DNA of 64,000 bases from Irpex lacteus (lineage: Eukaryota; Basidiomycota; Agaricomycetes; Polyporales; Irpicaceae). Each line of letters begins with the position of its first letter. Position 1 is the stretch's first letter. Shown one piece after another: positions 1 through 64,000 of this stretch. A program made the position numbers and the translations under genes. Where the stretch lies: the NCBI GenBank assembly GCA_001986395.2, contig MQVO02000007.1:1488001-1552000 (forward strand). Reading direction: 5' to 3'. Under the pieces are notes generated by a model. The model was not told where the DNA came from, ran no database searches, and worked only from the letters and a program-made list of their open reading frames with translations.

Positions 1-486
1 TAGCCACGCTTAGCGAAGGCAGCAACGACACCAGCGGCACGACGGGGTCCTGACCTGCTTCGGACGGAAGTGGAGACGAAGGACTTGCGGACAGCGTGAG
101 GAGAGGATCCCTCTTTGCGGGAGACAATCTGGATGCTTGAGGGACCCTGGGCGACGTGGATGGCCTATAAACAAATGGTCAGTGACCTGCGACCCGATCG
201 AGATGCTTGTAACGCACCTTCTCGTTAGCAATGCCAGAGTACTTGTAAGAGTGCAGGTTCAGCAAGTTGCCCTATTTCGCCAGCATTCCATCAGTCCATC
301 TATTACAACTCGTTTTCTCGTTCACATACGTGCTCCTTGGAGAAGATGGGGCCCTCAGGAACCCTCTTCACGAGGAAGGCATTGCTTTTCTGGAAAAATA
401 CAACAAAAATCGTAAGTCAGGCCGTTCTTCGCGACGCTTCAAAACACTCTTACGCGGGTAAGGAGCCAAACGAGATCGGAGGACAT
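1..486 (-). CDS. RPL28: 60S ribosomal protein eL28, partial (3' end outside window)
   Basis: This gene encodes a structural protein of the cytosolic large ribosomal subunit. On the minus strand the ATG at 486 opens MSSDLVWLLTR, followed by a short intron with a GTAAGA donor. The next exons read KSNAFLVKRVPEGPIFSKEH, then GNLLNLHSYKYSGIANEK, then AIHVAQGPSSIQIVSRKEG and on to AFAKRGY, where the window ends. The SYKYSGIANEK block and the basic stretch after it match the eL28 family (human RPL28 has SFRYNGLIHRK at the same place). Family members are about 130-150 residues, so roughly the last 30-40 residues and the stop lie before position 1. Three introns near the 5' end are typical of basidiomycete ribosomal protein genes. 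The exon joins keep phase 0 throughout. Identification is by recall of the family pattern. Confidence 0.85.
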
Positions 487-909
487 CTTGACGAACTTGC
501 TGTACTTGCACTTTTTGGTCGACGACGACGAGCTCTGGCGGTGGCTGAGGGAAACTGTACAGTGACAAACACACACAAACAGCATGGAAGCTTTGATCGT
601 AAAGTGGCGCTGGAGATGAGATTAAGTTCACGATCACCAATCTTTAGAGTTCTTATCTGTAACCGAACCGAACCGAGTTCTGTCTTGGGATTCATATTGA
701 ACGACCAACGTCAGTTCTACTCGTATATGCAGTGTTGTGATTACCAGATAGTTATTAGTATGTAGTTTATTACAACAACAGAATGGGCCCAAAATAAAGA
801 TACTCCAAGTCTAGAAAAAGCGCTGCAGAGATGCAGTCTAATGATCGCAGACGGTAATGTCAGCCTCTGTCTGTAAGGTGGACTGCTACAACGCGCGGAC
901 GGTGCACAC

Positions 910-2248
910 CTATGCAGCCACGGCAGTGTTTCCGATAGCCTGAACATCTACCTTCTCTACGTGTTTCTCAGGTAGTTCTGAACTGATCGCAGGTGCAGCC
1001 TTCTGGTGAAGATCTGAGTCGTCTTCCACTCGCGTCCCATCCGGGGCAATACGACATGCTCTACGAGGGGCACACTAAGTGAGTTTCCTATATCGAGGGG
1101 GATATCCGGGAGTATACGTACTTGACTATCTGCTCCCAATAGCTGTTCTTCTCGAACTCATACTCGAATTCTCCGCCAAAATCAGCGTCGAGTTGCTCAA
1201 GAGGGATAAGTTCTTTCACGTCGGGGTTGAAGCGCATCTGGAGGCACGGTAATATGAGTAGCTGTAACGCAGATATCATTTGATATATTTCTCACTTTGT
1301 CTCGGGTGACGGGATCGAGGAAAGGCGAAATGCCTTTGTAGAAGAAGTTTAGAATCATGGGAAGGTTGACGACTAGTGCGCGACCCAATGTCTCGACATA
1401 ATGATCCTGTAATATATGGAGAGTCTGAAGCAAGGGTAAGTTAAGGAAAACGTTTGGATGATCTGGCCGCATCTCACCTGTCTAGCCACAGAGATTGATG
1501 GGTTTGTTCGGAGCGAAGTTGTCTTGTAATCAACAATGATCATTAGTGACTCTTGCCCGGGGGGCATCAAGTCCTTCGCACGTTCTCTGCGCCCAGTATG
1601 AGTATGCCGCACGTAGGATAGAGTCGGCGGCAGATGCAGATTTACTCACAGGCACCAGACGAGATGTCGCATTTGCCGAGGACTTCGCTCAGTGTTCTCC
1701 AAGCCGGGACGCATGTAGATGATCGGTCTGCCATCCTTATCGAAGCCATTGATAACGCTTTACAAGGGTCAGCATCGGGTGAAAGGGGAGAAGCGTACTT
1801 GAAAGCTCACATCTTGCCTGTTTCGCTTTCAATGCGAACCTGTTCGCACGGCTTCACAGCTGACCTTACGGTTTGACACGGACATGAACGTACCTCGTCA
1901 GGAGGAATCAAATCAGGCTTGTATTCTCTTCGCCACTTGAGTGTACCCTCTATACGCTTCTTCCCGTTCTCAAGGTCCCATTTCGCCGCACGCATGTATC
2001 GTGGAATCGTGTCAGGCTTGTTTATCCATCGCAATTCCCACTTGTGGTAAGAATCGGACTCTGGGAGAGCTATGCTCAAAGCGTACTACAAGGCTGGTTC
2101 TCAGACGGCTATTCGTTTACGATGTCTCAGAAGTACTTACCTCTTTCAGGGAAGCCAACTTTGCCTTCTGCTCATCATCATAGTTATACACTGGCGCTAT
2201 CTTGGTGCCAGGGGCTGGTTTGACGAGTACTTCGTGCGTCTTGGCCAT
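910..2248 (-). CDS. CRAL-TRIO (Sec14-like) phosphatidylinositol transfer protein, Pdr16/Pdr17-type
   Basis: This is a probable lipid-transfer protein that moves phosphatidylinositol and another lipid between membranes. The ATG at 2248 opens MAKTHEVLVKPAPGTK, and about seven exons follow to the TAG at 910-912. The CRAL-TRIO N-terminal part reads YHKWELRWINKPDTIPRYMR and GKKRIEGTLKWRREYKPDLI. The lipid-binding core reads GFDKDGRPIIYMRPGLENT, ESLMIIVDYKTTSLRTNPSI, TLHILQDHYVETLGRALVVN and ILNFFYKGISPFLDPVTRDK. The end of the domain, FNPDVKELIPLEQLDADFGG, matches the Pdr16/17 branch, where a QLD(A/S)xYGG block closes the fold. The C-terminal tail (PDGTRVEDDSDLHQKAAPAI to NTAVAA) is short and polar with no membrane segment, so a soluble or peripheral protein is expected. 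It ends 424 bases from the start of the eL28 gene on the same strand. Confidence 0.88.
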
Positions 2249-3825
2249 GGCTGTCTACAAGGGGGGAGTATAGGTCGACCCTATGTTGCAAGAAGAGACT
2301 TATAGAGCCGATACGTTCCGCGCACGCCGTCCGCGCGTGTAAGGTACTTGTCAGGGAAAACGGCTTGGTAACTCATTATCGCCTTTATGAATTTTGTTGG
2401 ACCGTGCCACGAGTGCCGAGCATTGGCCAGGAGAGATCAAAAATGACAAACCAACGCTTACTTGATTCGGATCTCAAGCACATTTTGTCACAGCCAATCA
2501 CCGTTCACGGTCACGGCCTGTCACAGGCGTCGAAATTGATCTGCAGCTGCAGGTTGAGCTGAACCTCTTCCACTGTCGTACATCTCTTGACGACCTTCGC
2601 CCACCATGCATCTCATGTACACTCTCGATGAGTCTGGCAACCGGATATATACCCTCAAAGTGAGTTGTGTTGCACAACTTGTCGATATTACTCCCTGACA
2701 AGGTCGTAGAAAATCACAGACTCCGGGAAAATCACCAAGTCTGCCCATCCTGGTGAGCACGCACACCCAACTTGCATACGGCTGTCATCTCATGTTCATT
2801 CAAAGCACGATTCTCCCCGGACGATAAGTTCTCTCGTCATCGAGTAACAGTCAAGAAACGCTTCGGCATCCTCTTGACTCAATTACCCGCGAAGCCTATG
2901 TAATCAACGCACCTAGCGAATACAGGACCTCCCCATACACTGGCAGGCTACGGCAGTCTAATTGTTGCCCGTGATGCTAAGTTACTGCAACTAAACCGTG
3001 GTGCAGAAGGTTTCGGAGATAGCTTGGTGTCATGGGAGAATGGCTTATGGAAGATTACCCTTGGTCTGTTCTGAATATGTATGTTTGTCATCACCCATTG
3101 CACCGGGCTTCAGCTTCAGCATTTGTGCTCTGACACATTACTTCCACATCATGGGAACATAGCCGTTGGAGTCTGTCAGGCAATATGTGGTGTATTTAGC
3201 CTACTACAATGCACCCTCTTGCGGAGTAAGGTGGACAATCCCCCGAGTTCTGGTGCTCCTTCACGAGGTCCTGAGAACCTACATGTTAGATGTCTGAGGC
3301 AATGAGAACGATAAGCAAGTATTGTACCGCGCAAACTCGCCGCAAACACAGTGGCACAGACACAAATCCTTCAAGCCCGCCCAACTGAAGGGTAAGCTCA
3401 TCATGATCAAGGATTTGAAATGCAGCAATGCACAGCTGTCATTTGCTCAATCATAGCCCTACATCCGCTGTGTACTGAGTTTGGTTGTGAGTTGGTGGAG
3501 TGGCCTGGCATGTTCCTGAACAAAGGCCGTGAAAAGTCTGACGTCGTTGAGAAGGAGGTTTATTTTGATTTATGAATATTTTAAGTCGATAACATATCAG
3601 AACCAATAAGCTACCTTTCGATGTTTTGTAAGGCAGTAAGAAACCAAGTGTTAACTTGGACTGTTACCCTTTTGTGTGCCTTCGCGTTTTCGTTGCCCAC
3701 GGTCACTGCGGACAACGCCTTGTCCATACCCTCATTGCTCTCGTTGCCCCGCGGATCCCTGTCATTCCACTGCTTGCATGCGCTAAGCTCGCCTTCACTC
3801 CTTCTCGTCGTGCTGCATCTCCGCT
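2249..3825. other. Gene-free divergent intergenic region
   Basis: This 1.6-kb stretch separates the CRAL-TRIO gene (minus) from chitin synthase (plus), so it should hold both promoters. Open frames on both strands are short, differ in no consistent way from chance, and carry no family I recognise. I see no clear repeat. An in-frame upstream ATG at 3621 could extend the chitin synthase N terminus (see that entry). Confidence 0.6.
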
Positions 3826-6800
3826 ATGGATCACAGAGGACAGCGTCCTCCTCGTTCTGCACGTCCTCCAAGCTCTCCTGCACCGCCCTACCAGTCTCAG
3901 TCTTCCATACCAACCGACCACCTCCAGCCCCCCTCCAGGACTACTCTGCAGATCCACATAGAGGAATCTCCTTCCAGAGAAATGAGCGTGGCGATCGCCA
4001 TGAACCTCTGGACCAGAGCAGACAACGCCAGTATTCTGCCTATCAACCCCAATCGCCCTCTCAGGTAGACCCGTCGTTTGCGGAGAATGGAGGATATGCT
4101 GGCGCGAATGTTGGCCGCAAGAAGAGCTTGGTGCGACCGGAAAGAGAGAAGATAGACCCTGGTCATCGACAATACCACTACCATACCCGTGTGGCTGAGC
4201 TACAGGACGCCGGGGCCATTGATTACATGCCATCCAGTCCGTAGCATCTTTCTCGCCATGAAGCGCAAATTTTTAACACACTTGGCGTCGTACAGATACC
4301 GGGAACCAGCCTCAGCGAGCTGGGCTACGACGGGGCAAGTCTTTGCTCGGTCGGGAAGAAGACCAACATGAGTCGGGTTTGGCGCTCTTCAAGCGAGGAG
4401 CGACTCTGCGCCGTAAGAAGGCAACACCCGCTGACGCAGCTGCCACGGGCACGCACTCGGAGGGCTGTTTGGGCAATATCGGCCCTGGCCCCAAGAACGC
4501 GTGGTACATCTACTGCTACATCCTCACTATCTGGGTCCCCCCGCCTTTGCTTCGAGCATGCGGTACGTCGCACCTTACCTCTCGCTCGAACTTAATTGAC
4601 ATGCTCCGTAGGCATTCGCACACCCGAGCAGCAGCGTGCATGGCGGGAGAAGATTGGCTTACTTTCCATCATTGCCACTCTCATGGCTGGCGTTGGTTTT
4701 CTCACCTTCGGGTTCACGGAAGCAGTCTGTGGAAAGCCACCGAATCGGTTCCACTCGGGCTTTATCCAGAACGGCTCCGTGATCATTCATGGCTACGACT
4801 ACGACTTCTCCAACTTCAAGCATCCCGAGACAGGATCGAATTTCCCCAGCAATGCATCAAACCCGCTATTAGAAGGGAATTGGCACGTAGCCGGCGCAGA
4901 TATATCCTTCATGTTCCAGAATACCAACCAGCACTGCAAGCCTTATATTACGAAAGCTGCGAACTCGTCCATCACTGGCAACCTGGATTGGTACTTTCCC
5001 TGCAACGTTTACAATCAATTTGGAACGTCGCCCGTCAACCTCACCGGCTATGACTCTTCGACCAACTGTCACGTTAAACAGCCTGCACGGAACCAGCTTG
5101 CATCCATGAAGCCTCAAGGACAGGTTTACTACACTTGGGATGATGTGCGTCGTCACGACCGGAACTTGGCCGTTTTCGAGTCGTAAGTAGCCAGGTTTAT
5201 GTCGCGCGGGCATGTATTGACTATTTACAGATCGGTCTTGGATTTGGGCCTTCTGCAATGGCTTAACAAAGCCCAGGTCAATTATCCTGACGTATTCGAT
5301 GAATTGCAACGTGGGAACGGCACTTTCAACGGCAAGGATCTTTCTATGTATCTCACTCGCACAAACCAGAAGCCGCTGGGACACTGTCTACAGGATATCG
5401 TCACGGTCGGCTTCATTGATACCAACAGCATCGGATGTGTCGCGTCCGAAGTGGTCCTTTACGTCTCGCTGGTTTTCATTATTGGCGTCGTCGGTATTCG
5501 TTTCTTCATGGCCGTTATGTTCGCTTGGTTCTTCTCGTGGCGTATCGGAAACTTCAAGAACGAGACATACGAGGAGCGCATGCGTCGTGCTGCCGAGATT
5601 GAGAACTGGACAGACGATATTTACCGCCCGGCGCCCAGCCAGTACCGTCCTAACGTGCACAAGAACGGCGTTCAGAAGGGCATCAGGTCTTTCCTTCCCT
5701 CCACGTCTCGTTTCACTCCTGCGGAGAATGTACTGAAGGGCGTCGGCGGCGGTCGACCATCTACGGCGTACGGAATGCTGGAACCGGTGCCCTACAAGAG
5801 GAGTACCGTTTATGCAGCTTCTAGTAGGAAGAGTGTGGCAAAGTTGACTCCCCCAGAGACACCCGCGAGCCGGGGGTCCAGGAGCTCTACCTCTCTCGAT
5901 ATCGCGGCCCACAAAGGCGGCTTATTCGTCGAGAACCCATGCCCCTTCCCCCTGAAGAACGTTGTCCCTCAACCACCACCCGATTACGAGCCTTTCAACT
6001 ACCCTCTTGCGCATACTATCTGCTTGGTCACAGCCTACTCGGAATCCGTCGAAGGTCTCCGTACCACCTTGGATTCTCTCGCAACAACGGATTACCCAAA
6101 CAGTCACAAGCTCATCTTGATCATCGCTGACGGTATGGTCAAGGGTGCCGGTAACGACCTGACCACGCCGGAAATCTGCTTGACCATGATGAAGGAGTTC
6201 GTGATTGATCCTGCTGATGTCGAGCCCCATTCATACGTCGCTATCGCCGATGGTCACAAGCGTCACAACATGGCCAAGGTCTACGCTGGGTTCTACAAGT
6301 ACGAAGATGCTACCGTGGAGCGGTCCAAGCAGCAGCGCGTGCCCGTAGTTCTCGTCGCGAAGTGTGGTAACCCTCTGGAGGCGAACGATGCGAAGCCTGG
6401 TAACCGTGGCAAGCGTGACAGTCAAATCGTTCTCATGGCCTTCTTGCAAAAGGTTATGTTTGATGAGCGCATGACCACGTTCGAGTACGAGTTCTTTAAC
6501 TCGATATGGCGCGTTACCGGTATTAGTCCGGATCGGTACGAGGTGGTGCTTTGTGTGGACGCCGATACGAAGGTCTTCCCGGACTCGTTGAGTCGCATGG
6601 TATCGTGCATGGTCAACGACTACGAGATCATGGGTCTTTGTGGCGAGACAAAGATTGCCAACAAGGGCGAAACTTGGGTGACGATGATTCAGGGTGCGTA
6701 TTCAGTGTTCTGTGCTCCATAGTGAGACGTGCTCACACTGCTGCGCTACAGTGTTCGAGTACTACATCTCTCACCACATGACCAAGGCTTTCGAGTCGAT

Positions 6801-8396
6801 GTTCGGTGGTGTCACCTGTCTTCCCGGATGTTTCAGCATGTACCGGATCAAGGCTCCTAAAGGCGACAGTGGATACTGGGTTCCCATCCTGGCTAATCCC
6901 GACATTGTCGAGCACTATTCGGAGAACGTCGTCGATACTCTGCACAAGAAGAACTTGTTGCTCCTTGGAGAAGATCGTTACCTTACAACGCTCATGTTGA
7001 AGACTTTCCCCAAGCGGAAGAACGTCTTCTGCCCACAGGCGGTGTGTAAGACTGTCGTACCCGATACGTTCAGCGTTCTCCTCTCGCAGCGTCGTCGGTG
7101 GATCAACTCGACCATCCACAACCTCGCCGAGTTGCTCCTTGTCCGTGATCTCTGCGGAACTTTCTGCTTTTCCATGCAGTTCGTCGTCGGTATGGAGTTG
7201 GCTGGTACTCTCGTTTTGCCAGCCGCCATCTCGTTCACATTGTACCTGATCATCGTTTCCATCATCCCTGGAGGTACAAACACGACCATCCCGCTTATCC
7301 TTCTCGCCATCGTTCTGGGTTTGCCAGGTTTCCTTATCGTCATCACGTCACGTAAGATTGCCTACGTCGGATGGATGTTGGTCTACTTGCTTTCACTCCC
7401 TATTTGGAACGGTATCCTACCAGCGTATGCTTTCTGGCACTTCGACGACTTCTCATGGGGTCAGACTCGACAAGTGGCCGGTGACAAAGCAGAAGGCAAT
7501 CATGGTGACAAGGAGGGCGAATTCGACTCTACACACATTGTCATGAAGCGATGGGCTGAGTTTGAGCGGGAAAGGCGTTGGAAGAGTGGTAATCAGTCCA
7601 GGGACTCGTCTTACCAGGATTTCAGGAACAGCTCTTCTAAGCGTTACGAGTATGTTTTTTCCATGTCTTGAGCTTGTCCGAATTTTGACGATTTCTCTGC
7701 AGGGCCGACAGTAACCGTTACTCCATGGTCTCGACTTCTGACTACCACGCACCTACACAAGGCTATGAGACGAGCACGCATGACTCTGCTTATGTGGGGT
7801 CACCACGGCGCAACGATCCTAACCAGCTGTTGATGCTGCCTGCTCCGTTATCGGTCTCTCGCATGACCCCTACCTCAGCATCCGTGTCTACTGCTGCTCT
7901 CTCACGTTCAAGTGAGGAAGGTGGTTATGGGTCGGACATCGGCTCTTCTCACCAGCGTCTTATTCAAGGATCGCAAGAGGGCCAATACGACGACTACGAC
8001 GGCTCTCCTGGAAGCAGCGCCTACTCGCCACCTCCCCAGGTGTCACCCTTCGAGCAGCCCCCAAGACAAAGCCGCCAGAGCACCGCGGGTTACTACGGCA
8101 TGGACTCTCAAGTTCCGCACGCATACCCTCAACAGCAAGCGTACACGCCGTACACGGCCGAGCCAGAAGAGCTGCCTAATGTACCGCAGGCGGCCGCCGG
8201 ACGTGCACACAGTCGAACGAGAGGTGTCAGTCTTGCGGACAACGGTCCTGTTCCAGGACCTGGAGGCGTGCGTCGGGTGTCGCGACAGCCTAACAAGCGT
8301 CCAACATCCCAAGCACCTCCCGCAAACCGGTACAGTCGAAACTCCAGTCTCCCACCTGGTGCAGCTCCGCCTCAGAATACCTACGGGTATAACTAG
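3826..8396 (+). CDS. Chitin synthase, class IV (Chs3-type), GT2 family
   Basis: This enzyme polymerises UDP-N-acetylglucosamine into cell-wall chitin at the plasma membrane. About six exons give roughly 1,430 residues. The N terminus is disordered, then [20 protein letters not shown] and [15 protein letters not shown] precede two N-terminal membrane segments ([17 protein letters not shown] and [20 protein letters not shown]). An extracellular cytochrome-b5-like region and another membrane segment ([20 protein letters not shown]) follow. The GT2 core has [40 protein letters not shown] and the catalytic [21 protein letters not shown]-terminal membrane helices follow, then a long Ser/Gln-rich tail to the stop at 8396. 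The order and the [13 protein letters not shown] form fit class IV. The start is uncertain. ATG 3826 gives [20 protein letters not shown], but that frame must shift near 3900 to join the conserved frame, either by a short intron or a sequence error. The exon 1 donor is GTCCGT near 4228. Confidence 0.92.
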
Positions 8397-9021
8397 ACGC
8401 AGGCTTACTTCTTACCTGTACATATGTTGCCTTCCTCGCCCGCTCTCGCTCTTTACGAAACCTTCCGCATTCACGTTACTATCACCTTGTTATGGACCTC
8501 TGCATGTTTTCTTAACTTACTCTCCCCGCCGATAGTCTCGAACACAGTCAATGTATCCTGGACTTTTTTCTATTCATTCACGACTCCGTATCTCCTATGA
8601 ACGCATTTATCCCATTACTTTCTGACACGACGAACGTATATACCTAGCTCCCTCTTCCCCGCCTCCTCCCCCTTCACGCACTCCGTTTTCTGATTTTTGT
8701 TGAATAATCCTCATTACAGTACCATTATACGAATGCTTTGCAATTCAATGGACATTTCCTGAACAACGAAATGATAAATTGCAATCTGGATCCTCATAAA
8801 AGGAGAAATGAGCATGAGTTGTCCTACCCGTCGTGACAAATGGATCGAAAAGGTTATTTCCCTGTCATACTTGATCAGGAGATCGAACACGGAGGCTTCT
8901 CTCACGTCAGGCCTACGACAGGTCTCTCAGAATGTAGATCGCAAGAAATATTGGCTATAAAAGATGTTCGAACGCGTGAATTTGCACAAAATCCCCTCCC
9001 GTAGTGTCGACATCGTCAGCC
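8397..9021. other. Intergenic region, chitin synthase 3' side and upstream of 9022 gene
   Basis: This 625-base gap has a pyrimidine-rich start consistent with the chitin synthase 3' UTR. A CTATAAAAG box at about 8953-8961 looks like a TATA element for the gene starting at 9022. I see no coding region. Confidence 0.5.
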
Positions 9022-9941
9022 ATGGTCAAGTCCAAAGAAGACACGATTGCCGAGTTCAATGAGCAGGTGAACATGAGTGTCGAGGAACTCGAAGAGTGGC
9101 TGGAGAACCCACACAGCAAAAAGGCTGGAACGGGCGTTGTGCTAGAAAGTGCTGCAAAGATTATTGAGATTCTGAAGAAAAATCCAACCAAGGATCCAGA
9201 GAAGTACGAGGATGTGAGTACTCCAAGTACCTTTGCAGCGTGCAACAGGACATTGGCTAATTGTACATCTCGTGATAGGAAGACCTGGAGCATATGCGGA
9301 AGGTTGTAGGGTGCGTTCTGGTCACCTATGGTCGATAAGCTCTATTAAAACTGAGTCGGAGGCAGGTATAACAAACGGCACATGGCCCAGGAAGACCATT
9401 TGAAGGAGACCAAGACGAGGGAAGAGCTTGAAAACACCAAAAGCACGATCAGGTGAGCATATACCCTTACCCAGAGCGCAAATTTGGCTAACGTATGCGT
9501 GATAGCCTGAAGAATTGGGGCCATGTGAGTGTACCGCGTATAGGATGCACCTCCAGGCTGACTGGTGCGACTGTCTAGGATCCCATGAAGACACTCGACG
9601 ACGCGACAGAAGATGCGGAGGACGAGACGGCCGCAGAGCATAACGTTCCCACATCTCCCAAGAAAGATGTCGTAGCCCAGAATACGAAATCTTCAGACGA
9701 CAAGGAAGTCGGTTCCAAGAGGAAGCACGATGAGGCCACAGAAGCAGAGCCTGAGAGCAAGGCTCAGAAGAACGGCAAGGACACCGAGGTGTCCAAGGAG
9801 GTCGGTGAGAAAGAAGAGGACATCGACGATGGCGAGAAAGACGACGAAGGTGAAGGGCGAGCCAGGAAGAAGTCCAAGACTAATGCAAAGTCGAACTCGG
9901 AAGCGGCTACTGACGAGGCTGTGGAAGGCCTGCTGCAGTAA
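9022..9941 (+). CDS. DUF3140-like small protein with acidic, lysine-rich tail
   Basis: The biochemical function of this family is unknown. The ATG at 9022 opens MVKSKEDTIAEFNEQVNMSV, followed by EELEEWLENPHSKKAGTGVV, SAAKIIEILKKNPTKDPEKY, EDLEHMRKVVGYNKRHMAQE and LKNWGHDPMK over four or more small exons. This matches the DUF3140 pattern (NMS.EELE.WL, then YxDEDLxHMRKVxxYxxRHxAQ). That domain also occurs in bacteria, and in fungi it carries an added tail. The tail here is about 120 residues of mixed acidic and lysine runs with possible nuclear-localisation stretches (GSKRKHDE, ARKKSKT), so a nuclear location is a fair inference. The stop is at 9939-9941. A GTG codon upstream in the same frame was not used because the ATG fits the family start. 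Confidence 0.75.
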
Positions 9942-10312
9942 GATATTAGAAGAGCTCGTGTGTACTCATAATAATAGATCCTCACCTGTTATAAACTCGT
10001 ATACACCTATCGAAATGAAGCAAACGTTCAATGAAGTTCTGAAAATCTGAAGACGAAGCTTGAAGCTGGAAGCTTGAAGGCTGCTGTCGCAGTGACAAGT
10101 TCGGGAGTTCAAACGTTCACTACTGTGGGCACAGTGGTTCGGCTCACTGGCTCAGTTGCAGCGGATCAGTTTGCTTTCAATAAGCGCTTGCATGCTATCA
10201 TCCTGGCCAGTGGCTCGTGCTCTTCATAACCCTCTACTTATCCACCAGTCTCATATCCGCCACTCGCCTTGACCTCACATCTCATACTCATACGCAACAC
10301 AGCTCTCATATA

Positions 10313-12068
10313 ATGTCACAAAGCTTGGTTGGACAAGCCACCCCGAAGGCATCAGGCTCAGAACCAGCTCGCTCACTCAACCGTCAAGAAGTCCTCGACG
10401 AAGACGAATACACTGAGGCTCTTTCACATATCATTGCACGCGACTTCTTTCCCTCACTCGTGCACATCGGTGCAACCAACGAGTACCTCGATGCTCTGAA
10501 GTCGCGCGATCCAGAGCTCATTGGTGCGACTGTGCGTCGACTAGAAGAGCTCACCACTCCTCGTGGATCATGGTCGTCGCGCGTCCACCAGACTCCGTCG
10601 CAAACTCCGTATGGCCTGGGACCGTCAGATACACCCCTACGAACGCCTCGAGCACAGCCAGGGGAACCACCTGCCAAGCGTCCGCGATATGATACTAATA
10701 TGAGCTTGGACAACTTCCAGGCAAAGTATACGTCGGAGGATAACTCCAGCTTTACTCAGATTCTGGACGAAGAGAACAAGAGAAGGAAGGAAAAGTATGG
10801 CTGGGCTTGGGAGGCGCAGAAGAGAGTTGAGCAGCAGAGGAGTAGGATGGTGGAGGGGAGGGAGAGGCTACTCATTGAGGCCCCTGCCGGAGCTGGCGTA
10901 CGAGAGAAGTTCCTCATCGAAGCACCGACTGTCGCAGGGTTATTGACAGAAGCGGAGGAGAATGAGAGGGAGGAAGAGGAAGTAAATGCTGAATTGATGG
11001 GCATTGCGATTGCTCCAAGGGAAGATGACATAAAGGGGAAGGGAAGGGAGGTGGTGATGAGGGGTGGAAATGAAGCTGGGGAGGAAGGGGCGGTTGTTGA
11101 CGTTATGGCACCCAAGAAAGATACACGAGCAGCTGGGGTAGATGGTTGGGAGTTCAAGGTAGGTTGAAAGGCTCAATGGTTGAGTATCATCTGACAGTGG
11201 TGTTGTAGACCAGGAACGCTCTCATGTTCCCTCCCGATGCTGATGTATCGCCCTATCACCCTAAACCTTCCTCCATTCCTAAAGACTCAAAGCCGCCACC
11301 ACCGAAGATTATCAAGTATGGAAACACTCGCCTTCCCGAACAAGACGACAAACCAGTCGCCAGTGGGAGCCTATCTGCACCCCCGAGTCCCACTCGAAGT
11401 CGGATCGAGGCAGCTATTGCGGGCACGCCATGTACGTCGTATAGGCTCTCCGATCTCTGTCTCATTCATCACTCACGCATCGCACTGTGACAGACCGGCC
11501 CAGGTCTCCGACAACTGACAATTTCTCGCTCGTACCGTCTATTCCCTCACCAACTCCTTCGGAACTAGGACCCGCTGCTGTCAAACAACTGATGACATGG
11601 GGAACACTGAACGCAACGCCTCGCGTATTGTCGCAATCGGACGACCCAGCAGAGACAACAGAAACGCCACCAGTCAACACATTCCGTATTGCCGCACCGA
11701 CAGCCCGTGAAGAGCTCTCACATCGTCTTTCGAATAAGGCATCAAAGAGCTTGAGAGCGAAGGCAGAAATGCTTCATGGTGTACCTGGGCTACGGACACC
11801 TTCGAGTGTAAGATCGCTCGCGGGAGTTGGTGGGTCGACGAAGAGGGGTAATATGGCCCCTCCATCTTGGACGCCACGAAGAGCGGAGGGGAATCTTACA
11901 CCCGCAGCGAGACGACTATTAGACCGGACCACGATGGGAACTGCGGCTTCTAGGCGCGCTGAGGCGATGGGTCGGCAAGCTGGGTGGGAAGGCGCGAAGG
12001 CGAGAGAGCAGGATCTGAATAGAGTGCGATGGACTCCTACACCTAGTCCAGTGACGCGGAGAGGTTAA
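10313..12068 (+). CDS. ESS2: Splicing factor ESS2 (DGCR14/Bis1 family)
   Basis: ESS2 is a nuclear protein associated with the spliceosomal C complex in animals and known as Bis1 in fission yeast. Three exons (about 10313-11158, 11209-11431 and 11494-12068) give 547 residues. The N-terminal hallmark is QEVLDEDEYTEALSHIIARD followed by FFPSLVHIGATNEYLDAL. The middle has SLDNFQAKYTSEDNSSFTQI and KYGWAWEAQKRVEQQ. The signature near the second junction is NALMFPPDADVSP, and after it come TDNFSLVPSIPSPTPSELGP and LMTWGTLNATPRVL. The C terminus has LTPAARRLLDRTTMGTAASR and REQDLNRVRWTPTPSPVTRR, which close the family domain. All family blocks are present in order, so the gene looks intact. The ATG at 10313 lies just upstream of the conserved region. 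Confidence 0.93.
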
Positions 12069-12199
12069 GCACGATATGATTAATAGTACAAGAGCATAAC
12101 AACAGAAATGCACATGTCGCTGAGATCCACGTTGTCAGCGCACGGTATACTCGGCCAGTACTAGAGCGAGAGCATGCGGTCATTCATACAGCATATGCG

Positions 12200-13160
12200 T
12201 CATGACGAGTCTGAGTCTGCCGCCACCTTGCGGCGTTTTGCTTGAGGCTCGTCAGCACCTTCTGTTGCTGGTGCCGACTTCTTCGCGGGTGTGGCCTCGG
12301 AAGATTTTTCAGGAGCCTGAGGCGGTTTTGCTATGGTAGCCGGCTTCGCCTTCTTCTTCACAAGGACACCCTTCAAGGACTTCTTTGCATCCTTCTTGGC
12401 CGGCTGGCTTGTGCCAGACGTCGACGGTTTGGGCTTTGTTGAGACGGGGGCCGGTTCACTGCTCACAGGAGGCGGTTTTGCTGCGTTCTCCCTGGCTGCT
12501 ACGGCTCTACGTGCGGGAGTGAGGCATTTCAGCTAGAAGCGTGGTATTTGCGCACGTACTGACGAAAGTTCTTTAATTCCTCCCCGTCCATCTCCTGCCG
12601 AAGTCGCTCCTCTTCCCGTTGCTTCTCGAGGACCGAGTCTAGAAAGAGCACTTCATCCTCTTCAAGAGCTCGGAATTGGTTGCCTGCGTGTCGACGACTG
12701 ATTAATACACACGTTCAGACGGAGAAATTGGGTCGACGGACCTAATTTATTCCTCTCCTCCCATTCCTCTTGTTTGGCTGCCTGAACCGCATTAGCGTCT
12801 CGCTGTGTGTGCCTTGGGCACGTTGCTTACTCGATTAGCTGCTAGTTTCTGTGGTAGGATAGATTGGATTGTTCATTACGTGTGACTAGAGATTAGCTGA
12901 AGAGAGTGGACGCACTTCAGCCAGGCTCCTTCCGTCGAATACGTCTTCGACAGGCTGCGGCGGTGGCTCCTGCCCCAACCTTTGCCACGAGATTAGCACA
13001 TCTATGCTAGCGGTGATGGACATGCATGATTGCGGGGTTACCTGGCGTACGCAGCCTTCCACTGTTCGTCGCGACGTGCCTTGGCTGTGTCAATCTCGTT
13101 CTGCGAGACGAATCGCGAGCCGACTGCGCCCGTCGAGATTGAGGGGATTGCGTCGTCCAT
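12200..13160 (-). CDS. NIP30 domain protein (FAM192A/PIP30 family)
   Basis: In animals this family binds the PA28-gamma proteasome activator in the nucleus; the fungal role is not established. The ATG at 13160 opens MDDAIPSISTGAVGSRFVSQ, then NEIDTAKARRDEQWKAAYAR. Later exons read EDVFDGRSLAEK, AANRAAKQEEWEERNKLGNQ, FRALEEDEVLFLDSVLEKQR and EEERLRQEMDGEELKNFRQ. The order FVS-basic helix, then DxRSL, then EEKFK-like and FLDxV blocks is the NIP30 pattern. The last exon is a Lys/Ala/Pro-rich tail with KKDAKKSLKGVLVKKKAK and AKRRKVAADSDSS at the end, suggesting nuclear localisation. Four short introns are inferred, and the last junction restores Gln-Ala across a GTACGT donor. The gene ends tail to tail with ESS2 about 130 bases away. 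Confidence 0.82.
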
Positions 13161-13427
13161 GAATATTTAGAATAATGAAGAAGACAAGTAGAATGATAAA
13201 CGCAAGGTTGTGGAGAGTAATAAAAGCTAGTTGGAGATAAACCTGAACGAGTATAGCAGAGGACCCGGATCAGGAGAGTGCCGAATGCGGCTCAAACTGA
13301 AATTCGTATTTGACTTCATCCTTTCCCCAGTCAGCTCATCTCCCTCGTCCCGAACGCTCACCTCGCTCCTTCCTACCCATATCATCTCTCCTCGTCGTGT
13401 TTGTCGTCGTCGGCGCTGACGGCGGCC

Positions 13428-14936
13428 ATGGCACCGGCCTCAGATGCTCTCAGCCCTCACCAGAGTCCACCGCCGTCAGCATCAGCAACCTCGACGTTCT
13501 CAAGACCGCACAGTATTCATAGCAGCCACCACCGCCCATCAGCCATTAAGACAGTCGTCACCGCTCCTCGTGAGTTCTCAGCGCATCACATTTTCAGTCT
13601 CTGCACCGCTTTAACGACGGTACTTCATGTATAGCATGGGCAAGAGACGAACCACCTTCGCCTGGAGATGAACTACCGCCGTCAGCACCTCGCGAGCAGT
13701 ACAATCTCGCGGGCGATCGACCGTCAGATGCTCGTCCCTCAGATGTCACTTCCTATGTATCCTCAGGTGGAGAGACTGTTGATGGTCCCTCGAGGTGGTG
13801 GACGTTCACCAGGCAACGTCCTGACGACTCGGCGAAGGAGCCTCTCACCGCAAATACTCGACTAGGCTTTCACCGTGGTCGTTCCTTGTCGGTCAACTGG
13901 CTACCAGCAAGCCTCAGCAGGCGACCTGGCGATCACTCTTATTTTCCTCGAGATAGAGAAATTCAGGAGGAAGAGGAATTTATCCCGCCGGACCGGCTTC
14001 ATCTTGACCTCCCACCACCGGTGCATGCCCCGCAAACTCTAGCCCAGGCGAAAACACCGGGCTGGGACATACCATGGTCGCCGAGAATTCCGGGACGAAC
14101 CAATGCTTCTTGGGATACCACTGATCTAAGTGACCATGAAACGGATGAGAAGAAGAGTCGTTGGCAGCGTCGAAAGAAGAGGGCAAGGGTGTATCTGCTA
14201 ACGAACGTCTATGTACCATTAGTGCGTATTGTCGATCTTCGTAGGGATTAACTATATGCTGACGTATAGCATACAGCTTTTCAGGGTGGTGAATATAATG
14301 TTTACCACCTCTGCCTTGGCTATCGCCATCCGCATCCGTCGATTAGAAATGCAAAATAGCATAGCAGGTGTACTCGGGGCATCACCGTATGTTTCATCGT
14401 TCTCTCTGTCAGCGACTGTACTAAATATTGTCACAGGACTCTTGTTATCATTTTCGCACCTCTGACACTTGTGCACGTTATAGTTGCAATTTACGTACGT
14501 GCCTCGTCCTCTCACAAATCTCACTGTGCTGCAGTTGCTTACGTTACATCTTTTTGTCATCACGTAATAGCTCGAATACTTCGGCCGTCCACTGGGCCTT
14601 TGGCGAACCTCGGCCAAACTAGCACATACACTCGTCGAAGTCGTGTTCATATGCGCATGGTCCGCAGCCCTAGGTCTATCCTTCGACAACTTCTTCACCT
14701 CCATCATACCCTGCGCAGCACCCTCCACGATATCGTGGTACAACAGCATATCCCGACCACATGCAGACATCCCTGGTCTAAATGGCTCTACAGGTTTAGG
14801 CGGGACTCTCTGCAATGAGCAAATTGCCCTCATCTGCTTAGTGGGTGTAGGCCTCATCATGTACTGCTTCAACCTTGTCATCAGCCTCTACCGGATTTTT
14901 GAGAAGGTCAAGTACCATCCCGTCACGCACTCATAG
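13428..14936 (+). CDS. SRF1-like (regulator of phospholipase D) multi-pass membrane protein
   Basis: Yeast Srf1 binds and regulates phospholipase D (Spo14); the role here is by analogy only. The N-terminal half is cytosolic and disordered, with PPWARDEPPSPGDELPPSAP, SRWWTFTRQRPDDSAKEP and a Trp-rich stretch GWDIPWSPRIPGRTNASWDT. Four membrane segments follow: around FRVVNIMFTTSALAIAIRI, TLVIIFAPLTLVHVIVAIY, TLVEVVFICAWSAALGLSF and ALICLVGVGLIMYCFNLVI. Between helices 2 and 3 is the block LEYFGRPLGLWRTSAKLAHT, which resembles the YTGKPLGLRSPxAK block I associate with fungal SRF1 proteins. The stop is at 14934-14936. There are about five exons. The family assignment is from remembered pattern rather than a search, but the membrane topology is plain in the sequence. 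Confidence 0.68.
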
Positions 14937-15557
14937 CACACTGCGCACCGGGGCGGTTAACCCCTTTGCGCCTATCATCGTCTCCGCCCTTCTCCGCCCT
15001 CTATTCTCCGCCTTCCTATCAGCCTGTGCTAAAACACCTGATCCCCGCCCTCCTTCTCAAACACCCCTTTTCCCGATTCACCCAACACCGCAAGATATAC
15101 GTTCCAGCTTGATCTTGTCTTGCTATTCGCACTCAAGGACATTTTCACGTATTTATCCACATACCACTAGTCGCTCACTATCTTCCATCCCTCCCTCCTC
15201 CTGCTCCGTTTCGTGTACCTAGCTAGGCTTCTCACTCCTGACCTCTTGCAGCTTCCTCATCTCTTTCCCCCGCCCGTGAAACCTCCACGCTGAAACTTCC
15301 AACGGTCGGTTGGCGACAAATGCACAACGCACAATATACCTCATCAATTCTTTCCCCCGTCGCCTCCTCCGTTCCAGCATTGCAGTCCCCTTGTGCCCCA
15401 GAGTCCCTTCTGCCTACTTCTCATCATTGAACCCTTCTCGCTGTGGCTGTCGACAGTAACTGTACGATAGACGTCTGTGTATCATTATAGTTACTTTACA
15501 GTACATATATGAACGTGATACCAACCTCTAGTGTCTCCATGCACTACCCCCAAATCC
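14937..15557. other. Intergenic, pyrimidine-rich
   Basis: The 620 bases after the SRF1-like gene are rich in C and T and contain many short CCTCC/CTTC runs, consistent with a 3' UTR and a downstream promoter. No coding region is supported. Confidence 0.45.
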
Positions 15558-15959
15558 ATGACCACGCGTGTACCAAGTGCATATGGTGAGTAGCCCTTCC
15601 CTGAGCCGATTGACCACATTATACCGTGCTTAGCGGAGGTGGTCATCTCATGAATTCATTGCAGTTGATCGGGCCGAGAGCAAAATTCGGAATACGAAGA
15701 CAATGTCTCCGCGGCCGGTCAAAACGCTACAGTACAGATCAAACAGCCTGGCCTTGTCACAGCAGGTGTCGAGATGTCGCACTGCAGCACAGGAGAGCGG
15801 GAATTCCCAGGATGGGTGTATCGCTTTGGTGGTGGGCTTTTCGGTGTTAACGCCGCTAGAAAGCAGGTTTCAAATCCCTCCACGTTCTCAACGGCGAAGC
15901 GTGCGCATGAAGTGCGGGACGCGCTGTATCCTCTGGTTCGTATTGAGCCTTCGGATTAA
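15558..15959 (+). CDS. Hypothetical small protein (tentative two-exon gene)
   Basis: I do not recognise this protein. The ATG at 15558 opens MTTRVPSAY and meets a GTGAGT donor at 15586. Joining to 15679 after an AG gives an open frame EQNSEYEDNVSAAGQNATVQ, IKQPGLVTAGVEMSHCSTGE, REFPGWVYRFGGGLFGVNAA and RKQVSNPSTFSTAKRAHEVR to the TAA at 15957-15959, about 104 residues. The frame has coding-like composition and reads across a region where the other frames are poor. It may be a genuine lineage-specific gene or an exon of a longer decayed gene that continues into the open frame at 16074. No signal peptide, membrane segment or motif is visible. Confidence 0.3.
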
Positions 15960-16073
15960 TGGACCGTAAATTGAAGTCTACAGACGTAGACGATTGGGTA
16001 TACCTGCCACCGTTGTTGATCGTATATTCACTTCTATAGTACTTGGCAATGGTCGTTCCCAATTGTCCTTAGG

Positions 16074-16427
16074 ATGTCTGGAAGTTGTCGATATCCCCGC
16101 AGTGAGTTCGGAAACGTCGACAGCAATATGCGAATATATGCCGAGACAAACTACTGTCCAAAGGATATCCGACCCGCTGCGGCGCGAGAAGGCGTAGCAA
16201 AGTACCTGCCAGTTTGTGATCGCGCGATGTCGTGCGTAACCAGGCAGTACACAATACGAGCTGACGGAGAGAAGCAGGTTATGAGGGTGTATGAGCTGTG
16301 TGATGTTTCCGCAGTTCCGACCGGCGTTCGCCTGACTCGTTCGAGAGAGCCGTCCTACGTGCTTCGAGAGGCAGCGTCATGTATTCGGGTGGGGGTACAG
16401 TACGCCGTAGTGTGGTTGAACAAATGA
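16074..16427 (+). CDS. Hypothetical coding-like open frame, possibly a further exon of the 15558 gene
   Basis: I do not recognise this. The frame reads MSGSCRYPRSEFGNVDSNMR, IYAETNYCPKDIRPAAAREG, VAKYLPVCDRAMSCVTRQYT and IRADGEKQVMRVYELCDVSA, ending at 16427. An intron from a GTATCC donor near 15932 to the AG before 16070 would join it in frame to the preceding open region, but another frame is also open here, so the model is weak. Six cysteines are spread through the stretch. Transcript data would decide between a gene, an exon and chance. Confidence 0.22.
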   Translation: MSGSCRYPRSEFGNVDSNMRIYAETNYCPKDIRPAAAREGVAKYLPVCDRAMSCVTRQYTIRADGEKQVMRVYELCDVSAVPTGVRLTRSREPSYVLREAASCIRVGVQYAVVWLNK

Positions 16428-18422
16428 TGAGACCGAACCGGGTTGTTGCCGGGTATGAAAGCAAGAAAATGCTCTACATGTGGCCGGTAAGCGACTTAGA
16501 TTAACCGTGGTATGGAGGGTAATAAATACCTCCTCGGGCTTCCAGGATATACGGGGCCAGGCGTGAGCGGCAGGCGAGAAAGGCTTGACTTGCCAAATCT
16601 GTATGCCTGCGAGCTAGCACTATTGGATCAAAGGTTGGAACAACAGCTTGGCGCTGCGGTGGGTGAATGAACGTTGAGAAGTGAGTAATCTGAGCGAGCC
16701 GTTTTTCTTCTTTCTCGCACTCTCCGTGTCTGCTCGGAGCGATCTGCTGTAAGCGAAGTTCAGTATATACCGTACTGCCGTGAAGTGAGTAATCATTGTA
16801 CTTACCGCAGATTGTGCACGTGCGGAGAGCGGTTAGGTGGTTCACTAGGGTTCACCTAGTTACAAATGGAATGGAACTCGTGAAAATGTGTATCATTTCG
16901 GTAAGCATATCAATCACTTGCCGAGCTACTCCTAAAGTGTTGCAGTAGAAGAACGGTCTGGTATGCTTTCGTACGGTATTAGGAGGAGTCACTGATCCAG
17001 ATGGTACAATGGATCATTTCGGTACATCAGTGTGGAAGTAATGAGTAACATGCTTGGTGAGCGTCCGGGTCCGGGAAGCACTGATACTTGTACCTACAAG
17101 TAAGATGACGTCAATGCTGCTTCACAAAGAAGGTTTTGGATGAATGAGAGGTGTATCAAACGGCGGGGTAGGATGCCCAGATGCAGAGCGCACCGTCGCA
17201 GGGCTGTCGTGCAAGCTTCATAGTCTGAAGAAGCGTTGTCATACCCCCTCCGTTCACGGTGTTCCGCCGGTCTGTGTACGGTACACGGAGCGGTGAGTAT
17301 TCTTACTTAAGCTAAGAACACCGCATTGTTCATGTTCTCGTCGGAGAGAAATCGTGGGTTCCTTCAGGCTTTACGTAGGGAGTGATCATTGACGAGAATA
17401 ACACGTACGTCTACCGGGTATAAGGGGTTATAGAACCCATAAAATGCGCGTTTAGAGCGCGTGGCCACGCTCGTCTGGGTATTGCCTAGATGGAGGGGAC
17501 GACGGTCAATGAGTACAGTAAGCAGCGATGCACCCACGGATCGGAGGTCGGCTCTGGACTCACACGGTACTACAACTGCGTCATACCGACATGCCCTGGG
17601 CATGGCCACAACTCGGCGTATGGAGCGAGTGAGGTAAAAAGGTATGAACACCGGAGTTGAGGTATGTGGAGACCAAGATTGTTAGACATCCGTCATTGTG
17701 CTCTACTACGGTCAATGTTCGTCATAGCTCGACCACGTGTGCTGCTTTGTGATTTGTTGGTCAGGTCAGTTCCTGTCTGTTCGTATGTCAAGCCATGTGG
17801 TAACTGTGGAAGATGGTGGTGAATGCATCATGAGTCGAAGATGACTTGCGTAGAGACGCGAACGGGTCGGAGCGACTTTGGACGGATGGTGGGGATGAGG
17901 ACGATGCTGTGTTGATCTCTGCCGTCAATGTGAATCTTGGAGATGTCCTGGACCCTGGGCAGAGCGCCGCTGCGATAGCTCTTGTCTCGTGGCAAACTAG
18001 GCGTCCTTGCGGCGTGTTCCAGACCTCGTGAGCTGACGAGACATCGTCCCCCGCTTATGCAGGTACAGATAGGTCCAGTGGATTCGTACGAGACCTCCGA
18101 CGAACTGTCGGGGCGGATGAAGGATTAGCGTTACAAGTATAGCGAGATATTGATTAATGACTTGGATGATACGCAAAATAGCAGTCTAGCTGAGACTATG
18201 CAACAACCGGCTTGGTCCTTTCCACCCAAGGATCTGTATATGTCAGAATATCAGTCCGCCACAGACGGAACGGAATGATGTTCATCAAGAGGGAACATGG
18301 CCACGCGCGGGCGGGTCGGGCGCATTAGCTCATGCTGTTCCCGCAGTAGTGTCCTTGCTTATCCTTGGAAGTCCACGCACAAGCTATCGAACCCTTTCCC
18401 ACAACTGGCCTGATCTAATCAG
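16428..18422. other. Gene-poor stretch with no supported gene
   Basis: This 2-kb region has only short frames. A minus-strand frame at 16501-16845 and another at 17364-17651 are open but show no family pattern, and the plus strand is equally inconclusive. It may be decayed coding sequence or plain intergenic DNA. I found no terminal inverted repeats or tandem repeats. Confidence 0.4.
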
Positions 18423-18686
18423 CTACGGGAGAAGGCGAGTGTATGGCGGTTACTCACTTACAATGGTGGAAGACCACGAAGCCGATCCAGGGGAGACGAG
18501 CAGATCACAGCGCTGGGCCTCGCGCTGGCCACAATTTTCTCGTTCGTCGGTAAAGATGGCCTGCATGATCACCGCGTCTGGGGTGCTAGATCTCACTGGC
18601 AGTTGGAGGGGATTGCCGCCGCTGTGCAGAGCGTTTGGCGGAATAAAGTGGAGGCAATGACGGACGAGGAGGATAAGCGGGTGTGA
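18423..18686 (+). CDS. Hypothetical coding-like terminal exon
   Basis: I do not recognise this. After a good intron end (CTGAT and CTAAT branch-like boxes, then CAG at 18420-18422) an open frame reads LREKASVWRLLTYNGGRPRS, DEQITALGLALATIFSFVGK, DGLHDHRVWGARSHWQLEGI and AAAVQSVWRNKVEAMTDEED, with a TGA at 18684-18686. The amphipathic helix pattern and the acidic end look like the C terminus of a real protein. I could not place the upstream exon with confidence; the frame opened by an ATG near 18299 does not join in phase. A different frame of the same stretch is also open, which weakens the call. Confidence 0.25.
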   Translation, partial: LREKASVWRLLTYNGGRPRSRSRGDEQITALGLALATIFSFVGKDGLHDHRVWGARSHWQLEGIAAAVQSVWRNKVEAMTDEEDKRV

Positions 18687-19196
18687 GAGACTACGCTCCG
18701 ACTCGCTGTCCGAGATACACGCGACAAGATGGCCCTGATTCCGAGGAATTATGCGCTGGCCAGTACTTAGCTATTCCCCCTACGAGACTGCTGCACAGAC
18801 AGAATGTTGGCTGTTCGTCGTTCAATGAGTCACCGCTGCACACCGGCCGCAACGACACACAAGCATCCCGTCAAAAACGTGAGCAGAATGCAAACTGAAG
18901 CCAGGTGTGAAGTCCGTTGCTGTCACGGAAGAAGACAGCTGGAGACTACTGACAAGCACTGCGTTCGCCAGCGTTCGCCCGAGAGATCCAAATTCCAGCG
19001 CCCGATATTTTGATGGGAAGCCACGCTAAGTTCTCCGCCAGCCGGAATCGTATTCAGGGAGGCACAAGCTTCTTCGTTCCGATATGCTCGGCCTCCTTCT
19101 TCGACGTTTATATAGCTCGTCTTTTGCAACCATGGATGCTCACAACACATTGCCCATCTTGTCTACCACTCCATCCACATCACTTCCACATACACA
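18687..19196. other. Intergenic, upstream of the F-box gene
   Basis: This is a 510-base promoter-side region with no supported gene. It includes the TATA element listed separately. Confidence 0.5.
19108..19116 (+). promoter_or_regulatory. TATA-box-like element for the F-box gene
   Basis: TTTATATAG lies about 80-90 bases before the ATG at 19197, with pyrimidine-rich sequence between, which is the usual arrangement for a fungal core promoter. Confidence 0.5.
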
Positions 19197-20682
19197 ATGG
19201 CCTCTCAGTCCACTCTGCCCTGGCATGCTCTGCCCACAGAGATGAAGTTCTCCGTCGTAGAACACCTGGACTCCGAGGACATTCGTGCCTTTTCACAAGT
19301 AAACAAAGAAGCGTATACTCTGGCAGTTCCAGCACTCTGGCGGGTAAGGATAAAACACAATCAACTGATTTCTAAGCAGCTATCTAATCTGTATTTTGTA
19401 GGTGGTGGACTTGCAAAGTCTCGAATCGATATTTTCTTATGTGGACAACGTCCCGCAATCCTATCATCACTACACCAAGCACCTCAGCATCTGCACAAAG
19501 CCCTCAAAGGGCAGTGCGTGTCCCGACAGCTTCGGAAACGACACCGCCATCTCTGATGCTCTGTCGCGCCTCCTCGCCAGTTGCACACAGGTGGTGCAGC
19601 TCAGTTTGAGTCTCGAGGGCTCAATTAACAAGAGCCTCATCTCACTCTTCGAAAACTTCCAACAATTGAAGACGTTGTCCATCCATCATTGTGGTGATGA
19701 ACAGAGAGCGCCATTGTAAGTTGTGATCTATGCTGCTTCTACCGCCTGTGTTCATCACGCGTGCGCCTTCTGCTTTTCCAGGAGCGAACGGCTCGTCGTC
19801 TCTATCGCAGCCTCTGTTCCGAGTTTGCAGGAGCTCTCGTTGGACAGGATTGCCCGCTCGGCGCTGCACGCCCCAGAACTTGTTGGCGCTTACCCCTTCG
19901 TTCCCGTCGTCTCAGGCGACGCTGACATCCCTGACCACCCCATATTGGGCTCTGAACTATCTCTCCCTTCCTTGCTCCGCCTCCCCACCCTGAAGAAACT
20001 CAAGATTCGCGACACCCACCTCGGCGACTCCAAATGGTCCGTCACGCCCATTCAGTGCTCACTCGAGTTCCTGGACCTCGGCAACTACTGCAACGAATCC
20101 CCAGACTTCAATCGGGTCTGCACCGAGCGCATCGTCGGTAACGTCGGGCATGTTGTGGATGAATTTTCTTTGAACACCGCGTTGAGCGGTGAAACATACG
20201 CGTTTGAGCAGGCCAAAGAGACGCCTTTGAAAAAGTTGCGAAAAATTCATTTGACGCCACTCTTCCCCGTCGAGAATGTCGTCGACACACTCACGACACT
20301 CTCCGGTTCGCCTGTTGAGGAGCTCTCCGTACGCTGTCACGAAGACGACGTGCTGGACATGTGCTCCGCCCTCGAGGACTTCCTCAGCCTTCGCACGGAA
20401 CGGGGTGACTCGGACTTCTACAAACACCTCTCCCAGATCAAGGTCTCTACCGTTACCGACATCTACGAGGACTCTGATTACGATGGTCGTACGGACATGT
20501 GTGGCAACACGTGCCAAACATCAAGAAACTCTCGCCCTTCCGTGACCGTGCCCGCCGAGCACGCCCTCGCGATCAAGCGTCTTCAGGAGTTCTGCCATGA
20601 CCTCGCTGTGGCGGGCTCGTGCAACCACGAAGACCTTGTTGTCGCCAAGGGCATGTCGTGCATCTGCGAGGATGAGAACTGA
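19197..20682 (+). CDS. F-box/LRR-like protein (basidiomycete family)
   Basis: This is a probable substrate-recognition subunit of an SCF ubiquitin ligase. Exons 19197-19343, 19402-19715 and 19782-20682 give 453 residues. The N terminus has the F-box pattern LPWHALPTEMKFSVVEHLDS and EDIRAFSQVNKEAYTLAVPA, ending LWR at the first splice site. The remainder is built of leucine-rich repeats such as TQVVQLSLSLEG, QQLKTLSIHHC, VPSLQELSLDRIA, LPTLKKLKIRDTHL and CSLEFLDLGNYC. The C terminus is acidic and Cys-containing (MSCICEDEN). Splice junctions are clean: GTAAGG to TAG, then GTAAGT to CCAG, restoring Leu-Ser. Such F-box genes are strongly expanded in Agaricomycetes and their targets are generally unknown. 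The gene sits alone in a gene-poor region. Confidence 0.82.
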
Positions 20683-23600
20683 GGGCAAGAGACAAGCCCG
20701 GGACCGCCCCTCCTCAACTACAGCACTGTCAGCTTTATGGAATCGCTCCTGACTCCCCTGCGCATAGTCGGAGGGGCGGGGACCCCGCTGTCATGAGTCA
20801 TGGGGGCGCAGCCGGCGTATGTGGATGCATGACTCGACCTAACGTGTTATACGGGCTGTGACTTCCCTTTGGGTTCTGAGGGATGGAGGCGGTGCTATAT
20901 GTGGGGGAATTCGGAGTCATGAAGGAGGCGGGTCTGCAAAGACGAGTATACCTGGTTTTGTGGTTCCGTGGTACCGATATGGACGGTCGAACTTTTTCGT
21001 CTACGCTTTGGCCGTTGGCTTTATATGGGTATTATATTATCAATTCTTTAAGGGATGCCTAGTCTACTCACTGCATATGCTTCATATTCTGTTGTAAAAT
21101 TATTGTATCATCAGTCAAGTTATCCAGACTTACCACTATAGTTTGATCCCGTTCGAGCTGCTTGAGCGTCGCAATAAGGAGGGTCACATTGCCGCGCCCG
21201 TAAATTGACAGAAGATGAACTTGGCTTAAGCGAAGTTGAGCGATATGGATTGGCGGAATAATGGGAATGACCAGCCCATTCGTTTGCGATCTGCATCATG
21301 AATGGCGTTGAGGACAGCAAGATGGGACGGTTTACAGTTTGTCGACAGTCTGGTCCCTTGTTTTCCCGCAGTTCGCCTGTATGACAAGCAGAGGATCGCA
21401 ATAATGCCTATGCGGTGAATAATCATCGGGGGTGCCAGAGACGCCATGACGTTGTCGGGACGTGGACATGCGTGTCCTCATGCCTTCGTCGATGGCCACG
21501 TTGATTGGTAGGATGGATGGCGGAACAGAGCATTCGGGCGTTCGATCATCTACCTTGACTGTTGAGCTCGCTTGCCACCACAGGAGGACAAGAACAGCAC
21601 AGGCCCAATAGATGAACAAATGTGGTAGTGGCGAAGGAGAAGCTGAGAACAAGTGCGATTGAACACAAATGATACACCGCTCTGCACCGGCAGCGCGGAA
21701 GTACGTCAACTTCCGCTGTAGGAAATATATCAATGCATATACACAAATCTAACTATTGGGCAGGGCGTACTTACCGTGATAATACACCAACCAAGAGAAG
21801 GAGGGGAAGGCTGAGAGACATACGCATCAGAAAACACAGGCTTTCAAGGTATATGAATACATATGCGCACAGCCAGCAATGAGAACGAACGTGTTTCGTC
21901 TTTATGGCGCGCACAGCACTGTCTTTGTAGTTCGCTGAGGCAGTGTAGACGGATTTCAGAAAGCTGCAGGAGCCTCGTATCCGCACTTCCAAACATGGAA
22001 CACCGTTGCATATATCCACTTTTCCTATCGATTCCATTCCCGCTCACAACCTAGAGAGATAGAAACCTAGTAAGCTTATCCTTCAGACTATCGGTACGTG
22101 TTTCATCGATATGAAGTCGGCTGGTATTTGTCCACGAGCCTCGATAGCTGTACTTTGTCATGGTATTGGTGAGGCATGTCCCAGCGGAAATAATGCCTGC
22201 TGAGTTCGGCACCGCCGTGCCGAGCCCATCATGCAAAGTCCGGCTCAGTCTTGATTTTGGCGGTGAAAGACAGAGAGCTCTCCGTCTACACGTAGCACCG
22301 ATGTCCAACTGGCAGAGTAGAGGTGCCATTTTGCGATCGAGTGTTCCCATGCACGCAGGTCTTCGGGTACGGAATTCACACTCAAAGACGCGCGTGAGAA
22401 GCTTCTGAAGCATCCTGGTTGCTGTAGAAAGGCTCCGATCAATAGATATCTCTAAAACACTATGTTTGCGACGAAAGAACGAGGAAGAGGAGAGTTCGCA
22501 CCTCGGTGTTCACGGTTCGTAGTTCTCTTGGACAGAAGATCCCGAAAGGGGGGACGAGGCCGAGGAACAGAGGTAGGCAGAAACGGAACAGCTGGTAACG
22601 TGGCCAGGCGACCCGTGGCCTCGTGTTCAATCAGCGATCGTGGTGTGGCAAAATCAGTGCTCGACCTATGATGAAGAGAAGCACTGCAGGCCCACTGCAA
22701 CCCAGGCACCACAGGTAAAAGCGGGTCACGGATCTGTTAGGTGGAAGAGGCGCTACGTTACTGTTGTTGTATTTTGTCTTGCGCCTGCAACGATCACGCT
22801 TAACGTGATTCTGTGTCTCCTAGAGAGCAGTATTCCCTCCTGGGAGGATACCTGGAATGGAGGTGATGGTTTCGGTTTCCAAATGGCTAAGCTCTTCAAG
22901 ATCGAATGACGAGGGCGGCCAACTGAGTTGGAAATACATGTTCGCCACCGACAGCCCATTGCACTGCGGGCGATGTTTGCGATGTGAGCAAACAAGGGAC
23001 TGCAGGACACATGGACATGGCGCAGAGATGAGCGTAATTAATGATAGCTGGTTTCATGTTAGTGATAATGAACGGCACCGGAACTGTGATACAGCATTGA
23101 CAGACGATCCCAAGCTTCCCGCCATCTATGACCGTCGCATTTTCCTTGTCCGACGTCATAAGAGCCTCGATTGTGCGCGGAAATGGTTGTCCAGGTTGTT
23201 GTTGTATTTTTACTGGCGGCACTGAAACCAGTCCCGAGTTGCATCCGCGAAACGTGATTTGTTGACGGGATCGAAGATTACAGGAAACGCGACAAAACGG
23301 GCGAACAAACTTCGATGTTGATTGAGCGTTCTCATCTTTCTCTCTTGAACGATGTCCTGCTTCTTCGACATTAAGTTGGGCGAGATCACAGAGGCAATGC
23401 TGAGGTGAGTCGACTCACTGGGCTGCAGTAGATGGCGGAGTTCTGATCCTCTGCGACTGACTACAGCTTTACTTCCACGTGGCATTCGACACCAACCTGA
23501 GCCTAGCGTTGGCTCCGCTATACCCGGAGTCTTACACAAAGTCAAGCAAAGCTATGCGCTGCAACAATTCACGACGAGCGGGACTTGGACGTATCTTAGA

Positions 23601-24048
23601 GCTTAGCTATCGAAACAAACAGTCTGACAGGTTGCGAAGATCCTGAGTATGACTCTAAATTTGACATACTCGCAGCGCATCCAACTGCTGATTCGAGTCG
23701 GTGACAAGGATACGATACCTGATGTCGGTGAGCGCAGCCGTTATTTCGTTTATGAACACAGTTACATGGGTTGATTGCGGTGCAACGTTCTGGTTTCTAC
23801 AGGCTTTCATCCAGATCTGGTACATACAATGATTGCTGTACTTCCAACCCTATCCATGCCCGTAATTCGTGTCCTCTGCGTATTCCTGACAGGCCCCCGC
23901 CGAGCATTCGGCTCCTGCCAACGGTGCCTCCATCAACCCGTGGCGGTACCTGCATGACTCCCGCTGCTCCCTCGCCAGAAAGAGATATAAGTTGCACCGT
24001 CCATACCCAGAAATCCTACACAACTGAACTCCTCATCCCTCTCCTACC
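20683..24048. other. Gene-poor region, 3.4 kb
   Basis: No gene is supported on either strand. Several short open frames exist. The only ones with a hint of coding character are the plus frame ending at 22909, which has a hydrophobic stretch (VTVVVFCLAPATITLNVILC) followed by SSIPSWEDTWNGGDGFGF, and a minus frame at 23210-23545. Neither carries a known motif or a convincing exon chain. The region between the F-box gene and the adenylation enzyme may contain decayed genes. Confidence 0.4.
23983..23990 (+). promoter_or_regulatory. TATA-like element upstream of the adenylation enzyme
   Basis: AGATATAA lies about 60 bases before the ATG at 24049, followed by a C/T-rich leader. It is a plausible core promoter element. 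Confidence 0.35.
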
Positions 24049-25771
24049 ATGACTCATCTTACCCCATTGACGGTGCTTAAGGCAGCAGCCTCGTCTTACC
24101 CTCTCAACCCTGCCTTCAAGGTACCACGCAAAGCGGAATCCGATCTCGACTTAGTCGAGGAATGGGAGTCGATACCATACGCCCAATTCGAGGCAGATGT
24201 TGAACTGCACTCGAAGTACTGGGCAAGGAGGCTCTCCGATGATAGCATATCTCCACGCTCAGTAGTTGCTCTGTGGTATGCCCGTCGCTGTAATGACTTA
24301 AGTGCCCAGACGCTAAAGTTTCTTGCTAGGCTTGGTGGTCTGGCTTACGCCGACGTACTATCAATATACGGTGTTTTGAGGGCGGGCTTCATCCCTCAAC
24401 TCTTCTCCCTTCGACTACCAGAACCCGACATGATATACGAGCTGATGCACAAGGCTAACGCAAAGGCGCTGATTTACGACCGATCGCTACAGGTCGATTT
24501 GTCCAGGTGTCCAGTCCCACTCCACGAAGCTATACCACACTCTTTCGATGAAGTTAATGGGGACCCAACACCTGTGATACCCACAGGAGCCGACGATGAT
24601 ACAGTCATGATCTTCCATACCTCAGGGTCAACATCTGGCTCACCGAAACTCGTTCCCTGCAACTACCGTTGGTTCGACTGTATTATTCGCAAGGCCTTCC
24701 ACGCATCAAAGCCTCGCACATCTGGTAGACTAGATGTCACAGTATGGCTGTGAGTACCAATATTATGCTCGTATGGAATCGCAACTAACCAGGTGTGTTC
24801 GTAGGGGATCTATGTGCCACATTGGCCAGAATTGCATGTTGCTCGGTTCTATGCAGCATGGGTCATGTACCATCCAGCCTACGAAGATTGCCTTCTCTCC
24901 GGAAGAGCTAACGGATATGATCACTCGTTGTGGCCTGAATCGTCTAAACCAGTTCGCCACGTTTCTATCGACGCAGCTCAGGAGCTCGCGTAGCGACCCC
25001 AAACTGCTTCATCTGCTACAGGGGTTAGACGATATTCTCTACTCAGGGCTACCGCTGCCCCAAGAGGACGAGAAATGGGCTCTCGATCACGGCCTTCGCC
25101 TAACAAACCTATTTGGCAACACGGAGTGCGGTGCCATGCTGCTTACCGTTGTCAGCCCGGACTCTGGCCGTCGTTTCCTCCAACCTATCCCTGGTACTCG
25201 CTATGGCTTCTTTCCCATCTCTCCGTCGCAGTCGAGCGGCACGGCCCACGAGAACGCAAACTCGCAGCTTGTCGAGCTGGTCATCCTATCAGAGTCTGGT
25301 GATTGCCCGGATCCATCGCTGCGCGCCGCAGACGGTCACTACCACACTGGTGATTTGTTCATCGAGGCAGAGCCCGGCATGTATGTCTCACGTGGGCGTG
25401 ACGACGACTGGATCAAGTCGCAGAACTCGTTACGCTGCGATACGAAGGCTATCGAAGACAACGTTCGCAGTCTTTGCGCAGCACTGATCGAGGAGTGCAT
25501 CGTTGTTGGTAATGGGCGCCCCAGCCCAGCGTTGTTCGTCGAGCCGAAGACGGATATGCCAGCGGAGGTGTTGAAGAAGACTATCATCCGGAAGACTCGG
25601 GCCTTCCACGCTCGGCGGTATTTGCACGAGCGGATCACGTCTACCGAGTTCGTGTTCGTTGTCCCCAAGGGCACTCTTCCCAGGACTGCAACGAAGGGCA
25701 ACGTTCGTCGTAAAGCGGTCGAGGACCAGTTCAAGGTCGAACTCGACGCGGTGTTCGGCATGTCGTTCTGA
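24049..25771 (+). CDS. Stand-alone adenylate-forming enzyme (ANL superfamily, A domain only)
   Basis: This enzyme should activate a carboxylic or amino acid with ATP. Exons 24049-24749 and 24805-25771 give 555 residues. The P-loop is MIFHTSGSTSGSPKLVP (A3-type), the A5-type block is LTNLFGNTECGAML, A7 is YHTGDLF, A8 is SRGRDDDWIKSQNSLRC, and the A10-type lysine region is GTLPRTATKGNVRRK. These are the marks of the adenylation domain of basidiomycete adenylate-forming reductases and NRPS-like enzymes. Those proteins continue into a thiolation domain and a reductase or thioesterase domain, but here the chain stops about 20 residues after A10 with TAG-free frame and a TGA. Nothing like a carrier protein or reductase follows before the convergent pirin gene. 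The intron junction restores TVWL-GSMCH. Substrate and product cannot be read from the sequence. Confidence 0.85.
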
Positions 25772-26158
25772 GATTGACACTTACTTACCCATTCATATAA
25801 ACTTATAACTATAATATCAATAATCTCTCTGGACTTTTCGGACTTGAATGGTACTTTCTTTCTTGTTTACCTATCGCCACTTCTATCACTCATGTTTCCT
25901 CTGCATCTGCATCTCCTCTGCTCTGTTTCTGCTCTTACGCCACTCTGTAGCTATAGTTTTCGCCATCTCTCGTCCTATGCCTACCAGTCTTCCCTGCATC
26001 ACCGTACCTGTAGTTAGCCCCCATGCATATCCCTCGCAGCTGTTATACAATAAATGTGCTTATCGTCGCATGATTATACAAATGAAATGCTACATGTGTA
26101 TTAACTATCTCGAACCACCGCACTAAATGGAGTCACGAGGCACCCCTAAGCTGTTTAT
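25772..26158. other. Convergent intergenic region
   Basis: These 387 bases separate two genes that end towards each other (adenylation enzyme and pirin). They are AT-richer than the flanking exons and hold 3' UTR sequence; no gene is visible. Confidence 0.5.
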
Positions 26159-27138
26159 TTACTCGACGTCAAAGAGCAGCACTTCTGCAACACGATCTCC
26201 GCTGTTGCGCACCGAAAGCGTCTGACCTGCGTCGCCCGTGATATACACTCCATCTCCCTCCTTCAAAGTCACAGAGTTCCCTTCCGTACTACTCAGGGTA
26301 ACCTGCGCACCGTTAGACTCATGCGGGTTGTATCCAGAGGTTTGAACAATGTGCACGTATGCTTTGCTCGCGAGAGAATTTGATGATGGAGGAAGGACGT
26401 GCGATAGTGTTGTAGACGGCGAGATGAGAGATGCGTAAAGTGTCAGAGGGGAATGGACAGGTGCTGGACCTGTTGCTTCGCGTTTCTCGACGACACCCTC
26501 GCTACCAATGGGTGCGACAACACGAGCCCATTGATCCCGCTTTTCGTCATCGGTGAAGTGCCTAATATAAGCACATGTAAGTCGTTAATCGCCTCCGAAG
26601 GGAGCCGTGGAAGACTTACCTCGTGAAATATTGAGGTGTCAGGCCACGCTGGGAAGGCATGCTCCATATCTGAAGAAAATGAAGCTGTTTGTCTCCATAT
26701 GCCTTTTCACTATGGCGGATGCCAGTCCCTGCGGAGGTCATCTGCAAGTCACCACGTTTAAGGACTTCTCGGTTGCCCATAGAGTCGCCGCTGGAGTAGT
26801 AATTAGCCTTATTTCGGGGCCCGTGCAACGCATGATAGAAGACATACTGTTCTATTTCGCCGGAGACCACATAAGAGAAGATTTCAAATTCTCGATGTCC
26901 ATGTGCGCCGAAGCCTGTGTGCGGCTCTACACGATCTTCGTTTAACACCCGAAGGCAGCCAAACTGTTCGTGCCCATCTTCCTGGTACCTGTATTGAAGT
27001 CCACAATCAACTATTATGCAGTATGAATAGCGTTACAGCAACGTACATGGCGAAGGAGAATGTGTGGAATGTCTTCAGCCATCCGTGATTGGCATGGCCA
27101 CGCTCTACGCTGGGACGAGGTACGAACTTGATAGCCAT
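26159..27138 (-). CDS. Pirin family protein
   Basis: Pirins are bicupin metal-binding proteins; some act as quercetin 2,3-dioxygenases and the animal protein as a nuclear cofactor. The ATG at 27138 opens MAIKFVPRPSVERGHANHGW, then LKTFHTFSFAM, joining across an intron to YQEDGHEQFGCLRVLNEDRV. The metal site is EPHTGFGAHGHREFEIFSYV (two of the histidines, about residues 60 and 62), and the third His and the Glu lie in TSAGTGIRHSE. SGEIEHGDSMGNREVLKRGD joins over another intron. The C-terminal cupin ends EVLLFDVE at 26159. All metal ligands are present. The same frame is open upstream to 27510, but family members begin near the ATG chosen, so the extension is treated as leader sequence. Confidence 0.9.
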
Positions 27139-27733
27139 ATTCTGCGGTTCTTGAGTAGACAGCTGGTGAAAGGCGGCGATTGAACTGTTCAACGAGTTCA
27201 GGAGAGCTTTACGTTTGAGATTATTGGAAGCTGCGAGTCGCAGTAGAGAGGATGTAGCCAGTGTGGTTGAAAAGAGGTTGAATGCTGATAGTGTATGTCC
27301 GCCATGGCTGCACTTATATGGAAAATTGGTGTGAATACTGGGCACTAAAGAAGCAGGTGTAAAACTTACGTGAAGAGTCTTACGGCGGTGAACGTGGGAA
27401 TTAGCAAGACGCAAGGCGCAACTGCCTTTTCGGGTAATCGCGCACTCACGTTCATCCGTCGAATGATTGCTAACCTTGACAAATACCATCGAGTCATCAA
27501 CATTTGTCATAGATATCTTCGGTCGGTCTCTTCACTCGTAGAACTTGACAGAAGGCTTCATAAGCGACGGGTAAAGGTAATCAATGGAAATGACAGCCGC
27601 TACTAGTAATTCAGAGTCGCAAATATGAGATGCTACTGTAGTGGTGATACAAGTTTCAACCTATCGTTACAATCTAACCTGAGGTATAAAAAAGTCCTGG
27701 TTGTAAATACTAGTGCTACAAGACGTCCAATGG
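27139..27733. other. Intergenic between pirin and fucosyltransferase-like gene
   Basis: This 595-base region lies between two minus-strand genes and should contain the pirin promoter and leader. Apart from the open extension of the pirin frame no coding signal is seen. Confidence 0.4.
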
Positions 27734-29443
27734 TCACCACATTCTGGTACTTTCTACGGGGAAATTCTTTGCTTGGCGTAACATTGCAATATTCGAAGAC
27801 ACGCTTGAGAACTGTTTGGATAGTCAAGTCGAACGTCATCCAAGTAGATATTTCAAGCACTCACTCCATTACCAACGAAGACCTGCGCCCTTTGACCAAT
27901 CAGCATGTCCGTAGTGTGCGAAACATACTTCTCCTCCAAAGTCAAACTCATATCCCTACTCGTAGCAATGTTGTTCCACGAGTACGCAGCTTTTAGCGCG
28001 TCCTTCAGCTGCCTTAGCCAGACACCATCGCCATTCGTCATGACATAGATACTCTTTAGCCCCTGAGCGACTTTCGTTTGTCTTACTTGCTCAACCTTTT
28101 CCACGATTTGTTCGATAGTAGGAATGCAGCGACGAAGATAGATGGCCATCTTCTCTTCTTCGTCTCCTTGGGGCGAGTCCCAAGGGTCCAAGAAATCAGG
28201 GAATTGGTTGAAAGCGAGAAACGCGGCCCCCCAATGTCCGAGGTTCTCGCAGTGCTGTAGGAAGTCTCCACGGCGTATGTGGATTACAAGGAGTCCATCG
28301 ATCTGGCTGTACGGGTCTCCCTTTAACTGCGACAAACTCGGAGAGCCTAATACTGCATGATTGGTCTTCGCAGAACTATGAGCAAGACTGGACCAGCCGA
28401 ACCGAGTAATAACTGGTGACCGAGATAGCGCGGGCCATACCGGAAGAATCTCGCCTGGATTGCCAAACGAGCTATGATGATGATGAGGCTTCAAAGAGCA
28501 TATACGCGTAACGCGAAGTAATCTTACTACGGGTGGAAGATTGGGCCTGAGTCCTCCGGCACTTCGACACAGGGGTCTTCAATTTCTGCTAGGAGCTTGA
28601 TCCATGTTTCTACAATCTTCTGAGCTGATGCGCCATCCCCATGAATTGCCCGCGCCCGTTCGCCGTGGAGTATGTATGGGGTGGGGCATATACTCTTGAA
28701 GTACTCCTTGGAAACACTGAGCGGTGTGAGATCGCTAGCGTCCCAGCTTTCACCTACAAGAGGGCCTTCATATATAACATTAGCATTTGATTGGAGTAGC
28801 ACTGGCGCAAGCTGACCTGAGATGATGGCAGAGAGGGGCACATGCGCAGGAATGAGCTTGCCATTCCATTCTGCATAGGCCGGTCCTCCACGAACCCACT
28901 CGTAGTCATCAAATACGAAGCTGGAAGATAAAAGACTTAGGTCAACCGAAAGTCGGCAACTCAGGTGCTCACCCTCTACTAGCCGCGTGAGTTAGGTGTG
29001 CTGTCAAAACCATATCTTGCATCACATTTCCCCAGCCTGAGCCTTCATCACAGTACATGTATTAGTCGATGACGGCATAGCAGATATATTCACATACAGC
29101 AGGAGTGACTGGCGACCCATAGATATTTTTCACTTTTGGCAAACGGCGTTGTGAAATGCTGAGGGAGCCGCCGCTCGGCCTTGCGGAAATTATGGTAGAG
29201 AGGAGGCAACGGTCTCTGACCAATTAGCATCTGCATATACTCCGTATTTCTGATCTCTGGACGTTCTTTGGCGTATTGTATGCCTGCATGTGTCGCATAC
29301 ATGAGAGTGGCGAACAACGCGACCACGATAAAGAGGACGCGACGCCGTCGCAAGAGGCGCATCTCGAATGGGTTCGACCATAATCTCTTGGTAGACTCTC
29401 TTGAAGATTGTGGTCCTGAAGAGACTGCGAAGATAGGCATCAT
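27734..29443 (-). CDS. O-fucosyltransferase-like type II membrane protein
   Basis: This is a putative Golgi glycosyltransferase of the GDP-fucose protein O-fucosyltransferase-like family that is common in basidiomycetes; its acceptor is unknown. The ATG at 29443 opens MMPIFAVSSGPQSS. A single signal anchor follows at RRRVLFIVVALFATLMYATH (about residues 32-51), preceded by a cluster of arginines, which fixes a type II topology. Later exons include GSGWGNVMQDMVLTAHLAAS, FVFDDYEWVRGGPAYAEWNG and the nucleotide-sugar motif LLVIHIRRGDFLQHC (HxxRGDF). The C-terminal part has KSIYVMTNGDGVWLRQL, and DMLIGQRAQVFVGNG joins over an intron to FSSVSSNIAMLRQAKNFPVE and the stop at 27734. The final exon is short and easily missed. 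The GNGFSSxxSNIxMLR block supports the family. Confidence 0.78.
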
Positions 29444-29613
29444 GCACACGGACTTAGAAGGGTAAAGCCGTACGCGTGTGAGCCCCGCGTGCAATTGCCC
29501 CTTGTGCCGATTCTATCTAGACGCGCTATATCGTGAGCGCCTGAGTCTATACCGTGACTATGATGACTCCGAGCTGATGGGATTTATCCACGACCACGAC
29601 GAGGTGCTCGTAA
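29444..29613. promoter_or_regulatory. Short divergent promoter region
   Basis: Only 170 bases separate the start codons of the fucosyltransferase-like gene (minus) and the XRCC2-like gene (plus), so both genes must share this interval for their promoters or overlap in leader sequence. No TATA box is obvious. Confidence 0.4.
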
Positions 29614-30870
29614 ATGGATCATGAACGTACCGTCGAAGACTTTCTAGCAGAGATAGAATCGGAAAACCTCCAACGAGTAGGTAGCCATGCCCATTTCTAT
29701 TTGAATATTATCTCATTAGTGCAGTTTTTAAGCAATGTCCGACTCGGCCCTCATGAAGGTCAGTTGCTTTCATGGTCAGTTATGGCACACCTCTGACGGC
29801 TCTCATTAGATGGCTCAGTACTTAGAAGCAGCTGCATACCTTCGCTCGATTCCTGCCTGAACTATGGTGACCCATTAGGACGTAGTGCTCTGCAACCTGG
29901 AGACGTGGTTGAAATACAAGGAGCCCCTGCATCGGGGAAAACTCACTTTGTCTATCAGCTTTTAGTATCATGCATCCTTCCTTCGTCCTCGACTCTCGGT
30001 GGATGGGGTAAAGCTGCGGTCGTATACGACACAGACGGGACATTTCAAGTTGGTAGACTGAAGACTCTTCTTCACGCCCACATATCTGGTAAACACAACG
30101 CGGCGGGTGATGCAATAAATCACTCACGTATCGAGGACACTACACTCGACTGCTTGCATCGTCTTCATGTTTTCCGCCCGACGACTTCGATGCAGCTAGC
30201 TGCCACTATCGTCAATCTAGGCAACCTCCACGCAACGCATCCTCGTTTTGCAGACCAAGAAATTGGATTGGTTGTCGTCGACTCTCTAAGCGCATTCTAC
30301 TGGCAAGACCGATTCACAGTCGAACAATTTCGTGCAGGGCCGTCTGGTCACAATGCTAAGAACCCGCTTTTGCACGTCCTTGCCGCTCTTGACGCCATTC
30401 GCGTCTCTCATCGGCCTATCATCCTGGTCACAAACTGGGGTCTCAATCCGACAGACAAGCCATCCTCGGATACCGGGACCTTGAACTCTCCATTCTTCAA
30501 ACAGCACCTAAACGTACTCCCGAGGCCATCTCCATCCAGCAATAATCCAAGCTCTAGAATAACCTCTGACGACCGCAATGCCGTTCATCAGCAGGGCCAA
30601 GCATCGTCAGGCCCTCGTGAAAATGTGGATACAAGCCAAAATCCCGCTAGCCTTCCGATTACATATCACATAACATTACGACTTGTCTCCGCTTCTACAG
30701 TCTCGGCACCCACCGCAAGCGTAGCGCCAGATAGAGAGCTTCAGGACATTCGTGCGCATGGCAATAATGGTACTCATGCCGATACCAGGAGTACCAGTGT
30801 TGAAGGGTTTGTGAGGTCCTCAAGAAATGGTCATGCTATACGGACTTTTACGTTCCAAATAGGGCTCTGA
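29614..30870 (+). CDS. XRCC2: XRCC2-like RecA/RAD51 paralogue
   Basis: This is a probable homologous-recombination mediator of the RAD51-paralogue group. Exon 1 (29614-29680) gives MDHERTVEDFLAEIESENLQ and exon 2 (29810-30870) the rest, about 375 residues. Walker A is VVEIQGAPASGKTHFVYQLL, followed by SCILPSSSTLGGWGKAAVVY and DTDGTFQVGRLKTLL. Walker B is IGLVVVDSLSAFYWQDRFTV. Human XRCC2 has the closely similar GTGKTEMLYHLTARCILP, FIDTDYHFDMLRL and ILDSLSAFYWIDR, which is why I prefer XRCC2 over other paralogues. The middle of the C-terminal half is a Ser/Pro-rich insertion (about residues 225-300) that looks disordered, and the end RTFTFQIGL matches the family's short C-terminal beta strand. 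The Walker A lysine is present. Confidence 0.82.
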
Positions 30871-31131
30871 CAATAGATATATCGATGAATATGTAAATAC
30901 AAACAGTGTTAGTGACATTTTGTGTATTTTTATTTTAGCCGCAGTATGTATCAGTATAGTGTCCTATCGAGGATCCGGAGGGTGGTTAGGAGGTCGACCG
31001 TGACTGAGCAATATGTCACACAAAATGAGTGTGACCTGCGGGATTGCGGGATGGGCGTTTGACGGCGCATGCGCGCTACTATAGCTAAACGCACGACTTC
31101 CTCTACTGCTTCATACCACAACATTCCCGCC

Positions 31132-32187
31132 ATGTCCGACATTTCTGCACCACCTCTTGCTGCACCACCGCTAGCTGCAGAAGCCGTTCAAAATGGCGTC
31201 AACCCTGTTGTGGCACCAGCTCCGATAGTTCCTCTCATTCCTGGCCAGCAACCCGCCGCACCTGAACAGCAAGAGCATGCTACAGAAACATTGTACATTC
31301 AGAACCTGAACGAAAAAATCAAGATTCCAGTGCTGAAGGCTAGCTTGAGAGGTCTGTTTAAGGCATATGGGGAGGTGCTGGATGTAGTGGCGCATAGCAA
31401 TTTGAGGATGAGAGGGCAGGCGTTCGTGTCATTTGAGTCGGCGGACGTCGCAAAGAAGGCATTGAAGGAGGTCAGAGGATTCCCTCTGTATTCAAAACCT
31501 ATGGTATGTCTATTACCTCTATACCTATGTCCTTCATATTTGATATTCTAACGGCGGAACCAGCAAATATCATTCGCAAGAACTCCCTCAGACGCTGTGG
31601 TAAAGAAGCTAAACCCCTCCAGCTACGATGACCACAAAGCAAGAAGAGACGAGCACAAGAGTATGTTATCCGACTTCTTTGGCTAGATATTAATCTGACA
31701 TGCTGACTGCTCATAGAAGCAACACGGTACACCAACCCTCTGAAGGCTAAATTCCGACAGAAACGCCTGGCAGCCGAGAGTATGCTCCTCCTTTCTGCTC
31801 ACTCAACTGGGATGCTAATTCTTGTCATCAGTGGACGGCGGAAGTGCTCTGCCAACAGCGAAAAGACCGAATGTGCAGATGCCAGACGAATATCTTCCAC
31901 CGAACAAGATCCTCTTCCTGCAGAACCTGCCAGACAGTGTCACGAAAGACCAGCTTATGGCATTGTTCTCGCAATACCCCAATCTACACGAAGTGCGTCT
32001 TATTCCGACGAAGAAGGATATTGCCTTCGTGGAATACTTGGACGAAGGCAGCGCCACTGTGGCAAAGGACGCGCTTCACAACTACAAGTTGGACGGAGAG
32101 AACAAGATCAAGGTCAGTGTCAAACTCGCAGTGTTCGTTTCTCGTCGGGCTGACCTCGTGCCACAGATTACATTCGCAAGGAAATGA
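31132..32187 (+). CDS. U1A/U2B''-type snRNP protein with two RRMs
   Basis: This is a probable spliceosomal protein that binds U1 and/or U2 snRNA loops. The ATG at 31132 opens MSDISAPPLAAPPLAAEAVQ. RRM1 has ETLYIQNLNEKIKIPVLKAS (RNP2 YIQNLN) and LRMRGQAFVSFESADVAKKA (RNP1 RGQAFVSF), then KPM joins over an intron to QISFARTPSDAVVKK. A basic linker ATRYTNPLKAKFRQKRLAAE follows. RRM2 has NKILFLQNLPDSVTKDQLMA, LHEVRLIPTKKDIAFVEYLD and ends KIKITFARK at 32187. The RNP motifs and the two-RRM layout with a central linker match U1A and U2B''. A single fungal or fly-type SNF protein often covers both roles. There are about five exons. Confidence 0.9.
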
Positions 32188-32508
32188 GCTTTCTTCAGTC
32201 TGTCGGTTACACTCTTTCATTGTACTTTTGTATGAGTAATAGTCTATTTTTTTGGCATTTCTGTACGGACATAATGCTGTGAATTCGAGGCGTCGGTAGT
32301 TGTAGAGAGATGCAGTCTCGTGAGGGTCATGACGCAAACCGCCAAGGAGCCAATTGGCGAATTGCTCCTCGATCATTCCCAACCAACTTCGCCTTTCCAA
32401 CACGTTCGTTCGCTTCCAGTAGCGTAAAACCGCGTACCAGCCGTAGTTCCCCAGTCCTGCGAGCATCTTCTTGCCACTACCGACTACATCTCTCACCGCG
32501 CGATAGTT
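32188..32508. other. Intergenic region upstream of the acidic protein gene
   Basis: These 321 bases hold the 3' UTR of the U1A-type gene and the promoter of the next one. No coding signal is seen. Confidence 0.4.
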
Positions 32509-33158
32509 ATGTCCAAGACAGTCAGTGCTGTCGAAGAGCCTGAGATTGTTGACGAGGAGGGAGAGGAGAGCGACGACTACGACGATGACTTCGAGGTGAG
32601 TGGGAACAGTGGGCTCACTCTCGTCAGATGAGTCGTGTGCTGACAGTGACACGGATATTCCTACACGCTACTTCAGGATGCAGAGGACGCAGATGCCGGT
32701 GCTGAAGATGATGAGGAAGACGAAGACGACGCAGGGCTGGCGAGTATTGTTTCTTGTGACTTCCTTCGGTCTGTCTTCTGACCAAGAACAAACTCTCTAG
32801 ACTGATAAGGGTTCGAGTTTGACTGCATTACTACTTGGCGGCGCGGGAGAGGTTGGTAACCTTGCGCACTGTGGCCACTGCTCTTCCTAATGCCTGCATA
32901 TATTTAGAACGATGCGGATAATGACGAGGAAAATGAAGACGATGAGGATGAGGACGATGAGTTCACTCCCATCGACATCAAGGGCCCAGCGACCGAGGCC
33001 ATTGCGTCTGCACCTCCTCCCGCTGTTGGCACCAAGCGTACACGCGAAGACGAGGACGCTAACGGAGACGAGGACGTGTCCGGAGATTACGGCGAGTTCG
33101 AAGAGAACAGCGAGAGTGTCAAGAAGAAGGCGAGAGCAGCTGCAGAGGAGGAAGCGTA
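32509..33158 (+). CDS. Small acidic, Asp/Glu-rich protein, probably nuclear
   Basis: I do not recognise a family with certainty. The ATG at 32509 opens MSKTVSAVEEPEIVDEEGEE, SDDYDDDFE. The following exons read DAEDADAGAEDDEEDEDDAG, TDKGSSLTALLLGG and NDADNDEENEDDEDEDDEFT, PIDIKGPATEAIASAPPPAV. The end is GTKRTREDEDANGDEDVSGD, then SVKKKARAAAEEEA with a stop at 33156-33158. The only non-acidic conserved-looking block is KGSSLTALLLGG, a hydrophobic patch inside acidic runs. The basic pair KRTR and SVKKKAR could be nuclear-localisation signals. The composition resembles histone chaperones and other acidic chromatin proteins, but no chaperone fold can be claimed. The second exon's donor is unclear, since the obvious GTATTG site would break the frame, while a GTTTCT site a few bases on keeps it. 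Confidence 0.6.
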
Positions 33159-33779
33159 ATCTGGTCCTCTTCAAGTTTCAAACTTTGTAAGTACTCATAG
33201 TGCGGCTACTACTGCAGTATGTCGTCCCCGAGCACAAGAAGCCGTGTCATTGTATGATAGCGTTGATTATTTCTTTATTCTTCAATATATTCGTTTGAAG
33301 GTTAATATTGCGTGAAACTAGATATTTGGCACAGCGTAGGATTCTCATGCATGAAGAGGCTTGGATATTAATGAACAAGGGTGCGCGGATCAAATCCGAG
33401 TCCCGACGTCGGGGCGGGTTGAACCATGCCTTGGCGACTGCGACAACCTGAAGTCTGACCGTCATGACCAAATCTTACTACTACTTAGCCTCTTTCAATT
33501 ACTGCTCACAGCACGGCAGTTTATACAAGCTCATGTAAACAGCCTATCAAGCAACCTCATCGCCGACCTGTGGCTCAGAAGGCAGTGTATTACTCAAACT
33601 CACTCCGGAACCGCTCCTACTAGGTAGCATTCCATGCCACATCTCGGTGATTGACAACCTGAGATATGGAGGAATGACTCATCCATCTCGCAGTATGTAT
33701 ATAATCTGCTTGAATGCATTCGTCGCTGTACAAACCTACGATACCCAGATCCTCCCGCTACAGCAGACAGCAGTCAGCT
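33159..33779. other. Intergenic region upstream of the RNA-repair gene
   Basis: This 621-base gap holds no supported gene. The frame of the next gene is open upstream to an ATG at 33714, which would add 22 residues. Confidence 0.4.
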
Positions 33780-36413
33780 ATGGCCTCAATGCAGCTCTTT
33801 CGCGGTACCATCGCCCTAGTAGGCCCAACCATCGAAGATATAGTGAAGGGCACAAATATTCCTAACCTCTACTCGCTCATACAAACAACTATCCCCTACC
33901 ATGTCACTCTTGTCACGAAGAATGAGCTACGCACCCTTCCCTCCGGTATCTCTCCCGAACAAACTCTCCATCGCCTGCAAGAAGGTCTGGGGCAAGAACC
34001 TCCTACGTTACATTCCGCGGGTCTGGGAGGGCACCCTCGCGGAAGGCCGGAAGTGCTCTTTGTCGTCGTCATATGGGCCAAAGGGCAGCAACTTCGAAAG
34101 ATACTTGGCCTCCCACCAAAATACTTCCACATCACATTATCTCAACAGGACGCACACGACATCGACAAAGGGGTTAATTCACTTCTAGAGGAGCTACCAT
34201 TCACATCACCACCAGATCTTCTCGACCATCTCGTATATACCCTCTTTATCATGGGCGACTACGCACGCGCGAAGGAGTTCTCGGTGCAACTATGTCGGAG
34301 GACACCTACATCAGAGAAAGGATTCTTACGACTTGGCGATGCAGCTGTCAAGCTTTCCCAGTACAAACTGGCATTGCTATCATATGCGTCTGCCTACCAG
34401 TGTTCAGCAGAGGATGATGCCAAGACGCAGACCTACGCCCTTCGGAAACTCGTGGCATGCGCGAAGGGGACAGAATGGGGGACTGTCTGCGCAGAATGGG
34501 AATTGGGGCAAATCCCTGACGAGATTTCTTCAATCTTGTTACGCCCATGGTCGTCTGATCTGCGCGCGAGGGTCACTCAGGCCAGCACAGAGATACCAAC
34601 GCTCTGCATAATGCCTCGGGACCATCTCCTCATTCCTTCCCCGACAGCACGCACCATACAAGACCCCTACTACACACTTCCACGATTCTTTAGGTGGCTC
34701 GTACCTTTTCGCATCGCACTTATGTCTACTCCACGCAGTGCTCTTGACATTGCGGCGCTGGGCTCTGCTCATCTTGGAATCCGCCATGTCTTAACATTAA
34801 CCGAAGAGACACCTTTGCCGAAGGAGTGGTTTCAGGCGACGAATGTGAAGAATATCTTCTGTCCAATCCCCAATTTTCATCCTCCAACGATCGAACAAAT
34901 GGATCTCATAATGAAGCTACTGTGTCAAGAAGGCAACACTCCTATCCTCATTCATTGTGGCGGCGGCAAAGGTCGCGCGGGCACGGTCGCGGCCTGCTAC
35001 CTCGCCGCTTTCGGTTTCTCTCCTCCTCCATCCGACCCTACCATCCTCACTCAGCCCACAATGTCCGCGCCAGAAGCTATTGCAGCATTAAGGAACATCC
35101 GACCTGGGAGTATTGAGACGGAACAACAGGAAGCGTTTGTTAGCAAGTGGTGCAGCACAATATGGAAGCGGCAGTCTATCTTTCCTGATCCTGTACCCGA
35201 ACCTCTTCCCTGTTCGCTTGATATTGATGGAACTCTCGAGCCCGCAAGTAACCTCTTCATTTTCGTGGGTCTACCGGGATCTGGCAAGTCATGGGTTTCT
35301 AGAGCATTGCTTGCCCGTGATCCAGATAGCTGGACATGGATCAGTCAGGACGAGGCAGGTAATCGGAGCGCATGCGAGTCTGCCATAGGTCGCCCAAGGC
35401 AGAAAGGCAAAGTCATCCTCGACCGCTGCAACACTTCCCGAGACGACCGTAAGGCATGGCTCGCACTGGCAGCACACTGGGCCGTCTCGCCTATATGTGT
35501 CTGGTTCGATTACTCCCCTGAGCTGTGCGTGTCACGAGCGCAGAACCGCTTTGGTCATCCTACTCTGCCTCCTGGTGGAAGGGTTCGGAACGCGGTCAAG
35601 CAGATGCAAGAGCTCCTGGTGGCCCCAACACACCAGGAAGGATTTTCTGCGATTGTGACAATCCGCTCTTTCGCTGCTGCTGAGGAGTTCGTGCGGCGTG
35701 TCTCAAATCCTGTTGGTCTGTTCAAATTTCCTCGCACAGCGCACCTTATCAACCTCGGCGCGGCTACAGACGACGACTTGGTCGTGAGTGGCTTACAGGT
35801 TGACGGAGCCTCGTCAAACGCACATGTCGTCATAACGGAGAAGGTAGACGGAGCAAACATGGGGTTTTCTCTATCTGCCGATAGGACGCAAGTGATTGTA
35901 CAGAACAGATCACACTATGTCAACCCCACATCGCACGCACAGTTCAAGAAGCTCGAACAGTGGGTCGACGTACATCGAGGAGATTTGTACAAGATACTGG
36001 ACAGGGATCCGTACTTTGCGCAGCGTTATGTGCTATTCGGCGAATGGCTCACAACGGTACACTCCGTAACCTACACCAAACTTCCGGACTGGTTCCTAGC
36101 CTTCGATCTGTATGATAGGACAACGCGTAGCTGGGTTGATCGGAAGACCCTTGCTGCTCTACTGGCTGAGACGCAGATTCGGCAGACACCACTTCTTTAC
36201 GAAGGACCTATGCCTTCTGAAGAAGAGCTGAAGGCCATGGTGCAGCGGCAATCGCAATTCACTGAGGGACGGTTGGAGGGGGTGTACGTGAAGGTGGAGC
36301 GTGAGGGTAGAGTTGTCGGCAGGGGTAAAGTTGTAAGAAGTGACTTCATTGCTGGTAACGAGCACTGGACGAAAGGCATTCTGCGGTCGAACCAACTTGA
36401 AAATATATCATAG
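33780..36413 (+). CDS. Multidomain RNA end-healing and sealing protein: 2H phosphoesterase-like, TPR-like, phosphatase, kinase, RNA ligase
   Basis: This single exon encodes 877 residues, and I infer an RNA break-repair enzyme. Residues 1-140 contain two HxTL motifs, YHVTLVTK (His41) and YFHITLSQ (His117), the paired signature of 2H phosphoesterases such as cyclic phosphodiesterases. Residues 145-245 are helical with TPR-like repeats (YTLFIMGDYARAKEFSVQL, FLRLGDAAVKLSQYKLALLS). Residues 295-460 form a dual-specificity-phosphatase domain with ILIHCGGGKGRAGTV (Cys393, Arg399). The usual general-acid Asp position seems to be Asn365 in CPIPNFHPPT. Residues 490-640 are a P-loop kinase domain with FIFVGLPGSGKSWVSRAL (497-504) and VILDRCNTSRDDRKAW. 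Residues 650-877 are an Rnl2-like ligase with ITEKVDGANMGFSLS (Lys688, motif I), VLFGEWLTTVHSV and WFLAFDLYDR (motif III region), LEGVYVKVE (motif IV) and GRGKVVRSDF (motif V). The start at 33780 was chosen because the 2H fold begins there. Confidence 0.85.
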   Translation: MASMQLFRGTIALVGPTIEDIVKGTNIPNLYSLIQTTIPYHVTLVTKNELRTLPSGISPEQTLHRLQEGLGQEPPTLHSAGLGGHPRGRPEVLFVVVIWAKGQQLRKILGLPPKYFHITLSQQDAHDIDKGVNSLLEELPFTSPPDLLDHLVYTLFIMGDYARAKEFSVQLCRRTPTSEKGFLRLGDAAVKLSQYKLALLSYASAYQCSAEDDAKTQTYALRKLVACAKGTEWGTVCAEWELGQIPDEISSILLRPWSSDLRARVTQASTEIPTLCIMPRDHLLIPSPTARTIQDPYYTLPRFFRWLVPFRIALMSTPRSALDIAALGSAHLGIRHVLTLTEETPLPKEWFQATNVKNIFCPIPNFHPPTIEQMDLIMKLLCQEGNTPILIHCGGGKGRAGTVAACYLAAFGFSPPPSDPTILTQPTMSAPEAIAALRNIRPGSIETEQQEAFVSKWCSTIWKRQSIFPDPVPEPLPCSLDIDGTLEPASNLFIFVGLPGSGKSWVSRALLARDPDSWTWISQDEAGNRSACESAIGRPRQKGKVILDRCNTSRDDRKAWLALAAHWAVSPICVWFDYSPELCVSRAQNRFGHPTLPPGGRVRNAVKQMQELLVAPTHQEGFSAIVTIRSFAAAEEFVRRVSNPVGLFKFPRTAHLINLGAATDDDLVVSGLQVDGASSNAHVVITEKVDGANMGFSLSADRTQVIVQNRSHYVNPTSHAQFKKLEQWVDVHRGDLYKILDRDPYFAQRYVLFGEWLTTVHSVTYTKLPDWFLAFDLYDRTTRSWVDRKTLAALLAETQIRQTPLLYEGPMPSEEELKAMVQRQSQFTEGRLEGVYVKVEREGRVVGRGKVVRSDFIAGNEHWTKGILRSNQLENIS

Positions 36414-36663
36414 TACTCGACTATAACCGGGATTATTGAACTTGCATGTATGTAATCGTAGTGGATTAGCTAAGGAGGCAAATTCGTACCAAGAGCCGGA
36501 CGCAACAAAACTTACACGCGAGACGTCTGACAGTGAGATCGCATTTGAAAGATTGCGCGATTATCTCATCTCATAAAGCTCAAGTGCTCGCAACTCCAAC
36601 TCTCACCACCATCTTTGCTTTGCTCGCATCTACGACCTCGCATTTACGTTCATTACAGTAATC

Positions 36664-37981
36664 ATGTCCTATTCCATCTTTGCTCTGGGCAACCCCTTGC
36701 TCGATATTCAGGTCTACAACGGCGAGGAGCTGTTGAAGAAGTATGACCTGAAAGCTAACGATGCCATCCTCGCAGAGGAGAAGCACACCCCTCTGTGAGC
36801 ACAGATCATCATCGAAATTCTTTGCTTTTTCTGACAGTGGACTACAGCTATGAAGAGCTCGTGAAGAACTACAAACCCACATACGTTGCGGGCGGCGCTG
36901 CTCAGAACGCTGCTCGTGGAGCTGCCGTGAGTACTTGCCCAGCTTCTCATTATCGAAGTCAAAATCTGATACATGGGAAACGACTTCCCTCTATAGTACG
37001 TTCTCCCACCGAAGTCCGTCGTGTATGCCGGCAGTGTCGGAAACGACGACCTTGCTGAACAGCTCAAGGCGGCCAACAAGCGTGAGGGTCTAGACGAGGT
37101 TTACTATGTCAAGGAAGGCGAGCAGACTGGTGCCTGTGGTGTGATCATCACCGGCCACAATCGGTGCGTTCCGCGTCTTAGCATTTTAGAGTATTGGTCC
37201 TGACTGCCGTAATAGCTCCCTGGTGACCACTCTCCGCGCCGCAGAGAAGTTCGACAAGTCCCACCTCTCTTCGCCCCAGGTTGCGCCTCTGATCGACGCT
37301 GCCAAGCTATTCTACGTTGAGGGCTACTTCCTCACACATGGTAGCGAGTCTGCTCTTGAGCTTAGCAAGAAGGCTTCAGAAAGCAGCAAGGTTTGTCGAC
37401 CGTCTGTGCTTTCCCAAGAGCGTGTATTCATGAGAATTCGTCCATGCCCAGATCTTCGTCCTGAACCTTTCGGCACCATTCATCCCCCAGTTCTTCGGTG
37501 TCCAACTGCAGCAGATCCTTCCTTACACCGATATTGTTATTTGCAACGAGACTGAGGCCGAATCATGGGCAAGCGCGACCGGTGTCGCTGACAAGGATCT
37601 TGTTAGCATCGCCAAGGCTCTCGCTACGCAGCCCAAGACGAACGCTGCCCGTCCCCGTATCGTCGTTATCACTCACGGCGCCGAGAGCACTATCGTTGTT
37701 TCCGCCAATGATCTCGAGAACCCCAAGACCTTCGCCGTTCATGCTCTCTCTGACTCCGAGATTGTTGACACCAACGGCGCTGGTGATGCCTTTGCTGGTG
37801 GTTTCATTGGTGCCTACGTGAGCGGCAAGTCTCTTGACGAGTCCGTTGAGGCAGGTCACAAGATGGGTGCGATGAACGTACAGCTTGTGAGTATTCTCTG
37901 AAATTTTGTGGTTGACTTTTGACTTATCATGTCCATTAGGTCGGCCCTCAATATAAATGGCCTAAGGTCAACATTTTGTAA
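36664..37981 (+). CDS. ADO1: Adenosine kinase (PfkB family)
   Basis: This enzyme phosphorylates adenosine to AMP and keeps the methyl cycle running by removing adenosine from S-adenosylhomocysteine breakdown. The ATG at 36664 opens MSYSIFALGNPLLDIQVYNG. Later exons read YEELVKNYKPTYVAGGAAQN, AARGAA (substrate-binding GG), VVYAGSVGNDDLAEQLKAAN and GACGVIITGHNRSLVTTLRA. Then come FYVEGYFLTHGSESALELSK, ILPYTDIVICNETEAESWA and PRIVVITHGAESTIVV. The catalytic block is IVDTNGAGDAFAGGFIGAYV, with the Asp base in GAGDAF. The last short exon gives VGPQYKWPKVNIL and the TAA at 37979-37981. About seven exons make a protein near the usual 345 residues. All PfkB signatures are present. Confidence 0.95.
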
Positions 37982-38134
37982 ACTTAGCGTCCTGTGTTCG
38001 TATGATACCACCGTCGCTCTCAACAGCATCGATGCTTTCAACAGCAATACCACTATCATCACACATACCAGTAGCAATTAGAAGTAGCTTTCCACAGCTT
38101 GTATCAATAGACCCCTGTTTGCCAGCCAGCGTGC

Positions 38135-40018
38135 TCAGCCATCAAAGCTGTTCTGCAAAGCGCATATATTAAGTACATGTACAGCGATTAACATGTTCGA
38201 GGTATATCCTGCAGCACTTGTGTCCGACATCGCCTCCGTCCGGAGGCAGTAGAGTGCTGCTAATGCTAGTAATGTCCCTATACGTTTCAAGCAAGAGATC
38301 CCGAGCGTGATTCCTTCCAAGAACGCAATATAACCTGAGATAGAATTGGAGACTGTTGGGAAGAATGAGGCAGATGAGACCACGGGACACTCTCGTAACT
38401 CACGATAGAAAGTAGAAATAAATATATAGGTGGCGGGCCGATTACGCTCGCAAGGAAGCGAGCGATTCCTGACATACGCATGCATCGTCATCGACAAGCA
38501 TGCTGGCGAGGGAGACTCGGTTTTGCTCACCCTTGCCACGATCAATAATGGCGCATCCAGAGCCACATCGCGCATCCGGGGTGAGAGAGTATCCTCTTCA
38601 AGGTCCTCAAGGTACCGCGAACTTGATGGCCCTAGGATACTGGCCAATGAGGAGGGAGGTAAAGATGGTGAGACCTTTGCGGTACTTTCCCTTTCGAAGT
38701 CATCGTCAGCTGGTGAAGAACCGTGTTCATCTTCGCTTCTGGTTCCATTACTCGTTTCTGGACGTTTCAGTTGCTGATCCGCTTTCACATTACAGCTCGT
38801 GCTCTCGTCATCTTCCGCAGCGCTACTGGTAGAGTGGTCGTCGTCTTCGTCCCTATCGGGCTCGGACTCCGCATCCCCTTCGTCCTCCGCGTGCCCGTCC
38901 GTATCGACGTCCGAGTCTTCAGAATGAGTAGACCGGGTGGCTGAGATAGGTGGCCCGTAGGAGGTGTATGCTCTCGAGAGAGGAGGACCTCCTGGGTTAA
39001 CAAGGTGGGTGATATAATCCGGTGGGTAGGGTGGCGGATATCCAGCAGGTAGAATAGGAGGACCGTGTCGGTAGTATGTCGAGGGCGCATAGTACGATGA
39101 GACGGGGTATAGCTGGGGAGCAGGCGGAGGTGCTGGTGAGCCCTCGGTAGACCACGGAGGGGTGGAAGGCCATTGTAACCTGGCAGCAGATGTGGGTATA
39201 GCAATGGCGTGCGAATATCCTCCGTCAATGAAGATAGCTGGAGGCGGGGGTAATGGTGATCCGTAGTCTAAGAAATGTGTCAGTCAATGTCGCAACGATG
39301 GTGAGGATATGCCCACGAGAGAGTGTCGCCTGCGATCGCTGGTAAGTTGCGCGCGCGGTAGACTCTGGCTTAAGAGTAGGCTTTGGCAATTCAGAATCTT
39401 CTGGTTCATCCCTCACAGGAGAGTTATCGCGGCTCGGCGAAGACATGGAAGTGTCAGTATGATCTGAGTCGTCAGCAGATATCTTCGCGTTACTTGATGA
39501 TTCAATTATGACTCCGTTATGTCTGTAGTGGATTTCATGTCAGTGCTCCTAGTGCATAGCGAGTGACAATATAGTACCTTGACTTCTGATGTCGTCGCAA
39601 TGCATCGGTCTATTTAATGGCGGAAATTATAGTGCATCGTATGTGAGCTTCGTGAACTGGACATACTCTGGTGAAAGTGGCGTCGCATTGAGGACAAGCA
39701 CTGTCGCCATTGCGAATTATAAGCACAAGGTTTATTGGGTAACAATTCCGAATAGCTCTACTCACTACCCTGGCTGGGAATGACCTTTAGTAGTCCTCTG
39801 ATGACGCTTCAAGTCGGCTTCACGGGCAAAGGATTTGTTGCAATCGTTGATTTTACAAGCCCAGAGACCTGTTTTCGAATGGGGTTTCTTCCTCTGAAGA
39901 ATTTCCTTTTTCTCTTCGGGCTGTACAGCAACGAGGACTATCAGCCACAGGTGGCGGTGGCTGAAAATGCCAGCCACGGTAGAAGACTCACCGGTGGCTT
40001 TGCGTGTGCCCGAACCAT
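38135..40018 (-). CDS. Two-finger C2H2 zinc-finger protein, probable transcription factor
   Basis: The ATG at 40018 opens MVRAHAKPP, and an intron leads to PEEKKEILQRKKPHSKTGLW. Finger 1 is ACKINDCNKSFAREADLKRH followed by QRTTKGHSQPG. Finger 2 is split by introns: ACPQCDATFTR joins to TDALRRHQKSRHNG. The rest is disordered: TSMSSPSRDNSPVRDEPEDS, a Pro/Tyr-rich part (SSYYAPSTYYRHGPPILPAG, YPPPYPPDYITHLVNPGGPP) and an acidic Ser/Asp run (THSEDSDVDTDGHAEDEGDA). This is the layout of a fungal regulator with a DNA-binding N terminus and an activation-type tail. The last exon is uncertain. The frame stays open to 38135, but a GTGAGC donor occurs near 38530 after DAPLLIVAR, so the real end could be elsewhere. 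DNA target and pathway are unknown. Confidence 0.75.
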
Positions 40019-40460
40019 GGTGCTATGTGAACAGAGTTAATTAGACAAATTATAGTTTCCGCGATGCAGGTACGGGCTGTCAATGTTGCACGGTCAGTAT
40101 TTCCAGTTTCACCCGCGAAAAGTGTGGCCACAAGCACTTTGATGGTGCCACAAGTCAAAGCGCTGTGCGCCGGTTATTTCGTTCTTGAGAGGCGGCGCTT
40201 GAGTCGGACACCAGATCGAAGATCATCCTGTTTCGGCCACATATCGGCATTTTCGAAGTCAGTCTGGCCATGAGGCGGAGCTGAAAATTGAAATGCGCAT
40301 GTATTCAAATCGTAACTACAACTCGAGTAGTTTGTGGGACAACGAGGTATGGATATAAGCCTGAGCAGCCTGAGGCTCCGACAAACAGACCGTACCTTTG
40401 TATTTACATAGGAAGGGCCAACATACTATCACCTAAGTACTAGGCTAGTAGTACTACAGT
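40019..40460. other. Intergenic between zinc-finger gene and P450
   Basis: These 442 bases lie upstream of the zinc-finger gene and downstream of the P450 3' end. No gene is supported. Confidence 0.4.
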
Positions 40461-42470
40461 CTACTCGTGTCGCTTCCTGAACAGGACCTTGGCGGTAGGA
40501 CTAGGAACGACCACGAACGCGTTATACCAGTTTGAAGGGCGCACTCCTTCCTTCTCCAGTTTCATATCATAGTTCAGAACAAGATATGCGAGGATTGTCT
40601 TCAGTTCGCTGGATGCAAAGAATCTGCCAGGGCTGCCATATTGGCGTGTTAATCAGTAACAAGACCCGTAACTGTCATTTGGTAAGAGAACCGACCACGC
40701 ATGTCTTCCATGCCCAAATCCCAAATATTCTGTGGATGTTGCAACATACTGGTATTTTACACCGCCATTGCCAGATGCGTCCTCCTCCCGTAAGTTGACA
40801 AACCGCAGGGGGTCAAAGATATCCGAGTTCTCATAGTTTTCTGCATCCCTATGTGTTGATGCGACTGGCGCGACGACGAGGGTTCCTGCTGGGACGTACG
40901 TGCCATCTGAAAATTTGTAGTCCTTCATAATCATACGAGTCAGGCTGACTGTATAATGCTTTAGTGTGGTGAGCTTCCCGTCGATGGACTGTGCGTACCG
41001 AGGTTGGTGCCATTGTAGCGTTGGGATTCTCTAAGGAAACTATCCACCTTCCGCATTTTGTTTAAAGATCCCTTGGACCATCCTTCCGCTCCTACAATCG
41101 ACTCGACCTCGTCTCGAAGTACTTGTATGTATTCAGGCTGAGCTGCTAGATGCAGCAGCGCATGGGTAAGGGACTATGCAACATGCAGTTCAGATTGACG
41201 TAGCATAATCGTTGGAAACGTACTCACCGTGGATGTCGTGAATATTGATGCGAAGTTCATGAGTAGTACCCTCTCCATAATCTTCTCCGATGACTGTTTC
41301 CTTGCTACTGCTGCTTCAATCAACCATTGTAAAACGTCGACCTAATGAAAATAGGCCTCAGCTACGTTTGAGACTGCTTTGTGGGCCGACATACCGGTCT
41401 GTCGGTATCATCAGAGCCCAGTTGCTCCAAATTGGCACGACGCTCTTGGATAGTAGGTCCCAGAAATTTCAAGCCTCGATGAACGAAAGGATCGATATCG
41501 GTCACGAACTTGGCCGCAAGCCTAGGTTCGGTATCAGCGACAGTGCATAAGCAACAGGAGAGCGAGATGGATGGTCGACATACGGCTTGAGGAACGGCGG
41601 GAACATGCCGACAAACCGTCTGGCTTTGCTGACATCTCGCGCAAAGTTGACTGCGAGATGGAGATAGTCCCGATCACGACCTATTTTAGCCATATATGAA
41701 TAAACTACGAGAGCAATACGAGGAAGACACGACTTACATAGCTGAGCACCAACAAATACACGACTGCTGGCTCTGGCAATGAGATTCTCCATCGTGGATA
41801 ACGCAGGTACCGCCGTCCAACCTATACAAGAACTTTGTGAACGGAGCTCGAAACTTAAAAGGGGATGATACTGACTATCAGTCGTGGCAGGAATAATATC
41901 CTGGATTCCGGAGCATATCTCGTCATGTAAAGCATCAAACATGTTGGTGATGTTACGAGTCAATTGCTTCTGAATGATATCAATATGGTATGGGTCCTCC
42001 GTGAGAGACTTTCCGAAGATATACGACGTGCTGATGAGCTCTCCAGCCCCGATAGCGAACGAGGCGTAGTCGTCAGGCAGTTTCTGCAATTCGTCTGCGA
42101 GGCGTGTTCCTGTTATGACAACGAGCCAGCGGTCTGGCATCGGTATCTTGAATGTCCTTCCCTTGTACTATGTATCATCAGTGAGCCACAATATCATTAC
42201 AAAGTTGGCGTATATCTAACCATATCATAGCCTTCCTGTAACAGGGCCTTCGCGTTGTTGACATAGTTAAACGCCCCAAGGTATGACAGAATCGGAAGGG
42301 AGGAGCCCCCTACAGTGGGAATGGCGCGTAGCTGGAAGAAACGAGCTTAGACTATGAGCTCTGACCATTCAGTAAAGAGAACGTACACTATACTTGCTTA
42401 ACCAATAGTAGAGAGTGAGCGCAATAGGCACGCCAACGACAGCGTAAGTGGATGTCACAAAAAGCTCCAT
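40461..42470 (-). CDS. Cytochrome P450 monooxygenase, ent-kaurene-oxidase-like basidiomycete type
   Basis: This is a membrane-anchored haem monooxygenase. The ATG at 42470 opens the anchor MELFVTSTYAVVGVPIALTL. Exons follow with LRAIPTVGGSSLPILSYLGA, YKGRTFKIPMPDRWLVVITG and LIARASSRVFVGAQLC. The I-helix reads VLLMNFASIFTTSTSLTHAL, lacking a classical AGxDT box, as in the ent-kaurene-oxidase-like clan. The K-helix ExxR is FLRESQR. Then come DGTYVPAGTLVVAPVASTHR and DIFDPLRFVNLREEDASGNG. The haem loop is YLGFGHGRHA-CPGRFFASNE, and the intron (donor GTCGGT, near 40690) splits the cysteine codon as TG and C. The stop at 40461 follows VLFRKRHE. At least eight introns are present, usual for Agaricomycete P450s. 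No neighbouring gene clearly shares a pathway, so the substrate is unknown. Confidence 0.88.
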
Positions 42471-43489
42471 GGCGTTGTCTGTGCTGCTTAATAAGAGACA
42501 ACGATAACCGAGCTGTGGTGGACGATGCTACACTGGAGTATATTCGCCGAGCTATATAGCGTGCCACAATGTTTGCCAGCCGACCCGTGGGCGCTCTGAT
42601 TAGCTGATTGCCTCTAGGTGATACAGGGCTGTAAGTCGGCGTATGGGTGACGGGGAGAGGCAGGTGGCTGGGCGCACATACCTATACAGAGTAGTTCCCT
42701 GCCCTCTACAGTCCCCGATCAAGCAGTGACGATCCCGCTTGCACCGCCCAAGGTCAGCCTGCTTGTGTAAATCTGCACAAAGAACTTCTGATCAGTACTC
42801 ATGTGAGTGTTTCCTGGGTCAGTAGACCTGAAAGAAGCACTGTTCGCGGAACGTGCCGATACATATTTGACGAATAGCCTTGCAAACCTCGCGAAATGCG
42901 CGCCGCAAGCATCAAAGTGGCATTGACTATGGAATCTGTGAACCATGGGGAGTCTCCAGGCCGCGTGTCTATTCGATGATCGTAAAAAGCTCCAACCACT
43001 CTTGAATATCTCTCTGAAACCTCCTTCATCTGTACATGTAATAGAGGTACCTGGAGGTCAACCTTTGAACGCAAGACAAATCGAATCTCGCACCTCTTAA
43101 CCTTGCTAATATGGGGGCAAAGTTAATCACATCCGCCGATACAGGGACTTGAAGTATCCCGTCGATCAATGCAAGACAGAAGACAAACGCGTGTCTTGTT
43201 AAGCATCTGTATGAATACACCTCCGGACGATGAATGTGAGTGTTCGGTGCACGAATGATACGGTATAGGTGAATTATACTGAAGGGTATAGATAGACAGA
43301 TGCAAGGAGGGATTGTATGCCAACATGCGTAGATAGCAATAGTGATCAGATATGATCCATGGAACATGAAAGGAGAGAACGAGAAAGAGTGGTCGAGGAT
43401 GATATGATAACAATAACGTGCAGAGAAAAAGTACGGTTTGCAAAGTGTTCCATGAAAAGTCAGTGAATGAACAAGAAACGAGTGCACGT
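42471..43489. other. Intergenic region with a possible minus-strand exon at 42888-43029
   Basis: Most of this 1-kb interval is promoter and 3' UTR. On the minus strand 42888-43029 follows a CAG acceptor and reads MKEVSERYSRVVGAFYDHRI, DTRPGDSPWFTDSIVNATLM, LAARISR before a GT site. An upstream frame reads VPVSADVINFAPILARLRGA, RFDLSC. These look coding-like but no full gene or known family could be built. Confidence 0.25.
42553..42558 (-). promoter_or_regulatory. TATA box of the P450 gene
   Basis: TATATA lies about 85 bases upstream of the P450 ATG on the minus strand (inside GCTATATAGC), a good core-promoter position. Confidence 0.45.
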
Positions 43490-46400
43490 CTAAGGTCTCC
43501 AACTCGAAGGAGGAGGCGGGCGTGAACGGGAGTGTTGAGCGGGAAGAGGTGTGTCGGAAGGTGCGGTTTTCGTGCGCGGCCTGATAGCAGGACGACGTGG
43601 TGCCTCTGAAGCAGCTGAGCTCGGAACAGCAAGTTGGTTGTAGGAGCTTGAACGTTGGTTGGGATTGAACGCCAGCCCTCCAGGACGATCGGTGAACATC
43701 GCAGATGTCCGACTGGCCCTCGATGGGCCTCCATACTCGCTTTTAGAGCCCCAGGCTGCACCGAGTTCACTACCAGCGACACTGCCGGCGTACATCGACT
43801 GCGCCGAGGAGGCAAACATGGGGTAATTCATACCATAACCGCCTGGCATCATGCCCATGCCGTTGACTCCCATGCTCATCGGCATTCCCATTCCCATCCC
43901 CATACTGGACATGCCCATAGGGGAAGTGAATGCACTAGCGGAGGATCCCCGTTCCCACTCTTCGTTAGCTGCTGCCAAAGCTTGTTGAGCGACCGCCATC
44001 TGGTATGCCTGTTTGGCCACCATCATGGCATGTTGATGAGCCGCTAACATGCGTGGATCGGAGGGAGGAGGCATGAACTGCTGGGGATTCATCATGGGCA
44101 TAGATGGTGACGCCGGCCAGCCCATCGGTGAGGGCGGAATGAAGTTCATCATCGGGTTGGCTGTGCTAAGCCGGGAACCCATGGCGTTGAGGGGCATGTC
44201 TTCGTCATCGTCAAGCTCAACTTTGCCATTGACGATCTTGCCCAGCTGCAACGTTGCCGTTAGTGACTGATATCTTTAGCAAAACCCGTAAACTAACCTC
44301 AATGGCGGCCTTAGCCTCGCTGCGCCGTCTTTCCCTTCTACGCTCTTCCACAGCTTCATTCGACTTCGGTACTATGCGAGATATGTTGTCCTTATCATCC
44401 TCAAACGATACGCTAGCCCTCGGTCTATGTCCTTTGCGAGGCGAAAGTGCTGAACTAAGCGCACTTCGAGAATCGCTTACGCCATAATCACTACCGTCAG
44501 CGGGTGTAAGAGGAGTCCGTACACTGCTGGAGTCGCCGGTAGAGCTGGCAGGGCTGTAGCCCCTCGGTGCAGAGGCGAATGGCTTCTGTGGGGGTGGGGG
44601 CGTGTTGTTCTGCTGTGTGATCGAATTATTTGAGTTCGAACTGTCGAAAGTATGCCGTGGTCTCTGCGGGAACCTAGAGGGCTGATTCTGTGCTTGAGAC
44701 TTTTGAGGCGCCGACGACAACTGTGAAGAAGCGGATGAAGCAGAGGAAGGCTGCGGGCGAGTGCTTGATGTGCTAGACACAGGAGTAATAGGGGTTACAT
44801 CCATACGAGGTAGTAGCGTCGATGAGCGGTTGCGTGACCGAAGAGCAGCCGTCGAAGATTTCTTTGGATCGCTGGGGATAGCTGCTGGAGAGGCGAGCAG
44901 TCCACCACCCGTGAAACCGGCCATCGACGAAGCTGAGGCATCGGGGAGCAACGTCGATGAACGCTTGCGTTGACCCATATCAGGTCGAGTAGCTCCAGAA
45001 GTCGTCGAGGAAGCATTGGTGGCCGTTCGTGAAGAGGTTGAGGCCGATGAGGAGGGAGGTGTAGGGGAGGACAACGCTGCGTGTCTCGTGGAGACTGCAT
45101 TGGTAGAGGGAAGCGGGGAGAAAGAGAAGAAATCAGGTTTGGAGGATTCAGTGGATGTAGGAGAGGTTCCCATAGAATGAGACGGGAAGTTGGAGGACGT
45201 GGGACTTGAAGAAGAAGTGCTACTGTTCGACCCAACCATGCGCACAGTAGATTGGGAAAGACGGTTAGCGTTCATAGAGAGCTGGGATGCAGGACGAGAT
45301 GTGACACTAAATGCTGGAGGTGGCGATCTTTCGCGAATAGGGGTTGGTACAATGGGAGTAGGGTCCGTTAAGTCATAAACAGCCGCTGCGTTAGGTGAAG
45401 AAAGTGATCGGCGATTGGCCTTAGGTTTGGGTTGCGTAACAGCGGGCATAGAGGGTGAAACTTTAGGTTCCGTGGACTCGAAGGCGTTCAGAGGAGCTGT
45501 TTGACTGCGAACAGGTTGCGTTATTCGTCCGCGCTCAGCAGAGTCGCCGGAAAGCAGAGGACGTGAATCAAGCGACCGTCGTTCAATGGGCGGAGCGCCG
45601 GCAAGGTTTTCCGATGACTTCGAGGCAGCCGATTGCGCGATCCTAGCTAGTCGATCGCTCAGGCTTGGTTTGTCGGGATGCGTCGGGCGGGAGACATTCG
45701 ATCTGTCGCTGACTGCAGGAGAGGTTGCGCGGTCTTTAGCGGGAAGAGGTGGAGGAAGCTGTGCTTGAGGAGGACTGGAGGATGTGATCTCGTCACTTAG
45801 GTTGCGCATAGGCTTAGGGGGAGTGTTCATCCGCGAGATATCTATCAGAGGCTTCGCCGGCATCCTGGGACGGGAGCTCGACGCGTTTGAGGCAGAACTG
45901 CCTGGACGAGGTGGACGGACAAACGAGGCCAACGGCGCATCGTCCGAATCTTCTGATGAATCCGAAGTGTCATCAAATTTGGTGTTCCTCACGACTGTCT
46001 TGCCCTTTGCAAATGCTGCTAGACAGGATCAACAGGTTGAATGTAATTAGACATGAGGACATACCATTGGGGGAACCTGTACTCTTGGGCGACGGCCTAG
46101 GTGAAGGGAACCCAGGACCAGGTGACAACTGCGGTGAAGGTGTCGGCAATGCAATACCATATTCAAGAGATTGCTGGGGATTACTTACCTTTGACTCCTG
46201 CAACGCTCGACCCCTTTCAAACTCATCTCCATGACCGGCGGCAGACTTAGCAGGTGTGCGGTGCGCCACCGGGGACACTCGGCGATGGCCATGCTCGCTG
46301 GTGCCTTTGCGTGCCGCACGAATGGTAGTCTTCCTCTTCGGACGCATGGTGGATGAACCTTCCGAGTCGTCAGATTCAGACTCGCTCGCCTCCGATTCAC

Positions 46401-47334
46401 TTGATGTGTCGTTGGATAGAGCCAAAGTAGACGGCCGAGGAGCAGACACCGGAGAACGAGTGACAGAAACAGCAGAAGATGTACGGAAACTTGCGTTCTG
46501 CAAGGAGTCGGTGCGAGAGGGGGGACGCAACAAGACTGGAGTGGGTGTTGCGCTATCTAGGTTCACCTGACTCTTTCGGGCAGCAGCTTCACGAAAAGCG
46601 GCCACTGAAATTCGCTGTGAGGTGTCTGACGCGAAGCTGTCGCCTCGAGGTCGTGGTCGAGCCGGGGGTAGTAACGTGAGATCTGGCGACGTGGGTGCCG
46701 ACCCGGGAGACTCTGCCACAGGTCCCACATGGCGAAAGGCCTTGAGGTTGAATGAGTCGGAGCTCAGGTCCACATTGAGTTTGGGAGGTTCCTCTGATGC
46801 TTTGGACTTCTTGCGTTCTCTATGTGCCCACGAGAACAAACCTTTCTTCGGAGAGGGCGAAACGTCGGCATTGGTCTGTTTCAGCTTGGAGGCAGCGTCG
46901 TGTGGGGCCCTTGCATGAGAATCGGCATGGTCGGGTAGCGACCTTGTTGATAGCGCGCTATGGGGGTCGTTGTATGCGGAAAACAGAGTCGCCTTAGATG
47001 GTGGCGGCCGAATAGAGTCCAGACTAGCTTCAGAACGTGAGGCGGTGGGGTATGACATCTGCGGTGGGCGTAGAAAGTCCTTCTCATTCACCTCGGCCGC
47101 TGGGGTGGATCGTTTGCGGTGAAAACCCAGATGAAACCTGCTCGACGAGGCCTCAGGTTGAGGCAGTCCGTAGACATGGCTGCTCTGGGATTTTCCATCG
47201 GGGATGTCTGGTAGAACATACTCGGATGTGTCTGCCACCGACGACGTATCGGCGACCGATGCAGAGGACTTGGTGGTGGACGAGTTGGACGACTTGCTCT
47301 TGTCCTTCTTGGAGAAGAGACCGAGCAAGGCCAT
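43490..47334 (-). CDS. Very large Ser/Pro-rich disordered protein, basidiomycete-type, function unknown
   Basis: I do not recognise a domain. The ATG at 47334 opens MALLGLFSKKDKSKSSNSST, and three or four exons give roughly 1,250 residues to the stop at 43490. The protein is mostly low-complexity Ser, Pro and Thr. A few ordered-looking blocks stand out: KKGLFSWAHRERKKSKASEE, SFNLKAFRHVGPVAESPG, SLSDRLARIAQSAASKSSEN, FEDDKDNISRIVPKSNEAVE and a basic helix ERRRERRRSEAKAAIE joined over an intron to LGKIVNGKVELDDDEDMPLN. The last part has AAHQHAMMVAKQAYQMAVAQ, QALAAANEEWERGSSAS and a Met/Gly tract GMGMGMPMSMGVNGMGMMPG. Many SP and SR-type sites suggest heavy phosphorylation. It could be a scaffold tied to polarity or signalling, but this is inference only. 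Confidence 0.75.
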
Positions 47335-47991
47335 GGTGGTTAATGTGAGACCTGCGGGCTAGCAACGAGGTCGCTGCAGACCAGGTTCTCAGGAGGCTTG
47401 CTTCGCGCCTTCTCGAGGGTGTGTGTCCGGACAGAGCAGGCAGCCGGCGTCCGCAAGCAGGGCCGAGCAATATTCGTATTCTCTGACGACACACCACGTG
47501 GATGGCGAGCGATAAGCCAGACAGGAACGTTCGAGAGGCTCCTGAGACCCAGTAAGAGAGCGTAAAAGAGAGGAAATTAGGAAGAAAATTATAAAGGTGG
47601 AGAAGGACGAGGAGGAAGGCGTGAAGCATTGTGAGGTCGCCGCCAGGCTCGTTGTGATCTTTCTTGGCGCTTAGTCAGCTCAGCCAGTGCCACCCTCATC
47701 ATTCATGCTGTTCTGTAAACTACTGTAGCTACCGTACGGCGTGCACAACGATGAGCATCTGACTACCTGTGGAGTGGTATGGTGGATTCACTATATTGGT
47801 GACTATGACTTACAAAAAGACTCTATCCATTATCTGAGAAAATCGTAGTTGTCCTTCAGACGCTGTAATACTATGTTTGTTTCATTAATCATTTTATATG
47901 CTCATAGTACAAATGCTGGTTCTCTGACCATGCGTATCGACAGAAACAAAGGCAACAAGTCTACAGACAGAAAGGCAGAGGCGATATACGC
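47335..47991. other. Intergenic region
   Basis: This 657-base gap contains the promoter of the large disordered protein gene and the 3' UTR of thioredoxin. No coding signal is seen beyond chance. Confidence 0.4.
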
Positions 47992-48480
47992 TCATGACGA
48001 GACCTTGGTGATCAGAGCCTACAAGCGCACACAGATCAGCTACATCGATTACAACCGACGAAGAGAGAAGCTTACGTTCAGACCCTGAGGGTTAGCACCA
48101 ACGAGGTCGCCAATCTTCTGGCCGTTCTTGAAGGCAATGAACGTGGGCATCTGAGAATTACTGTGGTCAGTGACAATAGAAGATAAAACACCTGAACGAA
48201 CTCACAGCACGGACACCGACTTCCTGACTGATCTCCTCGGCGGCATCGACGTCCACCTTGTAGAACTCTACATTGGGGAACTGGTCGGAGAACTTCTCGA
48301 AGATAGGGCTGATGACCTTGCAGGGTCCACACCAGGTTGCCCAAAAGTCGAAAATGGTGACCTTGTCCTGGCCAATCTGTGGTAATGGGCGTGCCGATCA
48401 GTGCTAGATCTGAGCAACGAGGCAAGAATACGTACAATCTCCTTGAACTTGGCGAGGTCGGTGACGGGGGTGACGGGCAT
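47992..48480 (-). CDS. Thioredoxin
   Basis: This is a small cytosolic disulfide reductase that feeds peroxiredoxins, ribonucleotide reductase and PAPS reductase. The ATG at 48480 opens MPVTPVTDLAKFKEI, and the second exon gives IGQDKVTIFDFWATWCGPCK, VISPIFEKFSDQFPNVEFYK and VDVDAAEEISQEVGVRA. The active site WCGPC lies at residues 30-34. The third exon is MPTFIAFKNGQKIGDLVGAN, PQGLN, with the cis-Pro in AMPTF. The last exon ALITKVSS ends at TGA 47992-47994. It is reached by a GTAAGC donor; reading through that site instead would give a less family-like end. The protein is 105 residues, exactly the usual length, and has no targeting sequence, so it is the cytosolic form. Confidence 0.95.
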
Positions 48481-49902
48481 GATGGCTGGAGGAGAAGCGG
48501 GTGAAGGGGATGTGTGACTGTTTTGGGATGTTGTTTCTTGGGGAGAGAGTGGAACAGACTTGGTGGCTTATATACTCCTCGCAAGATTGTGACCACAAAC
48601 GCGATCTGAGGCTCTGTAATCGGGGCGCCGGTCACGTGCCTCCTAGCATGACAAATCCGATTTCGTTTTGTCAGTCCATCCCAGGTCCTCCCAGTAAGTC
48701 GCGAAATCCGTTTGGCTGTGAACACTGAAGGGATCTAGAGGGATGTTACCAATCATATTCTTGGAGATGAGTATGCATCATAATCGGAATCCTAGGACAT
48801 GGAAACATAACTGTATCGGCCCTGCGTATCACTTCACCGAGTACCAAAACGCAAGTCACACAGAGCAAACACTGCTTCTACCACACAATCGGTAACATCC
48901 AGCCCTGGAAGATTGGCTTTCGATAATACTCGGGCACGTTTACACCGTAATTCAGATATGTACGATATGCGCTGTATGTTCATCCATCTCACCTCATCTT
49001 CTCACTTCACATCTCTCAGCTGAAGTTCGCCGTGGTCAGCAGGACCCAGGTCCGAAACCTAGGTTGGCCTGTCGGGCGGCCGAGATACCGTCTCCGCCTC
49101 CCGACGTCACAACAATGGTACACAGTATATTATAGGCATTTGTTCTTAAGACTAGGATGAAGCTAAACATCGTCGGGATTGCGACGCAACACCTCCCGGA
49201 CTCGGTCCTCGATGTTGAAGTCTGCGATTGTTTTACAAGCCCAAGCACGAGGTTATTGGCTCAAGAACCACCCGATGATCTGGCCAGGTACTATGACGCA
49301 GTATGTCAGATGTGACTTGAGTCAATACAGTCCTTCCCGTGAACGTGACAATATCCCAGGACAAGTCATACATCACAACTTCTATTTCAAGCTTATGTAG
49401 ACAAGAGTACGTACAACTTCCCTTCAAACTGAATGTAGACAATCTCTGACATGTTTCTATCCAACAGTTCGCAATGCTTACATAACTGTCGACCGCCGTT
49501 ATGAGAACTTCTTGACAATAATTGCGACCGCGGCGTGAGTAATGGTCGACAATACAATACACCTGCTAGAGCGTATAGCTCAGGGTCCCAGGTCACGAAA
49601 GCCACCCTTAAATCTCGTGTGCGCATCACATTAATCCTCCTGGCGGCAATATCCCCGGTTAGTTGAAGTGATTACTCTAATACCCATTTCGATTACCTAG
49701 GCTCAGAGGATGTATCCTGCGCTCGCGGTCGTATCATTGATTGATGGGTGAGCCCAACCGCCTTTGGTAGCCAACACTTTCAAGCACGTCTGCGTGAATA
49801 AATCATCTGCTATGACCAAGACCCGGCGAGTCCACTGTCCACGGATATCAGCTTTACTCATGCCGCACTCTGGACTCGAGGTCGCACTTGATGTTGCCTT
49901 GG
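48481..49902. other. Gene-poor region with one possible minus-strand terminal exon
   Basis: The first part is the thioredoxin promoter. On the minus strand 49163-49221 follows a TTGTAAAACAATCGCAG acceptor and reads DFNIEDRVREVLRRNPDDV with a TAG, which looks like the last exon of a gene. Upstream frames to about 49640 stay open in places (LDRNMSEIVYIQFEGKLYVL), but I could not assemble a chain. No family is recognised. Confidence 0.25.
48568..48574 (-). promoter_or_regulatory. TATA box of the thioredoxin gene
   Basis: On the minus strand this reads TATATAA, inside GAGTATATAAGCC, about 90 bases before the ATG at 48480. It is a canonical strong core-promoter element. Confidence 0.6.
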
Positions 49903-50875
49903 ATTATCTCGAGGGTTAACAATTTAACTTGACGATAAACTTGAACAAACTTCGCCATTAACAAACAAACTTGAAGTAACTTGAAGTAACTTGAGCGCGA
50001 AAAGTGACCAAAGTTACTTCAAGTTACTTCAAGTTTGCGGAGTTCTAACTATTTCAGAATCAGAGCAGTGCGAAGTTTGCGATTGTGGTCGGAACTTAAA
50101 AGAGCAAACTTGAGCGTGATGGCCGCATCGGCGATCAGAGCTTAAGGCGGGTTGGCGCCTTACCTCCGTCTTCCGTATTCGTGAGCTATCCAGCTATATG
50201 CTTGGATCTGACGACATAAAAACATGATGAAACCGTTCTTATTAGTATTAATTGGCTTCAGCTCTACCGTAAAGTATTCATGATGCTGACGAGCATGCTC
50301 AGGCAATGTTGGCAGCGTGGGTGATGGGCGTCACGGTGAGTTGACAAGCGCCGGCTACATCTGATATATCGAATATTCCGACTGAGCCAGTTACTTATGT
50401 TGACGATGTTAGTAGACTATGTAAGAGAATGATTAGTTGAGGCTCAAGTGATCTATTCTATATATCCCTGCTGAAATGAGCATAAAGGTGCACTGGCACG
50501 ACGGCACGCGGCATTCGCCGGACATGTCACGCTATGTCACGCAAGTTTGTTCAAGTTTAGGTTCAAGTTAGCTGTCATAGTTTCAAAGTCCGAAACTTGA
50601 CCCCATGGGAGCAGCACGAGCCCTCCGAGAGGATGTTGATACATATCTCACTCAAATAGTGATCTACGTTTGGCTAGAGTATGTGGAGTTCAATATGTAC
50701 ACAATCTGTATGTGAGTTACAATTTTATATGATGTCGACAAGGCGAGAGGTGTTGGTGAACGAACACAAGTGTCGAAGTTAGCCGAAGTTTGCGTGCCGA
50801 AACTTGGCTGGGCGAAGTGTGCGAAGTTTGTTGATTCAAAGTCCGCCAAGTTACTTCGCGCACCCTCGATTATCT
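49903..50875. mobile_element. Non-autonomous DNA transposon (MITE-like), 959 bp plus target-site duplication
   Basis: The element spans 49910-50868. It is flanked on both sides by the direct repeat ATTATCT (49903-49909 and 50869-50875), and the G before each copy allows an 8-base reading. The ends are inverted repeats. The left begins CGAGGGT and the right, read on the other strand, also begins CGAGGGT. About 48 bases at each end align imperfectly, sharing TAACTTG and CAAACTTCGC. Many copies of AACTTGAA and AAGTTACTTC lie inside, near both ends, like subterminal transposase-binding repeats. No frame inside could encode a transposase, so it depends on an enzyme supplied in trans. A 7-8 base duplication fits hAT-type or related cut-and-paste elements, but the tip sequence is not the usual CAG of hAT, so the superfamily is open. 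Confidence 0.75.
49967..50036. repeat. Perfect 26-bp inverted repeat (hairpin) inside the transposon
   Basis: Arms at 49967-49992 and 50011-50036 are exact reverse complements, separated by 18 bases. Each arm contains two tandem copies of a ten-base unit (TTGAAGTAAC on the left, AAGTTACTTC on the right). The structure lies about 60 bases from the left tip of the element. Confidence 0.85.
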
Positions 50876-52088
50876 CCTAGTTGCTTGCCCAGTGTATGGG
50901 TACCTCTCGTTCGATAATTATACCATGCATATGCCAGAGAAGGGGTACGACATGTACGGTGCTAAAGAGGCTCGAGACATCCCATTTTACCCACAAACAA
51001 CTTGAAGGTATGTATACTTGGGCGGCTGATAGTACATGCAACGAAGAACGGAAGCAGATCTGGATCCTCCGACTGGCCGCCGAACAGAGAGCACTTAAAT
51101 ACGTACATCCACTCGCCGAAAGTCAGTGAAGGCGTTGCAGCCAATCTACACTCTTATACAGACTCGTCTTGATCTTATGCAGGGTTGCTATCGTCGCCAC
51201 CGGGTGCATCGTCGAGCCGACATTGGCTAGGAGATGGGTGGTCGGTGTCAAAGCAGCCCATCAGCACGAGTTGTGGGCGTCCGCATCGAATGCGGTAACT
51301 GCGGCTAGATATTGCCTCCCACTTCCCACCCTCGCTGTTGTCACTCTTCTTCACCAAGCTCTCAGCTCTCTCAGAGTTACCGACCACTGCGATTTTTATT
51401 CCCTTTCTATTCTCCCACTCTCGATACCCGCTAATCTAAACGATACATACCCTTTGTTCTCGCAAACGTGCAAGGCGCGACTACTTAGTTCTTGGCAAAC
51501 GCAACGCTCGGATCCGGAACAGACTGCGTTATACTTCGGTTGAAGACCTCCAGCAAACTCTCTAGGCTGTGACACATTCCTCAAGTGTTGCTCACCTCCC
51601 CGGTTCTCTAGTAACTGCTTATAATTCCGGAGTGGCGGACGCGATAGCTGTTTAGTGATACCGTACGAGCGGGTAAGTAGCTGACTGCTGGACACCTCCA
51701 TGATACATTTGTAACAAGAGCGCGATTACTGTTAGATATCATTTGCTTTGCCCGCAGTGCGCAGTATCTTCTGCCAGGAACTACCAGGAGAAGGCTATTT
51801 AAACAAGGTAAGTAGCTACGCGTGCGGCTTCCGTAATTAATCTGAACAACCCTTGCGTCATTGCCACCTTACAATTTCGAACATTGTCTTCAGGCCTCAT
51901 ACAATTCCTGGTCAACCCTAGACTGCTCCTTGCAGTGAAGCATATAACTGAAAGCAGTGGTTTGTGCTGGTGAGTCGCATTCGCCAGCCACCATAATACT
52001 TGATTGACATTCGGCTACAGTTAAGCGAAGAACTTACACCTAGCGACTTACCGAAGCAGCTTCCCCTCCTTACCCGTCGGTCCTTGCT
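50876..52088. other. Intergenic region upstream of the LAM-type gene
   Basis: This 1.2-kb stretch holds the promoter of the GRAM-VASt gene. A plus-strand frame at 51169-51543 and a minus-strand frame at 51396-51701 are open but unconvincing and show no family pattern. Confidence 0.4.
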
Positions 52089-55000
52089 ATGGCACCGAAC
52101 TTTTTCTCCAAACTGGTCAAGGGCTCAAACGCGAGAGATGGAACGCGCTCCCCATCTCCGTCTACTTCGCCCACTCACCACAGTCCGCGTACTCCCACCA
52201 TCTCTGTTTCACGTCCATCCACTCACAAGCTGTCTAGTTCGATGAGCAGCAGCGCCAACACTGAACAACAATCAGATCAGGAGGCTGATGATGATTCTAG
52301 TATAAACCCCAATGTGACAGTCATTCCCCCGTCCCCTCGTACCAGCCACATGTCCGTCTCCACCAGCTCTTCCAACCCGAACTCAGTTCACAGGTCATCT
52401 GAGGAACCTCGGAACTTGAATCACAAGCCATCTCGGGAGCGTCGCATGCTATCAATTTCCCTAGATGGTCATGCAAAGTCGCCCATCTCACCAGGGTTCT
52501 CCGAAGATGCCACTACACCTACCCCACGGAGACCCGGTCTGTCGGATAGAGACACTACTATCCGACCCCTCAGTAACGCAAGTTCCGTTGGAGATCTCCG
52601 TGGTAAAGCCAAGGCTTCAGAGGCTTCACTCCCACGGTCCGCAGTTCCTGCCACGTCTCATCAATTCCATTCCGAACAGGAGGAAGCACGTCTTCAGCGG
52701 TCCAACTCCACCAAGTCTAGCAAGTCCAGCAAGTCGTCGAAATCTTCTCGCGTGGGCTTGAGTCTGAAAAAGATGAGGTCTTCGTCCCCACGACTCCCAG
52801 AGGGCGCAGGACATGAGCGGTCTGCATCTGTACCCTCTGCGGCCTCCCAGACCGTACTTGTAGGCGAGAATGGCGAGGCTCTGATGTCTCCTATAGTAGA
52901 GTCGCCGACGCATATCAGTCCCACTTATAGTACAGGAAGCCATGGGTCACCTGCAGGCTATGGCCTATCTACCAGCGCGACCGTACCGAACATCCCCAGT
53001 TCATCCTTGCTATCCGCACCAGACAACTCTGATACCATTTCAGTGTACTCCGTGACCACAGGCAAGAAGAAGCGCTTCTTCCGACGCTTGTCAATCAGTA
53101 GAGAGCCGGACACGCCTGTGACACCTGGTCTGCCGTCATCTAGTTCGGGGCATCCTAAGTCTCCGAAGAAAAAGAACACTAGTGGTTTGGCCGCTGCGCT
53201 TGCCACCACTGGTCTTGCCATGGCGAACTCGACGGTGCTGACGCCGCAAGTCACTCCTGCCGAAGTTCTCGCACGTGAGACACGCTCGAACTCGTTGGGT
53301 TCTAATGGAAACGGCCACCGGACACGCACCTCCATTGACCGAACTCGCAGCCCCCCGCGTTCGCGTCATGGCTCCATCAATTACGCCGCCAGCGACGTCT
53401 CAGACAGCCAGTCGTTTATCTCTGGGATTGGAGGGGGCTCGGACGACGAGGACGAACTGGACCTGGACGCGGACGACATTCCTGTCACAGGCTTCGCCGT
53501 CGCGAGTGCACGCAGGAACCAGGAGTTCCATGAGATGTTCCCTGGTGTACCTGAGGGCGATTACCTGATTGAAGGTGCGTGTTTTATATATGTGCCTCGT
53601 GTGGGCGAGGCTGGGAGCGCGGACATAAAACTCATTTGCGCCTTTTTCATCACCGCATTTAGATTACGGCTGTGCACTTCAGCGCGAAATTCTCATTCAA
53701 GGGCGATTATACATATCTGAGAATCACGTATGCTTCCACGCCAATATCTTTGGCTGGGTCACCGATGTGAGCCAATTGTTTTCAAGTCTATTGATGACCT
53801 GTGCTGATCAGTGATTTGTGTTCGTTCCACTTCGTTGTGGTGTATCAATAGCTCACCATTCCCATGTATGATGTCACCGCCCTGGACAAGCGCATGACCG
53901 CCTTCGTTATTCCCAACGCGATTCAAATCACCACCCGCGGCACGAAGTACACGTTCACGTCTTTCCTCTCACGGGACACTACGTTCGACGTCATCTATAA
54001 CGTGTGGCGCCTCGCCCGCCCAGAAGATTCATCCATCGGCTCGCATGTGGAGAGTCCGCGCACGTCGGTAGATGCACCGCACGACGGCGCCGCTAACGGC
54101 GTCGCGAATGGGAAACCCAAGGCGGTCACTGCCAACAAGATTACTCAGTGCGCCTGTGGCAAGGCGGGGCAGCATTACACCGAAAAGGCTATGGATATCA
54201 CCATCCCTGGTACACCAGAGAAGATATATAACTTGATGTTCACTAGTGGTTTTATCAAGGATTTCATGCGTATCGACCAAAAGCTCCTAGGTCAGTCGTT
54301 CTGTTGTAAACAAATGTTCCGCGTATCTCACTAACAACATGTCAAAGACATCCAGATTTCGGACTGGATGCCGTTACCTGAGAACAGCGCGCTCCTTGCG
54401 CGGAATATGTCGTATATCAAGCCACTTAACGGCAGTATAGGACCGAAGTCGACCAAATGCGAGCTGCGGGACGAAACCGCACACTGCGATTTTGAAGAGT
54501 ATGTGTCGATGCTGACAACCACTCGGACTCCAGATGTACCTAGTGGTGGCGTCTTTGCTGTGAAGACTCGTACCTGCATAACGTGGGCAAGCAGTGTGTC
54601 ATCACGGATTTTGGTGACCACTCAAGTCGAGTGGACTGGCCGTAGCTTCATCAAAGGTGAGATCCTGTTCTGTTCTGTTCAGCTTGGCGCATACTTATTC
54701 TCATCTGTAGGTATTATCGAGAAGTCATGCATCGACGGGCAAAAGACGTACCATCAGGATCTTGAGAAAGCCATGCGCGATTATATTCACAAGCACATGT
54801 CCGAGTTTGTACCTGAAGGCATAGATCCTGCAGTTGTCGAAGAGACAGAGGCAGTGGCGCAAGCTGCTACCGATGTCGCGAACGGTGTATCACCCGGTGA
54901 TAAGGACTCCGATGAGGCAGCTCGGGCGGCCAGGGAGAAGGAGCGGAATGCGCGTGGATTACAATGGGCGTACGATACGCTCGAAGGCACTCTGAAGGTC

Positions 55001-55372
55001 GCCAAGCAGTCCACCGAAGGGGCGATAGAACTCATCAGGGATGCTTGGGATCAATCATCGACCAGCACAATGCAATACTTCGTCATCGTCCTGCTAGTCA
55101 TCAGTAACGTGTGGACGCTCACGATGATGGGAGGCCGTGAGGAAGTTGGGCGTCGAAAGGAGGTCAGACGGACAGAGGAGAGGGAGAAGTGGGTACAGGG
55201 CATTGTTACCGCCTTGTGGGAGGAGCTTACGACGAAATCCCCGAATGGATGGCCTCCTGTACAAGCACAGGGCGGCGATATCAAGCAGGAGGTCGCAGAG
55301 CTCAATGTTGTGTTGGACAAGATCGAGGAGCGAGTCCAAAGTTTGCGGAAGAGTTTGCAGGAATTAGACTAG
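52089..55372 (+). CDS. GRAM and VASt domain sterol-transfer protein (LAM/Ltc family)
   Basis: LAM proteins sit in the ER at membrane contact sites and move sterol to and from the plasma membrane or mitochondria. The ATG at 52089 opens MAPNFFSKLVKGSNARDGTR, followed by about 440 residues of Ser-rich disordered sequence. The GRAM domain runs from ARRNQEFHEMFPGVPEGDYL through DYGCALQREILIQGRLYISE, HVCFHANIFGWVTD and LTIPMYDVTALDKRMTAFVI to TFDVIYNVWRL. The VASt domain runs from TEKAMDITIPGTPEKIYNLM through FIKDFMRIDQKLLDIQISDW and RTCITWASSVSSRILVTTQV to FIKGIIEKSCIDGQKTYHQD. One C-terminal membrane segment, TMQYFVIVLLVISNVWTLTM, anchors it, and a coiled coil (EVAELNVVLDKIEERVQSLR) ends at 55372. 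There are about six exons. The single VASt domain resembles yeast Lam5/Lam6 rather than Lam2/Lam4, which carry two. Confidence 0.9.
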
Positions 55373-55784
55373 TAGTTGGACGGGATCCACTTTATATGGG
55401 CGCTCTCATTTGCCTTGGCTTTATCTTTTCGCTAATACCTGCTTGTTCCGTTCACGATTCTGGGTGGTATTGGAGTTGTTATCAATTGAATATAAGTCAA
55501 CGAGTGTGCTAGTGTATGATGAATTAAACGAAATCTTCTATGGTGATATGCAATTCGGAAAGCAACTACAGGGACAACGACAGAAGGCAAAAAGAACATG
55601 GTGAGTGAGTGTGGTATCTTGTGGTTTATAGAGTCCTGGCAGCAATAAAGGTAGGACGTCGGATGAATGCAATGAGTCGAGGTGAATCGTAGAACAGTAA
55701 ATAAGCATAGGGAGTCGAGGGAAAATCCGTAGGAGCAGTAGATAATGTATGTTCCAAAATACCGTACCATCCAGTGGCAGGCGG
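55373..55784. other. Convergent intergenic region
   Basis: These 412 bases separate the 3' ends of the LAM-type gene (plus) and the kinase gene (minus). They hold UTR sequence only. Confidence 0.5.
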
Positions 55785-58700
55785 TCACCGAGGAGACTGG
55801 AAAATTGAGAGAACCTTCTCTGCGCCTTCTTTATATTTCTTGAGACCCTTGCTCTTCTGTTTCTCCTCTATGTTGATGGTCGATGCGGCACGGGACGTGT
55901 CTAAAGGTGTGCGCAGTTCACCATTGATTGATTGGTCAGAGGACTCGCTCGGAGCCCCCATGGAGATTGCCGACTCTTTCGACTTGAGCGAAGGCGTGAC
56001 GGGCAAGCTTGGAGCCACAGAAGGCGAGGGAGTGAGGAGGGCCGAGGTAGAGGCCGTAGATGCCGCCGATAACGTTGCAGACGCAGATGGTGGCACCGAC
56101 GACTTGGTGCTGGCAGGAGTGCGAGGAGGAGATTTTGCTCTCAAGAACTCCTTTGGGTTCCTTCTGAACGTAAGACCAGGGTTTCGTCCTCGACGCTTCT
56201 CCACAGGAGTGGGTGACGACTCGGAAGGACTACCTAAATCTGAGACACTTGATACATTTCTTCGCGTGTCACGTTTAGGTGTAGATTTCCGGAAGACAGC
56301 CAGCTTGTAGCGATCAACCACACCACGGGCGAAGAGACTGTTAGGCTTGGCACCATTGCGCTCTTCGTCAACATTGGTCTCCACGAAGTCCCAATCATCG
56401 TCCTCTTCATCTCGCTCTGGCGCTGATTCCTCTCCAGCATAAGCACGGTCGAGCGCGGGTATGCCTGATTTCTCTCTGCGAGCGCGAGTCCTGGTAGTTC
56501 CGCTGCGAGGCACAGGTGCTTTGACGACGATGGTCTCCTGAGCCGCCGCACTTGGGGCGGGAGCAGGTACTGCTGGGACCTCTTTCTCGACTGGAGTTGG
56601 CGGTTGATCGGCAGTTGAGCCTACAGGTGTGGATTCCTCAGCTGCTGCAAGCGGCTCAGGATGCTTGGCTTCGACCGGGGTCTTGGAGTCAACAATTGCA
56701 TCGCCCTCTTCGTGCTTGGGTGGTGATGTGGCCTCCGGAGTCGCGGGCTCAGGTTCAGGAACTTCTTCCACGGTGGTGATCTCTCCTGACACATCGCCAG
56801 CGGAAACAGCATCTGTCGAGGGCTTGTGTCGCAAAGAGCCGTCCAGCTCTGTAGTGGCGATCGATGATCCATCCCCTTCCTCCTCTTCCTCCTCTCCAGA
56901 CTCGTCACCTTCCTCTTCATCGTCATCAATGATAATAGAGTGCCTGCCCTTGAAGGAGTAGCCATCGAACAGAGTATCGTCTTCCTCTACAGGATGTACG
57001 GAAGAACTCCTGGATTGCGAAGGCGTCGTTGCAGAGTCTTCTTCGTCTGTTCGCTCATTATCGGTCTGAGGATCGGTATCAGTCTGGTCACCATCCTCTT
57101 CGTCCTTGATGACAGGCTCCATGTCGAGGAAGGTGTCGTCAAAGTTCTGGGTATCACTTGCATTCGAAGGATCGATCGGGGGGATGTAAGGGGCTGGTAT
57201 GAAGTAATTTAGTAAACGGAAGGCGGATAATAAGCGTTTTACTCACGAATATAGCGCTTATGATACACATGAGACCATTCACTGCGATGAGATTATGAGT
57301 AGCTGGCCACAAGGCAGGTACGTGAAATACATACATCATTCCGAAGTAAGGATGCTTCTTGATGCGAGGTTCCTTGATCCTCAAAGCAGGGTTGCGTTGC
57401 AGCAACTGATACAACAAGATCAGATACGATCGTTCAATATAATACTATGGGACTCACACCGCGGATGAGACTCTTGGTATCTTGATCCATCGCCTTATCG
57501 TCTGGGAACTGCAGCTCATCCTGCAGCACTCTGTAGTACATGTCCGAGTGGTTATTAGCCCAGAATGGAGTCTGAGGAGACATGATTAGCGATGAGACTA
57601 CCGGAGACACACGATACAACTCACAATCCCAGTCAGCATCTCGAAGAGCATTGTTCCGAAACTCCACCAATCCACTTCGTAGCTATACGGCAGGCCCTGG
57701 ATGACCTCTGGTGCAAGATACTCAGCGGTCCCACAGAAGGTGGTGGTCGTATCGTTAGCACCGGTCCAGGGGTTCGTCTGAGGAGCTTCTCCCTTCATCC
57801 ACGGCGGACTAGCGGTCACTGGGGTAGACGATCCACTCAAGAATTCGTTCCGCGAACCAGAGGGCGTGGGTGGAGCAGTGATCGCGGAGGTACGACGGGG
57901 GAACTCCTTTGACAGCCCGAAGTCTGTGAGCACGATATGACCATCGGCGCCGATCAAGATATTCTCGGGCTTGAGGTCGCGGTAGATGACACCGGCAGCA
58001 TGCAGGCCATCGACACCTTCAACGATCTCTGCGGCGTAGAAGCGAGCTCTATCTCTACCAAGTCTTCCCCACCGTGCCAGCTGGGTGGCGAGATCGCCTC
58101 CGGGATGGAAATCCTGTCTCTGGGTCAATCAAGCTATCCATAAATACAACGAAGTCCACCAACCATGACCAAAAAGAGGTGCTCTTTATCATGGAAGCTC
58201 CACCACAGCTTGACAACGAAGGGATCAGTGCCTTCAGCGGCCATACGCTTGAGGACCGCCTGCTCCGTAAGTGTGTGCTGAAGCTCCTGGTGCGCAAGAA
58301 CGTGGCGTTTCGTGATCGCTTTAAGGGCGTACACATCGCTCGAGGTCTTGTGGCGCACGAGCAGAACCTTACCAGCACAGCCCTTACCGAGCACGCGCAT
58401 CATCTCGAAGTCATCCACGACGACCTTACGTTGCGACTTCTTCTTCTCTAGACTGGCATTCGGGTCGGTAGACTTGGAGCGTTTCTTGCGCGAGCGACGT
58501 CCGGTAGTAGAGATAGACGAGTCGTCCTCAGTGATTGAGGTTGTTGACGAAGCGCCATCGCGCAGAGCAGAGGTAGAATAGATGCGCGACGCGCGAGAAG
58601 AGGGCTCGGCGGACTGGGAACGAGTAATGCGCGAAGCCTTAATAGAGGTGACCTCAGAAGGAACAGGAGTAGAGCGTCCATTGGTGTCCTCATCTGCCTC

Positions 58701-60101
58701 GATACCCTCTAGCGGAGGGGTAGGTGTTTTGCCACGGGCATCTGCGGCACCATCTCCCTCGTCCTCTACTGTTTCTTCTACTCCAGCTGGAGCAACCTCC
58801 TCATGCTTCACACTCTCTTGCTCCGTCTTCTCACCCTCTATGTCTGCCTGTCCTTCCTTGTCCGCCTCCGATGCATGTGCTACGCTGGAATCATCTACTG
58901 GCTTCGTCTCAGGCTCTGACTCGGCCTCTGACTCTAGAACGGGAGCGGTACTAGGCTTTGGCGAGGCAGTTGCAGTTGTTGAAACTTCAGCGTCATTGAG
59001 AACCTGGCTCATGGACCGGGGAGCCTCCGCCGACGGACTAGAGTGAGCCGCCAGGTCCGAACGAACGCGTTTGATAGCCCGTTCAGCCCTGACGCTTTGG
59101 AGATCATCTGTACGAACACGGACAAATCGTTTCCACGCACGCATTGTGCGTACGATCGAGTCGTTCGACATAGAGGTCAGGTAGGCCGCGAGACTGGTAG
59201 AGATGTTGTTGGTGTGCTCCAGGGAGGATTCGACGGCATTTGTAAGGTCCGAAGCACCAGAAAAGGTCGAGAAAGGGTCAGCAGCCTCTTTCGATGGGGT
59301 TGCAATAGGGGTATTTGTATCCGAAGCTTGAGCACTCGGCTGAGAACTGGAAAACGAACGGCCAGAAGCTTGACGAGCGGCGGATTTTCCAGCAGGAGAA
59401 GCTAGCCGTGAAAGGGTATTGAGAAAATTCGACTTGCGTTTGGGAGGTGCTGGGACGATGGACGCGTCCAAGGGTAATTTGGGAAGCTTATAGCCAGGTA
59501 ATGACTCCCGCAGCTTCTCATGGACCTGGACAATCTCGGCGGCGGCGCGAGTTAGAGTCAAGTTATGAGTCGGAGCTAAAGGAGTAAAGGGCAGTTAGCA
59601 TTCTTTCCTAACGAGCTTCAGATATGATACATGGTATGGAAAGCGAAAAGGGAATGCAGGCTACTGGAATGAGATTGACTCACTTTTGACATAAAGACTA
59701 TACGAGGAAGGATCATGTGGCGACTCCGCAACACTTATGGTCCATGGTCCTTCCTGACCATCACGAGCACGTCGGGTGGGTGTTGACCGCGGCGCAGTAC
59801 CATTCCTCATTTCGTGGGTATGGTCGCCAGATGGCTTTACAACGGTAACTGCGTCTTCCTCGAAGAAGGGAGCGTCCGACAAACTTGTCCGCGCGCTCTT
59901 GCTTTTTCCGTCCACACGGTGGCCAGTCGTGGACTGATCGATGCTCGGACGAGACGACACTCGTCGGACCTGGCTGTCGGCAGCGGAGGGATCTGTTGTA
60001 CGCTCCCGCTGTAATATGCTGCGACCGAGGACCGTCTTTGACTTTGGTCTCGACTCGTTGAGCTGCTGTTGTGGCGAACCGGCACGCAAAACACTGAGCA
60101 T
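55785..60101 (-). CDS. PX-domain AGC-family Ser/Thr protein kinase
   Basis: The ATG at 60101 opens MLSVLRAGSPQQQLNESRPK. A PX-like phosphoinositide-binding region starts at PWTISVAESPHDPSSYSLYV and continues APTHNLTLTRAAAEIVQVHE, KLRESLPGYKLPKLPLD. It closes near SLAAYLTSMSNDSIVRTMRA, WKRFVRVRTDDLQSVRAERA. About 250 disordered acidic residues follow. The kinase domain has VLGKGCAGKVLLVRHK (Gly loop), YALKAITKR (VAIK Lys), IYRDLKPENILIGADG (catalytic loop), LTDFGLSKEF (DFG) and CGTAEYLAPEVIQGLPYSYE. An insertion with FLSGSSTPVTASPPWMKGEA lies before the activation segment. The AGC tail reads APYIPPIDPSNASDTQNFDD, TFLDMEPVI. A final 430-residue acidic Ser/Pro-rich tail ends FQSPR at 55785. All catalytic residues are present. 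The PX-plus-AGC layout recalls animal SGK3, but the fungal branch is separate. An endosomal role is inferred from the PX region. Confidence 0.88.
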
Positions 60102-61861
60102 ACGAGCTGGGGTGGGGCGGAAGTAAATGAAGGTGTCGAGTTAGGCGACGGGCGGTGAGAGACTGACAGTGGAAGTCAAGTCAAAAGGAGACGGGTGTAA
60201 AGCAGTTGCCAATGAAGAGAAAGACGGAAATTTGCAGAATTAGGGAAAGCGGTCGGTTGCTGGCAGCCTATTGCGTGGTTGGTGAGGCGTGCAAACCACG
60301 AGTTGCTAGGACTGGTGCCGAGGTGATAGAAAGGATTCGGATGCCTCGAGGCGTGTGACGCTGATCTTCAGATTGTGTAGCCGAAGATGCACAGCGTCGA
60401 TATCGAGACGAACAGCAGTGACAGTGAACAGACAAGACAGAGAATAAAGAGATGGAAGTTGGTGAAAGAGTGGTGGAGGTTGTGCGAAACAGCGTCTGCT
60501 TTACTTGGTCTGACGGTATCATCAGCGGCGCCAATACACACTAGCTCATTTATTGTGGCCACCACCCTCTGATCCCACGAGAGCACACTCTACCTCGCTA
60601 CTACTGTAATTCCGCATAACATTGTAATGGGACACACAGCTACCATGTCTCTCTCATACACCCAGAGTTCCTCCGTACGTTTACCCGTTCTCACGACGTG
60701 TCACCAAGAGGCTTCCGCTTGGGCATGCTATCAACAGCGCTCAGGTGAATATCTGGATTCTAGACGACATCATCTTTCGCATTGTGCCGAGGTTCCTAGG
60801 ATCTGGATAGCTGCTTATCCCCACCTAGCCTTTTCACGGTCAAAAGGCACGGTGTTGTGACACACAGGACCATTGGCCCAGTCTTCCTGTTGACATTCCG
60901 GCCTGTACTTGACGACCATAGCATATATACGCAGGGCTGTTCGGGACGAGGAAGTATCGAAGTAGACAGTTCTGCTTGCAATGAAGACCCATCCATAGCG
61001 TTGTGACCTCCGAGTGTACGGAAATTATGCGTGACAAGACGTGGTAGATTGCCTCAGTACTGCAGTCCAGCTACACTTTCGCGGTTATGAGGATCCAGAT
61101 CTGCATGCTTTTGCTACTGTCATTAATCTCTTGCTATATTAGTACTGGAGCCTAGACGGTTACACACCTCGCAGCCTGAGCAAGTACATGGCCGGCCAGG
61201 TACTTCGCCCTTGCCCGAGGAACGCTCAAAGGCCACATTGCATGCGCATTGTCGTGCCTGAAACCCTCTGGAGCCATGTTTGGACCGACTCCGCACGATA
61301 TCAGCACACCAAAAGATGCGTATATGTATGTATGACCTCACCTAGAAGATCGGACATTGGTGGCACGGGATGGCAGAGTCCAGGTACTCACCGGCAAGCA
61401 TTGCAGCGTAAAGTCAGGCGTGACCGCACCGGGTCCTAGTATTGATAACGTTCCAAGCTCGGCAGAATCCACGAATAGCTGCGCATTCGTATCGCAGAAG
61501 TCACCCGCAGAGAACACCTATCGCAATCCCGATTCCTCGTTTGAAAAGGAAAGGCAAGGGCTGGGAGTTTTATCGCCACTCCTGTCAGTAATGCACAAGG
61601 CGATGAACTAACTCAAAATCAGCATGGAAATCACTCACAATCCATACGGTTCAACCTGTAAACTTGAGCACCCGTGTCGTTTGAATTATGCGAGCTGTTT
61701 GAGAGATCCTGCAGGTTCTTCTCATGATCAAGTCCTAGTCGATGGAGATCGAGCGCTAATGAGCGTGGGAACTTTGGGCCACAATGCATACATCGCGGGT
61801 AGCAGCACCTCATCATCTTGAACATAACGTTAACCCAATCTGCAAAATCAAGCAAATAGCT
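60102..61861. other. Gene-poor region with possible Cys-rich minus-strand exons
   Basis: The first few hundred bases are the kinase promoter. On the minus strand, 61392 to about 61520 reads SAGDFCDTNAQLFVDSAELG, TLSILGPGAVTPDFTLQCLP before a GTGAGT donor. A CAG acceptor then opens 61169-61257, ARQCACNVAFERSSGKGEVP, GRPCTCSGCE, before GTGTGT. The two join in phase. Further exons on either side (a frame at 61631-61867 and another at 60796-60996) are possible. No family is recognised and the model is incomplete. Confidence 0.28.
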
Positions 61862-62346
61862 ATGCATGCATCAATGTCTGCTCGAGTAGGTTTTCTCACC
61901 ATTTCCATTGATTGCAAAATGCTGTTCTGAACGACTGTGAAGCAACAGCAAGCGCGTGTTCAGGCGCTGCAAGCCGAGATAACCCAGCTTCGTGCTCGAC
62001 TTGGGTAAATACGGAGATATTCAGAAGAATTCAACCGTCTAGTGCTTACACAGGAGATCCGATAGAGAAAACGAGGATGCGGACCAGATTGTTGGGAGAC
62101 ACATCAAGTTACTGCATCACTACAATGAAGCAAAGGACGCCGCGCAGGTCAGATTTCTAAGGTCCACGAGTTGTAGAAGCAAGTGTTGACTGTTTTCATA
62201 AACTTCGTCAGATCCTCATCGGTAGAGTGCGCATATATTTGGGTTACGCACCTTTTACCGTACTAACCTCCCTCCAGTTGGCTGCCCATCGCGGTATTAC
62301 CATACGCGAACTTCACAGTGAATATGGCCTCACAGATCAGGATTAG
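61862..62346 (+). CDS. SWI5: Swi5 DNA recombination protein
   Basis: Swi5 with Sfr1 forms a small mediator that stabilises Rad51 and Dmc1 filaments. The gene is made of short exons that no single open frame reveals. The first exon tentatively gives MHASMSAR (donor GTAGGT at 61886). Then come QQQARVQALQAEITQLRARL, a 49-base intron (GTAAAT to CACAG), and GRSDRENEDADQIVGRHIKL, LHHYNEAKDAAQ. After another intron come ILIGR, then a further intron, then LAAHRGITIRELHSEYGLTD and QD with a TAG at 62344-62346. The N-terminal LQAEI coiled coil, the block HIKLLHxYNExKDxxQ, the following LIG-LA and the C-terminal RGxTIRELHxxxGL are all hallmarks of Swi5. The start is the weakest point. The gene is convergent with dynactin, 150 bases away. 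Confidence 0.87.
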
Positions 62347-62496
62347 TACGAGAGTCCTCTGTATTCTGCAACAGGTTCAGTTTTAGATCGGAAGTAATGG
62401 ATGGCATGATATGTGTGGGTATATGCTAGACAATGCATGAAGAAGAGTGATAATGTGGGCCATAGAAACCTTAGGATATTATGGTGAGAAGAAATA

Positions 62497-64000
62497 TCAT
62501 AGAGAAACAACCTGCAGACTGTTGGTGCGTTCAACCAGGCCTCTGAGTCGCTTGCTCAGGCGCTCTCCTTCCTGGCGCCTCTCCCACACCTGATACGCAG
62601 GCGTTTTCTTCTTCGACATCCATACCTTGCCCTCGCCACCGTCGGCACGATTGGGACGAGCAGCCGACAAGTCAACGACCTTTGCGGAGGACGCATACTT
62701 GATGACTTCCCTGTACAGCAGTTTCGATTCTGCAGCAAGGGTGCGCACTGATACTGGTGTGGGCGGACGATCACTGTCGGAATCGGAGTCCTCGCTATCA
62801 GAAGATCTGGAGGGTACCAGTAGTGGCGTGGGCTGCCGCAGAGAAGGTTCTGACAACGAAGGGAGAGCTTCCACCTCGCGCAAGAGATCTTGGCCCTTAA
62901 GGAACGAGTTCTCCTGGCGAAGGAAACGCACGGTGCCACGGAAGGCCTCAAGCTGAAAGCAAATGAGAGGATGTACGCGTTGCATAGAGAAATTGCACTG
63001 ACCTGTTCCAAAAGATAAGACGTCTCCAGGTTGCCTTCCACCTGGACGGTCTCGTGTTCTGCTGGTTGAGGGCCCGATGGAGCTAGAAAACGGATATCTC
63101 CATTGAGCGACATGTGCTATCATGCAGCATACATGCTTACCTTGACGCTCAGCTGAACTCGCGACGACTTTGAGCTTCTTGTTCTCCTGCTCTAAGGCAT
63201 CCAGATCGGACTGTAGCTGCTCCATAGCCTCCTCATAGGCACGCTCCTGCTTCCTCGCCTTCTGAATCTCGTTCTCCAGATCCTGTATCATCTCGCCTTG
63301 TTTCTTGATAGATTCCATTCGCCGTTCCATCAGCTCAATCTTGACACCGCTCTCTTGTATATGCTGGTCCTTGATCTTGAGGTTCCGTACAAGCGCTTGC
63401 ATCTCTTCGTTGAGTTGTGAGAGTTTGCGTTCGGCTTCTACGTTCACGGCTGTAGCTGACTTGATCTCCGCAATGCGGAGAACCCAAGGGGCAGTGCCGG
63501 TGACTGAACGGATGTCCGCGTGTAAGTACAGTAACAGCGAAGGTATCAGACAAATACGCACTCTTGAATACGTTCTCATTCTCAGACGCAACTTGCAGGA
63601 AACGGCCGACCTCCTGACCAACCTTGACGAAGAATCCGGAAACGGCTTCCCATGAGGTAGCGCCATCCTTGTCCTGCTTGCCGACTGACAATGCCACGCA
63701 TTGTTTGACGAATGTGAGGATTTTCGAAAGTTGGAAGGCTGACTTTGTCCCACGGACTTCACCAAGGTAAGGCATGACCTGCTGAGCGAGAGAGAAACCG
63801 AAGTTCACAAGCTCGGGTGCTTGATTGGTCAATGCCTGCAACTGAGGAATAAGTGGCGCTCTAAGGGCCGAGGAGTCTTGGAGGAGGTCTTCGACTCTCT
63901 TGGTTAGCTTCCTGTGATAGGAGTTGGCTCACTTGATCAACGAGCATGATATATGCCGTGCACTCACTTCGTCAACACTTTCACACTTCTGCATTGATCA
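62497..64000 (-). CDS. NIP100: Dynactin large subunit p150 (NIP100/ro-3), C-terminal part; 5' end outside window
   Basis: Dynactin p150 links dynein to microtubules and cargo. Only the C-terminal portion lies in the window. Reading from 63960 down, exons give MQALTNQAPELVNFGFSLAQ, QVMPYLGEVRGTKSAFQLSK, DGATSWEAVSGFFVKVGQEV and, after an intron, VTGTAPWVLRIAEIKSATAV. A long coiled coil follows: EAERKLSQLNEEMQALVRNL, KIKDQHIQESGVKIELMERR and KQERAYEEAMEQLQSDLDAL. After further introns come LEAFRGTVRFLRQENSFLKG, QDLLREVEALPSLSEP, a Ser/Asp-rich stretch, and AAESKLLYREVIKYASSAKV. The last part, YQVWERRQEGERLSKRLRGL, ends at TGA 62497-62499. The block QDxxIQExxVKIELMERRME followed by the LRxENxxLKGQDLLRE motif identifies the p150 dynactin domain. 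The CAP-Gly domain and first coiled coil would lie beyond position 64000. Confidence 0.88.

Follow-up and report, generated by a model that had tools for sequence, protein, structure and literature searches.

A putative Swiss Army Knife enzyme for healing and sealing RNA on one chain in Irpex lacteus

Known heal-and-seal systems and the Irpex lacteus locus

Fungal and plant Trl1 is a single chain that, according to PMC3400036, combines a 2H-type phosphodiesterase, a P-loop kinase and a lysine-adenylylating ligase. For bacteria, PMC4411300 describes a Pnkp1-Rnl-Hen1 complex in which the activities are held in one assembly that is tied to ribotoxin damage. Phage T4 has Pnkp with Rnl2/Rnl1, that is, a kinase, a 3'-end phosphatase and a ligase for 5'-phosphate and 3'-OH ends. 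The Swiss Army Knife (SAK) families were reportedly described by Burroughs and Aravind in 2016, and Pfam holds two of them, 2H-SAK (PF22547) and PTP-SAK (PF22784). Among the open-licence PMC papers listed by our searches, at most 20 per listing, there was no experimental paper on the protein studied here, which does not imply absence from print.

The window analyzed here is a stretch of 64,000 nucleotides of Irpex lacteus DNA. Its SAK-type gene and the features predicted in it are listed below; residues are numbered by the enclosing open reading frame.

33780..36413, plus strand: SAK-type RNA repair gene, intronless (residues 23-899 of the reading frame, 877 aa; stop codon TAG at 36411-36413)
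33807..34157, plus strand: 2H phosphoesterase domain (2H-SAK), residues 32-148 (PF22547, E 2e-18)
33900-33911 and 34128-34139, plus strand: HxT motifs of the 2H domain, HVTL (H63) and HITL (H139)
34212..34583, plus strand: TPR-like helical region, residues 167-290 (family profile and helices in the model)
34680..35141, plus strand: DSP-type cysteine phosphatase domain (PTP-SAK), residues 323-476 (PF22784, E 1.4e-55)
34872-34874, plus strand: Asn387, replacing the general-acid Asp
34953-34985, plus strand: phosphatase P-loop HCGGGKGRAGT
34977-34979, plus strand: Ala422, in the Ser/Thr place after the P-loop Arg
35253..35705, plus strand: polynucleotide 5'-kinase domain, residues 514-664 (PF13671, E 1.5e-14)
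35268-35291, plus strand: kinase Walker A motif GLPGSGKS
35712..36410, plus strand: Rnl2-like RNA ligase nucleotidyltransferase domain, residues 667-899, without a C-terminal domain (PF09414, E 1e-33)
35841-35852, 36276-36293 and 36324-36338, plus strand: ligase motifs I (KVDG), IV (EGVYVK) and V (GKVVR)
36664..37978, plus strand: adenosine kinase (PfkB) gene with introns, a neighbor about 250 bp downstream and outside the repair machine

The enclosing reading frame (33714..36413, plus strand) has 899 codons and no internal stops, and the ATG at 33780 is its codon 23. The first residue fell at query positions 23-25 in 30 of the 121 aligned proteins (window protein included), a count that is not decisive alone, as the aligner set the first letter of 87 of the 121 at residue 1. 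A TATA-like stretch was read by eye just upstream of the ATG at 33714. Judged from the sequence, 33780 seems the better start.

Compared with Trl1, whose order is ligase-kinase-CPD, the SAK chain runs 2H-phosphatase-kinase-ligase. With the T4 system it shares the overall logic, a PNK-like kinase and an Rnl2-like ligase, but it is one chain in which a cysteine phosphatase and a 2H domain replace the HAD phosphatase and the Rnl2 C-terminal domain is missing. The bacterial complex differs in consisting, according to PMC4411300, of three proteins with a different phosphatase and an extra methyltransferase. Both Pfam SAK profiles were matched over nearly their full length, and the architecture was no different from that of these families. 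The earlier note had called the architecture distinct; this holds against Trl1, but the architecture is already known under 'Swiss Army Knife' names in Pfam and UniRef, and novelty was therefore rejected. What is added here is the Asn/Ala signature of the phosphatase, the structural ranking of the ligase, the coexistence with Trl1/Tpt1 and the link to HEC-03.

We infer, with a probability of about 0.7, that the product of this gene is an SAK-family enzyme that heals and seals RNA on a single chain, works beside Trl1/Tpt1 and most likely repairs ribonuclease-cut RNA, including toxin cuts; the activities, step order, substrate and role all belong to this inference. The 2H domain would open the 2',3'-cyclic phosphate, the DSP-type domain would remove the remaining terminal phosphate via Cys415/Arg421, and the kinase would phosphorylate the 5'-OH. 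The ligase would then self-adenylylate at Lys710 and join the 3'-OH to the 5'-phosphate. The probable task of the TPR-like region is to keep domains or substrate close to one another. The domain order, which had been equated with the reaction order, is real; the correspondence may be coincidental, because the phosphatase and the kinase work on different RNA ends.

Domains of the SAK chain and the altered phosphatase

The set and order of 2H, TPR-like, phosphatase, kinase and ligase domains are backed by Pfam, profile comparison and predicted structure, and PF13671 and PF09414, the kinase and the RNA ligase on one chain, both scored above cut-off. The four E values given above for PF22784, PF09414, PF22547 and PF13671 indicate that these matches are not due to chance. 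Every motif quoted by the earlier note (HCGGGKGRAGT, GLPGSGKS, EKVDGAN, LEGVYVKVE and GRGKVVR) was found in the translation, and its HxTL pair His41/His117 corresponds to H63/H139. K525, D546, K710, E777, E855, K872, C415 and R421 were invariant in all 121 aligned proteins. The whole-protein AlphaFold2 model had a pLDDT of 91.5 and a pTM of 0.83.

For the N-terminus, PF22547 scored 67.3 bits (cut-off 27). Of the 121 aligned proteins, 112 kept H63 and 116 kept H139, and in the ungapped rows of a larger alignment both HxT histidines were again conserved (154/171 and 168/180). Two beta-beta-alpha-beta lobes, each with HxT on its last strand, could be read by eye in the model. No 2H chain was among the 50 best rows of the structure search with the full model, which were filled by other domains; the 2H region had no relative among PDB sequences at E<=10, and the N-terminal profile gave no profile match to the CPD of the genome's own Trl1 (E 0.28). 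The 2H assignment is thus supported by the Pfam family model, the motifs and the predicted strand order, without a structural match. In the TPR-like region, the single-sequence match was weak (TPR_14, E 0.044), the family profile matched designed TPRs at a whole-sequence E of 5.6e-9 with no single stretch passing alone, and the model showed a run of helices at 167-290.

The kinase part of the AlphaFold2 model had a clear structural match to the PNK fold, in which its P-loop, Asp base and lid Arg are placed, and hhalign against T4 Pnkp, a single-sequence partner, gave a probability of 87% (E 3.6e-6).

The Rnl2-like identity proposed for the ligase was upheld by Pfam, profile comparison and structure. 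Its predicted structure clearly matches the Rnl2 nucleotidyltransferase fold, with T4 Rnl2 and Naegleria Rnl (NgrRnl) as better matches than Rnl1, DNA ligases or Trl1. A Trl1-like or DNA-ligase-like identity was rejected for its lower structural Z. K710, E777, D798, E855 and K872 of motifs I, III, IIIa, IV and V were conserved, and K860 was mostly kept (K in 201 and R in 51 of 253 ungapped rows). In hhalign, motifs I, III and IIIa aligned with T4 Rnl2, again a single-sequence partner, at a low probability (7%, E 0.0052). The scores fell short of the NCBIfam Rnl2 equivalog cut-offs (TIGR02307, 18.1 bits versus 197; TIGR02306, 16.8 versus 151), and the ligase profile gave just two spurious matches to PDB sequences (E 0.35 and 0.58). 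Capping enzymes were absent from the 50 best rows of the ligase structure search, a listing that by its nature excludes nothing; PF01331, the capping enzyme family intended as a control, had no match in the genome.

The C-terminal domain of T4 Rnl2 is required for sealing unactivated 5'-phosphate ends. It is missing here: aligned to full-length T4 Rnl2 (2hvq, 317 residues), the ligase model reached chain residue 234 and the full model residue 266, and the window protein leaves no space for an extra domain. Given this absence, sealing may depend on other SAK domains.

The phosphatase matched PF22784 with 187.9 bits (cut-off 27), and PTP-SAK was present in all 50 members of set A1. The CX5R P-loop and the DSP fold are present, and the model clearly matched DUSP23 in structure. 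DUSP23 has an Asp at the aligned general-acid place, whereas the window protein lacks this mark of a canonical dual-specificity phosphatase. That the chain holds every activity needed is not established, as the phosphatase is without the canonical general acid and the ligase without the T4 Rnl2 C-terminal domain.

Among ungapped SAK rows, the acid site was Asn in 250 of 259, and 262 of 267 had Ala in the place next to the P-loop Arg; the solved relatives among those listed (five alignments) keep Asp and Thr/Ser at these places. In 44 prokaryotic relatives, 30 had Asp and seven had PLADN, in which an Asp immediately precedes the aligned Asn; one sequence was cut off at the site with Asn, and six did not reach it. 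The Asp-to-Asn change should weaken ordinary phosphomonoester hydrolysis. The domain might then be non-standard, acting on another group such as 5'-terminal anhydride phosphates, which may not require a general acid, or acting very slowly, or mainly binding RNA phosphate ends. We consider this reading rather unlikely. Cys (269/269), Arg (266/269) and Gln472 (272/273) are conserved in ungapped rows, so the Cys chemistry is probably retained; the P-loop Lys is looser (243/269). The seven SAK rows with Asp indicate that the Asn is dispensable, and Ala alone is no mark of lost function, because the nine best prokaryotic relatives combine it with Asp.

Coexistence with Trl1 and Tpt1

The SAK protein itself is not Trl1-like: PF09511, the Trl1 ligase domain, was not among the 14 families listed for it at E<=10, a listing from which HMMER filters remove most matches above about 0.1. 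Elsewhere in the genome, matches to all three Trl1 domains cluster together and Tpt1 is also present; some of the match pieces run through stops, as expected across introns. RtcB was not found in a search of the genome. A single SAK copy was found, and a search for HAD_SAK_1 gave no match, as did the control searches.

Since Trl1 domains and Tpt1 occur in the same genome, tRNA splicing is probably already served, and SAK as a replacement for Trl1 was rejected. The chain could instead be a second ligase for tRNA splicing or the unfolded-protein response, assisting or backing up Trl1 as a housekeeping enzyme, given that the overall task is shared, the cleaved ends are of the same kind as in tRNA splicing, and the one copy found is broadly retained in Agaricomycetes. 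This is improbable in view of the Trl1 domains and Tpt1 already there, the bdelloid chain without 2H, and a tree (33 hand-picked rows) in which bdelloids and Kwoniella lie amid Agaricomycete rows, a mixture of lineages unlike a housekeeping gene. That the protein repairs DNA, after its database name 'ATP dependent DNA ligase', is hardly credible. The heal-and-seal reading is preferred, with SAK acting in addition to Trl1/Tpt1, most likely on RNA cut by ribonucleases, toxins included.

Distribution, prokaryotic relatives and meaning

The full architecture proved widespread in Agaricomycetes; Coprinopsis cinerea, for one, has an ortholog (P0084). The same four domain models occurred in 119 of 120 listed relatives (our own reading of the table), and beyond this class there were relatives in further fungi, in oomycetes, in an alga and in bdelloid rotifers. 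A bdelloid phosphatase-kinase-ligase relative shares 56-57% identity over the kinase-ligase part, and the bdelloid chains begin at the phosphatase, with no 2H (P0201). PMC11258130 reports that horizontally acquired RNA ligases are a class strongly upregulated in bdelloids under fungal attack and proposes ribotoxin repair. The bdelloid RNA ligases that this paper highlights have bacterial or phage top BLAST matches, not fungal ones, so the induced set may not include the bdelloid SAK-type gene. Two horizontally transferred RNA ligases are radiation-induced according to PMC10809525, which fits general damage equally well. A role of SAK against RNA-cleaving toxins is proposed by association.

The nearest prokaryotic ligase relatives found were stand-alone ligases adjoining the genes of PADLOC HEC-03, a candidate anti-phage system; the tree supports this kinship moderately (88/76). 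The tree took 65 loci as input and contained 64 rows of at least 130 residues, 15 hand-picked SAK rows and T4 Rnl2; among the 80 viral loci it covered L071-L118, and L153 was called HEC-03 by annotation rather than comparison. Within flanks of 1.5 to 4 kb, HEC-03 relatives were near 15 of 95 loci and absent at 77 of the 80 viral loci and at L055, L068 and L069. The ligase beside HEC-03A/B likewise has no C-terminal domain; unlike SAK it stands alone (about 230 aa), has the genes of an AriA-like ATPase and of a small protein as neighbors, and carries no healing domains. HEC-03A matched no Pfam family, and its sole PDB match was a designed barrel with no stretch passing alone. PADLOC defence models gave no match to the window protein.

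A GTDB scan with phosphatase patterns only yielded 44 loci. Among prokaryotic whole genomes, 94 of 398 and 81 of 396 had matches, counts that are lower bounds as at most two candidates were scored per genome; these were pieces of the SAK chain only, the longest covering 245 of 852 model positions. One bacterial frame (L160) fuses ligase and kinase in the order opposite to SAK. None of 25 pattern matches was confirmed in a viral scan with the full SAK alignment.

A tentative and rather unlikely origin would make SAK a eukaryotic RNA-damage immunity enzyme whose ligase came from a bacterial three-gene anti-phage cassette of an AriA-like ATPase, the small HEC-03A read as a PIN-type nuclease, and a minimal ligase. 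PIN cuts would leave 5'-phosphate and 3'-OH ends for the bare ligase to reseal. Eukaryotes would have added the 2H domain, an Asp-less phosphatase with changed chemistry and the kinase, so that 2',3'-cyclic-phosphate/5'-OH breaks could also be repaired, and the core would later have reached bdelloid rotifers.

The HEC-03 link provides a bacterial counterpart that is open to testing and may point to an origin in conflict. The conserved exchange of Asp for Asn raises a specific question, namely by what mechanism a cysteine phosphatase would process the ends of RNA. If confirmed, mushrooms would possess, next to the ligase for tRNA splicing, an RNA repair enzyme complete in itself; SAK would then be a candidate for conferring ribotoxin resistance and might serve to join RNAs with different kinds of ends in one pot.

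The gene and its family

The earlier note had placed an RNA repair gene at 33780..36413, and these coordinates were confirmed to hold an intact, intronless frame, in whose translation each of the motifs it quoted was found.

33714-36413, + strand: ORF of 899 codons, encoding the Swiss Army Knife (SAK) protein (2H, TPR-like, phosphatase, kinase and Rnl2-like ligase domains)

Residue numbers refer to this ORF and exceed those of the earlier note by 22. ATG 33780 (codon 23) seems a better start than the first ATG at 33714, since the N-terminus fell at query residues 23-25 in 30 of the 121 aligned proteins and, by our own reading, a TATA-like stretch lies directly 5' of the first ATG. However, the aligner placed the first letter at residue 1 in 87 of the 121.

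At least 556 proteins matched the window protein at E<=0.001, a lower bound with 7999 candidates scored. All four domain models were present on 119 of 120 relatives among the matches listed, by our reading of the table, and the named proteins among these are presumably Agaricomycetes. Searches with protein halves extended the range to chytrids and bdelloid rotifers (lineages looked up for Gaertneriomyces and Adineta, as for Irpex) and to Tremellomycetes, Ustilaginomycotina, Ascomycota, oomycetes and the alga Trebouxia. A domain scan of 331 collected proteins gave all four domains in 143, phosphatase-kinase-ligase in 96, kinase-ligase in 40, 2H-phosphatase in 24 and other sets in 28, with the partial classes inflated by fragments and search length limits. 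The bdelloid chain is without 2H, its N-terminus coinciding with position 1 of the phosphatase profile. In Phytophthora (P0312, P0179), the P. infestans chain, perhaps from a cut gene model, begins within the phosphatase domain, while the P. ramorum chain comprises 2H and phosphatase; the two are possibly split or cut models of a complete oomycete SAK protein.

The name "Swiss Army Knife" was already present in two UniRef rows, and the window protein is a genuine and well-conserved representative of a known family, on which no experimental work was found as far as the literature search reached. The phage "Swiss-army-knife" HAD phosphatases, as described in passages of PMC9503650 and PMC7824862 and a table row of PMC7765460, are different proteins.

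Catalytic residues and the altered phosphatase site

C415, R421, K525, D546, R608, R612, K710, E777, E855 and K872 were invariant across the 121 aligned proteins, and H63 and H139 were conserved in 112 and 116, respectively. The phosphatase was unusual at two sites, the general-acid position and the residue following the P-loop Arg. Where DUSP23 has its general-acid Asp, Asn stood in 250 of the 259 rows without a gap, the other nine having Asp (7), Lys (1) or Thr (1); 35 further rows with a gap there are excluded. The Ser/Thr after the P-loop Arg was replaced by Ala in 262 of the 267 rows ungapped at that site, and both changes were combined in 239 of the 251 proteins showing both sites.

Among 44 prokaryotic relatives, the acid place held Asp in 30 and PLADN, with Asp one residue ahead of the aligned Asn, in 7; one was truncated there with Asn, and 6 did not reach it. 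The nine best prokaryotic relatives paired Asp at this place with the same Ala as SAK, indicating that Ala is common to the close prokaryotic relatives, whereas Asn looks particular to SAK. With Asn for Asp, the SAK phosphatase may protonate the leaving group in another way or may need no such protonation.

Prokaryotic ligase relatives and probable transfer between lineages

Searches of bacterial whole genomes (398 and 396, at most two candidates scored per genome) matched only pieces of the SAK chain. At 15 of 95 loci examined, the ligase adjoined relatives of HEC-03A and HEC-03B, PADLOC models of candidate anti-phage genes: the ten best of the 398-genome search (L058-L067), the three best viral-contig loci (L071-L073) and two of three plasmid loci:

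L053, 2227-4687: plasmid cassette, ligase beside HEC-03A/HEC-03B relatives
L054, 2062-4690: plasmid cassette, ligase beside HEC-03A/HEC-03B relatives

The third plasmid (L153) has the same gene order from annotation. The cassette comprises the AriA-like ATPase HEC-03B, which AriA models also match, the small HEC-03A protein and, as third gene, a minimal Rnl2-like ligase. HEC-03A had no Pfam match; by our own reading of its motifs, its sequence resembles a PIN nuclease. PADLOC models matched neither the two cassette ligases searched nor the window protein.

In an 80-row ligase tree, the SAK ligases formed a single clade (100/100), whose neighboring group comprised all 16 HEC-03-labelled rows and L076, another locus. 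Support was 88/76 for SAK plus the HEC-03 group and 92/76 for the latter, moderate values below the tool's star; hence, a link between the SAK ligase and the defence cassette is graded as likely. A bacterial locus (L160:1018-3249, phylum of an Actinomycetes MAG) encoded, in a frame of 744 residues, an RNA ligase followed by a kinase, the reverse of the SAK order.

In a 33-row tree, the window protein grouped with Irpex (100/99). The bdelloids formed a single clade (100/100) in a group otherwise of Agaricomycetes and Kwoniella (87/90, below the star), and this placement among mostly Agaricomycete rows makes horizontal transfer likely. The bdelloid proteins P0193, P0201 and P0206 are phosphatase-kinase-ligase versions with 56-57% identity to the window's kinase-ligase part. 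Kwoniella P0157 and P0161 (Tremellomycetes) were placed inside Agaricomycete rows and Cutaneotrichosporon elsewhere; transfer within fungi is possible for Kwoniella.

Coexistence with Trl1 and biological role

In the same genome, Trl1 ligase, kinase and CPD matches clustered at C135:207843-210299 and a Tpt1 match lay at C185:963428-964153, several pieces running through stop codons, as introns would give. With both present, the SAK protein is probably additional to the tRNA splicing machinery. RtcB gave no match in this genome, in a search that detected 9 of 14 controls. PF09414 matched the SAK gene alone, and the genome yielded no second copy of it. Its neighbors are:

29797-30867, + strand: one of two upstream frames that between them hold a Rad51-type stretch (28.5 bits) plus an RRM domain (35.6 bits)
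31063-31548, + strand: the second of these frames
36664-37978, + strand: adenosine kinase gene, ~250 bp downstream

Adenosine kinase and the repair protein were fused in 5 of 120 homologs' gene models among the matches listed.

According to passages of PMC3400036, Trl1 turns the cyclic phosphate into a 2'-phosphate and adds a phosphate at the 5' end before it seals the break; the 2'-phosphate remains for Tpt1. Like Trl1, SAK has domains for cyclic-phosphate opening and 5' phosphorylation; unlike Trl1, it adds a phosphatase and a ligase type joining plain 3'-OH to 5'-P, so that an ordinary linkage would be the expected product. The C-terminal domain of T4 Rnl2 is missing from SAK. As truncated Rnl2 is most effective on pre-adenylylated ends, SAK may depend at this step on its kinase or TPR part.

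Most ribotoxins give 2',3'-cyclic-P and 5'-OH ends (passages of PMC4411300), which fits the SAK domain set. Under fungal attack, bdelloids strongly upregulate horizontally acquired RNA ligases, for which a ribotoxin hypothesis was raised (PMC11258130). However, passages of that paper give bacterial or phage proteins as top BLAST matches of the induced ligases and name no SAK-type gene among them, both counting against a direct link. Radiation induces two HGT RNA ligases in bdelloids (passages of PMC10809525), which also fits general RNA damage. Interest in the SAK protein lies in the changes at its phosphatase site, its presence alongside Trl1 and the likely link to a defence cassette.
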